Source of the DNA: Frigoribacterium sp. ACAM 257
GTDB lineage: Bacteria > Actinomycetota > Actinomycetes > Actinomycetales > Microbacteriaceae
Assembly: GCF_007954365.1 (NCBI RefSeq)
Contig: NZ_VOLO01000003.1
Location: forward strand, 1-64,000
Direction of reading: 5' to 3'
DNA: 64,000 bases
Both the position numbers and the translations under genes were made by a program. The notes beneath the pieces are model-generated. The model was given only the letters and a program-made list of their open reading frames with translations. It had not been told where the DNA came from and searched no databases. Within the stretch, counting starts at the first letter, position 1. Each line of letters opens with the position of its first letter. Shown here in pieces: positions 1-64,000 of this stretch.

Positions 1-180
1 CGCCCCGCCCGCCCCGCCCGCCCCTCCTCATTCAGGAACTTCTGTCCTGAGTCGCGGAACGGGGGGAGGCGCGGTCCTGATCCGTGCACGCCCCAGGACC
101 CAGCGCGCCCCGGTTCCTGCATCGCGCCTCCCCGCCGTCCGGTCGCGGCCGGCAACGGTCCGGTCACGGTTCCTGAGGCT
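1..180. repeat. Intergenic TCAGGA/GTGCACG repeat, copy A
   Basis: The first 24 bases are a CCCCGCCC-type low-complexity tract. Next comes the boundary CTCCTCATTCAGGAAC, shared with copies near 20948 and 56830 and, inverted, near 31805. Inside are several AGGAAC/TCCTG words and an imperfect palindrome centred on CGTGCACG (about 112-140). No gene is visible in bases 1-309; the rest is the promoter region of the next operon. The function of the repeat is unknown. Confidence 0.7.
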
Positions 181-193
181 TGCTCCTACAAAC

Positions 194-223
194 TTGACGG
201 ACTTAATTTAGTCAGGTAACAAT
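194..223 (+). promoter_or_regulatory. Promoter with operator-like near-palindrome in the spacer
   Basis: TTGACG (194-199) and TAACAAT (217-223) are separated by 17 bases, a good sigma-70-type arrangement. The spacer holds GACTTAATTTAGTC (200-213), a near-palindrome with two mismatched positions and unusually AT-rich for this genome. A repressor bound there would block RNA polymerase, fitting sugar-inducible control of the downstream operon. The repressor type is not known from the window; a ROK-family protein is one guess. Confidence 0.6.
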
Positions 224-309
224 GACCCGACAGCGCGGCCCAGCCCGCCTGTGACAACGAAGTCGGCGTCGACTGCCCCGAGTGGTCGCGCCCTGGGAAA
301 GGATCAACG

Positions 310-2013
310 ATGTTCCTCCGCGCAACCACGGGCCGCAGGCCCGTCCGCAGGGCCTGGGCGATCGGGGCGGCAGCAGCCGCCACCGCGCTGACCCTCGGCC
401 TCACCGGCTGCTCCGCCGGCGGCTCGGGCTCGAGCAGCCCGAGCGACACGCTCGTCGTCTACACCGGCCAGGCCGGCGACTACCAGATCAACTTCAACCC
501 GTACTCGCCGTCGTCCATCGGCGGCATCGGCGCGATCTACGAGTCGCTGTTCTTCGTCACCAACGTCAACACCGAGGCCTACGAGCCCCTGCTCGGCAGC
601 GAGTACACCTGGAACGACGAGGGCACGCAGCTCGACGTGACCCTGCGCGACGACGCCACCTGGTCCGACGGCGAGGCCTTCACCGCCGACGACGTCGTGT
701 TCACCTTCGAGATGCTGCTCGACACCCCGTCGATCAACACCAACGGCTTCGACGGCACCGTCACCGCCGCCGACGACACCCACGTCACCTTCACCTGGGA
801 CCGCCCGGCGTTCGTGACCGGTCCGGCCCTGCTCGGCCGCACGCCGATCGTGCCCGAGCACCTCTGGAGCGACATCGACCCCACGACCGACGTCATGGCC
901 GAGCCCGTCGGCACCGGCGCGTACACGATGGACGACTTCAAGGCGCAGGCCTTCACGCTGGCCGCCAACCCGAGCTACTGGGGCGGGGAGCCCGCGGTCA
1001 AGAAGGTCCGCTACCTTTCGCTGTCCGGCAACACCGCCGGCGCCGACGCGCTCGCGGCGGGCACGATCGACTGGCAGACCGGCCCGGTGCCCGACATCCA
1101 GAACGTGTCGAAGAACTACCCCGGCTACGACGCCGTCACCATCCCGCAGAACCAGGTCGCGCTGATGACCTGCTCGAACGCCGAGCTCGGCTGCGAGGGT
1201 CCCCAGACCGACCCGGCCGTGCGCCAGGCGATCTACTACGCCCTGAACCGCGACCAGGTCAACTCCCTCGCGTTCCAGGACACCGCCAGCGAGGTGTCGC
1301 CGACGTTCGCCCTGACGAGCACGCAGGAGGACCTCATCTCGAGCGCGGTCGCCGAGCCCGTCGCCCCGGCGGCACCCGACCTCGACAAGGCCTCGTCGCT
1401 GCTCGAGGACGCCGGCTACGAGAAGGGCGCCGACGGCATCTACGCCAAGGACGGCCAGGAGCTGAAGCTCACCGTCGAGGTCGTCACCGGCTGGACCGAC
1501 TACATCACCGCGATCGACACGATGGGCCAGCAGCTCAAGGCCGCCGGCATCTCGCTGACCGCCTCGCAGTCCTCGTGGAATGAGTGGACGGACAAGAAGA
1601 GCAAGGGCAACTACCAGCTCGCCATCGACTCGCTCGGCCAGGGCGCCGCGTCCGACCCGTACTACCTCTACGACCAGTACTTCAACACCGCCTACACGGC
1701 GGCGGTCGGCGAGGCGGCACCGACGAACATGGCCCGCTTCAGCGACCCCGCGGTCGACGCGGCGCTGGAGACGCTGAAGGCCACGAACCCCGAGGACACG
1801 GAGGCGCGCCAGGCGCAGTTCGACGTGATCCAGGCCGCGATCGTCGAGGACATGCCCTACGTGCCCGTCCTCACCGGCGGCACGACGAGCGAGTACCACT
1901 CGTCGAAGTTCACCGGCTGGCCCACGATGGACGACCTGTACGCGTTCCCCGCCATCTGGGCCTCGCCGGACAACTCGATCATCTTCAAGAACCTGAAGCC
2001 GGTCGGCGAGTAG
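310..2013 (+). CDS. ABC transporter solute-binding lipoprotein, family 5 (peptide/oligosaccharide type)
   Basis: Secreted lipoprotein that captures the substrate for the ABC importer encoded directly downstream. The 567-residue protein starts with a twin-Arg-containing basic stretch, a hydrophobic signal and the lipobox LTGC, with the lipidated Cys at residue 34. The body has the DppA/OppA-type fold hallmarks, including a DDVVFTFE-like segment and a C-terminal region on VPVLTGG. The ATG start is preceded by AAAGGA at suitable distance. It is the first gene of a six-gene operon ending in an alpha-galactosidase, so galactosides are a likelier cargo than peptides. That substrate is an inference from context. 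Confidence 0.9.
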   Translation: MFLRATTGRRPVRRAWAIGAAAAATALTLGLTGCSAGGSGSSSPSDTLVVYTGQAGDYQINFNPYSPSSIGGIGAIYESLFFVTNVNTEAYEPLLGSEYTWNDEGTQLDVTLRDDATWSDGEAFTADDVVFTFEMLLDTPSINTNGFDGTVTAADDTHVTFTWDRPAFVTGPALLGRTPIVPEHLWSDIDPTTDVMAEPVGTGAYTMDDFKAQAFTLAANPSYWGGEPAVKKVRYLSLSGNTAGADALAAGTIDWQTGPVPDIQNVSKNYPGYDAVTIPQNQVALMTCSNAELGCEGPQTDPAVRQAIYYALNRDQVNSLAFQDTASEVSPTFALTSTQEDLISSAVAEPVAPAAPDLDKASSLLEDAGYEKGADGIYAKDGQELKLTVEVVTGWTDYITAIDTMGQQLKAAGISLTASQSSWNEWTDKKSKGNYQLAIDSLGQGAASDPYYLYDQYFNTAYTAAVGEAAPTNMARFSDPAVDAALETLKATNPEDTEARQAQFDVIQAAIVEDMPYVPVLTGGTTSEYHSSKFTGWPTMDDLYAFPAIWASPDNSIIFKNLKPVGE

Positions 2014-2059
2014 CCGTGGCGGAGGAGGAGCTCGTCGTCGTGAGGACCGGTGAGGACAC

Positions 2060-3049
2060 GTGAACTACTTCGTCCGGAAGCTCGGCTTCTACGCGGTCGC
2101 CCTGTGGGCCGCGCTGACCATCAACTTCCTGATCCCCCGTCTGCTGCCGGGCAACCCGGTGGACATCCTGCTGGCGAAGCTGCAGCAGCGCGGAGGCATC
2201 GTCACCCCTGACACCCGCAAGGCGTACGAGCTCCTCCTCGGAGGCGACTCCTCCGATCCGCTCCCGGTGCAGTACTGGAACTACCTGATCAACATCTTCA
2301 AGGGCGACCTGGGCATCTCGGTCGGCTACTTCCCGACCCCGGTCACCGAGGTCATCGGGTCGTCGCTGCCGTGGACCATCGTCCTCGTGGGCCTGGCGAC
2401 GGTGATCGGCGCGGCGCTCGGCGTCCTGCTCGGCGCGTTCGTCGGCTGGAAGCCGGGCACCTGGCTCGACTCGCTCGTGCCGGCGACCACGCTGCTGGCG
2501 GCGGTGCCCTACTTCTGGCTCGCGCTGATCCTCGTGTACGTGCTCGCCACCTCCTTGCGGCTGTTCCCCTCGCAGGGCGGCTACGACGTCGTGCTCGACC
2601 CGGGGCTGAACTGGCAGTTCATCTCGTCGGCGATCGAGTACGGGTTCCTGCCGGCGCTCACCATCGTCATCGCCTCGATCGGCGGCTGGCTGCTCGGCAT
2701 GCGCAACATGATGGTCTCGACGCTCTCCGAGGACTACGTGCTGACGGCGCAGGCCAAGGGCCTCAGCCAGGGCCGCATCCTCCGCGGCTACGCGGCCCGC
2801 AACGCGGTGCTGCCGAGCGTCGCCGGCTTCGCCATCTCGCTCGGCTTCGTCGTCTCGGGCTCGATCGTCACCGAGCAGGTGTTCTCGTACCCGGGCATCG
2901 GCGGCAAGCTCCTGTCGGCCGTCACCAACAACGACTACGCGCTGATGCAGGGCATCTTCCTGTTCATCACGCTGGCCGTGCTCGGCGCCAACCTCGTGGT
3001 CGACCTCTTCTACGGGATCATCGACCCCCGCACCCGGGCGCGCAGCTGA
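2060..3049 (+). CDS. ABC transporter permease, DppB type
   Basis: Integral membrane subunit of the importer, 329 residues, GTG start. The N-terminal MNYFVRKLGFYAVALWAAL helix followed by a periplasmic segment and about five further helices is typical of DppB/OppB. The cytoplasmic EAA-like loop (EDYVLTAQAKGLSQGRIL, about residues 223-240) contacts the ATPases. The C-terminus ends in GIIDPRTRARS, the usual DppB tail. It lies 46 bases after the binding protein and 52 before the partner permease, clearly co-transcribed. Confidence 0.92.
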   Translation: MNYFVRKLGFYAVALWAALTINFLIPRLLPGNPVDILLAKLQQRGGIVTPDTRKAYELLLGGDSSDPLPVQYWNYLINIFKGDLGISVGYFPTPVTEVIGSSLPWTIVLVGLATVIGAALGVLLGAFVGWKPGTWLDSLVPATTLLAAVPYFWLALILVYVLATSLRLFPSQGGYDVVLDPGLNWQFISSAIEYGFLPALTIVIASIGGWLLGMRNMMVSTLSEDYVLTAQAKGLSQGRILRGYAARNAVLPSVAGFAISLGFVVSGSIVTEQVFSYPGIGGKLLSAVTNNDYALMQGIFLFITLAVLGANLVVDLFYGIIDPRTRARS

Positions 3050-3101
3050 TGGCCCGCCGCACCGGCGTCGCCCGCCGCACCACCAGCAGGAGGCAGCACC
3101 C

Positions 3102-4078
3102 ATGACGAACGTCGCCCCCGACACCACCACCACGGTCGTCGACTCGACCTCGCAGCTCGCCGCCGAGGCGGCCGACCTGGGCAAGCCGAGGCGCTCCGCC
3201 TGGCGGCTGATGCTGCCGACCATGACCCCGTGGCTCGCCGCCGGGCTCGGCCTCGTCGGCGCCATCGCGCTCTTCGGCATCGTCGGCCCGTTCTTCGTGC
3301 AGGACCCGACCGTCATCCGTGACATCGGCCTGACCGGCCCGTCGGCCCAGCACCTCCTCGGCACGACCCAGACCGGGCAGGACGTCTTCGCCCAGCTCGC
3401 CTGGGCCACCCGCGGCTCGCTGCAGATCGGCCTGATCGTCGGCATCCTCGCGACGGCGCTCTCGGCCTTCTTCGGCATCCTCGGCGCCTACATCGGCGGC
3501 TTCACCGACGAGGCGTTCTCGCTCTTCTCGAACGTGTTCCTGGTGATCCCCGGCCTGCCCCTCGTCATCGTCATCTCGGGCTTCGTGCCCCAGGAGCAGC
3601 GCGGCCTCTGGACGATCGGCGTCGTGCTCGCGATCACGGGCTGGGCCGCGTCCAGCCGGGTGCTGCGGGCGCAGACCCTGTCGATCCGCAGCCGTGACTA
3701 CGTGGCCGCGGCACGCGTCGCCGGCGAGAAGCCGTGGCGGGTCATCTCGGTCGAGATCCTGCCGAACCTGCTGCCGGTGCTCGCGTCGCAGTTCGTCTTC
3801 GCGGTGATCGCGGCCATCCTCGGGGAGGCGGGCCTGTCGTTCCTCGGCCTCGGCGCCTCCAACTCGTCGACCCTCGGCACGATGCTGTTCTACGCACAGA
3901 ACGGCTTCGCCCTGCCGCTCGGCGCCTGGTGGTGGTTCGGCCCTCCCGGCCTGATCATCGCGCTCTTCGGCACCGGCCTCTCGCTGATCAACTTCTCGAT
4001 CGACGAGATCATCAACCCCAAGCTCAAGAACGTGCGCCTGCACCGCAAGCGCGCCCGTCTCGCGAAGAAGGCCTCCCG

Positions 4079-4082
<4 letters not shown>
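3102..4082 (+). CDS. ABC transporter permease, DppC type
   Basis: Second membrane subunit, 326 residues, ATG start after AGGAGG. A cytoplasmic N-terminal tail of about 35 residues precedes the first helix. The loop RSRDYVAAARVAGEKPWRVI is the coupling motif of DppC-type permeases. The C-terminus is long and basic. Its stop codon overlaps the start of the first ATPase gene (ATGA), indicating translational coupling. Together with the preceding permease it forms the translocation pore. Confidence 0.92.
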
Positions 4083-5028
<946 letters not shown>

Positions 5029-5032
<4 letters not shown>

Positions 5033-5952
5033 CCAGCATCCACGTCAGGGACCTGACCAAGGACTTCTCGGTCCGCAAGGGCATCGGCCGCGAAGCGTTC
5101 CGGGCCGTCGACTCGGTGTCGTTCGACCTGCTGCCCGGCCGCACGGTCGCCCTCGTGGGCGAGTCCGGCTCGGGCAAGTCGACCATCGCACGCATGCTCG
5201 CGAAGCTCGAGAAGCCGAGTTCCGGCAAGATCGACGTCACGCTCGACGACGGCACGCCCGTGATGGGCTCGGTCTACCGCCGCCACGTCCAGATGGTCTT
5301 CCAGGACCCGTTCGCCTCGCTGAACCCGTTCCACTCGATCGAGCACCACATCGCGCGGCCGCTCAAGATCCACCGCCGCACCAAGGGGCGGCTCGAGACG
5401 CACGAGCGCGTGCTCGACATGCTCGAGCGCGTCAACCTGCGCCCCGCCGAGGACATGGCCGCCCGTCGCCCGCACGAGCTCTCCGGCGGCCAGCGTCAGC
5501 GCATCGCGATCGCCCGCGCCCTCGCTCCCGGCGCCCAGGTGCTCATCGCCGACGAGCCGGTCTCGATGCTCGACGTCTCGATCCGCCTCGGCGTGCTCAA
5601 CCTGATGGGCCGGCTGCAGCGCGAGGACAACCTCGCCGTGCTCTACATCACCCACGACCTCGCCACCGCACGGCACTTCTCCGACGAGATCCTCGTGCTC
5701 TACCGCGGTCGCGTCGTCGAGCGCGGGCCGGCCGACGACGTCATCCTCGACCCGCACCACGACTACACGAAGCTGCTCGCCCTCGCGGCGCCCGACCCCG
5801 AGCGCGTGGGCAAGGTCGTCAGCGACGAGTCGGCGCCCGACCGGTCGAGCATCGACAACTCGATCTGCTACGACCACTACGCGGGCGCGTGGGTGCAGGC
5901 CGGGTCGGCACCCGCGGGCGACGCGCTCGCCACGAAGGCCGCGGTGCGCTGA
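5029..5952 (+). CDS. ABC transporter ATP-binding protein, DppF type
   Basis: Second ATPase, 307 residues, ATG overlapping the preceding stop codon. Walker A is GESGSGKST, the signature LSGGQRQR, Walker B LIADEP, with the switch His in YITHDL. The C-terminal region carries the oligosaccharide/peptide-transporter domain (LDPHHDYTKLLALAAPDP) and a short Cys/Asp motif near SICYDHYAGAW. It pairs with the preceding gene to power the importer. The alpha-galactosidase starts two bases after its stop codon. Confidence 0.92.
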
Positions 5953-5953
5953 C

Positions 5954-8191
5954 GTGCGGCTGCTGCACTGGGGCACCGGGGCCCTGCACCTGACCTTCGC
6001 CCTGCCCGACGACGCGCCCGTCGCGCTGATCGCGATCGAGCCGGGAGGGGTGCCCGCGACGTCGGGGGCGGTGCCGGCGTCGGGGGCGGTGCCGGATCAG
6101 GGCGCCGGCCCGCGCGCCGCCGCACCCGCGCTCTGGCCGGGCGACGACGGCGACGTGCCCGACCGCCTCCTGCAGGCCCTGGTCGAGGTGTCGGCGTTCG
6201 GGCACGGGCGGTTCCCGGGCAGCTTCCGGCACGTCGACACCGTGCTCGGCGCGGCCCTGCGGCACGCGTCGCACGAGGCGCGCGTCGCCGACGACGGCAC
6301 GGCGCAGCTCCGGATCGAGCAGCGCGACGACGCCACGGGCCTCGTCGTCACCAGCGTCTTCGAGGCGCAGGAGGCGGTGCCCGCGTTCCGCACGCACACC
6401 GAGGTCGGCCTCGACCCCGCCGCCTCCCCGCTCACCCTCGACGCCGTGTCGACGATCGCGACCGGGGCGTTCCTCGGGCGCGACGACGACGTCGACGCGT
6501 TCGCCCTCGCGACGGCGGCGAACGACTGGGTCGCCGAGAGCCGCTGGTCGACGACCCCGCTGCGCGAGGCCGGGCTCGCCCGCATCGACCGCGACGTGCA
6601 GCACCAGCCGCCGCGCACGCGGCTCGTCGTCGGCGACCGTGGCTCGTGGTCGAGCGGCGAGGCCGTGCCCACCGCCGCGCTGCTCGCCCGCGACGGCTCG
6701 GCCGCGCTCGCCTGGCAGGTCGAGCACGCCGGGCCCTGGCTGTTCGAGCTCGGCGAGACCCGGCACGGCGCCTACCTGCTGCTGTCCGGGCCGACCGACC
6801 CCGAGAACCACTGGAGCCTGGTGCTCCGCCCCGGCGAGGTCTTCACGTCGGCGCCCGCCTCCGTCGCCGTCGCGGCGGGCGGCGTCGACGAGGTGCTGGC
6901 CGCGATGACGGCCCAGCGGCGGGCCACCCGGCTCGTGCGCGAGGTCGACCACGACCTGCCCGTCGTGTTCAACGACTACATGAACACGCTGATGGGCGAC
7001 CCCACCACCGAGAAGCTGCTGCCGCTGATCGACGCGGCGGCAGAGGTCGGGGCCGACTACTTCTGCATCGACGCCGGCTGGTACGCCGAGGGCCACTGGT
7101 GGGACACGGTCGGCGAGTGGCAGCCCGCCGCGAGCCGGTTCCCGGGCGGCATCGACGAGGTGCTCGACCGGATCCGCGATCGCGGCATGGTCCCGGGGCT
7201 GTGGCTCGAGCCCGAGGTGATCGGCGTGCGGTCGCCGCTCGCCGCCTCCCTGCCCGACGACGCGTTCTTCAGTCGGGGCGGTGTGCGCGTCGCCGACCAC
7301 GGCCGGCACCTGCTCGACCTGCGGAGCCCCGCGGCTCGGACGCACCTCGACGGGGTCGTCGACCGGCTCGTCGGCGACCACGGCGTCGGCTTCTTCAAGA
7401 TGGACTACAACACGATGACCGGCCCGGGCACCGACGCCGGCGGGCTCGCACCGGGCGCGGGGCTGCTCGAGCACACGCGGGCGCTGCTCGCCTGGCTGGA
7501 CGAGGTCCAGGAGCGCCACCCGCGCCTCCTGATCGAGAACTGCGCCTCGGGCGCGATGCGGATGGACTGGGCGATGATGTCGCGGCTGCACGTCCAGTCG
7601 ACCTCCGACCAGCAGGACCCGGTGATGTACGCGACCATCGCGGCAGCGGCCCCCGCGGCGCTGCTGCCCGAGCAGGCGGGGCACTGGGCCTACCCGCACG
7701 CCGGCATGGAGCCCGAGCTGTTCACGTTCTCGCTCGTGAACGCGGTGCTCGGCCGGATGTACCTGTCCGGGCACCTGAACCGGATGGACGCCGCCCAGCG
7801 CGACGTCGTGCGTGCTGCCGTCGCCGCGCACCGCGAGGTGCTCGGCTCGATCGAGCGGGCCGTGCCGTCGTGGCCGCTCGGGCTGCCGGCGTGGGAGGAC
7901 GCGTGGACGGCCCTGGCGCTGACCGCGGACGGCGTTGCCGGTCCTGGCGCGGCTGTCGGTACCGGCGCGGGTGCCGTGACGCACCTCAGCGTGTGGCGCT
8001 GTTCGGGCGACGACGACCGTGTCGTCCTCCCGCTGCCGGGGCTGCGCGGGCAGGAGGTGGAGGTGCGGCCGTTCTTCCCCGCCGACCCCGCCGGCTGGTC
8101 GTGGAGCTGGGACCCGCAGGAGGCGGAGCTCACCGTGGTCGTCGAGGTCACCGGGCCCACGGCGAGGGTCCTCCGCCTCACGGCAGGCTGA
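5954..8191 (+). CDS. Alpha-galactosidase, glycoside hydrolase family 36
   Basis: Hydrolyses terminal alpha-galactosyl residues, for example in melibiose or raffinose-family sugars. No signal peptide is visible, so it acts in the cytoplasm on imported oligosaccharide. At 745 residues it matches the family's usual length. The family nucleophile is Asp484 in FFKMDYN, and the acid/base Asp552 lies in STSDQQDP. The substrate-site segment ENCASGAMRMD lies between them. The GTG start is two bases after the ATPase stop, making it the last gene of the transporter operon. The N-terminal region near 6050-6120 is Ala/Pro/Gly-rich with a short repeated GAVPASGAVP element, probably a loop expansion. Confidence 0.93.
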   Translation: MRLLHWGTGALHLTFALPDDAPVALIAIEPGGVPATSGAVPASGAVPDQGAGPRAAAPALWPGDDGDVPDRLLQALVEVSAFGHGRFPGSFRHVDTVLGAALRHASHEARVADDGTAQLRIEQRDDATGLVVTSVFEAQEAVPAFRTHTEVGLDPAASPLTLDAVSTIATGAFLGRDDDVDAFALATAANDWVAESRWSTTPLREAGLARIDRDVQHQPPRTRLVVGDRGSWSSGEAVPTAALLARDGSAALAWQVEHAGPWLFELGETRHGAYLLLSGPTDPENHWSLVLRPGEVFTSAPASVAVAAGGVDEVLAAMTAQRRATRLVREVDHDLPVVFNDYMNTLMGDPTTEKLLPLIDAAAEVGADYFCIDAGWYAEGHWWDTVGEWQPAASRFPGGIDEVLDRIRDRGMVPGLWLEPEVIGVRSPLAASLPDDAFFSRGGVRVADHGRHLLDLRSPAARTHLDGVVDRLVGDHGVGFFKMDYNTMTGPGTDAGGLAPGAGLLEHTRALLAWLDEVQERHPRLLIENCASGAMRMDWAMMSRLHVQSTSDQQDPVMYATIAAAAPAALLPEQAGHWAYPHAGMEPELFTFSLVNAVLGRMYLSGHLNRMDAAQRDVVRAAVAAHREVLGSIERAVPSWPLGLPAWEDAWTALALTADGVAGPGAAVGTGAGAVTHLSVWRCSGDDDRVVLPLPGLRGQEVEVRPFFPADPAGWSWSWDPQEAELTVVVEVTGPTARVLRLTAG

Positions 8192-8213
8192 GCCCAGTCG
8201 CACGGACACCGCG

Positions 8214-8277
8214 AAGCACCCCGTAGTGGACGATGCACCCCGTCGTTCCGGGGTGCATCGTCCACAACGGGGTGCTT
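8214..8277. repeat. 64-bp palindrome of the GCACCCC family, copy 1
   Basis: Two 28-base arms with one mismatch surround an 8-base loop. Each arm holds the word GCACCCC twice, 18 bases apart (outer and inner). The element sits between the convergent alpha-galactosidase and response-regulator genes, where it could act as a bidirectional terminator. The same sequence recurs at 9304-9367 and 12868-12931, and an architectural relative at 58246-58305. Confidence 0.9.
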
Positions 8278-8300
8278 GAGGGCGACGGGAGCCCGCCGGC

Positions 8301-9023
8301 TCAGCGCCAGCGGTACTCGTGCTCGGGCCGGCCCGGCGCGCCGTACCGGGGCACGCGGTCGACCTGGCCCGCGTCGGCGAGGTGCTCGAGGTAGCGACGG
8401 GCCGTGACGCGGGAGACCGCGACGGCCGTGGCGACCTCCCCGGCCGAGAGCGCGCCTCCTCGGCTCCGCAGCGCCTCGACCACGGCGGCGAGCGTCTCCG
8501 GCGCGATGCCCTTCGCGAGCGACGGGGTCGTCGCCGTCCGCAGCGTCGCCAGGCTCGCGTCGACCTCGGTCTGGGTGACCTGCCCCTCGCCCTGGTCGAG
8601 CCCGCGACGGAACGCGAGGTAGCCGGTCAGGCGCTCCGCGAAGGTCGCGAAGCCGAAGGGCTTGATCAGGTACTGCACGATCCCGAGCGACACCGCGCTC
8701 TTGACGACCGCGACGTCGCGCACCGCCGTGATCGCGACGACGTCGACGGTCGAGCCGGCAGCCCGCAGCGCCCGGCAGAGCTGGATCCCGTGGATGTCGG
8801 GCAGCGTGAGGTCGAGCAGCACGAGGTCCACGCCCGGCTGTCGCAGCCGGTCGAGGGCGGAGCGGCCGTCGTGCAGCACGCCGACCAGCTCGAAGCCGTC
8901 CAGCCGAGTGACGTACGCGCCGTGAGCCTCCGCCGTGAGCGGCTCGTCGTCGACGACGAGCACGCGCACCGGCCGCGGTGCCGGTGCCGGGCGCGGCGGC
9001 TGGGTCGAGGAGGCGCCGGTCAC
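8301..9023 (-). CDS. Response regulator, DctR/CitB type
   Basis: Output protein of the two-component system, 240 residues. The receiver domain has acidic residues Asp25/Asp26 and phospho-acceptor Asp71 in LLDLTLPD, and the conserved Lys is in LIKPFGF. The C-terminal third carries a winged-helix-like domain with the segment SAGEVATAVAVSRVTARRYL, as in CitB/DcuR/DctR regulators of carboxylate uptake. Its ATG overlaps the kinase stop codon. The neighbouring DctA symporter is the probable target. Confidence 0.9.
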   Translation of the reverse strand: MTGASSTQPPRPAPAPRPVRVLVVDDEPLTAEAHGAYVTRLDGFELVGVLHDGRSALDRLRQPGVDLVLLDLTLPDIHGIQLCRALRAAGSTVDVVAITAVRDVAVVKSAVSLGIVQYLIKPFGFATFAERLTGYLAFRRGLDQGEGQVTQTEVDASLATLRTATTPSLAKGIAPETLAAVVEALRSRGGALSAGEVATAVAVSRVTARRYLEHLADAGQVDRVPRYGAPGRPEHEYRWR

Positions 9024-10801
9024 GACCGCACCACCGCCTCCTCGTCGTCGGGCAGGTCGACGGTGATCGTGGTGCCGTGCTCAGTCGAGCGAGCGTCGAC
9101 GGTGCCGCCCGCCCGCCGCGCGACCTGGGCCACCAGAGCGAGGCCGATGCCGCGCCCCTCGGCGCCCCCGGGCTTGGTGCTGACGCCTCGGGTGAACACG
9201 TCCCGGCCCTCGGGCAGCCCGGGTCCGCTGTCGGAGACCGCGATCCGCACGACGCCGGCCGCGGGCCGGTCGAGCACGACGCTCACCGTCGCGCGTCGCT
9301 CCGGTGCACCCCGTTGTGGACGAAGCACCCCGTCGTTCCGGGGTTCATCGTCCACAACGGGGTTCATCGGGTGCTCGTGCTCGTGCCCGCGCTCCGGCCC
9401 CGCGTCCGCGACTTCCCCGCCCACGTCCGCCCACCGCGGCGCCGCCGCGTCGAGCGCGTTGTCCACGAGGTTGCCGATCACCGTCACGAAGTCCCGCACG
9501 GGCACCCGTGGCGTGCCGAAGTCGGGCGAGACGACCAGCTCGAGCTCGACGGCTCGCTCCCGCGCCTGGGCGCTCTTGCCGAGCAGGAGGGCCGCCAGCA
9601 CCGGCTCGTCGACGGCGGCCACGACCTGGTCGGCGAGGACCTGGCCGAGGTCCAGCTCGTCCGAGGCGAACCGGAGCGCCTCGTCGGCCCGACCCAGCTC
9701 GATCAGCGCCACGATCGTGTGCAGCCGGTTGGCGAACTCGTGGGTCTGGGAGCGCAGCGCCGCCGAGAGGGTGCTCATCGTGCGCAGCTCGTCGGTCAGC
9801 TGCCGCAGCTCGGTGTGGTCGCGCAGGGTGGTGACCGTCCCGAGGGGCCGACCCGCGCCTCCTGCACCGCCGCCCGCGCCGCGCCCGCTGCGGACCGACC
9901 CCGGCGCGGCCGCGACCCGCTGGTTCACGACGAGCACCCGGTCGTCGGCGACGTGCACCTCGTCCTGGGCCTCTCCGCCGCCGGCGAGCAGCGCGGCCAG
10001 CGACGCAGGCAGCGCGAGCTCCGCGACCGGCACCGGCCGCCGCGCCACGTCGTCGACGAGCGACGGCAGCCCGAGGAGGAGCGCCGCGTGGTCGTTCGCG
10101 AGCGTCAGCCGCCCCTGCTCGTCGACGAGCACGAGCCCCTCGCCGACCGAGTGCAGCACCGCCTCGTGGTGGTCGCTGACCCGGCCGAGCTCCTCGGCGC
10201 CGAGGCCGCGGGTCACCCGACGGAGGTGACGGCTGAGCAGCCACGCCGCCAGCGCCCCGAGGGCGACGGTCGCCAGCGCCCCGCCGACGAGCAGGGGGAG
10301 GCGCTGGCCGAGCGCCGCGGACACGCTGTCGACGGTCACGCCGGCCGCCACCAGGGCGACGACTGCGCCCTCGTCGTCGAGCACGGGCACGACGGCGCGG
10401 ACCGAGGGCCCGAGCGTGCCCGAGTACGTCTCCGTGAACGACCGCCCGGCGAGCGCGGGAGCGATCGTGCCGATGAACGGCCGGCCGATCTCGGCAGGGT
10501 CGGGGTGCGTGAGGCGGGTGCGGTCGGGCGTCATCACGGTGACGAAGTCGGTGTCGGTGTCGCGCATCAGGTCGAGCGCGTACGGCTCGAGCGACGCGGA
10601 CGGGTCGCTCGTCGCGAGCGCCTCGATCACGAACGGGTTGTCGGCGATCGAGGTCGCCAGGGCGGTGCAGCGAGCAGCTGCCGCTCGCTCGGTGTCGCTG
10701 CGCGCGCTCGTCCACTGCCACGCCCCGGCGGCGAGGGCGAGCACGACGACCCCGACGACCTGCAGGGCGAAGAGGCGGGTGGCGATGCTGGCGCGGCGCA
10801 T
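9020..10801 (-). CDS. Sensor histidine kinase, DcuS/CitA type, with palindrome-encoded insert
   Basis: Membrane sensor for extracytoplasmic carboxylates, 593 residues. An N-terminal helix (about residues 10-30), an extracytoplasmic Cache-like domain and a second helix near residue 190 precede a PAS region. The dimerisation motif SQTHEFANRLHT has phospho-acceptor His354. The ATPase domain has an N-box (GNLVDNALDAA), G1 (SDSGPGLPEG) and G2 (GRGIGLALV). Residues 479-499 are encoded entirely by a copy of the 64-bp palindrome. They lie between the N-box and G1, preceded by a Gly/Glu/His-rich stretch, so the loop is much longer than usual. It is followed by the overlapping response regulator. Confidence 0.9.
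   Translation of the reverse strand: MRRASIATRLFALQVVGVVVLALAAGAWQWTSARSDTERAAAARCTALATSIADNPFVIEALATSDPSASLEPYALDLMRDTDTDFVTVMTPDRTRLTHPDPAEIGRPFIGTIAPALAGRSFTETYSGTLGPSVRAVVPVLDDEGAVVALVAAGVTVDSVSAALGQRLPLLVGGALATVALGALAAWLLSRHLRRVTRGLGAEELGRVSDHHEAVLHSVGEGLVLVDEQGRLTLANDHAALLLGLPSLVDDVARRPVPVAELALPASLAALLAGGGEAQDEVHVADDRVLVVNQRVAAAPGSVRSGRGAGGGAGGAGRPLGTVTTLRDHTELRQLTDELRTMSTLSAALRSQTHEFANRLHTIVALIELGRADEALRFASDELDLGQVLADQVVAAVDEPVLAALLLGKSAQARERAVELELVVSPDFGTPRVPVRDFVTVIGNLVDNALDAAAPRWADVGGEVADAGPERGHEHEHPMNPVVDDEPRNDGVLRPQRGAPERRATVSVVLDRPAAGVVRIAVSDSGPGLPEGRDVFTRGVSTKPGGAEGRGIGLALVAQVARRAGGTVDARSTEHGTTITVDLPDDEEAVVRS
9304..9367. repeat. 64-bp palindrome of the GCACCCC family, copy 2, inside the kinase gene
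   Basis: Same element as 8214-8277 but with four arm mismatches, mostly G to T and C to A changes in the GCACCCC words. Read on the minus strand it contributes 21 codons to the kinase (MNPVVDDEPRNDGVLRPQRG and one more residue) without a stop. The intergenic copies are open in the same frame (HPVVDDAPRNDGVHRPLRGA). This resembles in-gene palindromic elements such as those of Rickettsia, but the sequence is unrelated as far as can be seen. Confidence 0.88.
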
Positions 10802-10825
10802 CGGACTGCCGGGCGGTCCGACCGC

Positions 10826-11146
10826 CTAGAGGACGGGCTCGACGAGCCGCACGTGCGACACGGCGACGCGCATCGGCTCCCCGGCGAAGGCCGCCGCGCG
10901 CGCCTCGGACGCGAGGTACTCGGCCTCGAGCGCGAGGAAGGCCTCGGCGTCGCCGGGGGCACTGACGGCCCAGGTGAACTCCTCGACGTCGCGGTCGGCG
11001 TACGCGAACTCGATCGTGAAGCCCGAGGAGGTGCGGGCCGGCACCAGCCGGGAGGCGAACCAGGCGACGAAGTCGTCGAGCACCCCGGGGGCGAGCTCGT
11101 AGCGGCGCAGCTGGACGGTCTTCGTGGTGACGTCGTCGTCGGTCAT
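10826..11146 (-). CDS. NIPSNAP-family protein
   Basis: Small cytoplasmic protein of 106 residues with an alpha/beta dimeric ferredoxin-like barrel pattern. LRRYELAPGVLDDFVAWF at the start and the mid-protein FAYADRDVEEFTWAVS match NIPSNAP proteins, whose biochemical role is unclear. It is 24 bases upstream of the kinase on the same strand, so it probably heads the kinase-regulator operon. It is divergent from dctA, with 159 bases between them to hold both promoters. Confidence 0.75.
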   Translation of the reverse strand: MTDDDVTTKTVQLRRYELAPGVLDDFVAWFASRLVPARTSSGFTIEFAYADRDVEEFTWAVSAPGDAEAFLALEAEYLASEARAAAFAGEPMRVAVSHVRLVEPVL

Positions 11147-11305
11147 GGCGCCACCCTAGCGACCGCCGCGGACGACGCCAGCCGCGTCGCCGTGGCCGCG
11201 AACACTATGAACGCAACCTCGTGCCGGCCCGGCGGCCCGGCGAGGATGGCCCGACCACTCCGCCGACCGACGACGACGTCCCGGTCACCAGCACGAGGAC
11301 CCACG

Positions 11306-12820
11306 ATGGCAAAGACGCCCTCCGCCCGAACGCCCCGCCCCGGCCGCCCCGGCGGCACCGCCCTCGGGGGCGAGCCTCCCCGTTCGCCCCTCTCGCGCCT
11401 CCGGCGGATCGAGAAGTCGCACTGGCTCTACATCGCCGTGATCGTCGCGGTCGGGGCCGGCATCCTCGTCGGCCTGACGGCGCCCGACGTCGCGGTGCAG
11501 CTGAAGCCGATCGGCACCGCGTTCGTCTCGCTGATCTCGATGATGATCGCGCCGGTGATCTTCTGCACGATCGTGCTCGGCGTCGGCTCGATCGCGAAGG
11601 CGGCGACGGTCGGCAAGGTCGGCGGGCTCGCCCTCGGCTACTTCATCGCGATGTCGACCTTCGCCCTGGCGATCGGCCTCGTCGTCGGCAACCTGATCCA
11701 CCCCGGCGAGGGGCTGATGGTCGGCAGCACGGGCTACGAGGCGCCGGTGAGCGAGGAGGCGGGCGGCACCGCCGGCTTCCTGCTCGGCATCATCCCCGAG
11801 ACGCTCGTCTCGTCGCTGACGAGCGGCTCGATCCTGCAGACGCTCTTCGTCGCCCTGCTCGTCGGCTTCGCGCTGCAGCGGATGGGCGCCCGCGGGGCGA
11901 CGATCCTCGAGGGGGTCCGCAACCTGCAGGTGCTCGTGTTCCGCATCCTCGCGATGATCATGTGGGTCGCCCCGATCGGTGCGTTCGGCGCGATCGCGGC
12001 CGTCGTCGGCGAGACCGGCGTCGCCGCGATCGTCGCCCTCGCGACGCTGATGATCGCGTTCTACGTCACCTGCATCGTGTTCGTCGCGGGCGTGCTCGGC
12101 ACGGTGCTGAAGCTCGTCACGGGCATCAACATCTTCCGGGTGATGCGGTACCTCGGCCGCGAGTACCTGCTGATCGTGTCGACCTCGTCGAGCGAGGTGG
12201 CCCTGCCTGGCCTCATCGCGAAGATGGAGCACCTCGGCGTCTCGAAGCCCGTCGTCGGCATCACGGTGCCGACCGGCTACTCGTTCAACCTCGACGGCAC
12301 CGCGATCTACCTGACGATGGCGTCGCTGTTCATCGCCAACGCGATGGGCACGCCGCTGAGCGTGGGGGAGCAGCTCTCGCTGCTGCTGTTCATGATGATC
12401 GCCTCGAAGGGCGCCGCGGGCGTGACCGGAGCCGGCATCGCGACCCTCGCCGGCGGCCTGCAGGCGCACCGGCCCGACCTCGTGGACGGGGTGGGCGTGA
12501 TCGTCGGCATCGACCGCTTCATGTCCGAGGCGCGTGCCCTCACCAACTTCACCGGCAACGCGGTCGCCACGCTGCTCGTCGGCACCTGGACCGGCGAGGT
12601 CGACAAGGGCCAGGTCGAGCGCGTCCTCGGCGGCGACTCGCCCTTCGACGAGTCGACGATGAGCGCCGACGGCCACGGCGACGCCGCCCACGCCGCCGCG
12701 ACGGGGGCCGGTGCCGAGGAGGCGGCGGCCGAGGTCACGGGACCGGCGCGCGACGACCGCATCTCGACCGACACCGTGCGGACGATCGTCGGCGGCGACG
12801 AGCGGGTCTCGCGGCGCTGA
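11306..12820 (+). CDS. C4-dicarboxylate:cation symporter, DctA family
   Basis: Sodium- or proton-coupled importer of succinate, fumarate and malate in the cytoplasmic membrane, 504 residues. The eight-helix plus two-hairpin family is identified by the serine-rich hairpin STSSSEVALPGLI and the NLDGTAIYL motif in the substrate site. The C-terminal 70 residues are a hydrophilic Ala/Asp/Glu-rich tail. ATG 11306 follows GAGGA; longer upstream openings in this frame are non-coding. The divergent two-component system presumably induces it in response to extracellular dicarboxylate. Confidence 0.93.
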   Translation: MAKTPSARTPRPGRPGGTALGGEPPRSPLSRLRRIEKSHWLYIAVIVAVGAGILVGLTAPDVAVQLKPIGTAFVSLISMMIAPVIFCTIVLGVGSIAKAATVGKVGGLALGYFIAMSTFALAIGLVVGNLIHPGEGLMVGSTGYEAPVSEEAGGTAGFLLGIIPETLVSSLTSGSILQTLFVALLVGFALQRMGARGATILEGVRNLQVLVFRILAMIMWVAPIGAFGAIAAVVGETGVAAIVALATLMIAFYVTCIVFVAGVLGTVLKLVTGINIFRVMRYLGREYLLIVSTSSSEVALPGLIAKMEHLGVSKPVVGITVPTGYSFNLDGTAIYLTMASLFIANAMGTPLSVGEQLSLLLFMMIASKGAAGVTGAGIATLAGGLQAHRPDLVDGVGVIVGIDRFMSEARALTNFTGNAVATLLVGTWTGEVDKGQVERVLGGDSPFDESTMSADGHGDAAHAAATGAGAEEAAAEVTGPARDDRISTDTVRTIVGGDERVSRR

Positions 12821-12867
12821 GCGGCACGGCGGCGGCGCCAGCGCCGCCGCCGTGCCGCCGCGGCGCG

Positions 12868-12931
12868 AAGCACCCCGTAGTGGACGATGCACCCCGCAAC
12901 GACGGGGTGCATCGTCCACTACGGGGTGCTC
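12868..12931. repeat. 64-bp palindrome of the GCACCCC family, copy 3
   Basis: Two 28-base arms that match at 27 positions, with the 8-base loop GCAACGAC. It lies 47 bases downstream of the DctA-type gene and is a plausible terminator. Arm sequences are virtually identical to copy 1, but the right arm has CTACG where copy 1 has CAACG, restoring pairing. Confidence 0.9.
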
Positions 12932-13039
12932 GGGTCGGAGCGCGCGACGGGTCAGTCGTCGTCGGCCAACGCGAGCGGCGTTCGCAGCTACCGTGCCTGC
13001 CCGGTCGACTGATCGCCGGGCCCTGCCTACGGTGGACCG

Positions 13040-13342
13040 ATGACGCCTCTCCACGCCCTCGGACGCGCGATCGTCGCCCTCGACGCGAGCCCGTCGGCCC
13101 ACAGTCCGCTGACCTCCTCCTTCTTCTTCCCGGCGCTCGTCGTGCTGGCAGTCGTCGTGACGCTGGTCGCCGGGGTCGTCGCCCTGCGCGAGATCGGCGG
13201 CTCGGACTGGATGTGCGCCCGGCAGCGGACGGCCTGGCGGCGGGTCGTGATGGGCGTCCCCGTGGCCGGCGTGCTGCTCTGGTTCTGGACCCGGGGACGG
13301 ACGCCCGCCCGACGGGCGGCCGACGAGGGGAGCGGCGCGTGA
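13040..13342 (+). CDS. Small membrane protein of unknown function
   Basis: A 100-residue protein with one strong transmembrane helix (FFFPALVVLAVVVTLVAGVV, about residues 29-48) and a weaker one near residue 75 (VVMGVPVAGVLLWFW). The tail is basic. It is translationally coupled to the next gene through a GTGA overlap, so both are likely co-expressed. I do not recognise the family. Confidence 0.6.
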   Translation: MTPLHALGRAIVALDASPSAHSPLTSSFFFPALVVLAVVVTLVAGVVALREIGGSDWMCARQRTAWRRVVMGVPVAGVLLWFWTRGRTPARRAADEGSGA

Positions 13343-14205
13343 TCGACCCGGCGCTGCTCCGGACCTTCGTCGTCGTGGCCCGCAGCGGCGGCTTCAGCGC
13401 CGCGGCCCGCGAGCTCGGCACGCGGCAGTCGACCGTCAGCGGGCACGTGCAGCGGCTCGAGGCGCAGGTCGGCCGCCGCCTCCTCGACCGGGACTCGCAC
13501 CGGGTCGAGCTGACGAGCGACGGGCAGGCGCTGGTCGGGTTCGCCCACGAGATCCTCGACAGCATCGAGGTCGCCGAGAACTGGTTCGGCGGGGACGAGC
13601 TGACGGGCCACGTCCGCTTCGGGGTGTCGGAGGACATCATGACCGAGACGTTCCCCGACCTGCTCCGCCAGTTCTGGCGGCAGCACCCCCGCGTCGATCT
13701 CGACCTGCGGGTCGGGCTGAGCGAGAACCTGCACCAGCAGACGCGCATCTCGCAGGTCGACCTCGCGTTCATCAAGCGCCGGCCCGGCGAACGGCACGGC
13801 ACGCTCGTGTTCGACGACGACCTCGTCTGGGCCGGGCGGGAGAGCGAGCCGCTCGGTCCCGGCGAGCCGGTGCCCGTCGTCGCGTACCCGCCGCCGAGCA
13901 TCACCCGCCAGGCCGGTCTCGCCGCCCTGGAGCGGGCAGCGCTCGGGCACCGGATCAGCTGCGTCACGGACGACCTGGCGGGACTCCGAGCCGCCGCGAT
14001 CGCCGGTCTCGGCTACATCGTGCACAGCCGGTCGCTGCTGCCGCCGCCGCTCGTGGTCGTCCCGCACCTCCCCGATCCAGGTCGCGCCGAGTACGTCCTC
14101 GTCACTCGTCCGGGGCCTCGTTCGCGTGCCGTGCAGGCGTTGTCGGACCTCATCCTCGAGAACGCAGGTCCGCGCCGTGGTCGTGAGGGCGAGGTGTCCT
14201 CGTGA
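13339..14205 (+). CDS. LysR-family transcriptional regulator
   Basis: DNA-binding regulator of 288 residues. The N-terminal winged helix-turn-helix (LLRTFVVVARSGGFSAAARE, then STVSGHVQRLEAQVGRRLL) is a clear LysR signature. The rest is the periplasmic-binding-protein-like effector domain (LTGHVRFGVSEDI onward). The GTG start overlaps the preceding stop codon, and its own stop overlaps the start of the LCP gene. The target and effector are not evident. Confidence 0.9.
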   Translation: MIDPALLRTFVVVARSGGFSAAARELGTRQSTVSGHVQRLEAQVGRRLLDRDSHRVELTSDGQALVGFAHEILDSIEVAENWFGGDELTGHVRFGVSEDIMTETFPDLLRQFWRQHPRVDLDLRVGLSENLHQQTRISQVDLAFIKRRPGERHGTLVFDDDLVWAGRESEPLGPGEPVPVVAYPPPSITRQAGLAALERAALGHRISCVTDDLAGLRAAAIAGLGYIVHSRSLLPPPLVVVPHLPDPGRAEYVLVTRPGPRSRAVQALSDLILENAGPRRGREGEVSS

Positions 14206-15758
14206 GGCGCGTCGGCGGCTCGTGGCGCACGTCGAGGGCGAGGCGAGCCGAGGAGGCGCTGCCTCCGACCCCGCGCCACGCCCGTCGTCGTCGCCGCCCC
14301 GCCCCGCGCGTCGTTCCGGTGGCCGCCGGTGTGCTGGTGGGCCTCCTGGTCGTGATGGCCGGGTACGCGGCGACGAGCTACCAGCGCTTCAGCGGAGGCG
14401 TCACCAGGGTCGACGCCATCTCCCCTCGCGACGGCGGGACGGACGACGAGGTCGATCTCGACGGGACCGCGCAGAACATCCTCCTCGTCGGCGACGACCA
14501 CCGACCCGCCGGTGCGACTGCCGAGGACCTGGCGAAGATCAGCACCCAGGACGACGGCGGTGCCGAGAACACCGACACCATGATCGTGCTGCACGTGCCA
14601 GCGGACGGCGCGAGCGCGACGATGATCTCGTTCCCGCGCGACTCGTGGGTGCCCGTCCCGGGGCACGGCGAGAACAAGCTCAACGCGGCGTTCGCGCTGG
14701 GCAAGCGCGACGGAGGCGGCGACGACGCGGCCGGGGCGCGCCTCCTCGTGCAGACCGTCGAGCAGCTCTCCGGACTTCGCATCGACCACTACGTGCGGGT
14801 CTCGCTGCTGGGGTTCTACGACGTCGTCGAGGCCCTCGGGCCCGTCGAGGTCTGCCTGAACCAGGCCGTGAAGGACCGCTGGTCGGGCGTGGACCTGCCC
14901 GCTGGCGTCAGCTCCCTCGACGCGAGCCAGGCGCTCGCCTTCGTGCGCCAGCGCCACGGGCTGCCCCGGGGCGACCTCGACCGGCAGGTGCGGCAGCAGT
15001 ACTTCCTCAGCATGGAGGCGCGGCAGCTGCTGTCGGCCGGGACGCTCCTCAACCCCGTGAAGCTCGGACGCGTTCTCGACGCCGTCAGCGGCTCGATGGA
15101 GACCGACGCGGACCTCGACTTCGTCCAGCTCGCGGGACAGCTCCGCCACCTCCGGCCGGACGCGATCACCTCGGCGACCATCCCCGTGCTCGGCACGCCG
15201 ACCATCCGGGTGGGCGGGAGCGCGGTGAGCATCGTGCAGGTCGACTTCGCGGCGATGCCCGTCTTCGTCCAGGGGCTCGTCGGCCTGCCCGCCGCGTACA
15301 CGGACACGCCAGCTGCGGCACCGTCGAGCACGCAGCTCGTCGTGACGAACGGCAGCGGCCGCGGCGGCGCGGCGGCGGAGGCGAGCGAGGGCCTCGCGTC
15401 GCTCGGCTTCGACGTCGGCGAGCCCGGGTCGGCGGACGTCACGACGACCACCACAGTGCGGTACCAGGCCGGGTCCGAGGGGGCGGCGAAGGCGGTCGTC
15501 GAGGCGGTCCCGGGGGCCGTGCCCGTGGTCGACCCCTCGGCGACCGGCGTGACGCTCGTGCTCGGCACGGACGGCGTGGCGGTGCGGACCGGGGCGGACG
15601 CCGCAGCGCCGGAAGCGCCGGTGCTCGACGCACCCGCGTCCGACCCGCCCGCGTCGTCGGTGCCGGCCGCCGCTCCCGAGGAGGCGGGCGAGGGCACGCC
15701 CGCGCCCTCGCCGGCCCCTGGCGGCACCACCTACGCGGCGGGCGCCTGCATCAACTAG
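14202..15758 (+). CDS. LytR-CpsA-Psr (LCP) family cell-wall polymer ligase
   Basis: Transfers lipid-linked glycopolymers to peptidoglycan on the outer face of the membrane. It has 518 residues with an Arg-rich cytoplasmic tail and one helix (VAAGVLVGLLVVMAGYAATS, about residues 43-62). The LCP catalytic domain has NILLVGDDHRP, DTMIVLHV and ISFPRDSWV with the conserved Arg/Asp residues. A LytR_C domain follows (STQLVVTNGSGRGGAAAEAS, from about residue 370), then a long Ala/Pro-rich tail ending in Cys-Ile-Asn. GTG start overlapping the LysR stop. Confidence 0.9.
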   Translation: MRRVGGSWRTSRARRAEEALPPTPRHARRRRRPAPRVVPVAAGVLVGLLVVMAGYAATSYQRFSGGVTRVDAISPRDGGTDDEVDLDGTAQNILLVGDDHRPAGATAEDLAKISTQDDGGAENTDTMIVLHVPADGASATMISFPRDSWVPVPGHGENKLNAAFALGKRDGGGDDAAGARLLVQTVEQLSGLRIDHYVRVSLLGFYDVVEALGPVEVCLNQAVKDRWSGVDLPAGVSSLDASQALAFVRQRHGLPRGDLDRQVRQQYFLSMEARQLLSAGTLLNPVKLGRVLDAVSGSMETDADLDFVQLAGQLRHLRPDAITSATIPVLGTPTIRVGGSAVSIVQVDFAAMPVFVQGLVGLPAAYTDTPAAAPSSTQLVVTNGSGRGGAAAEASEGLASLGFDVGEPGSADVTTTTTVRYQAGSEGAAKAVVEAVPGAVPVVDPSATGVTLVLGTDGVAVRTGADAAAPEAPVLDAPASDPPASSVPAAAPEEAGEGTPAPSPAPGGTTYAAGACIN

Positions 15759-15874
15759 ACGGTGGGGTCAGGATCCCCGCACGGCAGCAGCCACCTGGGC
15801 CCCCGCACCAGCTCGGCGATGCCGGACGTGAGCGACTCGGGGTCAGGATGGGCGGTGACGATCATCGTCTTCAT
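15755..15874 (-). pseudogene. Remnant of an NAD(P)H quinone oxidoreductase (flavodoxin-fold) gene
   Basis: A 39-codon frame beginning MKTMIVTAHPDPESLTSGIA. This is exactly the N-terminal beta-strand, phosphate loop and first helix of NQO/KefF-type flavoproteins, which are normally about 180-250 residues. After roughly 23 residues the family pattern stops and the frame ends inside the stop codon region of the convergent LCP gene. No remainder is visible nearby. It is probably a deletion scar; a functional micropeptide is unlikely but not excluded. Confidence 0.5.
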
Positions 15875-15954
15875 GCTGTCCAGTCAACCGGCTCCGTCCG
15901 GTCGCGCGCCGCCTCCTAGAGTGAGGTCCTCCACCTGCCCCACGGAGGAGCGCC

Positions 15955-16704
15955 ATGTCCATGTCCAAGACCCCGCCCACGACCCCGACCCCGACCCCGA
16001 GCCCGGGCCCGGGCCCGGGCCCGCTCGAGCGTCCTCCGGCCCCCGGCGAGCGGGACCGGCCCGACGGGCGAGGCCGCACCGGCCTCGACGCGATCGGGCG
16101 CGACCTCGACGGCAACCCCGACGTCGTCGTGCGCGACGTCGAGGTGAGCTCCGACGGCTGGCACGTGCTGCGGCGCACCACGTTCGACGTCCGCGGCCGC
16201 GACGGCACCTGGTCGACGCAGCAGCGCGAGACCTACGACCGCGGCAACGGCGCGACGATCCTGCTGGTCGACCCGGCCCGCGACACCGTTCTCCTGACCC
16301 GGCAGTTCCGGTTCCCCGCCTACGTCAACGGCCACGCCGACGGCATGCTCGTCGAGACCGCAGCCGGGCTGCTCGACGAGGACGACCCGGAGACGGCGAT
16401 CCGGCGCGAGGCGAGCGAGGAGCTGGGCGTCGAGGTCGGCGCGCTTACGCACGTGTTCGACGCGTACATGAGCCCTGGATCCGTCACCGAGCGGGTGCAC
16501 TTCTACGCCGCCGAGTACAGCCCGGCCGACCGGACGAGCGCCGGCGGGGGAGTGGCCGACGAGGGCGAGGAGATCGAGGTGCTCGAGCTGACCTTCGCCG
16601 AGGCGCTGGCCATGGTCGACGACGGCCGGATCGTCGACGGCAAGACGATCATGCTGCTGCAGTGGGCCGCGCTGCGCCGGCTCACGACGGGCAGCCTCGG
16701 CTAG
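15955..16704 (+). CDS. Nudix hydrolase, NudK/ADP-ribose pyrophosphatase type
   Basis: Hydrolyses nucleoside-diphosphate sugars or related compounds. The Nudix box is intact in the form GX5EX7REUXEEXGU (GLLDEDDPETAIRREASEEL then G). The segments TVLLTRQFRFPAYVN and SPGSVTERVHFYAAEY are typical of NudK, the GDP-mannose-type branch. The first 30 residues are an unusual Thr/Pro then Gly/Pro dipeptide run encoded by a CCCCGA/CCCGGG repeat. ATG 15955 follows GGAGG; an in-frame ATG occurs two codons later. Confidence 0.88.
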   Translation: MSMSKTPPTTPTPTPSPGPGPGPLERPPAPGERDRPDGRGRTGLDAIGRDLDGNPDVVVRDVEVSSDGWHVLRRTTFDVRGRDGTWSTQQRETYDRGNGATILLVDPARDTVLLTRQFRFPAYVNGHADGMLVETAAGLLDEDDPETAIRREASEELGVEVGALTHVFDAYMSPGSVTERVHFYAAEYSPADRTSAGGGVADEGEEIEVLELTFAEALAMVDDGRIVDGKTIMLLQWAALRRLTTGSLG

Positions 16705-16722
16705 CGAGCTCGGTCGGCCGCG

Positions 16723-17076
16723 TCAGCCCTCGCGCAACACCTTCGACATGGCGCGTCCACGGGCGACCTCGTCGACGAGCTTGTCGAGGCGGCGGATCTG
16801 CTGCATCAGCTCGTCGTCGAGCTCCTCGATGCGCACGCCGCAGATCACGCCGGTCACGAGCGACGTCCGGGGGTGCATCTCTGCCGCCGCGAAGAACTTG
16901 CGGAACGTGGTCCGTGAAGCCAGGTGCTCCGCGAGCCGGGCGGCGTCGTAGCCCGTCAACCACGAGATCACCGTGTCGACCTCGGCCCTCGTGTGCCCCT
17001 TCCGCTCGGCCTTCGCGACGTAGAGCGGGTAGACGTCGGCGAACGCGGTCTCGACGATGCGGCCGTTGCGGTCCAT
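16723..17076 (-). CDS. DUF2200-family protein
   Basis: A 117-residue cytoplasmic protein. The segments VYPLYVAKAERKGHTRAEVD, VISWLTGYD and FFAAAEMHPRTSLVTGVICG followed by VRIEEL match DUF2200, a family of unknown function seen across bacteria. It is convergent with the Nudix gene, 18 bases apart, and follows the GrpB gene on the same strand by 32 bases. Confidence 0.8.
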   Translation of the reverse strand: MDRNGRIVETAFADVYPLYVAKAERKGHTRAEVDTVISWLTGYDAARLAEHLASRTTFRKFFAAAEMHPRTSLVTGVICGVRIEELDDELMQQIRRLDKLVDEVARGRAMSKVLREG

Positions 17077-17108
17077 GGGGGGCAGCGTAGCTGCGGGGGC
17101 GGTCCCCG

Positions 17109-17705
17109 TCAGCCCTCGCGCGCCTCCCTCGCCCGGCCCTTGATCGCGGTGATCACGTCGGTCTTGGCGTCCGCGTAGTCGTTCATGTCGTCCCAGCGGC
17201 GGGCCAGCAGGTCGCGCTTCGTCCGCTCGTAGAGGGCGCGGTCGCCGTCGTCGCGGCGCAGGTGGTCGCGAAGGAGGAGGTACTCGGCCACCGCAGGAGC
17301 CCCGCGGTCGTACACGTGCACGTGCACGTGCACGTGCACGTCGCGCTCGGGCGTGCGCACCAGCCGGTGCCCCGGCTCACGGACGCGCAGCACGTAGCCG
17401 GCGCTGAGCAGGGGGTCGAGCCAGTCCTCCTCGGCGGTGACGTCGTCGACCGCGACGACGACGTCGACGATCGGCTTGGCGGCCAGACCGGGCACGGAGG
17501 TCGAGCCGATGTGCTCGACGTCGGCCTGCGTGCCGGTCGTCGCGAGGGCGTCGACGATGCGTCGCTCGTGCTCGCGGAAGACGTCGGGCCAGCGCGGGTC
17601 GGGCTCGTGCAAGGTCACGGCGACGGCCTCGGGACCGCCGACGAGGTCGAGCTCGGTGACGTCGGGTCGGCGTCGCGGGCGGCGGAGGGGGGTCTCGTCG
17701 GTCAC
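17109..17705 (-). CDS. GrpB-family (UPF0157) nucleotidyltransferase-fold protein
   Basis: A 198-residue member of the GrpB family, related to the nucleotidyltransferase superfamily; its function is unproven. HIGSTSVPGLAAKPIVDVVV is the family signature. The usual short His-containing strand (HLHV type) is expanded here to DVHVHVHVHVYD, encoded by four CACGTG hexamers in a row (17313-17340). GTG 17705 is preferred because the family-conserved part starts soon after it. The frame stays open upstream into unrelated sequence. Confidence 0.85.
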   Translation of the reverse strand: MTDETPLRRPRRRPDVTELDLVGGPEAVAVTLHEPDPRWPDVFREHERRIVDALATTGTQADVEHIGSTSVPGLAAKPIVDVVVAVDDVTAEEDWLDPLLSAGYVLRVREPGHRLVRTPERDVHVHVHVHVYDRGAPAVAEYLLLRDHLRRDDGDRALYERTKRDLLARRWDDMNDYADAKTDVITAIKGRAREAREG

Positions 17706-17786
17706 CCGGCCATCCTCGCAGCCGGTCGACCTGCGCCACAGCGGTCGCCCCTGCCATGATCGAGGTCCACTCGAGGGGGAGCGACC

Positions 17787-18173
17787 ATGGACGAAGGACT
17801 GCTGTACGACCTCTGCAGTCGGGCGCGACGCGTGCAGGCCGCGCGCAGCTCCGAGGCGAGCCTGCAGGGGCTGACCGATCTCGTCCGGGCCGCGGCCGAC
17901 CCGCGGGGCCGCCGCTCCGACCTCGAGATCCACCAGCTGATCGAGTCCGCGCCGCAGCCCGTCGGCATGCGGTGGAGCGTCGCCCAGCTCGAGGCGCTCG
18001 CGGCTGCCCGGAGCGACGCCCCGGCTGACCTCGACGAGGACGACGCCGAGGACTACGAGGAGGCGCAGGCCGCGCTCCTGAGGGCGGTCGGCAAGGACGA
18101 CGGCGAGCCCGCGAGCGGCCCCGTCGGCGTCGCGAGGAACGTGCTCGAGCAGCTGCTGCACCGCTGGTTCTGA
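17787..18173 (+). CDS. Hypothetical protein
   Basis: A 128-residue soluble protein starting at ATG 17787 after GAGGGGGAG. It is mostly helical, with a strongly acidic central stretch (DLDEDDAEDYEEAQ, about residues 73-86). No signal peptide or membrane segment is visible. It stands alone between the divergent GrpB gene and ppc. I do not recognise it. Confidence 0.65.
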   Translation: MDEGLLYDLCSRARRVQAARSSEASLQGLTDLVRAAADPRGRRSDLEIHQLIESAPQPVGMRWSVAQLEALAAARSDAPADLDEDDAEDYEEAQAALLRAVGKDDGEPASGPVGVARNVLEQLLHRWF

Positions 18174-18261
18174 GGCAGGCCCGGGCCGTCGGGCGAAGGC
18201 GGCTGCCTGCCGAAGCCGGAACACGGCGTCATCAGCCCCCGCTTTCGTCCATGATGGTCCC

Positions 18262-20937
18262 GTGACCGACACCGACACCGCGAAGCGACCCGACGGAGCC
18301 AGCCGAGACGACGTCCGGGGGGCGGTCGACACCGACCTGCGCGCCGACGTGAGCTTCCTGGGCAGCCTGCTCGGGCGCGTGCTCACCGAGGCCGGCGGCC
18401 CCGACCTGCTGGCCGACGTCGAGCGCCTGCGCGCCGCCGTCATCTCCGCCTACGAGGACGCCGCGGCGGGCCACGCCGGCAAGACCGACTCGGCCGAGCC
18501 GGTCGACCGTGCCGGCGAGATCGTCGCGGGGCTCGACCAGCAGCGCGCCGAGCAGGTCGCCCGGGCGTTCACGGTCTACTTCCACCTCTCGAACCTCGCC
18601 GAGGAGCACCACCGCGTCCGCGTGCTGCGCCGCCGCCGTGAACGCGCCGACTCGCTCCCCGCCGCGGTCGAGCGGCTCGTCGACGAGCTGGGGGCCGAGG
18701 AGGCGTCGGCGCGGCTGCAGACGCTGCGGTTCCAGCCCGTCTTCACCGCGCACCCCACCGAGGCCCGTCGACGTGCGGTCGCGAGCACCATCCGCCGCAT
18801 CAGCGACCTGCTCGACGAGCGCGACGCCGCGCAGAGCACCGCCGATCTGCTCGAGACCGAGCGCCGCCTGCTCGAGGAGATCGACGTGCTCTGGCGCACC
18901 TCGCCCCTGCGCACCACGCGTCCGACCCCGCTCGACGAGGTCCGCACCGCGATGAACGTCTTCGACCAGACCCTGTTCGAGGTCGTGCCGCACGTCTACC
19001 GCGTGCTCGACGACCGCCTCAACGGCGACGCGGCCGGCCGCCAGCCGGTGGCGGCCCCCGCCTTCATGCGCTTCAGCAGCTGGATCGGCGGCGACCGCGA
19101 CGGCAACCCGCACGTCACCGCCGAGGTGACCCGCGCGGCCGCCGAGATCGCGTCCGAGCACGTGCTGCTCGGACTGCACCGCGCGGCGAGCCGGATCGGC
19201 GGAACCCTGACCCTCGACGAGGCCGACACCCCGGCCGACGCGGGCGTCCGAGAGCTCGCCGAGCAGCAGCGCGCCCTCGACCCCGACACAGCCTCGCGCA
19301 TCGGCATCCGCTCGCCCAACGAGACCCACCGCCGGGTGCTGCTCTTCGTTGCCGAGCGGATCGACGCCACGCGCCGCGGCGTCGAGGGCCTCGCCTACGC
19401 CGGTCCCGACGACCTGCTGGCCGACCTCCGCACGGTCCAGGCCTCGCTGCGCGCGGCCGGCGCCCACCGTGCTGCCAACGGCGAGCTGCAGAACCTCGTC
19501 TGGCAGGTCGAGACGTTCGGCTTCCACCTCGCCGAGCTCGAGGTGCGCCAGCACTCGCAGGTGCACCGCACGGCCCTCGAGGAGGCGCGGGCCGGCGGCG
19601 AGCTCAGCGAGCAGACCGTCGAGGTGCTCGACGTGTTCCGCACCGTGGCCGAGCTGCAGCAGCGCTTCGGGCGTCGTGCCGCCTCCCGGTACATCGTGTC
19701 GTTCACCCAGTCGTCGGCCGACCTCGCGAACGTCGTCGAGCTGGCCGAGCTCGCCCTCGGGTCGGCCGAGGCGGCGCCGGTGCTCGACGTCATCCCGCTG
19801 TTCGAGACGTTCGCCGACCTGGAGGCGTCGACGCGCATCCTCGACGAGGCCCTGCGGACCGACGCGGTGCAGCGCCGTCTCGCCGCGACCGGCCGCAAGC
19901 TCGAGGTGATGCTCGGGTACTCCGACTCGTCGAAGGACGTCGGCCCCGTCAGCGCGACCTTCGCCCTCTACGACGCGCAGGCGCGCATCGCCGAGTGGGC
20001 CCGCAGCAACGACATCGAGCTGACCCTGTTCCACGGGCGCGGCGGCTCGATGGGCCGCGGCGGCGGACCGGCCCACGAGGCCGTCCGCGCGCAGCCGCCC
20101 GGGTCGGTCGAGGGCCGGTTCAAGATCACCGAGCAGGGCGAGGTGATCCTCGCGAACTACGGCAACAAGGTGATCGCCGCCCGCCACATCGAGCAGATGG
20201 CCGCCGCGACCCTGCACGCGTCGACGCCGTCCACGGCCGCCGCGAACGCCGCCTCCGCCGAGCGCTTCGCCCCGCTGGCCGCCGCGATGGACGCCGCCTC
20301 GCGCGACGCCTTCTTCGGCCTGGTCAAGGCCGACGGGTTCGCGACCTGGTTCGCCACGGTCACCCCGATGGAGGAGGTGGGCCTGCTCGCGCTCGGCTCG
20401 CGCCCCGCACGTCGCGGCCTCTCGGTCGAGTCGCTCGAGGATCTGCGGGCGATCCCGTGGGTCTTCGCGTGGACCCAGGCCCGCATCAACCTCGCCGGCT
20501 GGTACGGCCTCGGCTCGGCGCTCGCCGCGGTCGGCGACGTGCAGGTGCTGCGCGAGGCCTACGAGGCGTGGCCGCTGTTCCGCACGATGATCAAGAACGT
20601 CGAGCTGTCGCTGGCGAAGACCGACGACCACATCGCCCGTCGCTACCTCGGCCTCGCCGAGCGCGACGACCTCGCCGACCGGGTGCTCGCCGAGATGGCG
20701 CTGACCCGCGAGTGGGTGCTCGCGACGAGCGGGTCGAGCGACGTGCTCGAGGGGCGACCGGTGCTGAGCCGGTCGGTGCGCCTCCGGAGCCCCTACGTCG
20801 ACGCGCTGTCGCTGCTGCAGCTGCGCGCGCTGCGGGGCATCCGCCGCTCGGTCGAGAAGGACCCTGCGGACGCCGACCACCGCCTCCTGCTGCTCACCGT
20901 GAACGGCATCGCGGCCGGCCTCCAGAACACGGGCTGA
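18262..20937 (+). CDS. ppc: Phosphoenolpyruvate carboxylase
   Basis: Anaplerotic enzyme making oxaloacetate from PEP and bicarbonate in the cytoplasm. At 891 residues it has the normal bacterial length. All hallmarks are present: TAHPTEARRR with catalytic His164, GGDRDGNPHVT, the mobile loop FHGRGGSMGRGGGP, and YSDSSKDVGPVSA. The GTG start gives the expected N-terminus. It is flanked downstream by a strong hairpin within an intergenic repeat and stands alone. The DctA dicarboxylate locus lies 5 kb upstream, both feeding the C4 pool. Confidence 0.97.
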   Translation: MTDTDTAKRPDGASRDDVRGAVDTDLRADVSFLGSLLGRVLTEAGGPDLLADVERLRAAVISAYEDAAAGHAGKTDSAEPVDRAGEIVAGLDQQRAEQVARAFTVYFHLSNLAEEHHRVRVLRRRRERADSLPAAVERLVDELGAEEASARLQTLRFQPVFTAHPTEARRRAVASTIRRISDLLDERDAAQSTADLLETERRLLEEIDVLWRTSPLRTTRPTPLDEVRTAMNVFDQTLFEVVPHVYRVLDDRLNGDAAGRQPVAAPAFMRFSSWIGGDRDGNPHVTAEVTRAAAEIASEHVLLGLHRAASRIGGTLTLDEADTPADAGVRELAEQQRALDPDTASRIGIRSPNETHRRVLLFVAERIDATRRGVEGLAYAGPDDLLADLRTVQASLRAAGAHRAANGELQNLVWQVETFGFHLAELEVRQHSQVHRTALEEARAGGELSEQTVEVLDVFRTVAELQQRFGRRAASRYIVSFTQSSADLANVVELAELALGSAEAAPVLDVIPLFETFADLEASTRILDEALRTDAVQRRLAATGRKLEVMLGYSDSSKDVGPVSATFALYDAQARIAEWARSNDIELTLFHGRGGSMGRGGGPAHEAVRAQPPGSVEGRFKITEQGEVILANYGNKVIAARHIEQMAAATLHASTPSTAAANAASAERFAPLAAAMDAASRDAFFGLVKADGFATWFATVTPMEEVGLLALGSRPARRGLSVESLEDLRAIPWVFAWTQARINLAGWYGLGSALAAVGDVQVLREAYEAWPLFRTMIKNVELSLAKTDDHIARRYLGLAERDDLADRVLAEMALTREWVLATSGSSDVLEGRPVLSRSVRLRSPYVDALSLLQLRALRGIRRSVEKDPADADHRLLLLTVNGIAAGLQNTG

Positions 20938-20941
20938 CCCT

Positions 20942-21050
20942 CTCTCCTCATTCAGGAACATCGGTCCTGCATCTCGCGGCGGGGGGACCGATGTTCCTGA
21001 GCCGTGCACGGTGCAGGAACGGCGTCGACGGACTTCCTGCATGCTGAATG
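20942..21050. repeat. TCAGGA/GTGCACG repeat, copy B, with terminator hairpin
   Basis: Starts with the shared boundary CTCCTCATTCAGGAAC. Perfect 16-base arms at 20952-20967 and 20985-21000 form a hairpin right after ppc, a likely terminator. A second near-palindrome centred on CCGTGCACGG follows (20994-21020). The middle of the first arm (ATCGG) differs from the other copies, and the opposite arm differs with it, so pairing is preserved. Confidence 0.8.
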
Positions 21051-21132
21051 CGCCCGTTCTCGAGCCGCCGGGGCGACGACCTCCGACCTTCGGTCGATCC
21101 CCGAGGAGGCGCCCCCTCCGTACCCTCGGACC

Positions 21133-22380
21133 ATGAGCACCGAGACCAGGCCGGACGGCCGACCCCGTGGATGGGCCCGTGCCTGGGGCGAGACGTGGCG
21201 GCTCCTCGTCGCCCTCGTCTTCGGCCTGGTCGTGTCGCTCTCGGTCTGGTTCGGCGACCCGACCGGTGCCCGCGACGCCGAGCCGTTCTTCGCTCTCTTC
21301 GTGCTGCTCGACGTCGTCGTCGGGATCACCGTGCTCGTGCTGCTGCCCCTCCGGCACCGGGCGCCGCTCGTCCTCACGCTCGTCGCCGTCGTCCTCGCGG
21401 GCATCTCGCCGTTCGCGTCGTGCGCCGCGTCGCTCATGCTCGTGTCGCTCGCGACCCGTCGTCGGGCGGCCGAGATCGTCCCCGCGGCGATCGCCTTCGT
21501 CGTCTCGAGCGTGCTCGGCGAGGTGCTGTGGTTCCGTTCCGAGCCGGCCCTCCCGCTCTGGCAGACCCTCGTCGCGGTCGTCGTCGTCACGGCCTTGATC
21601 GTCGTCGTCGGCCTCTACGTCGGCGGTCGTCGTGAGCTGCTGCGCAGCCTGCGCGACCGTGCCCGCCTCGTCGAGGAGGAAGAGCAGCTCCGCCTGGCCC
21701 AGGCCCGCGACCACGAGCGCACGCGGATCGCCCGCGAGATGCACGACGTGCTGGCCCACCGGCTCTCGCTCGTGGCGCTGCACGCAGGGGCCCTCGAGTA
21801 CCGCGACGACCTCGACGCGGCCGAGACGCGGGCCACCGCCGGCGTCATCCGCGAGAACGCCCGGACGGCGCTGACCGAGCTGCGCGACGTGCTCGGGGTG
21901 CTCCGCGAGCCCGGTCCCGACGGCGGCGCGGTGGCGGCTCCGCCCCAGCCGACCCTGGCCGGGCTGGAGGAGCTTCTCGACGAGGCGCGGTCCGCGGGCA
22001 TGGCCGTCCAGCTCGAGTCGTCGCTCCCCGCTGCCCTGACCGGCGGACACGGCGACACTGCCGCGGCTGACGGCCCGGACGAGGAGGCGCCTCCCACGAC
22101 GACGAGCCGGCACGCGTTCCGCATCGTGCAGGAGTGCCTGACGAACGCCCGCCGGCACGCCCCGGGGCAGCTGGTGACGGTGACGCTCGACGGGCGTCCA
22201 GGGGGCCAGCTCGTCGTCAGGGTGGAGAACGCCCTCGGGGCTGCCGGTGGACGTGCCGTGCGCGGCGGCCACGGGCTCGACGGGCTGGCAGAGCGAGCCC
22301 GTCTCGCCGGCGGCACCCTGACCCTCGACTCGTCCTCGGGTCGCCACGTCGTGGAGGCGAGGCTGCCGTGGACCCGCTGA
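21133..22380 (+). CDS. Sensor histidine kinase, NarL/DesK type
   Basis: Membrane kinase of 415 residues with about five N-terminal helices (residues 20-160), then a dimerisation domain. The motif RIAREMHDVLAHRLSLVALH has phospho-acceptor His204. The ATPase domain is identified by FRIVQECLTNARRHA and by GGHGLDGLAERARLAGG. ATG 21133 is chosen because the earlier in-frame opening runs through the intergenic repeat. The response regulator gene overlaps its 3' end by 13 bases. The signal is not evident. Confidence 0.88.
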   Translation: MSTETRPDGRPRGWARAWGETWRLLVALVFGLVVSLSVWFGDPTGARDAEPFFALFVLLDVVVGITVLVLLPLRHRAPLVLTLVAVVLAGISPFASCAASLMLVSLATRRRAAEIVPAAIAFVVSSVLGEVLWFRSEPALPLWQTLVAVVVVTALIVVVGLYVGGRRELLRSLRDRARLVEEEEQLRLAQARDHERTRIAREMHDVLAHRLSLVALHAGALEYRDDLDAAETRATAGVIRENARTALTELRDVLGVLREPGPDGGAVAAPPQPTLAGLEELLDEARSAGMAVQLESSLPAALTGGHGDTAAADGPDEEAPPTTTSRHAFRIVQECLTNARRHAPGQLVTVTLDGRPGGQLVVRVENALGAAGGRAVRGGHGLDGLAERARLAGGTLTLDSSSGRHVVEARLPWTR

Positions 22381-23084
22381 CCCGCAGCGCCGCCCCGGTC
22401 CGCGTGGTGCTCGTCGACGACGAGAGGCTCGTCCGGACCGGCCTCCGCCTCATCCTCGGCGGCGAGCCGTCCGTCGAGGTGGTGGGCGAGGCCGGCGACG
22501 GCGTCGAGGCCGAGCGCGTCATCGCCGAGACCGAGCCGGACGTCGTGCTGATGGACATCCGCATGCCGCGCCGTGACGGTCTCGCCGCGACCGAGCTCGA
22601 GCTCGCGCGTCGACCGGACCTGGCGGTGCTCGTGCTCACGACGTTCGACGCCGACGACATGGTGCTCGGCGCGCTCCGTCTCGGCGCCCGCGGGTTCCTG
22701 CTCAAGGACACGCCGCCGGCCGAGCTGGTGGCGGCGGTCCTCGCGGCGGCGCAGGGCCGGTCGACCCTGTCGCCGAGCGTGCTCGACCGCGTGATCGGGG
22801 CCGCGACCGCGTCCGTCCCCGTGCGGCCGGTCGACGGCAGTGCCGAGGAGGCGGCGGCCGCGGCCGACGAGGCCCGGTCCCGTCTCGCCCTGCTCACCGC
22901 CCGTGAGGCCGACGTCGTGCGCGGGGTCGTGCGCGGCCGCTCGAACGCGCAGATCGGCGCCGAGCTGTACGTCAGCGTCGCGACGGTGAAGACCCACCTC
23001 GGCCACGCCTACGACAAGCTCGGCGTCGACGGCCGCGTGCAGCTCGCGCTGCTGGCCCGGGCGGCGGGGCTCCCGGAGGACTGA
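22368..23084 (+). CDS. Response regulator, NarL/LuxR type
   Basis: Receiver domain with Asp17/Asp18 and phospho-acceptor Asp63 in VLMDIRMP, and the conserved Lys in LLKDTPPAEL. A C-terminal LuxR helix-turn-helix follows (LTAREADVVRGVVRGRSNAQ, then VSVATVKTHLGHAY). Length is 238 residues from GTG 22368, which has GGAGG upstream and overlaps the kinase end by 13 bases. It is the cognate partner of the preceding kinase. Confidence 0.92.
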   Translation: MDPLTRSAAPVRVVLVDDERLVRTGLRLILGGEPSVEVVGEAGDGVEAERVIAETEPDVVLMDIRMPRRDGLAATELELARRPDLAVLVLTTFDADDMVLGALRLGARGFLLKDTPPAELVAAVLAAAQGRSTLSPSVLDRVIGAATASVPVRPVDGSAEEAAAAADEARSRLALLTAREADVVRGVVRGRSNAQIGAELYVSVATVKTHLGHAYDKLGVDGRVQLALLARAAGLPED

Positions 23085-23216
23085 CGCCGAGCCTCCCCAG
23101 GTCACGATTCGACACCGCCTCTGCTCGGTCGTCGTCACGGACCCGTGCCGCGACGGGAGAGATGCCATGATCATCGGCAGAGCAGCGTCCGCTCGCCGTC
23201 CAGGAGGTCATCCGTC

Positions 23217-24326
23217 GTGTCTGCCCGTGCCGTCGTGCCCGTCCACACCAGCGCCCGCCCGTCCCGCTCCGCCCGCCCGCGCCTCCTCGGGGCCGTCGCG
23301 GGCCTGGCCGGGCTCGTCCTGCTGTCGGGGTGCGCCTCGGCACCGTCGGACGACGGGGGCGACACGACGACCGCGGAGCACTGCGCCCGCATGGTGACCA
23401 ACTCCGGCGGTCTCGAGGACCGCTCCTTCAACCAGTCGAGCTGGGCGGGCCTGCAGGCCGCGGAGGCCGACGGAGTCGCCGCCCAGGTCCTCGTCTCGAC
23501 CTCGGAGACCGACCTGGCGCCGAACGTCACCCAGGCCGTGGAGTCCGGCTGCGGCTTCGTCCTGACCGTCGGCTACGAGCTCGCCGCCGCCACCCAGGAG
23601 CAGGCCGCGGCGAACCCCGACGTCGACTTCGCGATCGTCGACGAGACCGTCGAGGGCGACAACGTCAAGCCGATCCTGTTCGACACGGCGCAGGCGTCGT
23701 ACCTCGCCGGCTACCTCGCGGCCGGGGTCTCGAGGACCGGCGCGGTGGGCACCTTCGGCGGCGGCAACCAGCCGCCCGTGACCCTCTTCATGGACGGCTT
23801 CGCGCAGGGCGTCGAGGCCTACAACGCCGCGCACGGCGCCTCCGTGCGTCTGATCGGCTGGGACCCGGTCGCCCGCGACGGCTCGTTCACCGGCGATTTC
23901 GAGGACGTCAACAAGGGCAAGCAGGTCGCCCAGGCGCTGATCGACCAGGGCGCCGACGTGATCATGCCCGTCGCCGGCCAGGTCGGCGAGGGAGCCGCCT
24001 CCGCCGCGCTCGACGCGGGGGGAGTGAGCGTCATCTGGGTCGACAACGACGGGTACGACACGCTGCCCGAGACGTACCGCCCGATCCTGCTGACCTCGGT
24101 GCTCAAGGACACCGAGCAGGCCGTGCGCGAGATCGCCGTGTCGACGACCGACGACAGCTTCACGAACGAGCCGTACGTCGGCACCCTCGAGAACGAGGGC
24201 GTCGGCCTGGCGCCGTTCCACGACCTCGAGTCGAGCGTGCCGGCCGACCTCGCCGCCGAGGTCGACGCCCTTCGTGACCAGATCGTCGCGGGCACCGTCA
24301 CCGTCGACTCGCCCGACGCCCCGTAG
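23217..24326 (+). CDS. BMP-family solute-binding lipoprotein
   Basis: Extracytoplasmic lipoprotein (369 residues) of the BMP/Med/PnrA family, many of which bind purine nucleosides. The lipobox LLSGC ends the signal peptide. DRSFNQSSWAGLQAAE, GTFGGGNQPPVTLFMDGFAQ and PVAGQVGEGAASAALD are family segments forming the ligand cleft. GTG 23217 is chosen for the AGGAGG eight bases upstream; the frame is open 24 codons further. No permease or ATPase gene is adjacent, so it is an orphan binding protein here. Confidence 0.9.
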   Translation: MSARAVVPVHTSARPSRSARPRLLGAVAGLAGLVLLSGCASAPSDDGGDTTTAEHCARMVTNSGGLEDRSFNQSSWAGLQAAEADGVAAQVLVSTSETDLAPNVTQAVESGCGFVLTVGYELAAATQEQAAANPDVDFAIVDETVEGDNVKPILFDTAQASYLAGYLAAGVSRTGAVGTFGGGNQPPVTLFMDGFAQGVEAYNAAHGASVRLIGWDPVARDGSFTGDFEDVNKGKQVAQALIDQGADVIMPVAGQVGEGAASAALDAGGVSVIWVDNDGYDTLPETYRPILLTSVLKDTEQAVREIAVSTTDDSFTNEPYVGTLENEGVGLAPFHDLESSVPADLAAEVDALRDQIVAGTVTVDSPDAP

Positions 24327-24344
24327 GGGGCTCCCGGCCGTGGT

Positions 24345-25652
24345 CTACGGCCGGCTGGCCCGCCGACCGCGCGTGCGCCCGCCGCGCCCCGCGACCGCGG
24401 CGGCAGCCGCGACGAACCGCTCCGAGCGCTCGACGGTGCGCCCTCGGCCGGCAGCGGCATCCCACTCGTAGACGGTGACGCCGGCGATCAGCACGTGCTC
24501 GGCGCGGCTCATCACGTCGAGGGGGTCGTCCGACCAGATGACCACGTCGCCGTCGAGCCCGGGTGCCAGCGCCCCCACGCGGTCGTCGAGCCCGAGCATG
24601 CGCGCAGGGTTGATCGTCAGCGCCTCGAGCGCGACGACGGGGTCGAGCCCCTCCTTCACGGCGAACGACGCCTGGTGCACGAGGAAGTTGATCGGCACGA
24701 CCGGGTGGTCGGTCGTGATGGCCACCGTGACGCCGGCGCGCGCGAGGGCGGCGAGGTTCGAGATGGCCCGGTCGCGCAGCTCGACCTTGGTGCGCGAGGT
24801 GAGCATCGGCCCGAAGATCACCGGGACGCCCTTCTCGGCCAGCACGTCGGCCAGCTTGTGCCCCTCCGTGCCGTGGTTGACGACGAGGCGGTAGCCGAAC
24901 TCCTCGGACAGGCGGATCGCCGTGGCGATGTCGTCGTGCCGGTGCACGTGCTGGTCCCAGACGAGGCTGCCGTCGAGCACGTCGGCGAGCGTCTCGAGAC
25001 GGAGGTCGCGCCGGAACGGCTCGCCCTTCGTCGCGGCCGTCGCCCGCGACGCCGCGTAGAACCGGGCGTCCTCGAAGGCCTGCCGCAGCACGTACGCGAC
25101 CCCGAGTCGTGTGGACGGCAGGGCGTCGCGGCCGCCGTAGACCCGTTTCGGGTTCTCGCCGAGCGCGGACTTGACGCTCACCGCCTCCTTGATCACCTGC
25201 TCGTCGATCGTGCGGCTGCCCCAGGTCTTGATCGCCACGGTGCGCCCGCCGATGACGTTGCCGCTGCCGGGCTTGACGACGACGCTCGTGACGCCGCCCG
25301 AGAGCGCGTCGCGGAACCCCTCGTCGTCGATGTCGATCGCGTCGATTGCCCTGACCCCGGCGGTGTTCGGGTCGGTCATCTCGTTGGTGTCGTTGCCGAC
25401 GGGCCCGTTGGCCTCTTCGCTGATGCCGACGTGGCCGTGCGCCTCGACGAAGCCGGGCAGCACCCACCGGCCCGTGGCGTCGACGACCCGGGCGCCCGCG
25501 GGCACCTCGACGTCGGAGGCCGCGCCCACCGCCGCCACCACGCCGTCGCGGATCAGCACCGTGCCGCCGTCGATCGACTCGCCGACGACGGGCACGACGC
25601 GCCCGCCGGTGATCGCGACGACGACGGAGGGAGGCTGCTGCGAACGAGTCAT
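24345..25652 (-). CDS. Amidohydrolase-superfamily metal-dependent hydrolase
   Basis: Cytoplasmic TIM-barrel hydrolase, 435 residues, of the imidazolonepropionase-like branch. The metal motif HGH is in GFVEAHGHVGISEEANG; further ligands are probably in VVNHGTEGHK and TTDHPVVPINF. The N-terminal beta-sandwich segment VAITGGRVVPVVGESIDGG and the C-terminal DGDVVIWSDDPLDV are characteristic. ATG 25652 is preferred over a start 24 codons earlier because of a GGTGGGG ribosome site. The C-terminus is Ala/Arg-rich. The substrate is unknown. Confidence 0.88.
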   Translation of the reverse strand: MTRSQQPPSVVVAITGGRVVPVVGESIDGGTVLIRDGVVAAVGAASDVEVPAGARVVDATGRWVLPGFVEAHGHVGISEEANGPVGNDTNEMTDPNTAGVRAIDAIDIDDEGFRDALSGGVTSVVVKPGSGNVIGGRTVAIKTWGSRTIDEQVIKEAVSVKSALGENPKRVYGGRDALPSTRLGVAYVLRQAFEDARFYAASRATAATKGEPFRRDLRLETLADVLDGSLVWDQHVHRHDDIATAIRLSEEFGYRLVVNHGTEGHKLADVLAEKGVPVIFGPMLTSRTKVELRDRAISNLAALARAGVTVAITTDHPVVPINFLVHQASFAVKEGLDPVVALEALTINPARMLGLDDRVGALAPGLDGDVVIWSDDPLDVMSRAEHVLIAGVTVYEWDAAAGRGRTVERSERFVAAAAAVAGRGGRTRGRRASRP

Positions 25653-25745
25653 GGCCCCACCGTAGGCCCGCCGACCGACACCGCCACGAGGAGGCGCGGC
25701 GTCAGCCCGCCCGCCGCCCGGCACCCCGACGAAGGAGGTGCGGCG

Positions 25746-26675
25746 TCAGCTCCCCGGACGGCTCGCCACCGCGAAGCGCTGGTTCGCCAGCACGGGCAGG
25801 GTGCGCCGTGCCGCCGCTACCTCGTCCAGGTCGAGGTCGACGACGAGGATCCCCGGTGCGGCGCCGAGCTCGGCGACCACGGCGCCGAACGGCGACGCGA
25901 CGAGGCTGTGCCCGACGCCGGTCGGCGACGCGCTCGCCGCGGCGGCCGTCGCCGCGTCCTCCGTCTCGGCATCGCCGGAGGCCCTGGCCGCCGCCGCGAC
26001 CGCCGTCGGGTCGGCCTGGCCCACGGCCACGACGAAGGTCGTGCTGTCGGCAGCCCGGGCCCGCGTCAGCAGCTGCCACTGGTCGACCTTGCCCGGCCCG
26101 TCGCCCCACGACGCGGCGACGACGCTGATCTCCGCGCCCGCCGCGGCGTTGGCGAGGAACAGCGCGGGGAACCGCAGGTCGTAGCAGGTGGCGAGGCCGA
26201 CGACCGCTGCGCGACCGTCGACGCCACCGCGACCGCCGCCGACGGACACGGTCACGGCCTCGTCGCCGCCGCCGACGGACACGGTCACGGCCTCGTCGCC
26301 GCCCTCCACCGAGTCGGACTCCGCGTGGCCGAACGCGTCGAAGAGGTGCACCTTGTCGTAGGCCGCGAGCTGTTCGCCGGCGGGCCCGGCCACGAGCAGC
26401 GTGTTGCGCACCCGGCCGTCCCGCCCCGGCGTGAACGTGCCGACGACGATCGTCACGTCGAGCCGCGCGGCGAGCTCGCGCACGGCGGAGGCCCAGGGCC
26501 CGTCGAGCGGCTCGGCCGCCGCGGCGAGGTCGGAGCCGAACGCCGTCATGGTCGCCTCGGGGAACACGACCAGCGAGGCTCCCTCGCCCGCCGCCTCCTC
26601 GACTGCCCTCTCGACCTCGCGGAGGTTGCGGGACGGGTCGCGGGTGCTCCAGATCTGGGCGAGGGCGATGCGCAT
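25746..26675 (-). CDS. Carbon-nitrogen hydrolase (nitrilase superfamily)
   Basis: Amide or nitrile hydrolase of 309 residues. The Glu-Lys-Cys triad is present: Glu40 in VVFPEATM, Lys108 in YDKVHLFDAFG, Cys164 in LATCYDLRFP. Between Lys and Cys, residues 125-146 are a perfect tandem duplication of an 11-residue unit containing DEAVTVSV, from a 33-bp DNA duplication. A Gly-rich stretch follows. The rest looks intact. It is close upstream of the amidohydrolase on the same strand, suggesting a shared amide-degradation role. Confidence 0.88.
   Translation of the reverse strand: MRIALAQIWSTRDPSRNLREVERAVEEAAGEGASLVVFPEATMTAFGSDLAAAAEPLDGPWASAVRELAARLDVTIVVGTFTPGRDGRVRNTLLVAGPAGEQLAAYDKVHLFDAFGHAESDSVEGGDEAVTVSVGGGDEAVTVSVGGGRGGVDGRAAVVGLATCYDLRFPALFLANAAAGAEISVVAASWGDGPGKVDQWQLLTRARAADSTTFVVAVGQADPTAVAAAARASGDAETEDAATAAAASASPTGVGHSLVASPFGAVVAELGAAPGILVVDLDLDEVAAARRTLPVLANQRFAVASRPGS
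26238..26303. repeat. Exact 33-bp tandem duplication inside the nitrilase gene
   Basis: Two adjacent identical 33-bp units (26238-26270 and 26271-26303), each containing GACGGACACGGTCACGGCCT. Being a multiple of three, the duplication keeps the reading frame and adds 11 residues. Complete identity suggests a recent event. Confidence 0.92.
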
Positions 26676-26777
26676 GCGCCCAACCTAGCCACGCCCGAGG
26701 CCGAGGCGTGAGGCCGTGACCTGGCCGCTCCCGCGTCGCGGAGGCCGGGCGGCCGGTCGCCGGATACAGTTCACGGC

Positions 26778-27320
26778 ATGATCGACCTCCCCGAAGGCGA
26801 GCTGCGCGAGCGGCTGTCCACCGCCCTGTCCGTGCCTCGCTGGGTCGACGAGGTGGCCGGCCGGGCTCCCTTCGCCGACGTCGACGCCCTCCTCTCCGCC
26901 GCGCGCCGTGCGGGCGGGACGCTCACCCCGGACGAGGTCGACGAGGCGCTCGAGCAGCACGACCTCGTCGCCGTGCCCGCGACCGGCGACGCCGGCGCCG
27001 ACGAGTACGGCCGTCGCGAGGAGCGTGCCGCCCACGAGACCGACGACCCGCAGGTCGTCAAGGCCCTCGCCGAGGGAGGCGCGGTGTACGAGGAGCGCTT
27101 CGGCCGGGCCTTCGTCATCCGCACGGCCGGGCGCAGCCGCGACGAGGTCGTCGCCGAGCTCGACCGTCGCCTCAAGCTCGACGACGAGGCCGAGAAGCAG
27201 GAGGTGGGGGGCCAGCTGGTCGAGATCGCCCTCGTCCGCCTCCGCCAGGTCTTCGCCTCCCGCACCGCCGAGACCGGCCGCGGCGCCGAGACGGCGTCGC
27301 CGGTGCGGCCCGTCGCCTGA
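26778..27320 (+). CDS. OHCU decarboxylase-like protein (purine degradation)
   Basis: Resembles 2-oxo-4-hydroxy-4-carboxy-5-ureidoimidazoline decarboxylase, which makes allantoin in urate degradation. SVPRWVDEVAGRAPFADVDA, GGAVYEERFGRAFVIRTAGR and IALVRLRQVFA match the family in order; 180 residues is the usual size. The normal HPxIG active-site motif is degenerate (QHDLVAV; His61 kept, Pro and Gly lost), and the EQ that follows reads ER. It may therefore be an altered or weak enzyme. Convergent with the DUF1275 gene across a hairpin; divergent from the nitrilase. Confidence 0.7.
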   Translation: MIDLPEGELRERLSTALSVPRWVDEVAGRAPFADVDALLSAARRAGGTLTPDEVDEALEQHDLVAVPATGDAGADEYGRREERAAHETDDPQVVKALAEGGAVYEERFGRAFVIRTAGRSRDEVVAELDRRLKLDDEAEKQEVGGQLVEIALVRLRQVFASRTAETGRGAETASPVRPVA

Positions 27321-27347
27321 CCCGCGCGACGGGCCGGGTCGCGCGGG
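27321..27347. terminator. Convergent terminator hairpin
   Basis: CCCGCGCGAC (27321-27330) pairs perfectly with GTCGCGCGGG (27338-27347). It begins directly after the OHCU-like stop codon and ends before the DUF1275 stop, serving both strands. Confidence 0.6.
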
Positions 27348-27350
27348 GGC

Positions 27351-28103
27351 CTACTTCGTGACGGCTCCGGTCGACGTGGCCGCCGCCTCCTCAGCTGCTG
27401 CTGCCTCGGCCGCCGCGGCGAGCTCGGCACGTCGGGCCCGGAGGAGGTGCCCCGCCAGCGCGACCAGCATCGTGAGACCGCCGGCGACGGCCATGCCGAC
27501 GCCGATGTGGACGTTCAGCAGCAGCGCCCCGGCCGAGGCGCCGGCGAGGATGGCCAGCACCGCGAGGACGCGACGACCGGCCCGCGTCCCGTCGCCCCCG
27601 GCCAGGCGTGAGTCGGACGCGAGCCCGACGATGGTCGAGGTGACGACGATCGTCGTGACGTCGGCGACGGCGAGCCGGCGGGCGCTGGCGGCCTGCAGCC
27701 CCATCGCGAGCCCGAGCAGGCCGGTGACCGTGTAGGCCCAGGGCGTGCCCTCCTCGGGCGTGACCGCGAAGGAGGCGACGCCCAGCCCGACGAGGAGAGC
27801 GCCCGTGCACGAGAACGTGACGGTGCTGCGTCCGGACCAGCCGATGCGTGCGCCGCGCAGCACGCGGCCGCCGACGGCCGCGCCGAGCAGGAAGGTCGCG
27901 AGGGCGATGACCGGGCCGAGGATCGGCAGGCCGTCGGCCTGGGCGATCGCCATGCCGAGGATGACCACGTTGCCCGTCATGTTCGCCGTGAAGACGCGGT
28001 CGAGGCCGAGGTAGCCGACGGCGTCGACGATTCCCGTCGAGAAGGTCAGGGTCAGCATCATGACGAGGTGCATCCTCGGCTGGTCGTCGCGCAGTCGTCT
28101 CAC
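27351..28103 (-). CDS. DUF1275 (YoaK-type) membrane protein
   Basis: A 250-residue integral membrane protein of the YoaK/DUF1275 family with about six helices; its function is unknown. TGIVDAVGYLGLDRVFTANM and TGNVVILGMAIA are the family signature. ADVTTIVVTSTIVGLASD is the second conserved block. The C-terminal 25 residues are Ala/Glu-rich. GTG 28103 has GAGAGGA upstream and fits the family start. Promoter space is shared with the divergent glutaredoxin gene. Confidence 0.85.
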   Translation of the reverse strand: MRRLRDDQPRMHLVMMLTLTFSTGIVDAVGYLGLDRVFTANMTGNVVILGMAIAQADGLPILGPVIALATFLLGAAVGGRVLRGARIGWSGRSTVTFSCTGALLVGLGVASFAVTPEEGTPWAYTVTGLLGLAMGLQAASARRLAVADVTTIVVTSTIVGLASDSRLAGGDGTRAGRRVLAVLAILAGASAGALLLNVHIGVGMAVAGGLTMLVALAGHLLRARRAELAAAAEAAAAEEAAATSTGAVTK

Positions 28104-28223
28104 GGCGGTCCTCTCGTGGTGAGCCGCCAGTATCCCATCGAGGCCGGCCCTCGTGAGCGACAGGTGTCGAGCGACGGCCAGCCGCGGCGGAGGTGCCGGA
28201 GGTGCCGCGCGTACGATGGACGC

Positions 28224-28478
28224 ATGTCCGACGCAGCCCCCGACCGCATCCTCATGTTCGGCGCCGAGTGGTGCCGCGACTGCCGCCGCTCCAAGGCGCT
28301 GCTCGACCGCGAGGGCGTGGCCTACGACTACGTCGACCTCGAGTCGGTCGACGACGGGGCCGACCGGGCGTTCGCGATCAGCGGCCGCACGCAGATCCCC
28401 GTGGTCGTGTTCCCGGACGGCAGCCACCTGGTGGAGCCGTCGGACGCCGAGCTCTCCGCGAAGCTCCCGCTCGACTGA
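28224..28478 (+). CDS. Glutaredoxin-family protein
   Basis: An 84-residue thioredoxin-fold protein with redox motif CRDC (Cys17, Cys20) in FGAEWCRDCRRSK. The cis-proline region is TQIPVVVFPDGSHL. This mycoredoxin/glutaredoxin-like class is common in actinobacteria. ATG 28224 gives a normal compact domain. It is a single gene, divergent from DUF1275. Confidence 0.87.
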   Translation: MSDAAPDRILMFGAEWCRDCRRSKALLDREGVAYDYVDLESVDDGADRAFAISGRTQIPVVVFPDGSHLVEPSDAELSAKLPLD

Positions 28479-28546
28479 TCTCGGCCCGGAGCGACCTCGG
28501 CCGACCGGCTGAGGCGCGGCGGGCGCCGAGCCGCGACGCTGGAGGC

Positions 28547-28955
28547 GTGACCTCGACACCGGATCCTGTCCCCGTGGCCGTCCCCGCGCCTCCTGCAGCT
28601 GGTCTGCCCCGGGGCTCGCGCCCGCCACCACCAGGGCCCCCGTCGCCTACAGCGGCCCCGTCACGGCGGCGGACCGGTTCGTGGCCCCGGACCTGCTCCG
28701 CGGGATCGCCCTGCTCGGCATCGCGCTCGCGAACAGCGTGTACTACGTGACCGACCGCGTCACGGGGTCCCTGGCCCGTCCGGTCGACGGCAGCACCGGC
28801 GACCACGTGGCCGACGTGCTCGTCGGCACCTTCGTCGACAACCGCTCGTTCCCGCTCTTCACCCTGCTCTTCGCCTACGGCTTCACCGTGCTCGTGCAGC
28901 GCCAGGCCGCCCGCGGAGTGCCCCGTGCCCGGGCTCGTCGGCTGGTGGGTCGGCA
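28547..28955 (+). pseudogene. Frameshifted and truncated DUF418/YeiB-type membrane protein gene
   Basis: GTG 28547 after GGAGG opens a frame with a Pro-rich N-terminus. Near 28610-28640 the coding signal moves to another frame. There FVAPDLLRGIALLGIALANS, VDNRSFPLFTLLFAYG and VQRQAARGVPRARARR are unmistakable for the first two helices of DUF418/YeiB proteins. The family match ends near 28955, about a third of the normal 380-residue length, and is replaced by a hairpin and a GC-rich tract. Two independent lesions make a non-functional relic most likely. Confidence 0.78.
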
Positions 28956-29028
28956 CGCAGGAGGCGCGCACCGCCTCCGTGCTCGTCCCCACCTCGGCGC
29001 CGTGCCGGACAGCGAGCCGCGATGCAGG

Positions 29029-29078
29029 GGAAAAGGGACGTCGCAGACGTGGGCCCACGCCTGCGACGTCCCTTTTCC
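29029..29078. terminator. Long near-perfect hairpin, probable bidirectional terminator
   Basis: 25-base arms (29029-29053, 29054-29078) pair with one mismatch and meet at GTGGGCCCAC. The outer ends are GGAAAAGGG and CCCTTTTCC, giving a T-run on both strands. It sits where the DUF418 pseudogene breaks off and before the convergent epimerase gene. Confidence 0.75.
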
Positions 29079-29083
29079 GGTAG

Positions 29084-29160
29084 GAAGCCCCGCCCCGCCC
29101 CAGCCCGGCCCGCCCCGCCCCGGCCCGCCCCGCCCCGGCCCGGCCCGGCCGGCCGGGAGG
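29084..29160. repeat. CCCCGGCCCGC low-complexity tract
   Basis: About 77 bases of irregularly repeated CCCCGCCCCGGCC units just beyond the epimerase stop. Similar short tracts lie at 1-24 and 43495-43531. It could be replication-slippage-prone DNA; no coding potential is evident. Confidence 0.7.
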
Positions 29161-29163
29161 CCC

Positions 29164-30129
29164 TCAGCGTCGGCGGCGCTCCGCGACGATCTGCTTGACG
29201 GCCGCGTCGAGGTGCGGGTGGACGAACTCGTAGCCGCCCTCGACCAGCCGCTCGGGCACGACCCACCGGCTCTTCAGCACGAGCTCGGTCTCCGTGCGCA
29301 GCACGGCGGTGCCGAGCTCGAGCATCCAGCGCGTCGCGGGCAGCCCCACGGGGATGCCCACGGCGCGGCGCAGGATCGCCATCATCGACCTGTCGTCGCT
29401 CGGGTTCGGCGACGAGAGGTTCACGACCCCGTCGACCTCGTCGTGCTCGCGCAGCCAGTCGATCGAGCCGAGGACGTCGTCGACGTGGATCCAGCTGAAC
29501 TTCTGGCGACCGCCTCCCGCGCCCTGGCGGTGGTGGGTGCCGGCCGCGAGTCGCGCCTTCGTCGCCGGCCAGGGCCCGTCGAGCTGCGGCCCGCCGAGGC
29601 CGACCCGGGCGAGGGCCATCAGCGGCACCAGGGCGCTGCCGTCGCCGAGGACGATCGCCATCCGCAGGGCGACTCGACGCGTGCCGGGCAGCTCGCCGGC
29701 GAAGAACTCGCGCTCCCAGCTCGTGGCGACGTCCACCGAGAAGCCCTGGCCGAGCTCGCCCGTCGACTCCGTCATCGGGCGGTCCTCGGCGTGCCGGTAG
29801 ATCGTCGCGGTCGACGAGTTCAGCCAGAGCCGAGGAGGCGCGGCGCAGGCGAGCACCGCCTCCCTCAGCTCCCGGGTCGTCTCGACCCGTGACCGCATGA
29901 TCTCGGCCCGGTTCGCCGGGCCGTACCGGCAGTTCACGCTCTTGCCCGCCAGGTTGACGAGCAGGTCGGCGCCGTCGAGCAGGCGGGTGATCGCGGCGGT
30001 GTCGCCCCAGCGGGCGTCGGGGCCCGAGCGGCCGATCTCGCTGACGCGGGCGCCGCGGGCGCGCCACGCGGCGGCGAGGTGCTGGCCGATGAAGCCGGAC
30101 GCCCCGGCGATGACGATGTGGTCGGTCAC
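29164..30129 (-). CDS. TIGR01777-family NAD-dependent epimerase/dehydratase-like protein
   Basis: Rossmann-fold protein of 321 residues. The nucleotide-binding motif is GASGFIGQHL; LVNLAGKSVNCRYG and SSTATIYRHAEDRPMTE are diagnostic of the YfcH/TIGR01777 group. The C-terminal domain (DUF1731) includes VVPERLVEGGYEFVHPHLD. GTG 30129 overlaps the stop codon of the DUF4166 gene upstream, so the two are coupled. The exact substrate is unknown for this family. Confidence 0.88.
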   Translation of the reverse strand: MTDHIVIAGASGFIGQHLAAAWRARGARVSEIGRSGPDARWGDTAAITRLLDGADLLVNLAGKSVNCRYGPANRAEIMRSRVETTRELREAVLACAAPPRLWLNSSTATIYRHAEDRPMTESTGELGQGFSVDVATSWEREFFAGELPGTRRVALRMAIVLGDGSALVPLMALARVGLGGPQLDGPWPATKARLAAGTHHRQGAGGGRQKFSWIHVDDVLGSIDWLREHDEVDGVVNLSSPNPSDDRSMMAILRRAVGIPVGLPATRWMLELGTAVLRTETELVLKSRWVVPERLVEGGYEFVHPHLDAAVKQIVAERRRR

Positions 30130-30779
30130 GATGCTGTTCCCCCTGTGTCGTCGGGCTCGACCGAGTAGTCGAAGTGGCCCGTGTACTCGTAGATCCTGCC
30201 GACGAGCGGCGCGTCCAGGGTCACCGAGACCCGTTGACGGCCGACGGCCTCGTCGAACTCCTCCGTCAGCGAGACCCGTGGCGAGACGGCGGCGGGAAGC
30301 GCCACGGATCGTCGGCCGACACGGAGGCGCATCGCGCCCGACGTCATCGTCAGGGCCCCGTCGCGGGCGTGCGCGACGAGATCGGCCGACCAGCGCCTCC
30401 GGTGCCCGAGGTGGTCGACGAGCCCGGACGGGGTCGCGGTGACGGCGTCGACCATGCGGCGCTCGCCCGACGCGAACCGGAACGTCCGGACCGCCCGGAC
30501 CAGGGGAGCGCCCGAGTCGTCGACGCCGGGCCGGTTCGTCACGGCGAAGGGCACGTCGTGCTGCCACGCGGCGAAGAGCACGCCCTGGCGGCCGAGCACC
30601 CACAGCACGGGCCAGAGCCAGCGCCGCGGCGTGCCCGCGCGGGCGAAGACGCCCTGGCCGCGTCCGACCGATCCGGCCGGGATCGCCCGGAAGTACGGCA
30701 GGAGGCGCGGGTGCAGCCCCGAGAGCGCCTCGCCCGCGGCGGCCTCCCACGGAGACTGCGGGGCAGGGACGTCGGGCAC
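30126..30779 (-). CDS. DUF4166-family protein
   Basis: A 217-residue protein with LHPRLLPYFRAIPAGSVGRG near the start and FRFASGERRMVDAV in the middle, both characteristic of DUF4166. It is often found beside or fused to TIGR01777 proteins, as here where the two genes overlap by four bases. A hydrophobic patch near residue 60 (WPVLWVLGRQGVLFAAW) may associate with the membrane. Function unknown. Confidence 0.8.
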   Translation of the reverse strand: MPDVPAPQSPWEAAAGEALSGLHPRLLPYFRAIPAGSVGRGQGVFARAGTPRRWLWPVLWVLGRQGVLFAAWQHDVPFAVTNRPGVDDSGAPLVRAVRTFRFASGERRMVDAVTATPSGLVDHLGHRRRWSADLVAHARDGALTMTSGAMRLRVGRRSVALPAAVSPRVSLTEEFDEAVGRQRVSVTLDAPLVGRIYEYTGHFDYSVEPDDTGGTAS

Positions 30780-30814
30780 GACCCGAGCCTAGGCCCGGCC
30801 GCTACCCTCGCGGC

Positions 30815-31672
30815 ATGGACACCGCCGCGCCGCACGCCCTCGTCTCCGTCGCCGAGCTGGAGCGCTCGCTCCGCGGCGATCGTCCGCCGCGCCTCCTCGA
30901 CGTGCGCTGGCGGCTGGACCGCCCCGACGGCAGGCCGGCCCACCGCGAGGGCCATCTGCCGGGTGCCGTCTACGTCGACCTCGGGGCCGAGCTCGCGGGG
31001 CACGGCCTCGCGGCGACGGAGGGACGTCACCCCCTGCCCGCGCCGGACGACCTGCAGCGGTCCGCCCGCAGCTGGGGGCTGCGCGAGGGCGAGCCGGTCG
31101 TGGTCTACGACGACCTGGGCGGCCAGTCCGCGGCGCGGGCGTGGTGGCTGCTCCGTGCCTCGGGACTCGCCGACGTGCGGCTGCTCGACGGCGGGCTCGG
31201 GGCCTGGACGGCGGCCGGCCTGCCGCTCGAGGCGGGCGACGTCCGACCGGAGCCCGGCGACGTCGTGCTCGACTCTGCGCAGCTGCCGACGATCGACGCG
31301 GACGAGGCCGCCGCGTTCCCGTCGCAGGGCGTCCTCGTCGACAGCCGCGCGGGGGCGCGGTACCGCGGCGAGGTCGAGCCGGTCGACCCGCGCGCGGGTC
31401 ACGTGCCGGGAGCGGTGAGCGTCCCGACCTCCGGCAACCTGGGCGCCGCCGGCCTGTTCCTCGGCCCCGAGGCGCTGCGCGCGAGATACGAGGAGGCGGG
31501 CGTCCGGCCGGGCGAGCCGGTCGCGGTCTACTGCGGCTCGGGCGTCACCGCGGCGCACGCCGCCGTCGCGTTGACCGTCGCCGGCTACGCCCCCGTGTTG
31601 TTCCCGGGGTCGTGGAGCGCGTGGTCGTCCGACCCCGATCGGCCCGTCGCCACGGGGGCCGAGCCCGGCTGA
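30815..31672 (+). CDS. Sulfurtransferase (thiosulfate/3-mercaptopyruvate type)
   Basis: Two tandem rhodanese domains, 285 residues. The N-terminal domain is inactive by position, as usual. The C-terminal one carries the catalytic Cys240 in VYCGSGVTAAH; the CGSGVTA loop is the mercaptopyruvate-sulfurtransferase-type version. LLDVRWRLDRPDG, HLPGAVYVDL and HVPGAVSVPT mark the two domains. It acts in sulfur transfer or cyanide detoxification in the cytoplasm. Single gene, divergent from DUF4166. Confidence 0.92.
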   Translation: MDTAAPHALVSVAELERSLRGDRPPRLLDVRWRLDRPDGRPAHREGHLPGAVYVDLGAELAGHGLAATEGRHPLPAPDDLQRSARSWGLREGEPVVVYDDLGGQSAARAWWLLRASGLADVRLLDGGLGAWTAAGLPLEAGDVRPEPGDVVLDSAQLPTIDADEAAAFPSQGVLVDSRAGARYRGEVEPVDPRAGHVPGAVSVPTSGNLGAAGLFLGPEALRARYEEAGVRPGEPVAVYCGSGVTAAHAAVALTVAGYAPVLFPGSWSAWSSDPDRPVATGAEPG

Positions 31673-31717
31673 CCGGTCGGGGGAGCAGCCGAGCCGAGCT
31701 GGTCGAGGAACGTGCTC

Positions 31718-31812
31718 ATCCAGGATCGGGCTCCGCCGTTCTCCTGATCCGTGCACGGATCAGGACGCTGAATCCCCCCGCCGCGCAGCTCAGGCCCCGC
31801 CTTCCTGAATGG
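31718..31812. repeat. TCAGGA/GTGCACG repeat, copy C (inverted orientation)
   Basis: Contains a perfect 24-base palindrome at 31742-31765 whose centre is CCGTGCACGG and whose ends are TCCTGA/TCAGGA. The far edge reads CTTCCTGAATGGGGAGG, the inverse of the CCTCCTCATTCAGGAA boundary of the other copies. It lies between the convergent sulfurtransferase and DUF1508 genes, so termination is a possible role. Confidence 0.8.
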
Positions 31813-31834
31813 GGAGGGGCGGAGGAGGCGCGGG

Positions 31835-32041
31835 TCAGTCCGCGTGCGTCGGCGAGGGCTCCAGCGTGCGGTCGTCCACGATCGCGTCGACCGCTGTGCG
31901 GCGCACGGAGTCGATCCCGTTGAGCGCGGACCCCTTCTGTCGGTAGCCCTCCGAGGTCGCGATCACCTCGCCGTTCGCGGCGGCGAGCACGAAGCGGTAC
32001 TCGCCCGACTCGCCCTGGGTGACGATGAACTTGCCGGCCAT
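31835..32041 (-). CDS. DUF1508 (YegP-type) protein
   Basis: A 68-residue single-unit DUF1508 protein. MAGKFIVTQGESGEYRFVLA and NGEVIATSEGYRQKGSALNG are the characteristic beta-strands. Family members are small soluble proteins of uncertain role. It has a good GAGGA ribosome site. The orphan transposase-like gene is upstream on the same strand, 119 bases away. Confidence 0.9.
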   Translation of the reverse strand: MAGKFIVTQGESGEYRFVLAAANGEVIATSEGYRQKGSALNGIDSVRRTAVDAIVDDRTLEPSPTHAD

Positions 32042-32160
32042 GGCGTCCTCCTCGCGTCCGGGGAGCGGCGTCTGCGCGCTCCGCGTCGCGTCAGCATAGG
32101 CAGCGCGTGTTTCGTCCGTGTCACGGGGACGACGACGTGATCCGGCTGTGCCGGTGCTGG

Positions 32161-32604
32161 TCAGTCGCCGACGAGCACTCCGATCGCGGCCTTCAGGGTG
32201 TCGCGGTCGCGACGGAGCTTGGCGACCTCGGCCTCGAGCTCCGCGACGCGATCAGCGGACGCCTGGTCGCCGCCGCCGGCCTTGTTGCTGTTCGTGCTGC
32301 CGGGCGGGCGACCGCGGCGCGGCGCCGGTGCGGCGGCCGGCTCGTCCTGTGCGTCGGCGTCGTCCCTCACGGCCGAGCCGTCCTCGGCGGTGTCGGCCGC
32401 CTCCTCCGCGATGACCGACGCGGCGGGTGCGTTGGCCTTCTCCCAGGCCCGGATCCAGCCACGCAGGGACTGCTCGCCGACCTCGAACTGCTCGGCTGTC
32501 TCGCGGATGATGGCGCGGTTGCCGGGCTCCGCCTCGCGGCGCTCCAGGACGCGGGCGAGGGACTGCTCGCGCGTCTCGTCGGTGTACTTCTGCTCGAAGG
32601 GCAT
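32161..32604 (-). CDS. Orphan transposase OrfA-like helix-turn-helix protein
   Basis: A 147-residue protein. KYTDETREQSLARVLERRE followed by ETAEQFEVGEQSLRGWIRAW is the helix-turn-helix of IS3-type OrfA transposases, and the C-terminal LEAEVAKLRRDRDTLKAAIG is the leucine-zipper helix that normally precedes OrfB. Between them is an Ala/Asp/Glu-rich linker of about 60 residues containing an AT-hook-like RRGRPPGS. No OrfB or terminal inverted repeats are visible nearby, so it may be a domesticated DNA-binding protein rather than part of an active element. Confidence 0.7.
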   Translation of the reverse strand: MPFEQKYTDETREQSLARVLERREAEPGNRAIIRETAEQFEVGEQSLRGWIRAWEKANAPAASVIAEEAADTAEDGSAVRDDADAQDEPAAAPAPRRGRPPGSTNSNKAGGGDQASADRVAELEAEVAKLRRDRDTLKAAIGVLVGD

Positions 32605-33040
32605 GTCGTGTCTCCGGTCGTGAGGAGGGCGGGGGAGCGGCCGCGTGCTGACGGCGCATCCATCGTCAGCTCGGGACCGTTGACGCCGACCGTACTGCAG
32701 TTTCGTGCGGCAGAAGTAGATATAGATAGAAACATGTAATGCGGACCATGGCGACGCTCGGCTCTCGACCATGCGGGCGTGCCGCGCGGCACGGCTGGTG
32801 GCACCACGGCCGGGATGATGCGATCGTGTCCACACGGCAGTGCATCGCTCATGAGGACATGTCATCATGATGCGCAGCACGCCAGCACGCCAGCACGTCG
32901 TCCGATGACACGGCCGTACGGCTCGCCCGCGCGGCTCGACCCCGGCACCGGCGCCTCCGAGGCGAGGAGGCGGTCGTCCAGTCGCCGCCGACCCGCCCGT
33001 CCTGAGGCAGATCACGGTGACGACGGCTTAAGGTGGCCGT
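32605..33040. other. Gene-free 436-bp region with AT-rich patch and short palindromes
   Basis: No convincing gene. An unusually AT-rich patch (32715-32740, containing TAGATATAGATAGAAACATG) fits a promoter for the divergent OrfA-like gene. There are perfect short palindromes GTGCCGCGCGGCAC (32779-32792), GACATGTC and CATCATGATG near 32855-32875, and an AGCACGCC repeat near 32875. The composition differs from the surroundings. Confidence 0.6.
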
Positions 33041-36000
33041 GTGTGGCGCGCCGACAGACAGCATGACGACGGCGACGACGGGACGGGTCCCGACGTCGCC
33101 CCGACGGGCGCGCCCGGGGGAGCAGCGTCCCCCGACACCGTGAGCCTGGGCGACCCCGGCCTGGCCGTGGGCAACGTCGCCGAGCCGTCGCGCACCGGCT
33201 GGCGTGACCAGCTGAGCGTCGTCGGCGGAACCTCCACCCTGTTGCACTTCGGCGACGAGCAGCGCGCGCGCATCGAGCTCAGCACGACGCACCCCGGCGG
33301 CCTGGCCCAGTTCATCACCGGCAAGACGACCCTGCTGTCGAGCCTGATCCGCGACGACCTCGCACTCCGGACGGCCCGCGTCGCCGCCGGCGAGATCGCG
33401 GCGAAGGGCCTCGAGCTCAGCACCGTCCGCGGCATCGACGCCGTCCACCTCGCCATCGGGGTCGCGGCCTGGTCGTTCGCCGGTCGCGACCACCGCGCCC
33501 CAGTGCTGCTCCGTCCGCTCGCGATCCGACGCCACGGTCGCGACTTCGAGGTGAAGCTGCTCGGCGAGCCCTTCCTCAACCCGGCGCTCGCCGACGCGCT
33601 GCACGACCAGTTCGACATCTCGCTCGACGCCGACGCGTTCGTCGCGCTCGCCAGCCGCGAGGGCGCGTTCACCCCCAACCCCGTGATCGACCGCCTCCGC
33701 GGGCTCACGGCGCACCTCGACTGGTTCACCGTGCAGCCGCGCCTCGTCGTGTCGACCTTCGCCGAGGTCTCGACCGAGATGGCCCTCGACGCCCGCGAGC
33801 TGGGCCACCCGGTGCTCGACGCGCTCGGCGGCAACGCCATGGCGATCCGCCAGGTGCAGGAGGGCTACCGGCCGACGACGGCCACGCCGCAGGACGAGCG
33901 CAGCCCCGAGACCGACACCCTGCTGCTCGACGCCGACCCCGAGCAGGAGAACGTCGTCGCGCAGATCGCGGCCGGCGCCTCGGTCGTCGTCAAGACCCTG
34001 CCGGGCACGGGCGGGACGCAGACCATCGTCAACGCCATCGGCCGGCTGGTGTCGCAGAACAAGCGGGTGCTCGTCGTCAGCGCTCGGCGTGCCTCCCTGC
34101 GGGGCATCACCGCCCGCCTCGCCGACATCGGCCTGCCCGGCGTCGCCGTCTCGCCGACCACGCTGCGCCGTGACGTCATCCGGGCCATCAGCCGCGACGA
34201 GAAGGCCACGCACCCGCAGATGGGCGAGGTCGACGACGCGCTCGTGCGCCTCCGCAGGGTGCTCGTCGACTACCGCGGCGCCCTGAGCCGGCGGGACGAC
34301 GGGCTCCGCGTCTCGGTGCTCGACTGCCTCACCGAGCTGTCGCGGCTCGCCCTGCTGCCCGCGCCTCCCGCGACCACCGCACGCCTCAGCCGGCGCAGCG
34401 TCGAGGCGATGGTCGACGGCCGTCGCCGCGTCGCCGAGACGATGGTCAACGCCGCCAACCTCGGCGAGTTCCGCTACGGCCCGGGCGACTCGCCCTGGTA
34501 CGGCGCCCGCTTCACGGACTCGTTCGGTGCCGGCGACGCCCACCAGCTCGCCAAGAACCTGCACCACCGCGACCTGCCCCGCCTGCTCGAGCGAGCACAG
34601 GAGGTGATCGGCAGCACCCGGATGCGCCCCTTCGAGTCGGTGGCCGAGCTGGGCGTCTACCTGCGCCTCCTCACCGAGATCCGGGACACGCTCGACAAGT
34701 TCCAGCCCGTCGTCTTCGACCGTTCCGTCGCCGAGCTCGTGGCGGCCACCGCGCCGAAGCGCGAGGCGCCCGACATGTCGAGCGCCAACCGCCGCCGTCT
34801 CAAGAAGCTCGCGAAGGAATACGTGCGGCCCGGCGTGCACATCGCCGACCTGCACAGCGCCCTGCAGCGCATCCAGCAGCAGCGCATCGCCTGGCAGCGA
34901 TACGTCGTCGCGGGCACGCCGCCCGAGGTGCCCACGGGCATCGCCGACGCCCACGTGCTGCACCAGCAGGTGAGCCAAGATCTGGAGCGCCTCGACGCGC
35001 CGCTCGGCCTGAGGGGCGACGACAGCCTCACCGAGATCGGCGTCGCCGAGCTGGATCCGAAGCTCCGCGACCTCGCGGCCGAGAGCGACGTGCTGCAGAA
35101 CCTGCAGGAGCGCACCGAGCTGATGACGACTCTCCGCGACCTCGAGCTCGCGCCGCTCATCACCGACCTCGCGAACCGCCACGTCCCCGAGCAGCAGGTC
35201 GCCGCCGAGCTCGAGCTCGCGTGGTGGCGCTCGGCGCTCGAGTCGCTGCTCGAGGCCGACCGGGCGCTGCTCGGCGCCAACACCGCGATGCTCGACCGGC
35301 TCGAGGCCGACTTCCGGCTGGTCGACGAGGCGCACGCGGCGGGCAGTGCTCAGCTGCTGGGCTGGCAGCTCGCGGAGAACTGGAAGATCGGGCTCGTCGA
35401 CTGGCCTGAGGAGGCCTCGGCGCTCAAGGCGCTGCTGCGTCAGCCGCACCTGACGGCCCGCCTGCTGCACGACGCCGCGCCGCACCTGTCGCGGGCCATC
35501 GCGCCCGTCTGGCTGGCGTCGCCCTACGAGGTGCACACGATCGCCGACACGGTGCCGTTCGACACGGTCGTGCTCGTCGACGCCGGCGCGACGACCATCG
35601 CCGAGAACGTCGGCGCGATCCGCCGCGGCAAGCAGACCGTCGCCTTCGGCGACCCGGTGACCCAGACGCCGTCCGAGTTCGACATCGCCGTGACGCCGGG
35701 CAAACAGCCCCCGCGCCACGACGAGGCGGAGCTCGACGCCCTGCACGCCGACAGCGCCCTCGCGCGTCTCTCGACCCTGCTGCCGACCCTCTCCCTGACG
35801 CGCAGCTACCGCGCCGGCGGAGAAGACCTGGCCGAGCTGGTCAACCGTCGCTTCTACGGCGGGCGGATCGAGTCGTTGCCGTGGGCCGGCAGCTTCCTCG
35901 GGCACGGCAGCATCGCGCTCGACTACGTCTCGGGCGGCACAGCGGTGCCCGACACCGAGTCCGGCGCCGTCGAGAGCGTCGACGCCGAGGTCGACCGCGT

Positions 36001-36808
36001 CGTCTCGCTCGTCGTCGAGCACGCCCGCACCAGGCCGGCCGAGTCGCTCATGGTGATCACCGCGAGCGCGAAGCACGCCGTGCGGGTGCAGCAGGCCGTC
36101 CTCACCGCGGTGTCCGGCCACAAGGACCTGACGGAGTTCGTCGTCGGCGACCGGGGCGAGCCGTTCATGGTCGCGACGCTCGAGCAGAGCGTCGCCCAGA
36201 GCCGCGACCACGTGATCTTCTCCATCGGCTACGGGCGCACGCCGCACGGCCGCGTGCTCAGCGACTTCGGGCCGCTCGGCCAGCCCGGCGGGGAGCGCCT
36301 GCTCGCCGTCGCCATGACGCGGGCCCGTCGCTCGATGATCATCGTCACCTGCTTCCAGCCCGCCGACATCGACGGCGGACGCATGGGCCACGGCACCGTC
36401 GCGCTGTCCGAGATCCTCACCGAGGTCCAGGCCCGCACCAGCGCCGAGCACGTGCCGGACGACTCCGACCCGATGCTCGTCGACCTCGCTCGGCGCCTCG
36501 AGGCCAAGGGCATCCCCGTGGCGCTCGGCCACCGCGGCAAGCTCGGGCTGGTCGCCGCGCACGACGGCGTCTGCGTGACGATCGAGACGGACACGACGCT
36601 GTCGCGCACGAGCCTCCGCGAGTCGCTGCGGGCCCGGCCCGAGACGCTGCGCCGCCTCGGCTGGCACTACGTGCGCGTGCACGCCTTCCAGCTGTTCACC
36701 GACCCCGACTCCGTGGCCGCGCGCGTGGCCGAGGTGCTCGGGATCGACGGGTCCCGCACGCAGGAGGTGCCGACCCTGTCGGCCCGCCAGCACGTCAACC
36801 GGCTCTGA
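33041..36808 (+). CDS. SF1 helicase-like protein with degraded ATPase motifs
   Basis: A 1255-residue protein arranged like large UPF1-type SF1 helicases: a long N-terminal domain, a P-loop region near residue 320, a coiled middle, and C-terminal helicase motifs. The P-loop reads PGTGGTQT where PGTGKTQT is expected, so Gly325 (codon GGG) replaces the essential Lys. Walker B reads VVLVDAGATT, with Ala848 in place of the DE glutamate. Motif V-like (FMVATLEQSVAQSRDHVIFS) and motif VI (LLAVAMTRARRSMIIV) survive. Open throughout, so selection for a non-ATPase role is likely. GTG start after AAGGTGG. Confidence 0.8.
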   Translation: MWRADRQHDDGDDGTGPDVAPTGAPGGAASPDTVSLGDPGLAVGNVAEPSRTGWRDQLSVVGGTSTLLHFGDEQRARIELSTTHPGGLAQFITGKTTLLSSLIRDDLALRTARVAAGEIAAKGLELSTVRGIDAVHLAIGVAAWSFAGRDHRAPVLLRPLAIRRHGRDFEVKLLGEPFLNPALADALHDQFDISLDADAFVALASREGAFTPNPVIDRLRGLTAHLDWFTVQPRLVVSTFAEVSTEMALDARELGHPVLDALGGNAMAIRQVQEGYRPTTATPQDERSPETDTLLLDADPEQENVVAQIAAGASVVVKTLPGTGGTQTIVNAIGRLVSQNKRVLVVSARRASLRGITARLADIGLPGVAVSPTTLRRDVIRAISRDEKATHPQMGEVDDALVRLRRVLVDYRGALSRRDDGLRVSVLDCLTELSRLALLPAPPATTARLSRRSVEAMVDGRRRVAETMVNAANLGEFRYGPGDSPWYGARFTDSFGAGDAHQLAKNLHHRDLPRLLERAQEVIGSTRMRPFESVAELGVYLRLLTEIRDTLDKFQPVVFDRSVAELVAATAPKREAPDMSSANRRRLKKLAKEYVRPGVHIADLHSALQRIQQQRIAWQRYVVAGTPPEVPTGIADAHVLHQQVSQDLERLDAPLGLRGDDSLTEIGVAELDPKLRDLAAESDVLQNLQERTELMTTLRDLELAPLITDLANRHVPEQQVAAELELAWWRSALESLLEADRALLGANTAMLDRLEADFRLVDEAHAAGSAQLLGWQLAENWKIGLVDWPEEASALKALLRQPHLTARLLHDAAPHLSRAIAPVWLASPYEVHTIADTVPFDTVVLVDAGATTIAENVGAIRRGKQTVAFGDPVTQTPSEFDIAVTPGKQPPRHDEAELDALHADSALARLSTLLPTLSLTRSYRAGGEDLAELVNRRFYGGRIESLPWAGSFLGHGSIALDYVSGGTAVPDTESGAVESVDAEVDRVVSLVVEHARTRPAESLMVITASAKHAVRVQQAVLTAVSGHKDLTEFVVGDRGEPFMVATLEQSVAQSRDHVIFSIGYGRTPHGRVLSDFGPLGQPGGERLLAVAMTRARRSMIIVTCFQPADIDGGRMGHGTVALSEILTEVQARTSAEHVPDDSDPMLVDLARRLEAKGIPVALGHRGKLGLVAAHDGVCVTIETDTTLSRTSLRESLRARPETLRRLGWHYVRVHAFQLFTDPDSVAARVAEVLGIDGSRTQEVPTLSARQHVNRL

Positions 36809-36813
36809 CCGCG

Positions 36814-37056
36814 GTGACGACTCCGCAGCCACCCGACGAGGTGCCCGAAGGAGGCGCCGGCCGGCCGGGCTCAGACCCGGCGGTCGTCGAGACGGCCGCG
36901 TCCGCTCCGCTCGTGGTCCGGCGGCGCGGCGGACGGCGGGTCTCGACCGACCCGGTGCCCGGCAGCGATCCCGCTCCCGCACCCGAGCCTCCTCGGCACT
37001 CGTCGGGCGAGAACGACCGGCAGCTGCGCGACGACGTGCCGCCCCACTGGGGCTGA
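36814..37056 (+). CDS. Small Pro-rich hypothetical protein
   Basis: An 80-residue, Pro/Arg/Asp-rich, probably disordered protein starting at GTG 36814, five bases after the helicase-like stop codon. The C-terminal NDRQLRDDVPPHWG looks like a conserved short motif rather than random coding, and its close spacing suggests co-expression with the helicase-like gene. Function unknown. Confidence 0.6.
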   Translation: MTTPQPPDEVPEGGAGRPGSDPAVVETAASAPLVVRRRGGRRVSTDPVPGSDPAPAPEPPRHSSGENDRQLRDDVPPHWG

Positions 37057-37075
37057 CCCCGAGCTCCATGCACGC

Positions 37076-37120
37076 GACGACGGCCCGCCGCTCCCGATGA
37101 GGGAAGGGCGGGCCGTCGTC
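37076..37120. terminator. Bidirectional terminator
   Basis: GACGACGGCCCGCC (37076-37089) pairs perfectly with GGCGGGCCGTCGTC (37107-37120) around a 17-base loop. It lies between the Pro-rich gene and the convergent mscL stop codon. Confidence 0.75.
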
Positions 37121-37135
37121 ATGCGGAGCCGGGGC

Positions 37136-37642
37136 CTAGCGGCTGCCGAGCGGTCCGTTGCCGAGGTTGACGCTGCCGCTCGGGGTCGGGTCGGCGGCGT
37201 GGCTGCCGTGGCCGGCCGAGGCCGTGTCGATGCCCGACTGGGCGCGCAGCAGGTCACGGATCTCGCTGAGCAGCTCGACGTCGGTCGGCGGCACGTCGGC
37301 CGGCGGCACGGACTCGTCCGACTGCTTGGCGAAGGTCCGCTTGAGCAGGCTGTTGACCGGCAGCACGAGGCAGAAGTACACGACGGCGGCGATGATCAGG
37401 AAGTTGATCAGGGCACCGATCACGGCGCCGAACTTGAGCTCGGCCTCGGCGCCGCTCACCGTGGGGATGCTCACGACGAGCGCCTCGTCGAGCATGGACG
37501 CGTTGAACGCCGCGCCGATCAGCGGGTTGAAGATGTTGGTCACGAGCGAGGTGACGATGGCGGTGAACGCGGCTCCGATGACCACGGCGACAGCCAGGTC
37601 GATCACGTTGCCGCGCAGGACGAATTCTTTGAAGCCCTTCAC
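37136..37642 (-). CDS. mscL: Large-conductance mechanosensitive channel
   Basis: Pentameric membrane channel releasing solutes on hypo-osmotic shock. [20 protein letters not shown] is the canonical N-terminus with the pore helix; [13 protein letters not shown] is the second helix. At 168 residues it is longer than the usual 130-150 because the cytoplasmic tail after [10 protein letters not shown] continues with a Ser/Gly/His-rich stretch. ATG start with a good AAGGAG site. Upstream on the same strand are the FmdB and cyclo-ligase genes. Confidence 0.95.
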
Positions 37643-37721
37643 AGGTGCGCTCCTTCAGGTCGAGAGGTGGTCGTCGTCGCCGACAACTCAACCACTCCTG
37701 GCCGGGCGCCGCAGACCAGGG

Positions 37722-38102
37722 TCAGGACGAGGAGGAGCTGGAGCCCCCGGAGGACGAGCCGCCCGAGGTCGACCCGGACGAGCCCGATCCCGACGACGAC
37801 GACCCGCTCGAGGACGTGCCGGAGGCGCCGGACGACCCGCCGCCTCCTGCGGTCTTCTTCTCGGTGCCCGACGACTTCGTGTCGGAGGACGACGAGCCGG
37901 AGGACGACGAGGAGGAGCCGCTCCCGCTCCGCGAGTCGGTGCGGTAGAAGCCCGACCCGTTGAAGGTGACGCCCACCGGGCTGAAGACCTTGCGGAGCAC
38001 GCCCTGGCAGACGGGGCAGACCGTCAGCGAGTCGTCGGTGAACGACTGGACGACGTCGAAGGCGTTGCCGCACTCGGTGCAGCGATACGAGTAGGTGGGC
38101 AC
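37722..38102 (-). CDS. FmdB-family zinc-ribbon protein with Ser-rich tail
   Basis: The first 55 residues are the FmdB/CxxC_CxxC_SSSS zinc ribbon: MPTYSYRCTECGNAFDVVQS, then CPVCQGVLRKVFSPVGVTF. The remaining 70 residues are almost only Ser, Gly and Thr, far longer than the usual short Ser tail. The tail is low complexity (runs of GAGGAG/GACGAG on the plus strand). It may act as a regulatory zinc protein; its role is unproven. It lies 39 bases after the cyclo-ligase gene, likely one transcript. Confidence 0.85.
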   Translation of the reverse strand: MPTYSYRCTECGNAFDVVQSFTDDSLTVCPVCQGVLRKVFSPVGVTFNGSGFYRTDSRSGSGSSSSSSGSSSSDTKSSGTEKKTAGGGGSSGASGTSSSGSSSSGSGSSGSTSGGSSSGGSSSSSS

Positions 38103-38141
38103 GGGCGTCCTAGCTGTGGGTCGAGGAGGCGGTCGGCGAGC

Positions 38142-38720
38142 TCAGAACTCGTGGATGCCGCTGGGGGTGACGACGCCGTCGACGGGCTGGTCGTGACGCT
38201 CGCGCGGCACCTCTTCCACGTACTCGGAATCGAACACCACAGCATAGACCGGCGGTCGCTTCTCCATCGATCCGAGGGTCTTGTCGAAGTAGCCGCGCCC
38301 CCAGCCCATGCGCATGCCCGTGTGGTCGACGGAGGCGGCCGGCACGATGATGAGGTCGACGTCGTTGATCGCCATGGGGCTGAGCACCTCGCCGACCGGC
38401 TCGGGCAGGTCGAACAGCCCGAGCGTCTCCGTCTCGCCGTCGCCGACCGCCCAGTCGAGCAGCCCGTCCGGGCGCGAGATGGGGAACAGGACGCGGACGT
38501 CGTTCTCGTAGGCCCAGTTGAGGAACGGGCGGGTGTTCGGCTCGTCCGCGGTGGAGAGATAGGCGGAGACCGACCGCACCGAGAGCCCCGACGAGAGATC
38601 GACCAGGTGCCTCGTGAGCCCCGCCGTGGCCTGCTCACGGGCACGGTCGCCCTGGTTCCGGCGCCGCTGTCGCAGCTCCGCCCGGAGTGCGCGCTTCGCG
38701 TTGCCGACCTCGTCCGTCAT
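38142..38720 (-). CDS. 5-formyltetrahydrofolate cyclo-ligase
   Basis: ATP-dependent conversion of 5-formyl-THF to 5,10-methenyl-THF, cytoplasmic folate metabolism. The 192-residue protein starts with the basic KRALRAELRQRRR helix and has the diagnostic GMRMGWGRGYFDKTL near residue 130 and the C-terminal VDGVVTPSGIHEF. ATG 38720 is chosen from family alignment; upstream in-frame sequence is antisense to galU. It is divergent from galU across 66 bases. Confidence 0.92.
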   Translation of the reverse strand: MTDEVGNAKRALRAELRQRRRNQGDRAREQATAGLTRHLVDLSSGLSVRSVSAYLSTADEPNTRPFLNWAYENDVRVLFPISRPDGLLDWAVGDGETETLGLFDLPEPVGEVLSPMAINDVDLIIVPAASVDHTGMRMGWGRGYFDKTLGSMEKRPPVYAVVFDSEYVEEVPRERHDQPVDGVVTPSGIHEF

Positions 38721-38786
38721 GTCCTCGATGGTACGGGCACGAAATGTGCCCCCCGCGGAGCGCCGCGGGTGGATACGCTGAGCGGC

Positions 38787-39680
38787 ATGGGCTTCACGAT
38801 CAGCAAAGCAGTCATCCCCGCCGCCGGCCTGGGTACCCGATTCCTCCCCGCGACCAAAGCAATGCCTAAGGAGATGCTCCCCGTCGTCGACAAGCCGGCG
38901 ATCCAGTACGTCGTCGAGGAGGCCGTGAACGCGGGCCTCACCGACGTCCTGATGATCACCGGGCGCAACAAGAACGCCCTCGAGAACCACTTCGACCACG
39001 TGTCCGAGCTCGAGGAGACGCTGAAGAAGAAGGGCGACCACGACAAGCTCGCCAAGGTCAACCAGTCGACCGACCTCGCCGACATGCACTACGTGCGCCA
39101 GGGCGACCCGCTGGGCCTCGGCCACGCCGTCCTCCGCGCCAAGATGCACGTCGGGCGCGAGCCGTTCGCCGTGCTGCTCGGCGACGACATCATCGACGCC
39201 CGCGACCCCCTTCTCACCCGCATGATCGACGTGCAGGGCGAGAAGAACGCCACCGTCGTGGCGCTGCTCGAGGTCGACCCCTCGATGACCCACCTCTACG
39301 GCATCGCCACGGTCGAGGAGACCGGCGAGGACGACGTCGTGAAGATCACCGGCCTGGTCGAGAAGCCCGCGCAGGGCGAGGCCCCCAGCAACCTGGCCAT
39401 CATCGGCCGCTACGTCATCCGCCCCGAGGTCTTCGACGTCCTCGAGAAGCAGGAGCCGGGCAAGGGCGGCGAGATCCAGCTGACCGACGCGCTCATGAAG
39501 ATGGCGAGCGCCGAGGAGTGGACGGGCGGCGTCTACGGCGTCGTCTTCCGCGGCCGTCGGTACGACACGGGCGACAAGCTCGACTACATCAAGGCCATCG
39601 TGCAGCTCGCGAGCGACCGGGAGGACCTCGGCGACGAGCTCCGCCCGTGGCTCAAGGAGTTCACGGCAGGGCTGGAGTAG
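38787..39680 (+). CDS. galU: UTP-glucose-1-phosphate uridylyltransferase
   Basis: Makes UDP-glucose for wall polymers and galactose metabolism. The protein is 297 residues with the nucleotidyltransferase signature AAGLGTRFLPATKAMPKEML at the N-terminus, and later LGLGHAVLRAK, LLGDDIID and GLVEKPAQGEAPSNLA. Length and motifs are standard for bacterial GalU. ATG 38787 begins the conserved core directly. The GNAT gene follows after 11 bases. Confidence 0.96.
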   Translation: MGFTISKAVIPAAGLGTRFLPATKAMPKEMLPVVDKPAIQYVVEEAVNAGLTDVLMITGRNKNALENHFDHVSELEETLKKKGDHDKLAKVNQSTDLADMHYVRQGDPLGLGHAVLRAKMHVGREPFAVLLGDDIIDARDPLLTRMIDVQGEKNATVVALLEVDPSMTHLYGIATVEETGEDDVVKITGLVEKPAQGEAPSNLAIIGRYVIRPEVFDVLEKQEPGKGGEIQLTDALMKMASAEEWTGGVYGVVFRGRRYDTGDKLDYIKAIVQLASDREDLGDELRPWLKEFTAGLE

Positions 39681-39691
39681 GCGACCACCAC

Positions 39692-40339
39692 GTGAGCAGC
39701 ATCCCCACGCTGGCGGAGGGGCGGGTCGTCATCCGGCCCCTCCGCCTCCGTGACACCCGCGACCTCGACCAGGCGCTGGCCGAGAACCGCTCGTGGCTGC
39801 GGCAGTGGGAGGCCACGAACCCGAACGGGTTCACGAGCCACGACGTCCGAGGCAGCATCCGCTCCCTCCAGGTCAACGCGCGCGCAGGCCTCGGCCTGCC
39901 CTTCGCCATCGAGCTCGACGGCCGCTTCGTCGGCCAGCTCAACGTCAGCGGCATCACCTACGGCTCGCTCGGCTCGGCGACCATCGGCTACTGGGTCACC
40001 CAGTCGGCGGCGGGCAACGACGCCACGCCGATCGCGGTCGCGCTGGCCACCGACCACTGCTTCCGTGCCCTCGGCCTGCACCGCATGGAGATCTGCATCC
40101 GCCCCGAGAACGGTCCGAGCCTCCGCGTCGTCGAGAAGCTCGGCTTCCGCTACGAGGGGCTCCGGCGCCGCTACATCCACATCAACGGCATGTGGCGCGA
40201 CCACTTCTGCTTCGCGCTGGTGGCCGAGGAGGTGCCCGAGGGCGTCCTGCGCCGCTGGCGGTCGGGCACGGTCCCGGCCGGGCAGGGCAGCGTGCCTCCC
40301 GATGCCCTCGCGGAGGCCGAGCAGCAGCTGCCGCTGTAG
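39692..40339 (+). CDS. GNAT-family N-acetyltransferase, RimJ/RimL type
   Basis: Acetyl-CoA-dependent acetyltransferase, 215 residues, cytoplasmic. VVIRPLRLRDTRDLDQALAE is the N-terminal strand-helix. GYWVTQSAAGNDATPIAVAL holds the acetyl-CoA-binding loop, and RPENGPSLRVVEKLGFRYEG is the classic RimJ/RimL C-terminal motif. GTG start 11 bases after the galU stop, probably cotranscribed, as is common in actinobacteria. The target (protein N-terminus or other amine) is unknown. Confidence 0.92.
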   Translation: MSSIPTLAEGRVVIRPLRLRDTRDLDQALAENRSWLRQWEATNPNGFTSHDVRGSIRSLQVNARAGLGLPFAIELDGRFVGQLNVSGITYGSLGSATIGYWVTQSAAGNDATPIAVALATDHCFRALGLHRMEICIRPENGPSLRVVEKLGFRYEGLRRRYIHINGMWRDHFCFALVAEEVPEGVLRRWRSGTVPAGQGSVPPDALAEAEQQLPL

Positions 40340-40361
40340 GTCGACGTGGCCGGGGATCGCC

Positions 40362-40462
40362 GAGATCCGGTGGTCACCCGCTCGCATCTCGCGGATCCCT
40401 GGCCAGATCTCGCCGATCCCTGGCCAGATCTGGGGGATCTCTGCCCAGATCCGACGAGACAC
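40362..40462. repeat. GATC-rich degenerate tandem repeat
   Basis: Three to four imperfect units of about 21 bases with core GATCCCTGGCCAGATCT. Each unit carries two GATC sites, so at least eight GATC sites lie in 100 bases. The region is between the GNAT and membrane-protein genes and has no coding signal. Confidence 0.65.
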
Positions 40463-40512
40463 ACCCCGCGACGTGGCCGACGCGCCGTGCCCCCGCTCAT
40501 ACCCTCGTCAGC

Positions 40513-41550
40513 ATGGACATCGGGTCGTGGGGCGGGGGCCTCGTGCTGGCGCTCGTCGCCGTGCTCTGGCTGGTCTACCTCGTGCCCACCTGGCAGCGCC
40601 GTCGCGAGTACCTCGCGACCGAGCGCAACGCCGTCCGCCTGCAGCAGACCCTCCGCATCCTCGCCCAGACGGCCGAGCTCCCCGAGGAGGTGCGGATCGA
40701 GGCCAACGCCAGGTCCGTCGCCGACGCGCAGCGCATCCTCGCCCGCGAGGAGACGAAGCGGGAGGCCCTCCGCCGTGCGCACGAGGCGGCTCGTCAGCGT
40801 GCCGTCACCCGAGAGCTCGCGGCCGCGGCCCCCGTGCTCCGCGCCGCCGACCACGATCCTGCGCTGGCCGCCCGCCGCCTCCGTCGCTCCCGGCTCGTCT
40901 CGACGTTGGTGCTCGTCGTCAGCGTCGTCGCCGTCGTCGCGGGGATCGTGACGACGTCCTGGGTCGCCTCCGTCGCGGGCCTCGCCTTCGGGGCGGGGTC
41001 CGTCGCGATGCTGGCCCAGCTCGCCGCCGTGTCCCGGGCGAGGGCTCGCCGCCAGGTCGCTGTCGCCCCTCGGGTCGGCCAGCCGCTGCGGGACTTCTCG
41101 TCGTCGCTCGCGGACGGCGACGGCGACGCCGACGCCGAGCCCGAGTCGCGCGAGTGGACCCCCGTGCCCGTGCCGACCCCCCTCTACCTGCGACGAGGGC
41201 GTCAGCGCCCTGTCGCTCGGCCCGCAGCCACGGCGTCGGCTCCCGCCGCGGAGTCGCCCGCCGACGACCTGCGCCGCCAGTCGGAGCGATCCGTCCAGGC
41301 GCTGAGGGAGTCCCAGCGGGCTCAGCACCAGGCGCTGCGCGAAGCCGCACGGGCCGAGGCGGCACTCTCGGCTCCCAGGGCGGCTCCGGTGTCCACGACG
41401 CCGCAGGCCCCGGTCGACGAGCCGGCAGCCGCCTCCTCCCAGCCGCCTCCCGCCGCGCCGAGCCGCTTCGCGCGCATGGGCATCGTCGACGACCTCGGCG
41501 AGCCGAGCTTCCGCCTCGACGAGGCGCTCGAGCGGCGTCGCGCGGTCTGA
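40513..41550 (+). CDS. Conserved-type membrane protein of unknown function
   Basis: A 345-residue protein. An N-terminal helix (LVLALVAVLWLVYLVPTWQR, about residues 10-29) is followed by a long basic coiled-coil-like helix (30-115). Two more helices (about 128-180) and a disordered Ala/Pro/Arg-rich tail follow, ending in FARMGIVDDLGEPSFRLDEA. The layout resembles uncharacterised actinobacterial membrane proteins found next to galU. No enzymatic motif is visible. Confidence 0.75.
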   Translation: MDIGSWGGGLVLALVAVLWLVYLVPTWQRRREYLATERNAVRLQQTLRILAQTAELPEEVRIEANARSVADAQRILAREETKREALRRAHEAARQRAVTRELAAAAPVLRAADHDPALAARRLRRSRLVSTLVLVVSVVAVVAGIVTTSWVASVAGLAFGAGSVAMLAQLAAVSRARARRQVAVAPRVGQPLRDFSSSLADGDGDADAEPESREWTPVPVPTPLYLRRGRQRPVARPAATASAPAAESPADDLRRQSERSVQALRESQRAQHQALREAARAEAALSAPRAAPVSTTPQAPVDEPAAASSQPPPAAPSRFARMGIVDDLGEPSFRLDEALERRRAV

Positions 41551-41625
41551 ACCGCCTCCAGGAGGCGGGCGTCGCGTCGATTCGGACCGGCGCCTCCTCG
41601 GGTGCTATCGTTGCGGAGCAGGTCT

Positions 41626-41701
41626 GGGGCTATGGCGCAGTTGGTAGCGCGTCTCGTTCGCAATGAGAAGGTCAGGGGTTCGAATCCCCTTAGCTCCACC
41701 A
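41626..41701 (+). tRNA. tRNA-Ala (anticodon CGC)
   Basis: A 76-base cloverleaf. The acceptor stem GGGGCTA pairs with TAGCTCC (one G-U). The D arm has AGTTGGTA, the anticodon stem TCTCG/TGAGA encloses TTCGCAA with anticodon CGC, and the T arm contains GGTTCGAATCC. The 3' CCA is encoded in the DNA. The CGC anticodon reads GCG, a very frequent Ala codon in this genome. Confidence 0.95.
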
Positions 41702-41715
41702 GTACCGCATCACCA

Positions 41716-41745
41716 CGAAGGCCCTCCCGGACGGGAGGGCCTTCG
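41716..41745 (+). terminator. tRNA terminator hairpin
   Basis: CGAAGGCCCTCCCG (41716-41729) pairs perfectly with CGGGAGGGCCTTCG (41732-41745), 15 bases after the tRNA 3' end, followed by TCGTCGTG. Confidence 0.8.
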
Positions 41746-41798
41746 TCGTGCGCCCACCGCATGCCCGCCCGGTGTCGTCCGCCGCGACTCGTGGTGCT

Positions 41799-41868
41799 CG
41801 AGGGCGGGTGTTCCGGGTCGAGGGCGGGTCCCCGGCGACCCGCCCTCGACCCAGAACACCCGCCCTCG
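41799..41868. repeat. 70-bp palindrome with GAGGGCGGGT words
   Basis: Arms of 32 bases (41799-41830, 41837-41868) pair with one mismatch around the 6-base loop CCCGGC. Each arm contains CGAGGGCGGGT twice, 20 bases apart, the same double-word layout as the GCACCCC palindromes. A further partial copy (CCCAGAACACCCGGCCTCG) continues to about 41890. It lies between the tRNA terminator and the methyltransferase start. Confidence 0.85.
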
Positions 41869-41924
41869 GCCCAGAACACCCGGCCTCGGCCGGGAACGCC
41901 TCGCGCGTCCGCGAAGATGGAGGC

Positions 41925-43493
41925 GTGCCCCTCGACTCCCGTGACCCCGACCTGCTCGCGCGCCTCCGGGCCGACCTCGCGTCCTCCGACTTCACGGTCG
42001 AGCGCCTGACGGGGCCCGACGCCTGGGGCGCGAGCGCCGGTGCGGCGCTCTTCCGGGGGGAGCGCGTCGCGGCCCGTCGCGCTCTCGTGGGGAGCGCCTC
42101 CCGCGTGCCGTCGCTCCGTCCGACGGCGACGCTGGCGTCGCTGTTCATCCTGGGATGGCCGCAGCCCCTCGTCGACGTGGAGGCGGCGCTCCCGACCCTC
42201 GGGACGGCGGGCGCCGCGAGCCTCGGCCTGCTCGAGGTCGTCGGCGACGAGGCCCGTGCCCTGGTCGACCTGCGGCCGTACTCCTTCGTCGACGCGTCGG
42301 GCGAGGCCAGCTGGTGGATCGCCTCCGACCTCGGCGAGCTCGCCCTCGGGGGCGCGCTCCGTGAGGACCACGTGCTGGGGATCGGCGGGGCGTCGGCGAC
42401 GCTGGCCGGGCTGATGATCCCGCGCACCGTCGACAGCGCGCTCGACCTCGGCACCGGCTGCGGCATCCAGGCGCTGCACGTCGCCCGGCACGCTCGCCGG
42501 GTCGTCGCCACCGACATCTCGCAGCGCGCCCTCGACTTCGCGGCCTTCAACGCCGCCCTCAACCTCGTCGACGGCATCGAGTTCCGGCTCGGCAGCCTGT
42601 TCGAGCCCGTCGAGGGCGAGCTCTTCGACCACGTCGTCTCGAACCCGCCGTTCGTGATCACGCCCCGCGTCGAGGGCGTCCCCGAGTACGAGTACCGGGA
42701 CGGCGGCATGGTCGGCGACGACCTCGTCGCGTCCGTCGTGTCGCAGGTCGGCGCCCACCTGACGCCCGGAGGCGTCGCGCAGCTGCTCGGCAACTGGGAG
42801 ACAGGAGGTGCGGACGCGACGGCGGGGAAGCGCGGGGCGTACTCCGTGGCCGACTGGGTCGCGCGGGGCGGCGTCCCGCTCGACGTGTGGGTGGTCGAGC
42901 GCGAGCTGCAGGACCCTGCGGCCTACGCCGAGACCTGGATCCGCGACGGGGGCACCCGTGCTGGCGACGCCGACTTCGAGCGGCTCTACGAGGCCTGGCT
43001 CGGCGACTTCGAGCAGCGGGGCGTCCTCGAGGTCGGCTTCGGCTACGTGACCCTGAGGCGGCCGCTCGACGCGGCGACCGAGCCCGTGGTCCGCACGGAG
43101 CGCCTCCTCGGGGGCCTCGGCTCGAACGACGTCGGCCTCGGTCGCCACCTCGGGGCGACGCTCGACGCCGTGGACCTGCTCCGCTCGCTCGACGACGACG
43201 CGTTGCTGACCGCTCGCCTCACGGTCGCCGGCGACGTCACGGAAGAACGGCACTACTGGCCCGGCAACGACGACCCCACGGTCATCTCCCTGAGGCAGGG
43301 AGGCGGCTTCGCCCGGTCGGTCGAGTCGGGCACGGCCCTCTCGGCCCTGGTGGGCGCCTGCGACGGTGAGCTCAGCGTCGGCGCGATCGTCGGTGCGCTG
43401 TCGCAACTGCTGGAGGCCGACCAGGTCGCGCTCACGAGCGAGCTGCTGCCGCAGGTGCGCGAGCTCGTCACGACGGGGATGCTGCGCGCCTGA
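41925..43493 (+). CDS. SAM-dependent methyltransferase (HemK/RsmC-like)
   Basis: A 522-residue protein of an actinobacterial class with an N-terminal winged-helix-like domain (residues 1-150), a central Rossmann methyltransferase domain and a C-terminal extension. SAM motif I is ALDLGTGCGIQALHVARHA and the amine-methylating motif is VSNPPF, typical of enzymes modifying RNA bases or glutamine. The substrate is unknown. GTG 41925 sits only one base after GGAGG, unusually close, so the true start could be slightly downstream. Confidence 0.85.
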   Translation: MPLDSRDPDLLARLRADLASSDFTVERLTGPDAWGASAGAALFRGERVAARRALVGSASRVPSLRPTATLASLFILGWPQPLVDVEAALPTLGTAGAASLGLLEVVGDEARALVDLRPYSFVDASGEASWWIASDLGELALGGALREDHVLGIGGASATLAGLMIPRTVDSALDLGTGCGIQALHVARHARRVVATDISQRALDFAAFNAALNLVDGIEFRLGSLFEPVEGELFDHVVSNPPFVITPRVEGVPEYEYRDGGMVGDDLVASVVSQVGAHLTPGGVAQLLGNWETGGADATAGKRGAYSVADWVARGGVPLDVWVVERELQDPAAYAETWIRDGGTRAGDADFERLYEAWLGDFEQRGVLEVGFGYVTLRRPLDAATEPVVRTERLLGGLGSNDVGLGRHLGATLDAVDLLRSLDDDALLTARLTVAGDVTEERHYWPGNDDPTVISLRQGGGFARSVESGTALSALVGACDGELSVGAIVGALSQLLEADQVALTSELLPQVRELVTTGMLRA

Positions 43494-43494
43494 G

Positions 43495-43531
43495 CCCGGG
43501 CCGGGCCGGGCCGGGCCGGGCCGGGCGGGGG
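43495..43531. repeat. CCGGG tandem tract
   Basis: Seven near-perfect CCGGG repeats between the convergent methyltransferase and epimerase genes, with a GGGGG end. Its composition is like the tract at 29084-29160 on the opposite strand. Confidence 0.75.
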
Positions 43532-44479
43532 CTACAGGTCGTCGCCCGTCTCGTCGTCGGCCGCCGCCTCCTGCTTGCCGACCCGGTCGCCCCAGGTGCG
43601 CCAGCTGTACTCGGGGACGAAGCCGAGCAGGTCGCGGGCCTTGTCGCTGCTGAGCAGCGAGTCGGTGCCCTCGACGGCGGCCCGGCGCTCGACGGTCGGC
43701 CAGAACTGGTCGGCCAGCACCGCGGTGGGCGTGTTCATCACGGTGTCGGTCGCGGCGATGATGAACGCCTCGAAGCCGACGAGGTCGCTCTCGAGCGCTC
43801 GGCGCACGGCCTGGGCGCCGTCTCGGGCGTCGATGTACGAGAAGAGGTTGAACGTCTTCTTCTCGGGCGTCTCGTCCCAGGGGTACTCGGAGTAGTCGCC
43901 GTCGTCCATGACGTTCGAGAAGCGCAGGCCGATCATCTTCAGCTGGCGGTCCCACCGGGTGAAGTGGCGGGCCATCTCCTCGTCGAGGGCCTTGCCGAGC
44001 GAGTACGACGACTCGGGCCTGACCGCGTACTCCTCGTCGAGGGGCAGGTAGGGCGGGTCGAGGTCGAAGGGGATGCCGAGCAGGGTCTCGCTCGAGGCCC
44101 AGACGACGTTGCGGATGTGCGCGGCCCGTGCGGCGGCGAACACGTTGTAGCTGCCGGTGACGTTGTTGTGGAACAGCGTCGCGTTCGGCACGAGGCCGGG
44201 CGCCGGGATCGCACCGAGGTGCACGACGGCGTCGATGGAGTCGTAGCGGTCGTCGACGTGCGTGAGCGCCTGCAGCACCTGGCCGTAGTCGGACAGGTCG
44301 ACCTGCACGTAGGTGACGCCCTCGACGGGGTCGGGACTCGGCACGCGGTCGAGCAGGACGACCTCCCAGCCGTGGTCGGCGAGGTCGCGGACGACGGCGC
44401 GGCCGAGCTTGCCGCTGCCTCCGGTGACGGCGACGCGGAGGGCCGCGGGGGACGGGGTGGATGACGACATCGTCTGCAC
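43532..44479 (-). CDS. NAD-dependent epimerase/dehydrogenase (uronate dehydrogenase-like)
   Basis: Extended-SDR protein, 315 residues. The nucleotide motif is TGGSGKLGRAVVRDLAD, and the catalytic YxxxK is in SSYSLGKALDEEM. VVHLGAIPAP and VWASSETLLGIPF are typical of uronate/aldose dehydrogenases and UDP-sugar epimerases. There is no membrane segment. ATG 44479 or ATG 44470 could both serve. The promoter side faces the small acidic gene. The sugar substrate cannot be settled from sequence alone. Confidence 0.85.
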   Translation of the reverse strand: MQTMSSSTPSPAALRVAVTGGSGKLGRAVVRDLADHGWEVVLLDRVPSPDPVEGVTYVQVDLSDYGQVLQALTHVDDRYDSIDAVVHLGAIPAPGLVPNATLFHNNVTGSYNVFAAARAAHIRNVVWASSETLLGIPFDLDPPYLPLDEEYAVRPESSYSLGKALDEEMARHFTRWDRQLKMIGLRFSNVMDDGDYSEYPWDETPEKKTFNLFSYIDARDGAQAVRRALESDLVGFEAFIIAATDTVMNTPTAVLADQFWPTVERRAAVEGTDSLLSSDKARDLLGFVPEYSWRTWGDRVGKQEAAADDETGDDL

Positions 44480-44634
44480 TCTTCCTGGGTCGGGGCGGCG
44501 CTCGGTGCGCCTCCTCCTGTCTACCGTGTCGGCGCTGGACGTGCGCGACGGAGGCGCGGGTACGGTCGTGCGGGACGGGGGCGTCCGGTCCCCTCGTCGC
44601 CTTCGAGGCGGCAGACGAGACGAGGAGGCGCCCC

Positions 44635-44823
44635 ATGAGCGACACCCAGGCCCACGACCCCGCAGACCACGACGTCGACCCCCGGCACGACTCGGCCGCG
44701 GTGCACGGGGACGATCCGGCGCCCGTCGAGGAGCACGCCGGCTCGGCCGCCGACGACGCAGCTCGCGAGGGCGCCGTCGAGCAGGTGGACGACACGCTCG
44801 GCGGGCACGTCCCGCTGCGCTGA
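44635..44823 (+). CDS. Small acidic His/Asp-rich protein
   Basis: A 62-residue protein preceded by a strong GAGGAGG site. It is rich in Asp, His, Glu and Ala (DPADHDVDPRHDSAAVHGDD near the start) and probably disordered. There is no signal peptide. The good ribosome site and the following terminator support it as a real gene. Function unknown. Confidence 0.65.
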   Translation: MSDTQAHDPADHDVDPRHDSAAVHGDDPAPVEEHAGSAADDAAREGAVEQVDDTLGGHVPLR

Positions 44824-44835
44824 GGCCTCGCCCGG

Positions 44836-44855
44836 CCCGGCCAGGCCTGGCCGGG
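44836..44855 (+). terminator. Palindromic terminator
   Basis: CCCGGCCAGG pairs perfectly with CCTGGCCGGG with no extra loop bases, 12 bases after the small acidic gene. CCCGG words extend it outward imperfectly. Confidence 0.6.
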
Positions 44856-44925
44856 CCCGGGGATCGACCGTATCCTTGATCGCCCGCGCGCTAGCGTCTC
44901 GGGACGACGGCGACGGGGGCTGCAG

Positions 44926-45906
44926 ATGATCGACGACGACCGACCGGGTCTGACCGTCCGCCGGTCGCTGGCGGCGGTCGCGGGCGGGCTCGCCTCCGGG
45001 TGCCTCGCGGCCGTCCTCGCGGCCCTCGTCGTCGGGGCGGCCACGTCGGGCGCCACCACCACCGGCGAGGGCATCGGCGTGGCCGTCCTCGCCGCCGCCG
45101 GCGGCGTCTTCCTCGGGTGCCTCGTCTCTGCTCTGGTCGTTCTCCTCACGGTCCGCGGTCGTCGGCGAGGCGCTCGCTTCTCCGGGATGTTCTCGACGGG
45201 TCTCGCCCTCCTCCTCGTGTTCTTCGGGGTGGGGGTGGTCGGCTCGGTCGCCGCACCGCTGATCGAGCTGGTGGGCCTGGGGCCTCTCCTCTGGCTCCTC
45301 GTGCCGCCGCTGTGGAGCATCCCGGCCGCGGCGGCAGGGGTGGTCCGTCTGCGGTGGGTCGGGTACGTCCTCGCCCTCGGCCTCGGCGCCGTGCTGCTGA
45401 CCCTCGCCGTCGGCGAGCTCGGCGCCTCCCGCGATCAGGCTCGCTTCGACGCGGCCTGGACGGGGCCGGTCCTCGTGCCCAGCACGTCCCCGGCCTCTCC
45501 TCTCGCCGGCTACGTGCTCCGCGGGGTGACGCCGCCGGGGGAGTACGCCGATCTGGCGTACTCCTACGTGTCGCCGGGCGACGAGGGAGTGCAGGCCGAC
45601 GCGTCGGTCGCGGGGGACCGTCCCGCCGCCTACTACGACCTGCGCTTCGTCGCCCCGGAGGACGTCGCGACCTACGCGCCCTGCGGCACGGCCGCGCCCG
45701 TCTGTCCCGTGGTGGGTCGGGCGCTGGGGGGCGACGTCCTCGCCGACGCGTCGTCGGGTTCGTGGGTCGTCCTGCTCGACGACGGGGCCGTCACCCTGAC
45801 CGGGTCGTTCGACGACGACGACGCCGTGTCCGTGTTCGACGACCTCAGGCCTGCCGGGCTCGACGCGGTGCACGACCTCAGGGTCGATCCGGACGTCGCG
45901 CTCTGA
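44926..45906 (+). CDS. Membrane protein of unknown function
   Basis: A 326-residue protein with about five transmembrane helices in its first 165 residues (first at about 13-38), then an extracytoplasmic C-terminal domain of about 160 residues. That domain contains Cys residues (APCGTAAPVCP) that might form a disulfide. ATG 44926 follows CGGGGGCTGCAG. It stands alone on the plus strand. I do not recognise the family. Confidence 0.7.
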   Translation: MIDDDRPGLTVRRSLAAVAGGLASGCLAAVLAALVVGAATSGATTTGEGIGVAVLAAAGGVFLGCLVSALVVLLTVRGRRRGARFSGMFSTGLALLLVFFGVGVVGSVAAPLIELVGLGPLLWLLVPPLWSIPAAAAGVVRLRWVGYVLALGLGAVLLTLAVGELGASRDQARFDAAWTGPVLVPSTSPASPLAGYVLRGVTPPGEYADLAYSYVSPGDEGVQADASVAGDRPAAYYDLRFVAPEDVATYAPCGTAAPVCPVVGRALGGDVLADASSGSWVVLLDDGAVTLTGSFDDDDAVSVFDDLRPAGLDAVHDLRVDPDVAL

Positions 45907-46248
45907 GTCGGCGCCCCCAGTTCTAGTCGAACGCATGAATCACCCCTCGTTCACCCCTCCGCCCCGGGGGAGCGCGAGATACAGTGCACTGTGCTCACCG
46001 GCTGGTTACCGGGGCACATCGCGCCCGTCATCGTCGACGTGCGGCCGAGCGTGGTCTCCTGATCCGATCCCGCCGGGCCTCGTCCGAGGGCGCGACCGCA
46101 CGCCTCCGCCCGAGCCCTGCTCGGCCCGGGGGCGTGTGCTGTCTCCGGGGCACGGGCGCTCGGGGGCCGAGCCGTCTCCGGTGCAGTGCCGACCGCCTCC
46201 GGCCCGCCTCGCCTCGCTGTCGCCGGCATGGGGCAGGATCGACACATC
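45907..46248. other. 342-bp leader region upstream of the DUF3516 helicase
   Basis: No convincing gene. It holds the perfect 12-base palindrome ACAGTGCACTGT (45981-45992), next to GAGATACA, a possible -10. This could be an operator. The remainder is GC-rich with no clear structure apart from short CGCCTCC words. Confidence 0.5.
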
Positions 46249-48831
46249 ATGTCGCCCGCCCCCTCCGCACCGCTGTCCGCCCTGCTGCCCGAGCGCCCGG
46301 GGCCCGAGTCGTACGACCAGGACACCGCCTACGCCGACTTCGCGGACTGGGCCGAGAGCCGCGGCCTGCCGCTCTACCCGGCACAGGACGAGGCGATGAT
46401 GGAGCTCGTCTCCGGTGCCTCGGTCGTGCTCAGCACGCCGACGGGCACCGGCAAGTCGCTCGTCGCCGCGGGCGCGCACTTCGTCGCCCTGTCCCAGGGC
46501 AAGCGCACGTACTACACCGCGCCCATCAAGGCGCTGGTCAGCGAGAAGTTCTTCGCCCTGGTCGAGCTGTTCGGGCCCGAGGCCGTCGGCATGGTCACGG
46601 GCGACTCGTCGGTCAACTCCGACGCCCCGATCATCTGCTGCACGGCCGAGATCCTGGCGAACCTCGCCCTGCGCCACGGCTCGGACGCCGACGTGGACCA
46701 GGTCGTCATGGACGAGTTCCACTTCTACGGCGACCAGTCGCGCGGCTGGGCCTGGCAGGTGCCGCTGCTGCTGCTCGACCGCGCGCAGTTCCTGCTCATG
46801 TCGGCGACGCTCGGCGACGTGACCCGACTCGTCGACGACCTGTCGCGCCGCACCGGCCGCCCCGTCGCTCGGGTGACCGGCGTCGAGCGCCCCGTGCCGC
46901 TGCACTACTCGTACGCGCAGACCCCCGTGCAGGAGACGGTCGAGGAGCTGCTCTCCACCGGCGAGGCCCCGGTCTACGTCGTGCACTTCTCGCAGGCCGC
47001 GGCCCTCGAGCGGGCGCAGGCGCTGTCGAGCATCAAGGTCGCCAGCCGTGAGCAGCGCGACGAGATCGCGGAGCTGATCGGCGGGTTCCGCTTCAGCACC
47101 GGCTTCGGCAAGACCCTCAGCCGCCTGGTGCGCTCGGGCATCGGCGTGCACCACGCGGGCATGCTGCCCAAGTACCGGCGGCTCGTCGAGCAGCTCGCCC
47201 AGCGGGGGCTGCTCCGCGTCATCTGCGGCACCGACACCCTCGGCGTCGGCATCAACGTGCCGATCCGCACGGTCCTGCTCACGGCGCTGACGAAGTTCGA
47301 CGGCACCCGGATGCGGCAGCTCACGGCGCGCGAGTTCCACCAGGTCGCGGGCCGGGCAGGCCGAGCCGGCTACGACACCTCGGGCACCGTCGTGCTGCAG
47401 GCGCCCGAGCACGAGATCGACAACCTCAAGGCGATCGAGAAGGCGGGCGACGACCCGAAGAAGAAGCGCAAGATCGTCCGCAAGAAGGCGCCGGAGGGCT
47501 TCGTCTCGTGGGGCGAGCCGAGCTTCCACAAGCTGATCGCCGCCGAGCCGGAGGCGCTGGTCTCGCACATGCAGATCACCCACGCCATGCTGCTCAACGT
47601 CATCGGCCGCGGCGGCGACGTCTTCGCGAACGTGCGCTCGCTCGTCTTCGACAACCACGAGCCCCTGACGGCGCAGTACGCGATGGCGCGGCAGGCGATC
47701 TCGATCTACCGCACGCTCCGCACCGCCGAGGTCGTCGTGCAGGAGGAGGGCCCCGACGGAGGCGCGCCCACCATCCGCCTGACGGTCGACCTCCAGGCGA
47801 ACTTCGCCCTGAACCAGCCGCTCTCGCCGTTCGCCCTGGCGACCTTCGACGTGCTCGACCAGGAGTCGCCGAGCTACGCGCTCGACGTCGTCTCCGTCGT
47901 GGAGGCGACCCTCGACGACCCTCGCCCGATCCTCTCCCAGCAGCAGTTCAAGGCCCGCGGCGAGGCCGTGGCCGAGATGAAGCGCGAGGGCGTCGAGTAC
48001 GACCAGCGGATGGAGCTGCTCGAGCACGTCACCTGGCCGAAGCCCCTCGACGAGCTGCTGACGGCGCTCTTCGAGACGTACGCCGCCTCCCAGCCGTGGA
48101 TCGGCGACTTCGCGCTGAGCCCCAAGTCGGTCGTGCGCGACCTCTACGAGCGCGCGATGACCTTCGGCGACTACGTGGTCTTCTACGGCCTGGCCCGCTC
48201 GGAGGGGCTGGTGCTGCGGTACCTCTCCGACGCGTTCCGGGCGCTGCGCCAGACCGTGCCCGACGAGGCCAAGACCGACGAGCTCGCCGACCTCATCGAG
48301 TGGCTCGGCGAGCTGGTGCGCCAGGTCGACTCGAGCCTGCTCGACGAGTGGGAGGAGATGCTCAACCCCCGCGAGGTCGAGGCGCACGACGAGATCGTGC
48401 CGCCCGTGCTCCGCCGCTTCACGGCGAACGACCGCGCGTTCCGCATCGCGGTCCGCAACGAGATGTTCCGCAGGGTCCAGCTGATGGCACGGGACGACGC
48501 CGAGGGGCTGGGTCAGCTCGACGCCTCCTCGGGCTGGGACACCGACCGCTGGGGCCAGGCGCTCGACCGCTACTACGACGAGTACGACACGATCGGCACC
48601 GACACCGACGCTCGTGGCCCGCACATGCTGCAGATCGAGCAGCTGCCGACCGTCTGGCGGGTGCGGCAGATCCTCGCCGACCCTGACGGCGACCACGACT
48701 TCGGCATCTCGGCCGTCGTCGACCTCACGTCGAGCGACGAGCGCGGGGAGGCGGTGGTCACGGTCACGGCCGTCGGCCCGGCCTCCGAGCGCGCCGGGGG
48801 CGGCACCGGGGGCATGGTCGTCGAGGAGTAA
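46249..48831 (+). CDS. DEAD/DEAH-box helicase with DUF3516 domain
   Basis: Ski2-like superfamily 2 RNA/DNA helicase typical of actinobacteria, 860 residues. Motifs are intact: Q-like YPAQDEAMMEL, Walker A STPTGTGKS, Ib-like TAPIKALVSEKF, DEFH box in VMDEFHFYGD, motif III MSATLGD, and motif VI HQVAGRAGRAGYD. A Lys-rich stretch (DDPKKKRKIVRKK) follows the helicase core, then the DUF3516 C-terminal region. ATG 46249 has AGGA 11 bases upstream; earlier in-frame starts are weaker. Confidence 0.92.
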   Translation: MSPAPSAPLSALLPERPGPESYDQDTAYADFADWAESRGLPLYPAQDEAMMELVSGASVVLSTPTGTGKSLVAAGAHFVALSQGKRTYYTAPIKALVSEKFFALVELFGPEAVGMVTGDSSVNSDAPIICCTAEILANLALRHGSDADVDQVVMDEFHFYGDQSRGWAWQVPLLLLDRAQFLLMSATLGDVTRLVDDLSRRTGRPVARVTGVERPVPLHYSYAQTPVQETVEELLSTGEAPVYVVHFSQAAALERAQALSSIKVASREQRDEIAELIGGFRFSTGFGKTLSRLVRSGIGVHHAGMLPKYRRLVEQLAQRGLLRVICGTDTLGVGINVPIRTVLLTALTKFDGTRMRQLTAREFHQVAGRAGRAGYDTSGTVVLQAPEHEIDNLKAIEKAGDDPKKKRKIVRKKAPEGFVSWGEPSFHKLIAAEPEALVSHMQITHAMLLNVIGRGGDVFANVRSLVFDNHEPLTAQYAMARQAISIYRTLRTAEVVVQEEGPDGGAPTIRLTVDLQANFALNQPLSPFALATFDVLDQESPSYALDVVSVVEATLDDPRPILSQQQFKARGEAVAEMKREGVEYDQRMELLEHVTWPKPLDELLTALFETYAASQPWIGDFALSPKSVVRDLYERAMTFGDYVVFYGLARSEGLVLRYLSDAFRALRQTVPDEAKTDELADLIEWLGELVRQVDSSLLDEWEEMLNPREVEAHDEIVPPVLRRFTANDRAFRIAVRNEMFRRVQLMARDDAEGLGQLDASSGWDTDRWGQALDRYYDEYDTIGTDTDARGPHMLQIEQLPTVWRVRQILADPDGDHDFGISAVVDLTSSDERGEAVVTVTAVGPASERAGGGTGGMVVEE

Positions 48832-48941
48832 CGTTGTCGGCGGCCCGGCCGACCACGGCTGCCCGTCACCCCGTCACCCCGGAGCGATCCTCCGGCGCAC
48901 CGCCCCCGGCGATCCGTCGTCGGGCTTCCCGAGGAGGACCC

Positions 48942-49703
48942 ATGTCTCGCCTGTCCGGAAAAGTCGCGATCGTCACGGGGGCTGCCTCGGGCATCGGCGA
49001 GGCCATCGTCCGTCGCTTCGCCGACGAGGGCGCGCAGGTCGTCGCGACCGACATCCTCGACGGGTCGGCCGTCGCGGCCGAGGCAGGAGCCGAGTTTATC
49101 CAGCACGACGTCGCGAACGGCGGCGACTGGAAGCGCGTGATGGACAGGGTGGCCGACCACTACGGGCACCTCGACGTGCTCGTCAACAACGCGGGCATCG
49201 TCTCGGGGCAGTCGATCGACGTCACCCAGCTCGAGAGCTGGAACCGGGTCTTCGCGGTCAACGTCACGGGCGTCATGCTCGGCACGCGCTTCGCCATCGA
49301 GCAGATGCGCGCCAACCCGGAGCGCTCGGGCGGCTCGATCATCAACCTCGCGCCGGCCACGTCGTTCCTCGGCTTCGGCGACGACGCGGCCTACACCGCC
49401 AGCAAGCACGCCCTCGTCGGCCTGACCCGCTCGAGCGCGGCCCACGCCGCCCAGGAGGGCTGGGACATCCGCATCAACTCGCTGCACCCCGGACCGACCG
49501 ACACGGCGATGTTCCGTCGGCAGGTGGAGGCGCAGCCGGCCCTGCTCGACGCGTTCCGCACGATGAGCCCGCGCGGTCGCCTGGCCATGCCGGAGGAGGT
49601 GGCCGGGCTCGCCCTGCACCTCGCGTCCGACGACTCCGCGTTCTCGACGGGCGCGCAGTTCGTCGTCGACGGCGGGCTGTCGAGCACCCACCCCTCGATG
49701 TAG
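48942..49703 (+). CDS. Short-chain dehydrogenase/reductase lacking the catalytic Ser
   Basis: Classical SDR, 253 residues. TGAASGIGEAIVRRF binds NAD(P), NNAG is present, and the YxxxK pair is Tyr151/Lys155 in DDAAYTASKHALVG. The expected catalytic Ser thirteen residues before the Tyr (position 138) is Pro in INLAPATS; the nearest Ser is 141. Activity may be altered or the oxyanion supplied differently. ATG follows GAGGAGG. It is 110 bases downstream of the helicase gene; substrate unknown. Confidence 0.88.
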   Translation: MSRLSGKVAIVTGAASGIGEAIVRRFADEGAQVVATDILDGSAVAAEAGAEFIQHDVANGGDWKRVMDRVADHYGHLDVLVNNAGIVSGQSIDVTQLESWNRVFAVNVTGVMLGTRFAIEQMRANPERSGGSIINLAPATSFLGFGDDAAYTASKHALVGLTRSSAAHAAQEGWDIRINSLHPGPTDTAMFRRQVEAQPALLDAFRTMSPRGRLAMPEEVAGLALHLASDDSAFSTGAQFVVDGGLSSTHPSM

Positions 49704-49728
49704 CACGCCGCAGCGCGCGGTGCGCTGC

Positions 49729-50253
49729 CTAGAAGAGCGTGGCAGGCGGCTCGGGCGGCGCCGCGACGGGCGACGTGGTCGCGACGGGAGCGCCGGGCCA
49801 GCCGGGGCCGGCGGGCACGTCGCTGCGGTTCTGGAAGGCGGTGGCGGCGCCTCGGGCGCGGACGTCGGCCGCCTCGTTCATCTCGTGTCCGACGTGGCCG
49901 CGGACCCACTCGAAGGTGACCTTGCGCCCGGCGAGGGCGTCGTCGAGCTCCTTGAGGATCTCGACGTTCAGCACCGGCTTGCCGTCGGCCTTGCGCCAGC
50001 CCTTGCGCTTCCAGCCCGGCATCCACTCGGTGCAGGCCTTGATCGTGTACTGGCTGTCGCACAGGATGTGCACCGGCTCGCCGGCGCCCGCAGTGGCCCG
50101 CAGCAGCTCGAGCACGGCGGTGAGCTCGCCCTGGTTGTTCGTCGCGCGGGGCCAGCCGCCCGCCGCCCAGCGGTCGTCGTCGACGTACCAGGCCCAGCCG
50201 GCGGGGCCGGGGTTGCCGAGGGCGGATCCGTCAGCGGCGGCGACGATCGTCAT
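49729..50253 (-). CDS. rnhA: Ribonuclease HI
   Basis: Degrades the RNA strand of RNA-DNA hybrids. The DEDD catalytic set is complete: Asp8, Glu43 in NNQGELTAV, Asp66 in ILCDSQYTI, Asp130 in NEAADVRA. GWRKADGKPVLNVEILK is the basic substrate-binding region. Length is 174 residues; the last 35 are a Pro/Ala-rich tail beyond the normal 150-residue domain. ATG 50253 has GGAG upstream. Confidence 0.93.
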   Translation of the reverse strand: MTIVAAADGSALGNPGPAGWAWYVDDDRWAAGGWPRATNNQGELTAVLELLRATAGAGEPVHILCDSQYTIKACTEWMPGWKRKGWRKADGKPVLNVEILKELDDALAGRKVTFEWVRGHVGHEMNEAADVRARGAATAFQNRSDVPAGPGWPGAPVATTSPVAAPPEPPATLF

Positions 50254-50363
50254 GGGTGCTCCTTGCTCGTGATGTGCGCCCACCACGGTACGCGAGCGGG
50301 GCCCGACCCTCGACCCGCGCCTCCTCGTGCCGCCGCTCGTGCCGCGCGACGACCTGCCGCAGG

Positions 50364-51194
50364 TCAGCCGACCTGGTCGGGGTGCGATCCGGAGCGCTCG
50401 CCGCTGTCGAGGGCGGCGATCGCGGCGAGGTCGTCCTCGTCGAGCTCGAAGCCGAACACGTCGAGGTTCGTCCTCAGCCGCTGCGCGTTCACCGTCTTGG
50501 GGATCACGACGAGCCCCTGCTGCAGGTGCCACCGGATGACGGCCTGTGCGGGCTCGACCCCGTGCTTCGCCGCGATCCGCCCGATCACCGCGTCGTCGAG
50601 CACTCGGCCGCGGGCCAGCGGCGACCAGGCCTCGACGGCGATGCCGCGGGCGGCGCAGAACTCCCGGAGCTCGTGCTGCTGCAGCCACGGGTGCGCCTCG
50701 ACCTGGTCGATCACGGGCACGACGCTCGTCTCGCCGAGCAGCCGCTCGAGGTGGTGCACCTGGAAGTTGCTGACGCCGATCGACCGGGCCCGCCCCTCCT
50801 CGGCGATCCGCTCGAGCGCACGCCAGGTGTCGACGTACTTGTCTTGCGTCGGTGCCGGCCAGTGGATCAGGTAGAGCTCGACGTGGTCGGTGCCGAGCCG
50901 GTCCAGGCTCGCGTCGAAGGCCCGCAGCGTCTCGTCGAAGCCCTGCTCCGTGTTCCACACCTTGGTCGTGACGAAGACGTCGTCCCGTGGCACGTCGGAG
51001 GCGCGCAGCGCCTGCCCCACGCCGACCTCGTTGCCGTAGAACGAGGCCGTGTCGACGTGGCGGTACCCGAGCTCGAGGGCGGTGGCGACGACGGTGCGCG
51101 CCTCGTCGTCGGCGACCTTGTAGACGCCGAGGCCGAGCTGGGGGATGCGGGCTCCGTCGGAGAGCGCGACGGACGGGACGGTGATGTCGGACAT
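50364..51194 (-). CDS. Aldo/keto reductase (2,5-diketo-D-gluconate reductase-like)
   Basis: NADPH-dependent reductase with a TIM barrel, 276 residues. The catalytic tetrad is canonical: Asp48, Tyr53, Lys78 and His111 in YLIHWP. IPKTVNAQRLRTNLDVF is the C-terminal cofactor-binding segment (Lys and Arg contacts). Cytoplasmic. It precedes rnhA on the same strand by 110 bases. The natural substrate is uncertain, as in most of this family. Confidence 0.92.
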   Translation of the reverse strand: MSDITVPSVALSDGARIPQLGLGVYKVADDEARTVVATALELGYRHVDTASFYGNEVGVGQALRASDVPRDDVFVTTKVWNTEQGFDETLRAFDASLDRLGTDHVELYLIHWPAPTQDKYVDTWRALERIAEEGRARSIGVSNFQVHHLERLLGETSVVPVIDQVEAHPWLQQHELREFCAARGIAVEAWSPLARGRVLDDAVIGRIAAKHGVEPAQAVIRWHLQQGLVVIPKTVNAQRLRTNLDVFGFELDEDDLAAIAALDSGERSGSHPDQVG

Positions 51195-51242
51195 GCCCCG
51201 ATCCTCCCATCCGCGATCACGGCCGGGCCGAGGAGGCGCGGG

Positions 51243-52451
51243 TCAGCTGGCCTGGACGGGGACCGGCTCCGTGTCGGGCAGCGGGCTCGCGTCGCGGCCG
51301 CGCAGGTCGGGCAGGGCGCGGTGGAACACGAGGCCGACGACCACGCCCACGAACGCGAAGGCTGCGGCGACCACGAGGCCGCCCTGACCGCCGATGCGGT
51401 CGATCCAGAAACCGGCGATCGCGGACCCGAGGGCCGATCCGATCAACTGGCCGGTGCCTGCCCAGCCGTACGCCTCGGCGGTGTCGCTGAACTTGACGCT
51501 CGACGACACGATCGCGAACATCACGGCGAGGGCAGGCGCGATGCCGACCCCGGCGACGAGCAGGGCCCCGCTGATCGGGAGGAGCCCGGTGGCGAAGATC
51601 GCGAGCACCATGCCGACGAAGACGATCGCCAGGCGCCGGCCGAGCGCCCAGGGGCCGACGGGCACGTGCCCGAGGGCGAGACCGCCGACGAGCGACCCGG
51701 CGGCGAACACGGCGAGAGCGATGCCCGAGTCGGCGCTGCCCTCGCCGAACAGTGCGACGACGCCGGCCTCGACGGCCGCGCACGCGCCGATCAAGAGGAA
51801 GCCCGCGACGGTGGCCAGCAGGACCGTGGGCCGGGCGAGCACCTTGCCGAAGGAGCGCTTGCTGCGCGGGATGCGGACACGACCGACCTCGGGCGAGGCG
51901 ATGAACCAGATCCCGCCGCCGACGAGGAAGAGCGCGGCGAGCCAGATGGCCTCGCGGGTGCCGACCTGCGTGCCGACGAAGGTCGTGATGACCGGGCCCG
52001 CGACCCAGATGATCTCCTGCGCGGAGGCGTCCAGCGAGAAGAGGGGCGTCAGCTGCGACGAGTTGACCATCTTGGGGTAGATCGTGCGGACGGCGGGCTG
52101 CACGGGCGGGACGCTGAGGCCGGTCACGAAGCCGAGCGCCATGAAGGCGGGGACCGAGAAGTCGTACGCGGTGAACGCGAGCATCGTGACGAGGCAGACG
52201 CTGAGGGTCAGCAGCAGCACGGGGCGCATGCCCCAGCGCCCCATCCAACGGCTCGTGAGCGGGCCCGAGATCGCCTGGCCGATGCTCGTCGCCGCGAGGA
52301 CGAGGCCTGCCGCCGCGTACGAGTGGTGCACGTGCTCGACGTGCAGCAGGAACGCCAGCGAGAGCATCCCGAAGGGGAACCGCGCGGTCAGCTGGGCCGC
52401 GATGATGCGCCCCACGCCGGGGGTCTTCAGGAGGGACGAATAGGTGCTCAC
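51243..52451 (-). CDS. Major facilitator superfamily transporter
   Basis: A 402-residue membrane protein with about 12 helices. The loop 2-3 motif is SRWMGRWGMRPVLLL (a GxxxDRxGRR variant), and a central cytoplasmic loop (VGRVRIPRSKRSFGKVLARP) separates the halves. It resembles drug/sugar effluxers of the MFS-1 group; the substrate is unknown. GTG start. It is the first gene of the minus-strand series with the aldo/keto reductase. Confidence 0.88.
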   Translation of the reverse strand: MSTYSSLLKTPGVGRIIAAQLTARFPFGMLSLAFLLHVEHVHHSYAAAGLVLAATSIGQAISGPLTSRWMGRWGMRPVLLLTLSVCLVTMLAFTAYDFSVPAFMALGFVTGLSVPPVQPAVRTIYPKMVNSSQLTPLFSLDASAQEIIWVAGPVITTFVGTQVGTREAIWLAALFLVGGGIWFIASPEVGRVRIPRSKRSFGKVLARPTVLLATVAGFLLIGACAAVEAGVVALFGEGSADSGIALAVFAAGSLVGGLALGHVPVGPWALGRRLAIVFVGMVLAIFATGLLPISGALLVAGVGIAPALAVMFAIVSSSVKFSDTAEAYGWAGTGQLIGSALGSAIAGFWIDRIGGQGGLVVAAAFAFVGVVVGLVFHRALPDLRGRDASPLPDTEPVPVQAS

Positions 52452-52570
52452 GAGAGGTCGAGTCTACGGAGGCGCGGGCGCGTCCGGCAGCCCCGTCCCG
52501 ACACGCCGCGACACGCCGTGGCCCCGAACTGGGGACGACCCGGCGGCGATGTCGGAGGTGGGGAGGAACA

Positions 52571-52659
52571 TGTGCAGAACCGCCAGGTCCTTGGGGGCAA
52601 CTCCGCCAGATCTGTGCAGAACTTGGGGGAACTCCTGTGGAGAACTCGCCCGGCAGAAC
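52571..52659. promoter_or_regulatory. Cluster of TGTG(C/G)AGAAC repeats upstream of nrdH
   Basis: TGTGCAGAAC at 52571-52580 and 52613-52622, TGTGGAGAAC at 52636-52645, and the partial CCGGCAGAAC ending at 52659. The first two are each next to a TTGGGGG(C)AACTCC word. TGTGGAGAA is close to an actinobacterial DnaA-box variant, so DnaA binding is possible but unproven. It lies just upstream of the NrdR boxes. Confidence 0.5.
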
Positions 52660-52671
52660 TACACGCCTGTA

Positions 52672-52719
52672 ACACCGCATCTAGTTGCGGCCCCGAGTCC
52701 GGGCCACAAGATGTAGTAT
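52672..52719 (+). promoter_or_regulatory. Pair of NrdR boxes controlling nrdHIEF
   Basis: Box 1 ACACCGCATCTAGTTG (52672-52687) and box 2 CCACAAGATGTAGTAT (52704-52719) match the NrdR-box pattern C-N4-AT-N-T-N-GT. They are 32 bases apart, about three helical turns, as is usual for cooperative NrdR binding. Box 2 contains TAGTAT, a possible -10 element. NrdR bound with (d)ATP would repress the operon. Confidence 0.85.
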
Positions 52720-52815
52720 CGAGGAGTTGCCGCAGGCACTGTGCCCGCTGCCCCAGACCCGCACCAGAACCACCGCGTCCGACCCCCGCGTCGGCCCGAG
52801 AACACAGGGGAAACC

Positions 52816-53049
52816 ATGGCCATCACCGTCTACACCAAGCCGTCTTGCGTCCAGTGCACGGCCACCTACCGCGCCCTCGACAACAAGGGCATCGAGTACG
52901 AAGTCCTCGACGTCACGGCCGACGACGCCGCACTCGAGACCGTCAAGGCACTCGGCTACCTGCAGGCGCCCGTCGTCATCGCCGACGACGACCACTGGAG
53001 CGGCTTCCGTCCCGACAAGATCGCCGGTCTCGCCGCTCGCGTCTCCTGA
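52816..53049 (+). CDS. nrdH: Glutaredoxin-like NrdH redoxin
   Basis: Electron donor for class Ib ribonucleotide reductase, 77 residues. The redox motif is CVQC (Cys11, Cys14) in YTKPSCVQCTATYRAL, and the NrdH-type C-terminal signature is WSGFRPDKI. It is reduced by thioredoxin reductase rather than glutathione. ATG follows AGGGGAAA. First gene of the nrdHIEF operon behind the NrdR boxes. Confidence 0.97.
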   Translation: MAITVYTKPSCVQCTATYRALDNKGIEYEVLDVTADDAALETVKALGYLQAPVVIADDDHWSGFRPDKIAGLAARVS

Positions 53050-53136
53050 CCCGCGCCTCCTCGTGACGGGGTCGGGCCACGGCCCGCTCCCGTCCACGGA
53101 GGCACAGCACCACGAGCAGAGGAGGCGGTCGTCACC

Positions 53137-53553
53137 GTGACCCATCTCATCTACTTCTCCAGCGTCTCGGGCAACACGCACCGGTTCGTCGAGAAGCTCG
53201 GGGTGCCGGCCGAGCGGATCCCGCTCTTCCCCTCCGAGCCCCCGCTCCACGCCCGTGACCCCTTCGTCCTCGTTCTGCCGACCTACGGCGGCGGCGAGGG
53301 CAGAGGTGCCGTCCCGAAGCAGGTCATCCGTTTCCTCAACGACGAGGGCAACCGCAGCCTCATCCGAGGCGTGGTCGCGGCGGGCAACACCAACTTCGGA
53401 GAGGGGTACTGCCTCGCCGGCGACATCGTCGCCGCCAAGTGCCAGGTGCCCCTGCTCTACCGGTTCGAGGTCTTCGGCACCCCGGACGACGTCTCAGCAG
53501 TACAGAACGGATTGGAAGAATTTTGGACGCAGCAGTCGACGATCTCGAAGTGA
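53137..53553 (+). CDS. nrdI: Flavodoxin-like NrdI
   Basis: Small FMN protein that helps build the dimanganese-tyrosyl cofactor of NrdF. The 138-residue sequence opens [18 protein letters not shown], the FMN phosphate loop; LVLPTYGGG and [16 protein letters not shown] contact the flavin. GTG start, after AGGAGG with short spacing. Its stop codon overlaps a possible GTG start of nrdE. Confidence 0.95.
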
Positions 53554-55685
53554 TCGCAGCACCCGGGCAGGGCATGAGCATGGACTACCACTCGCTCAAC
53601 GCGATGCTGAACCTGTACGGCCCGTCGGGCGAGATCCAGTTCGACAAAGACCGGGAGGCGGCGAAGCAGTACTTCCTGCAGCACGTCAACCAGAACACGG
53701 TCTTCTTCCACAACCTGCGTGAGCGCCTCGACTACCTCGTCGAGAACGAGTACTACGAGCTCGCGACGATCGAGCAGTACGACTTCGCCTTCATCGAGCG
53801 CCTGAACGACCTGGCCTACTCGAAGAAGTTCCGCTTCCAGACCTTCCTCGGCGCGTTCAAGTACTACACCTCGTACACGCTCAAGACGTTCGACGGCAAG
53901 CGCTACCTCGAGCGCTTCGAAGACCGAGTGGTCATGACCGCCCTCGGCCTCGCCCAGGGCGACGAGCAGCTCGCGATCGACCTCGTCGAGGAGATCATCG
54001 GCGGCCGCTTCCAGCCGGCCACCCCCACCTTCCTCAACACCGCGAAGGCCCAGCGTGGCGAGCTCGTCAGCTGCTTCCTGCTGCGCATCGAGGACAACAT
54101 GGAGTCGATCTCGCGCGGCATCAACTCGTCGCTGCAGCTGTCGAAGCGCGGCGGCGGCGTCGCCCTGTCGCTCTCGAACATCCGCGAGGCCGGCGCCCCG
54201 ATCAAGCAGATCGAGAACCAGTCGTCGGGCATCATCCCCGTCATGAAGCTGCTCGAAGACAGCTTCAGCTACGCGAACCAGCTGGGTGCCCGCCAGGGCG
54301 CCGGCGCCGTGTACCTCAGCGCGCACCACCCCGACATCATGCGGTTCCTCGACACCAAGCGCGAGAACGCCGACGAGAAGATCCGCATCAAGACGCTGTC
54401 CCTCGGCGTCGTCGTGCCCGACATCACGTTCGAGCTCGCGAAGAACAACGAGGACATGTACCTCTTCTCGCCGTACGACGTCGAGAAGGTCTACGGCATC
54501 CCCTTCGGCGACGTGCCGGTCAGCGAGAAGTACCGCGAGATGGTGGCCGACGGCCGCATCAAGAAGACCAAGATCAAGGCGCGCGACTTCTTCCAGACGA
54601 TCGCCGAGATCCAGTTCGAGTCGGGCTACCCCTACATCGTCTTCGAGGACACGGTCAACAAGGCGAACCCGATCAAGGGCCGCATCAACATGTCGAACCT
54701 GTGCTCGGAGATCCTGCAGGTCAACACCCCGACCACGTTCAACGAAGACCTGTCGTACGACGAGATCGGCAAGGACATCTCGTGCAACCTCGGCTCGATG
54801 AACATCGCGCTCTCGATGGACGCCCCCGACTTCGGCAAGACCGTCGAGACCGCCATCCGCGGCCTCAGCGCGGTCAGCGACATGAGCCACATCCAGTCGG
54901 TCCGCTCCATCGAGGTCGGCAACGACCAGTCGCACGCCATCGGCCTCGGCCAGATGAACCTGCACGGCTACCTCGCCCGCGAGCGCGTGCACTACGGCAG
55001 CGAAGAAGCGATCGACTTCACGAACATCTACTTCTACACGGTGCTGTTCCACGCCCTGCGTGCCTCGAACGCCATCGCGATTGAGCGCGGTGTGACCTTC
55101 GGCGGCTTCGAGGACTCGAAGTACGCCTCCGGCGAGTTCTTCGACAAGTACACGGAGCAGGCGTGGGTGCCGAGCACCGAGCGGGCCGCCGGCCTGTTCG
55201 CCGCGTCGGGCGTCGCGATCCCCACGCAGGACGACTGGCGTCAGCTCAAGGCCAGCGTCATGCAGCACGGCCTGTACAACCAGAACCTGCAGGCGGTGCC
55301 GCCGACCGGCTCGATCTCGTACATCAACCACTCGACGTCGTCGATCCACCCGATCGCGTCGAAGATCGAGATCCGCAAGGAAGGCAAGCTCGGCCGCGTC
55401 TACTACCCGGCGCCGTTCATGACGAACGACAACCTGGAGTACTACACCGACGCGTACGAGATCGGTCCCGAGAAGATCATCGACACCTACGCCGCGGCCA
55501 CGCAGCACGTCGACCAGGGCCTCTCGCTGACCCTGTTCTTCAAGGACACCGCGACGACCCGCGACATCAACAAGGCCCAGATCTACGCATGGCGCAAGGG
55601 CATCAAGACGATCTACTACATCCGTCTGCGCCAGCTCGCCCTCGAGGGCACCGAGGTCGACGGCTGCGTGAGCTGCATGCTGTAG
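53550..55685 (+). CDS. nrdE: Class Ib ribonucleotide reductase, large subunit
   Basis: Catalytic subunit converting ribonucleoside diphosphates to deoxy forms. [14 protein letters not shown] and [14 protein letters not shown] are the NrdE N-terminal signature. [16 protein letters not shown] and [14 protein letters not shown] come from the active-site barrel, and the protein ends with the redox tail [11 protein letters not shown] 53550 would overlap the nrdI stop (GTGA) and give 711 residues. TTG 53523 and ATG 53574 are alternatives; the family-conserved part begins at ATG 53580. Confidence 0.95.
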
Positions 55686-55691
55686 GTCTGA

Positions 55692-56816
<1,125 letters not shown>

Positions 56817-56828
56817 CCCGTCGGCCCC

Positions 56829-56935
56829 CTCCTCATTCAGGAACCCGCGTCCTGATCCTCCACGGATCAGGACGCGGGTTCCTTCGTCGTGCACGGATCA
56901 GGAACTCGAGACGGGCTGTTCCTGAGTCGTGCGCG
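56829..56935. repeat. TCAGGA/GTGCACG repeat, copy D, with nrdF terminator
   Basis: Opens with the shared CTCCTCATTCAGGAAC boundary. Perfect 20-base arms at 56839-56858 and 56864-56883 flank TCCAC and form a probable nrdF terminator. The next segment has CGTGCACGGATCAGGAA and ends with TTCCTGAGTCGTGC. The arm centre (CCGCG) differs from copies A and B but the two arms still match each other. Confidence 0.85.
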
Positions 56936-56942
56936 CTCGACT

Positions 56943-56978
56943 GTCGAGCAGGTCGAGCAGGTCGAGCAGGTCGAGCAG
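56943..56978. repeat. Four tandem copies of GTCGAGCAG
   Basis: A 9-bp unit repeated exactly four times (56943-56978), then a diverged fifth unit (GTCGGGCCG). Non-coding, upstream of the CPBP gene. Confidence 0.85.
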
Positions 56979-57093
56979 GTCGGGCCGAGCGGAGGAGGCG
57001 CGGGTCGGCTGGTCGGGGGAGGTGCGCCGTCGTCGCACACGCGACCATGGACGGGACCCTGCCACGAGGCCCGAGCTGACCGACGGAGCACCG

Positions 57094-58224
57094 ATGACGA
57101 CGAACCCCTCCTCCCGGCCGCCCGCGCACGGCTGGACGGCTCCCGGCGGTGAGCAGGTCGACGACCTGGCGGCAGACGCGTGCGACCTCGACGAGTCGAC
57201 GACTGCCGAGTGGGAGCCGGTGGCGGCGCACGTGGCCGGCGACCGCTACCTGTCTGCCGACTCGGCCGACGCCTCCACCGGCTCGATCGTCGTCGAGCTG
57301 CGGGTCTCGTGGTGGCCGATCGCCGCCTTCGTGCTGCTCTCGTTCGGCCTCGCCTGGCTCGTCTGCCTGCCGCTCTGGCTCGGCGACGGCCTCGCCAGCC
57401 CGCTGCGCGGCGTCTGCGCGGTGGCGATGATGGCGACGCCGGCCGTTGGCGCCCTCGTCGTCAGCCGGTTCGTCGACCGCCCGGCGTCGATCCCGCGGTC
57501 GCTCGGGCTCTGGCCGCTCCGCCCTGTCGGGCGCCTGCTCGCGTACCTGGGCCTCGCCCTCGTCGTCCCGGTCGCGCTCGTGCTCGTCGCCCTGCCGATC
57601 GGTGCCGCACTCGGCTCCTACCCGGCCGACGTCACCGGGTTCTCGGCGTTCCGAGAGCTGACCGAGCAGCAGGTGGCTCAGGCGACCGCGGGCCTCGGCG
57701 ATCCGGGGCCGCTGCCGCCGATCGGCCTGCTCGTCGCCCTGCAGCTCGTGTCGATCCCGATCGGCGCGTTCGTCAACACCGTGCCCGCGCTGGGGGAGGA
57801 GCTCGGCTGGCGGGGCTTCCTGCTGCCGCGCCTCCTGCCCCTGGGCACCGCGCCTGCCGTCCTGGTCAGCGGGGCCGTCTGGGGGCTCTGGCACACGCCG
57901 CTGATCCTGCTCGGCTACAACTACGGAGTCCAGACGCCGGGCTGGATCGGCGTCGCGATGATGACCGGGACGTGCGTCGTCGTCGGGGCCGTCTTCGCCT
58001 GGCTGCGGGTGCGCTCGGCCAGCGTCTGGCCCGCCGCCCTGGCCCACGGCGCGTTCAACGCCGCCGCCGGCTCGTCCCTGCTGTTCGCGGCCGCGGGCGA
58101 GCGGATCGACCTCGTGCAGGGCACGATCCTCGGCTGGTCGGGGTGGATCGTCCCCGTGCTGCTCGTCGCGGTGCTCGCCGCCACGGGCCAGTTCCGTCGC
58201 CCGGGCGCTGCCCGCCGCCGCTGA
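57094..58224 (+). CDS. CPBP-family intramembrane metalloprotease
   Basis: A 376-residue membrane protein. The first 75 residues are a hydrophilic, acidic cytoplasmic-type tail, longer than usual; about eight helices follow. The CPBP/Abi motifs are present: GEELGWRGFLLP (EExxxR), WGLWHTPLIL (FxxxH type) and AHGAFNAAAG (HxxxN). Members process membrane proteins or confer bacteriocin immunity; the substrate here is unknown. ATG 57094. Convergent with the GH35 gene across a palindrome. Confidence 0.88.
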   Translation: MTTNPSSRPPAHGWTAPGGEQVDDLAADACDLDESTTAEWEPVAAHVAGDRYLSADSADASTGSIVVELRVSWWPIAAFVLLSFGLAWLVCLPLWLGDGLASPLRGVCAVAMMATPAVGALVVSRFVDRPASIPRSLGLWPLRPVGRLLAYLGLALVVPVALVLVALPIGAALGSYPADVTGFSAFRELTEQQVAQATAGLGDPGPLPPIGLLVALQLVSIPIGAFVNTVPALGEELGWRGFLLPRLLPLGTAPAVLVSGAVWGLWHTPLILLGYNYGVQTPGWIGVAMMTGTCVVVGAVFAWLRVRSASVWPAALAHGAFNAAAGSSLLFAAAGERIDLVQGTILGWSGWIVPVLLVAVLAATGQFRRPGAARRR

Positions 58225-58245
58225 CCGCGAACCCCGAGCCGCGGA

Positions 58246-58305
58246 GCACCCCCGAACCAGCAATGCACCCCCGGTTCTGCGGGTGTAGTGCTGGTTCGGG
58301 GGTGC
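58246..58305. repeat. GCACCCC-family palindrome, diverged copy
   Basis: Arms of 25 bases (58246-58270 and 58281-58305) pair with two mismatches around a 10-base loop. As in the 64-bp copies, GCACCC occurs at the outer and inner ends of the arm, here 19 bases apart, but the stretch between (CGAACCAGCAAT) is unrelated to theirs. It lies between convergent genes, like copy 1. Confidence 0.8.
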
Positions 58306-58335
58306 AGCTCGGCAGGGCGGGCCCCGGACGCGGGG

Positions 58336-60144
58336 CTACTGCTCGGTGTGTCCGAGGTCGGGGTCGGCCACGAACGACACGACCGGGGCCGCGGCGGCAC
58401 CCGTCTCGAAGACCACGAGGTCGTTGTCGCCGGCGCGCAGCTGCTCGCCGGGCACGTAGAGGGTGTGCTGGGGCCCCCGTGTCCAGTAGCGGCCGAGCGC
58501 GAATCCGTTGACGAACGCGACGCCCTTGCCCCACGATCGCGTGTCGAGGAACAGGTCGGCGGGCTCGTCCAGGGTCACCGTCGCGTGGGCGAAGACCGGA
58601 CCGTCGAGCCTCGAGACATGCGAGGACGAGTCCGACGCCGACCCCGTGGAGGCGTCGGTCGCGTCCCCGGAGAGGGTCGCGACGACCGCCCCCAGGTCGA
58701 GCGGCGTGCTCCGCCAGCCGGTCAGCTCGGCGCCGTCGAGCAGCGCCGGCCCGACGAGGCCCTTCGCCTCGCCGATGCGGACGCCGTAGTTGACGCGTCC
58801 CATGTCCTCGACCAGCACCTCCAGCACGCGGCCGGGCGGCACCGTGATCGCGCGCTCGTGCTGGTCGCGCTGGAGGACTCCCACGCGGCGGCCGTCGACC
58901 GAGACGACGGCGCGGTCGCGCACCCCGGCGAACGACAGCACCCGTGGCTCGTCGCCGGCCGGCAGCTCGACGCGGTGCAGGGCGAAGCCGCGATAGCTGC
59001 CGAGCGCGTCCATCGTGGGCACGCCCTCGGTCGCGGTCCAGCTCGAGGCACCGGCACCGGCACCGGCGCTGTCCGCGCCGAGGTCCCCGGCCACGTCGGC
59101 CAGGCGCACGCTCCGGTCGAACGTCGTCGACAGCACGGGCGACGGCGTCCGCCGTGCGGGCACCTCGTCGGGAACCGGCAGGTGCCGCGCGATGACGTCG
59201 CGGAACGTGAAGAACTTGTCGGTCGGCCAGCCGGCCTCGTCGAGGGGGGCGTCGTAGTCGTACGACGTCACGTGCGACTGGTACGTGCCCTTGTGGTTGG
59301 CGCCGTTCGTGAAGCCGAAGTTCGTGCCGCCGTGGAACATGTAGATGTTGACCGACGCGCCTGCCGTCAGCAGCGCGTCCAGCTCGCGTGCCGCCTCCTC
59401 GACGGGGGTCGTGTGGTGGTGCTCGCCCCAGTGGTCGAACCAGCCGTCCCAGAACTCGGAGCACATCAGGGGCCCGGTCGGCTGGTGGCGGCGCAGGGTC
59501 GCGAGCCGCTCCTCGGCGCGTGACCCGAAGCTGCCCGTCTTGTGCAGCTCGGGCAGGCTGCCCGCCGCGAGCATCTCGTCGGTGGGCTGGTCGACCGTCG
59601 TCAGGGGCACCACCACGCCGGAGGCGCGGGTCAGGTCGACGAGGTGCCGCAGGTAGCCTGCGTCGTCGCCGTACGCGCCGTACTCGTTCTCGATCTGCAC
59701 GAGCACGACGGGCCCGCCGTGGTCGATCTGCCGGGGCACGACGATCTCGTAGACGCGCTCGAGGAACTCGTCGACGGCGGCGAGGTAGAGCGGCTCGCTG
59801 CGGCGGACGCCGACGGCCGGGTCGTCGAAGAGCCAGCCGGGCAGGCCGCCGCCGTCCCACTCGGCGCAGATGTAGGGGCCGGGGCGCACGATCGCGTGCA
59901 TGCCCTCGGCGGCGACGAGGTCGAGGAACCGGCCGAGGTCGAGGCCCGCGCTCGTGTCGAAGTCGCCGCGGCGCGGGGAGTGCGCGTTCCAGGCGACGTA
60001 CGTCTCGATGGTGTTGAGGCCCATCAGCCGGGCCTTGTGGATGCGGTCGGCCCACTGGTCGGGGTGCACCCGGAAGTAGTGCAGGGCGCCGGCGACGACC
60101 CGGTGCGGGGCGCCGTCGAGCTCGAAGTGGTCGGGGCCGATCAC
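58336..60144 (-). CDS. Beta-galactosidase, glycoside hydrolase family 35
   Basis: Removes terminal beta-galactosyl residues. The 602-residue protein has no signal peptide, so it acts on imported galactosides. Family motifs are strong: GALHYFRVHPDQWADRI, GLNTIETYVAWNAHSP, VRPGPYICAEWDGGGLPGWL. The proton donor is Glu154 in IENEYGAYG and the nucleophile Glu230 in MCSEFWDGWFDHWGE. GTG start. It is the last gene of the operon containing the family-1 importer, separated from the binding protein gene by a hairpin. Confidence 0.95.
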   Translation of the reverse strand: MIGPDHFELDGAPHRVVAGALHYFRVHPDQWADRIHKARLMGLNTIETYVAWNAHSPRRGDFDTSAGLDLGRFLDLVAAEGMHAIVRPGPYICAEWDGGGLPGWLFDDPAVGVRRSEPLYLAAVDEFLERVYEIVVPRQIDHGGPVVLVQIENEYGAYGDDAGYLRHLVDLTRASGVVVPLTTVDQPTDEMLAAGSLPELHKTGSFGSRAEERLATLRRHQPTGPLMCSEFWDGWFDHWGEHHHTTPVEEAARELDALLTAGASVNIYMFHGGTNFGFTNGANHKGTYQSHVTSYDYDAPLDEAGWPTDKFFTFRDVIARHLPVPDEVPARRTPSPVLSTTFDRSVRLADVAGDLGADSAGAGAGASSWTATEGVPTMDALGSYRGFALHRVELPAGDEPRVLSFAGVRDRAVVSVDGRRVGVLQRDQHERAITVPPGRVLEVLVEDMGRVNYGVRIGEAKGLVGPALLDGAELTGWRSTPLDLGAVVATLSGDATDASTGSASDSSSHVSRLDGPVFAHATVTLDEPADLFLDTRSWGKGVAFVNGFALGRYWTRGPQHTLYVPGEQLRAGDNDLVVFETGAAAAPVVSFVADPDLGHTEQ

Positions 60145-60215
60145 GAAGCGCGTGCTCGTGGGGGCGGTGCTGCTGCTGATGGTGTTCCTCCGGTGGGGCG
60201 AGGGGACGTGGCGAC

Positions 60216-60245
60216 GGGGAGGCGCGACGTGCGTCGCGCCTCCCC
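60216..60245 (-). terminator. Hairpin between binding protein and GH35 genes
   Basis: GGGGAGGCGCGAC (60216-60228) pairs perfectly with GTCGCGCCTCCCC (60233-60245) around GTGC. It lies within the operon, so partial termination or 3'-end protection could keep binding-protein mRNA above the downstream GH35 mRNA. GGTGCTG-type short repeats follow to about 60300. Confidence 0.75.
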
Positions 60246-60310
60246 GCTGCGGTGGTCAGGCGGTGCTGCGGTGGTGCTGGTGGTGCTGGTCGTGCGTGTG
60301 CGGCGAGGCC

Positions 60311-61666
60311 CTACTTGGTCTCGACCGTGAAGCCCTGCTGCTCACCGTACGAGGCCGTGGCCTTCGCCCACTCCTCGAGCACCGGGTCGAGCGAGGTGCC
60401 GTTGGTGTAGGCCGACGAGGCGCTGTCGCTGAAGATGCTGTTCGCGTAGACCTGGAAGGGCAGGTACTGCCAGTCGGGCAGCACGTCCTGAGCGGCCTGG
60501 CCCAGCACCTCGTTGATCTTCTGGCCGCCGAAGTACTCGGGGGCCTCGGAGAGGAACTCGGGGTCGGTGAGGTCGGCCGTGGTGGACGGGAACCCGCCGG
60601 CGTCGAACGAGATCTGGCGCCCCTCCTCCTCGGCGGTGGCGAACTTGGCGAACTCGGCGGCGACGAGCTTGTTCTGCGACTGCTCCATCACGGCGATCGA
60701 CGATCCGCCGTTCTCGGCGGTCGCGGTGTCGCCCTCCTCGTACTGGGGCATCGGGGCGACGCGCCACTGGCCGGAGCCGTCGGCGGCCTGCGCCTCGAGG
60801 TTGCCGGGCATCCAGGCGCCGGTCAGCATCGTCGCGATCGAGCCGTCGCCGAGGGCACGGAACCACTCGTCGGTCCAGCCGGGGGTCTGCGCGAGCGAGC
60901 CGTTCTCGACCAGGGTGTTCCAGGTCGAGGTCCACTTCTTGGCGCCCTCGTCCTGCAGGTCGATCGACACGGTGTCGCCGTTGACCGAGTAGGGGTGGCC
61001 TCCGGCCTGCCAGATCATGCTGGTCGCGAAGCCGGCATCGCCGGTGTCGCCAGCGATGTACTGGTTCGGGTCGGCGGAGTGCATCGTCTCGGCCGCGGCG
61101 AGGTACTCGTCCCACGTCGTCGGCACGGCGATGCCGTACTTGTCGAAGACGTCCTGGCGGTAGAACATCGCCATGGGGCCCGAGTCCTGGGGCAGGGCGT
61201 ACACGGCGTCGCCGTCGGTGACCGAGTTCCAGGTCGAGGCGGTGAAGTCCTCCTCGAGGTCGCCGTAGCCGTAGCCGCTCAGGTCGGCGAGCGAGTCGCC
61301 GAGCGAGAACTGCGGGATGGCGAAGTACTCGACCTGGGCGACGTCGGGGGCGCCCTTGCCGGCCTTGATCGCGTTCTGCAGCTTCGTGTACTGGTCGGCG
61401 CCGGTGCCGACGTTCTGCACGTCGACGGTGATGTCGGGGTGCGCCTTCTCGAAGGCCTCGGCGATGGGCTCGACGGCGGGGGCCCAGGCCCAGACCGTGA
61501 TCGAGGACTTCTCCTTCAGGGCGGCGGCGAGCTCGTCGCTGGTCGCGGTGTCGGCGCTGGCGCCGCCTCCGGAGCCGGACGAGCAGGCGGCCAGCGAGCC
61601 GGCCAGGGCGATGCCGAGACCGAGGGCGACGACGCGCTTCGCGGTGCGGGGGAGGGTACGGGACAT
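60311..61666 (-). CDS. ABC transporter sugar-binding lipoprotein, family 1
   Basis: Extracytoplasmic receptor of a CUT1-type sugar importer, 451 residues. The signal peptide ends in the lipobox LAAC with lipidated Cys28, followed by a Ser/Gly linker. ITVWAWAPAVEPIAEAFEKA and LTGAWMPGNLEAQ are typical of family-1 sugar receptors. It is 125 bases from the permease stop. The beta-galactosidase next door suggests beta-galactosides as cargo. Confidence 0.93.
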   Translation of the reverse strand: MSRTLPRTAKRVVALGLGIALAGSLAACSSGSGGGASADTATSDELAAALKEKSSITVWAWAPAVEPIAEAFEKAHPDITVDVQNVGTGADQYTKLQNAIKAGKGAPDVAQVEYFAIPQFSLGDSLADLSGYGYGDLEEDFTASTWNSVTDGDAVYALPQDSGPMAMFYRQDVFDKYGIAVPTTWDEYLAAAETMHSADPNQYIAGDTGDAGFATSMIWQAGGHPYSVNGDTVSIDLQDEGAKKWTSTWNTLVENGSLAQTPGWTDEWFRALGDGSIATMLTGAWMPGNLEAQAADGSGQWRVAPMPQYEEGDTATAENGGSSIAVMEQSQNKLVAAEFAKFATAEEEGRQISFDAGGFPSTTADLTDPEFLSEAPEYFGGQKINEVLGQAAQDVLPDWQYLPFQVYANSIFSDSASSAYTNGTSLDPVLEEWAKATASYGEQQGFTVETK

Positions 61667-61791
61667 GGGTGGTGCCTTTCACTTCATCGTGGAGGTGGAG
61701 CGGGGGGTGCTGCGGGGGAGGTGCTGCGGTGCGGGAGATGGTGCGGTTCGGGAGAGGACGAGGAGGGGCGGGTCGGCAGCGCCGACGCGCG

Positions 61792-62739
61792 TCAGGCCTT
61801 GACGCCGCCGGCCGAGAGGCCGGACTGCCAGTAGCGCTGGAGGAAGAGGAACGCCACGACGATCGGGATGATCGCGAGGAACGAGCCCGTGATGACGAGG
61901 TTGTAGATCGGGTCGCCGCCGACGGTCGTCGACTGGGCGTTCCACTGGTTCAGGCCGACGGTCAGGGGGTACCAGCGCGAGTCGCTCAGCATGATGAGCG
62001 GCAGGAAGTAGTTGTTCCAGGTCGCGACGATCGAGAAGAGCAGCACGGTGATGAGGCCGGGGCTGAGGAGGCGGAGGCTGATGGTGAAGAACGTGCGGAC
62101 CTCGCTCGAGCCGTCCATCCGCGCGGCCTCGAGGATCTCGGTCGGCACCGAGTCGACCGCGTAGGTCCAGATCAGGTAGAGGCCGAAGGGGCTGATCAAC
62201 GAGGGCAGGATGATCGCCCACGGGGTGTTGGTCAGGCCCATCTGGCTGAACATCAGGAACGTCGGGACGGCGAGGGCGGTGCCCGGGATGGCGACCGCGC
62301 CCAGCACGACGGCGAAGACGGCCTTCTTGCCCGGGAAGTCGAACTTGGCCAGGCCGTAGCCGGCCAGCGTGGCCAGCAGGGTCGCGCCTCCTGCGCCCAC
62401 CACCACGTAGAGCAGGGTGTTGCCGAGCCAGCGGACGAACTCGCCGTCGCCGTAGGTGAAGACGCCCTTGATGTTGTCGACCAGGGCGAAGTCGCCGCTG
62501 AACCAGAGGCCGAAGGAGCTGAACAGCGCCTCCTGCGTCTTGGTCGAGTTGACGAGCAGCCAGAAGAGCGGCAGCACCGAGTAGACGAGCAGCAGGGCCA
62601 TCACGACGGTGAGCAGGACGCTGCGCTTGTCGCGGGGGGCGCCGGCGCGGCGCTTGCGGGCGGTCGCGACACGGTTGGGGGTGATGGTGGGGGTGCCTGC
62701 GTCGGGCGCGGCGACCGGGGTTCCGGTGAGGGTCGACAT
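61792..62739 (-). CDS. ABC sugar permease, MalG type
   Basis: Integral membrane subunit of the CUT1 importer, 315 residues, six helices after a 45-residue cytoplasmic tail. The EAA loop is VPTEILEAARMDGSSEVRTF. The C-terminus ends in LQRYWQSGLSAGGVKA, the standard MalG-type tail. ATG 62739 shares a base with the stop codon of the partner permease (TGATG), so the two are coupled. Confidence 0.94.
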   Translation of the reverse strand: MSTLTGTPVAAPDAGTPTITPNRVATARKRRAGAPRDKRSVLLTVVMALLLVYSVLPLFWLLVNSTKTQEALFSSFGLWFSGDFALVDNIKGVFTYGDGEFVRWLGNTLLYVVVGAGGATLLATLAGYGLAKFDFPGKKAVFAVVLGAVAIPGTALAVPTFLMFSQMGLTNTPWAIILPSLISPFGLYLIWTYAVDSVPTEILEAARMDGSSEVRTFFTISLRLLSPGLITVLLFSIVATWNNYFLPLIMLSDSRWYPLTVGLNQWNAQSTTVGGDPIYNLVITGSFLAIIPIVVAFLFLQRYWQSGLSAGGVKA

Positions 62740-63680
62740 CAGTTGTCCTTCCGGGTGCCGACGACCTGGACCACATAGGCGACGACCATCGTCAGGACGC
62801 CCATGATGATCGCGATGGCGGCGGAGTAGTTGAACTGCTGGCCCGCGAACGACAGGTTGTAGGCGTACATGTTCGGGGTGAAGAAGGTGCTGATCGCGTT
62901 GGGCGCCAGCGTCTGCAGGATGTTCGGCTCGTTGAAGAGCTGGAAGCTGCCGATGATCGAGAAGATGATGCCGATGACGATCGCTCCGCGGATGGCCGGC
63001 AGCTTGATGTTCCGCACGATGCGGAACGGGCCGGCGCCGTCGAGCTCGGCGGCCTCGTAGAGGTCGGGCGAGATGACGCGGAGGGCGGCGTAGAAGAGCA
63101 GCATGTTGTAGCCGACGAACTCCCACGTGACGATGTTGCCGATCGACGCGAGCACCCAGCTCTGCGAGAGCAGGTCGGGGAGGTCCCAGCCGGTGGCGTC
63201 CTCGAGGTTGCCGACGAGGCCGAAGCGGTTGCCGTAGATGAAGCCCCACATCAAGGCCGCGACGACCGCGGGAACGGCGTAGGGCAGGAAGATCGAGATG
63301 CGGAAGAACGCCGTGAAGTGCAGGCGGGCCGAGTCGAGGGCGAGGGCCGCGGCCAGGGCCACGATCAGCATGATCGGCACCTGCACGACGAGGAAGAGCG
63401 CGACGCGGCCGAGCGCGTCCCAGAAGTTCGGGTCGGTGAGCGCGCGGACGTAGTTGTCGGCGCCGACGAACGAGTTGCCGCCGATCATCTGCTCCTGGAA
63501 CAGGCTCAGGTAGATCGCGTAGACCACGGGGGCCACGAGCACGAGCGCGAAGACGACGAGGAACGGGAGCACGAAGCCCCAGCCGGTCCAGCGTCGTTTG
63601 TCGCGACGGATCTGCGAGCTGCTGCGGGGCGCCGGCGAGGTCGCCTCCGAGCGGGTCGCGGGTGTCGACAACGTCGTCAT
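62739..63680 (-). CDS. ABC sugar permease, MalF type
   Basis: Partner membrane subunit, 313 residues from ATG 63680, with six helices. RRWTGWGFVLPFLVVFALVL is the first helix. The EAA loop is SPDLYEAAELDGAGPFRIVR. Further in-frame ATGs at 63686 and 63695 are possible starts. First gene of the operon, 57 bases from the palindromic operator. No ATPase gene is in the window; such systems in actinobacteria often share one MsiK/MalK-type ATPase encoded elsewhere. Confidence 0.93.
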   Translation of the reverse strand: MTTLSTPATRSEATSPAPRSSSQIRRDKRRWTGWGFVLPFLVVFALVLVAPVVYAIYLSLFQEQMIGGNSFVGADNYVRALTDPNFWDALGRVALFLVVQVPIMLIVALAAALALDSARLHFTAFFRISIFLPYAVPAVVAALMWGFIYGNRFGLVGNLEDATGWDLPDLLSQSWVLASIGNIVTWEFVGYNMLLFYAALRVISPDLYEAAELDGAGPFRIVRNIKLPAIRGAIVIGIIFSIIGSFQLFNEPNILQTLAPNAISTFFTPNMYAYNLSFAGQQFNYSAAIAIIMGVLTMVVAYVVQVVGTRKDN

Positions 63681-63736
63681 GTCCATCCACTTCATCGGGG
63701 CTGAGGAGCCGTGAACACGCTGCCCGGGAGGGTGTG

Positions 63737-63750
63737 TGTTTACGTAAACA
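63737..63750. promoter_or_regulatory. LacI-type operator
   Basis: TGTTTACGTAAACA is a perfect 14-base palindrome with central CG, the hallmark of LacI/GalR-family operators, and AT-rich against its surroundings. It lies between the divergent permease operon and the LacI gene, 18 bases from the latter's start, so the regulator probably represses both. Confidence 0.85.
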
Positions 63751-63768
63751 TCTGGGATGCTCGCAACC

Positions 63769-64000
63769 ATGACACCTCCGCCGTCCGAAATCAAGTCGGC
63801 ATCTCGACGCGCCCCGCGCACCCGCACGGTGTCGATGGCCGACGTCGCCGCGCGCGCCGGCGTCTCGTCGCAGACCGTGTCGCGCGTCTCGAACGGCGCG
63901 CAGAACGTCGAGGACGGCACCCGCCAGAGGGTGCTCGACGCGATGTCCGCGCTCGACTACCGGCCGAACAGCGCGGCGAGGGCGCTCAAGACGGGTCGCT
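63769..64000 (+). CDS. LacI-family transcriptional regulator (partial, runs off the window)
   Basis: Only the first 77 codons are present. After a basic 20-residue lead, MADVAARAGVSSQTVSRVSN is the LacI helix-turn-helix, followed by the hinge region DYRPNSAARALKTGR. The ATG is 18 bases from the operator. As the divergent neighbour of a beta-galactoside transporter operon it is the likely galactoside-responsive repressor. The effector domain lies beyond base 64000. Confidence 0.93.
   Translation, partial: MTPPPSEIKSASRRAPRTRTVSMADVAARAGVSSQTVSRVSNGAQNVEDGTRQRVLDAMSALDYRPNSAARALKTGR

Follow-up and report, generated by a model that had tools for sequence, protein, structure and literature searches.

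The stretch analyzed here (the window) comprises 64,000 nucleotides, positions 1 to 64,000 of contig NZ_VOLO01000003.1 of a Frigoribacterium genome (sp. ACAM 257; NCBI RefSeq assembly GCF_007954365.1). It contains an intact histidine kinase gene that reads through a 60-bp palindrome. The host open reading frame encodes 593 amino acids with Pfam matches to sCache_3_2, PAS_8, SPOB_a, and HATPase_c, and resembles DcuS. The element covers about residues 479–499, between the N box (about 443–449) and the DxGxG box (524–528). The relevant features are as follows, with type letters designated in this study.

9306 to 9365, minus strand: in-gene 60-bp palindrome of type A, with 24 of 27 stem pairs; X boxes at 9306–9313, 9325–9332, 9339–9346, and 9358–9365, spacers at 9314–9324 and 9347–9357, and loop at 9333–9338; palindromy extends to 9301–9370.
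9020 to 10801, minus strand: the 593-aa sCache/PAS/HATPase histidine kinase gene that reads through the element.
8216 to 8275, no strand assigned: A-type palindrome between convergent genes.
12870 to 12929, no strand assigned: A-type palindrome (27 of 27 pairs) behind the dicarboxylate-symporter-like gene; the related genomes G012 and G015 have an A-type palindrome behind the same gene.
58246 to 58305, no strand assigned: palindrome of the same layout, type E (GCACCCCCG-AACCAGCAAT).
41799 to 41868, no strand assigned: 70-bp palindrome of a sister family (CGAGGGCGGGT repeated at 20-nt spacing).

The first-pass annotation had proposed that a mobile-looking palindrome, also present at two intergenic sites, is translated inside the kinase. 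This observation was confirmed. Folding of the 81-nt stretch as DNA gave −31.5 kcal/mol compared to a shuffled mean of −14.1 (z −7.4; 0 of 200 shuffles as good). The arm pattern with up to 3 mismatches has 6 matches in the window, where 0.01 are expected, and 22 forward and 24 reverse matches in the genome, with 0 in the reversed control, although a few of the 3-mismatch matches are single arms and probably due to chance. A blastn search found 23 places in the genome at E<=1e-6. The annotation had also noted that the intergenic copies are open in the same frame, as if the element were compatible with in-gene insertion. However, when the 23 catalogued elements of the window's own genome (G000; other G numbers denote other Frigoribacterium genomes) were read on both strands (46 readings), 42, 41, and 40 were open in the three frames (87–91%) compared to 67–73% for arm-shuffled palindromes. 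In 46 elements of G015 (92 readings), 52, 74, and 76 were open (57–83%) compared to 59–66%. Thus, the in-gene frame is not special, as most frames are open anyway.

Fourteen same-genus kinases, including that of the window, were aligned; G001 and G010 have only 38–39% relatives and were left out. In 11 of the 13 others, the segment is absent between the N box and the DxGxG box, and DNA was folded for three of these. In the two nearest orthologues, those of G012 (91%) and G015 (90%), a 60-bp palindrome sits at the same place within one codon and is also in frame, but it is of another sequence, GAACCGCG-TTCCGAACCAT-GAACCGCG (type B1) instead of the GTGGACGA type A of the window, with 38 and 37 of 54 arm positions equal. 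Both come from genomes with many such elements. The linker between the two motifs has 74 and 67 residues with the element and 24–59 in 17 other kinases of a 28-row alignment, in which 9 rows had no motif match and were not counted. In the predicted structure (28 sequences, mean pLDDT 75.9, pTM 0.38), residues 457–500 have pLDDT below 50 and no secondary structure, between helix 435–453 and strand 505–511. So the element is a tolerated, probably disordered insert. These results supported the interpretation of the first-pass annotation, although they are comparative and do not extend to translation in vivo or actual movement.

The elements share one anatomy in many sequence types, including A, B1, B2, D, E, F, and others. 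Thirty-three diverse members align without gaps as X8-s11-X8-loop6-X8'-s11'-X8' (a 27-6-27 layout), with ACC/GGT of the outer X boxes invariant, 91.9% of cells paired, and a covariation score of 0.517 compared to 0.145 when shuffled. The 19-nt internal repeat was found in 36 of 57 strong stems, compared to at most 4 at any other offset from 8 to 26, although the loci were partly preselected. G002 carries tandem and clustered arrays of the 19-nt unit GCACCGCG-N11 with CTAG-containing centers (loci L119:3200-3800, L120:6600-7400, and L121:7380-8200), and the palindromes may grow from or into such arrays. An excess of mirrored changes (20 compared to 4.4 expected) is weak evidence because the 20 pairs are not independent.

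In-frame copies were also found in two fused ABC ATPases. The first (585 aa in G015) carries a B1-like element in its interdomain linker in G015, G012, G010, and G001, a third type in G003, and none in G000 (545 aa). The G015 and G012 copies share the loop ACATGT and are most likely one inherited insertion, yet their spacers differ in both arms. The second fused ABC ATPase of G015 carries three elements in its linker, read in another frame. Its relative in the window's own genome (locus L013; 85% over 781 aligned positions, open frame of 826 aa) has linker segments at the same three places: a B1-like one, a decayed one of another type, and an A-type one. Of 171 distinct elements with flanks, few are in genes. 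A strict coding test passed 6 of 171 elements (three kinase copies, the first ABC ATPase of G001, and two in loci L128 and L136 judged spurious). A relaxed test gave 35 of 162 with the same best frame on both sides, of which only L279, L352, and two in L336 stay open, and it did not list the kinase copies.

Syntenic stretches of 400 kb of G000, G012, and G015 and 280 kb of G003, together with other loci, were compared for the type of palindrome at each address. Automatic labels contained false differences from small indels and nearby unrelated hairpins; the sites given here were read by hand. Six places were found where two of the three sister genomes G000, G012, and G015 carry palindromes of different types: the kinase; 105715 (A in G000 and G012, F in G015, with no gap at either junction, though the 10–15 nt to the left are poorly conserved); 8216 (A compared to an unrelated family in the syntenic spacer of G015); 58246 (E compared to an unrelated family, which G003 also has); L362/L323 (B1 compared to B2); and the second ABC linker (B2 compared to the decayed type). 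About a dozen other places keep the same type in at least two of these genomes, and several are empty in one genome, such as an A copy present only in G015 and a B1 copy present only in G012. Repeated independent insertion into tolerant spots is not excluded, but the matching positions at 105715 and in the kinase make replacement in place the simpler reading. In G015, only two of about 57 model places fall in contig C1, 1.03–2.22 Mb, as if copies avoid this 1.2-Mb part of the chromosome.

A RAYT partner (Pfam Y1_Tnp, PF01797) was found in 0 of 16 Frigoribacterium genomes, while the same search detected it in 5 of 14 control genomes. Instead, a search for genes enclosed by two elements yielded a 346-aa gene bracketed by same-type palindromes 1,214 bp apart in G012, G015, and G010. 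Pairs enclosing other genes (a response regulator in the window and a dehydrogenase in L358/L370) were judged incidental. The proteins of this family have 300–350 aa. Among 25 members, AbiEi models of PADLOC match 25 (E<=0.1), while Pfam gives AbiEi_4 in 19 (E<=1), in the N-terminal part of the 346-aa protein, AbiEi_1 in 4, and only scattered weak others. The C-terminal pattern E219...D251...E262-F-D-G265-xx-K268, with E219 and D251 invariant and E262 and K268 in at least 90% of 25, may represent a PD-(D/E)XK nuclease; this putative assignment rests on the pattern, as no Pfam nuclease family and no usable PDB match were found. The family has hits in 16 of 16 Frigoribacterium genomes and in 67 of 90 Microbacteriaceae genomes (62 of 84 genera).

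Thirty loci of this gene were cut out, of which a fragment (L434), a broken frame (L442), and a near-duplicate (L444) were left out, while another near-duplicate (L427 of L426) was kept. Of the 27 loci, 16 have palindromes on both sides, 14 of them matching at 70% or more, 6 on one side, and 5 on none. Among 828 predicted control genes of at least 700 bp, 6 have both, 1 matching, and 143 one side; the single matching control is a false plus-strand gene called in the kinase region. Of the two non-matching pairs, one (G003, L437) is spoiled by a long G/C tract and the other (G000, L433) is decayed. Long G/C homopolymer tracts in the G003 assembly (L060:15-80 and position 124857 of the reversed G003 stretch), one of them beside the A-type unit, are possibly sequencing artifacts. 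In the 27 loci, within searched windows of 200 and 130 bp, the upstream copies end 52–128 bp before the chosen start, and the downstream copies begin 5 bp inside to 55 bp beyond the stop, apart from one second hairpin at 86. In 20 short stretches around hits in other genera, accepting any palindrome in the roughly 350-bp flanks, 5 have both, 4 of them matching, 9 have one, several of these ordinary-looking hairpins, and 6 have none; Markov sequences of the same loci show any such palindrome in 4 of 200. Furthermore, palindrome and protein identities correlate (r 0.69, n 22). The correlation was r 0.76 (n 21) without L427 and the G/C tract, and r 0.71 over the 206 of 210 pairs below 75% protein identity, with 0 of 5000 permutations as good in both analyses.

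The A-type protein is intact in G003 (L437), with an A-type palindrome downstream. In G000, two A palindromes at C6:283744 and C6:284277 enclose residues 1–81 (78% identical) next to residues 310–330 (86%) of that protein, an internally deleted unit of the window genome's own palindrome type. A copies dominate the G000 catalogue (20 of 23), which is biased by how loci were fetched. The B1-coded peptide gives 35 rows (both strands counted) in G015 and 34 in G012, which have the intact B1 unit, but 3 in their sister G000, which lacks it. However, G010 with 24, G004 with 10, and G001 with 8 do not fit simply, as their best units are not B1 or not intact, and A-type copies persist in G015 (13 catalogued) although none of its five protein hits is an A-type relative.

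In 13 genomes, the best unit lies at one orthologous place beside a permease gene (flanks 84.7–100% identical in the pairs listed), with proteins 50–84% identical to that of G015. The flanks of G000 and G015 are 96% identical while the proteins are 51% identical, which is allele replacement. The unit is inverted at the same address in G010 and G003 (L429 and L431, compared to L421 of G015), and inversion is what symmetric flanks would allow.

Collectively, these results favor, with moderate confidence, the view that the kinase insert is a non-autonomous member of a dispersed palindromic element family whose complete form is a palindrome-gene-palindrome unit, in which the gene encodes an AbiEi-like DNA-binding region joined to a putative PD-(D/E)XK nuclease and protein variants go with their own palindrome sequences. 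It is inferred that the protein binds the repeated X boxes and cuts or nicks the palindrome (or its hairpin), and that repair copies the palindrome to new places or over older palindromes. Solitary palindromes would then accumulate, the gene could be gained, lost, inverted, or internally deleted between its two palindromes, and an occupied address could change type. Because the element is 60 nt (20 codons) and mostly free of stops, copies that fall in disordered linkers survive as in-frame inserts, as in this kinase. From the comparative data, however, no movement was observed and no clean target-site duplication was seen in the few flank alignments made. The fixed address of the best unit in 13 genomes fits a resident gene as well as a hopping one, and copies outside genes lie between convergent or co-directional genes, where terminators also lie.

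Other explanations appear unlikely. The protein may be a resident regulator and the palindromes its binding sites, at its own gene and elsewhere, which arise and are kept by selection without any transposition. The AbiEi-like region, the fixed address, and the tracking of the B1 unit by B1 copies among the three sister species are consistent with such operators. However, 60-bp copies inside the reading frames of three genes, presence/absence differences, and an internally deleted unit are mobile-DNA traits, and a palindrome just after the stop codon as well as before the start is odd for an operator. Slightly less likely still, the palindromes may be bidirectional transcription terminators or mRNA stabilizers, in which only the hairpin matters and sequence types drift or are exchanged, as suggested by the strong hairpins and by copies lying close behind genes or between convergent genes. 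The shared 60-nt layout with fixed X boxes, the in-gene copies, the type match with a flanking gene, and the placement upstream of that gene's start argue against this reading. Of 90 non-Watson-Crick cells, 18 are G-U, which is no clear excess as RNA selection would give, but this is weak evidence because the elements were picked by Watson-Crick pairing.

A defense or addiction role, in which the AbiEi-like nuclease is a toxin or anti-phage enzyme and the palindromes titrate it or mark self DNA, is similarly doubtful. The PADLOC matches and the strong allele turnover at one address with conserved flanks, as in an arms race, are in its favor, but it does not by itself explain the in-gene copies, although a partner toxin was not searched for. 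Native kinase sequence or a chance palindrome is refuted by the chance expectation, the absence from 11 of 13 other orthologues, and the dispersed copies, even though the linker is variable in length among kinases.

Compared to REP/REPIN elements with RAYT (TnpA-REP) transposases, the present family is similar in logic. In both, dispersed palindromes include a gene flanked by two of them and, for RAYT, obligately associated with them (PMC2817692), protein and palindrome sequences go together, solitary copies outnumber the gene, and the gene itself seems to stay put, RAYTs being single-copy and vertically inherited (PMC8049555). However, the defining transposase is absent, the partner is AbiEi-like plus PD-(D/E)XK-like, the element is 60 bp with a 19-nt internal repeat, and the 33 aligned cores, read by eye and without the flanks beyond, have ACC at columns 3–5 and GGT at 56–58 and no GTAG or CGTC at either end. 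Palindromes read in frame inside genes are already known from Rickettsia palindromic elements (RPE) and in-gene REPs, and different REPs at about the same site of recB have been noted in two Xanthomonas species (PMC3733652). The present elements occur in a different phylum than RPE, and a candidate partner gene is present. Short non-autonomous copies plus an internally deleted unit also resemble MITEs, although no clean target-site duplication was seen in the few flank alignments made. Compared to the AbiEi antitoxins of type IV toxin-antitoxin systems, which share the DNA-binding region, the present proteins have an extra C-terminal nuclease-like region and are flanked by their own dispersed palindromes. 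Homing endonucleases may offer a further parallel, as nuclease genes that could spread by cutting a site lacking them, but the present gene is not in an intron or intein and its flanking palindromes also occur alone.

How palindromes without a RAYT spread is left open for CGTC-type REPs and RPEs (PMC3733652). Here, a candidate partner of a wholly different kind is tied to the palindromes by position, against a control, and by covariation. No AbiEi- or DUF559-type proteins tied to palindromes were found in limited searches of an open-access library. It is possible, though tentative, that the units represent a new class of mobile DNA, a palindrome-homing nuclease, in which an AbiEi-type domain reads the doubled X boxes of its own palindrome, a PD-(D/E)XK domain cuts palindromes or their hairpins, and repair writes the resident type over others and into new sites, even inside reading frames, so that each lineage's dispersed palindromes and its nuclease allele turn over together, widely in Microbacteriaceae. 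Such a system would also explain how bacteria gain in-frame linker inserts of about 20 residues and would provide a protein-DNA recognition pair that changes quickly and visibly.

Three further palindrome families were found in the window, at 29029–29078 (AAGGGAC), 41799–41868 (the sister family with CGAGGGCGGGT at 20-nt spacing), and 56839–56883 (CCTGATCC). Some have copies elsewhere in the syntenic stretches, and they may have partner proteins of their own. In addition, a partly palindromic repeat family starting CTCATTCAGGAAC, with a nearby GTGCACG motif, occurs at 24–98, 20944–21018, 31742–31830, and 56829–56903 of the window.
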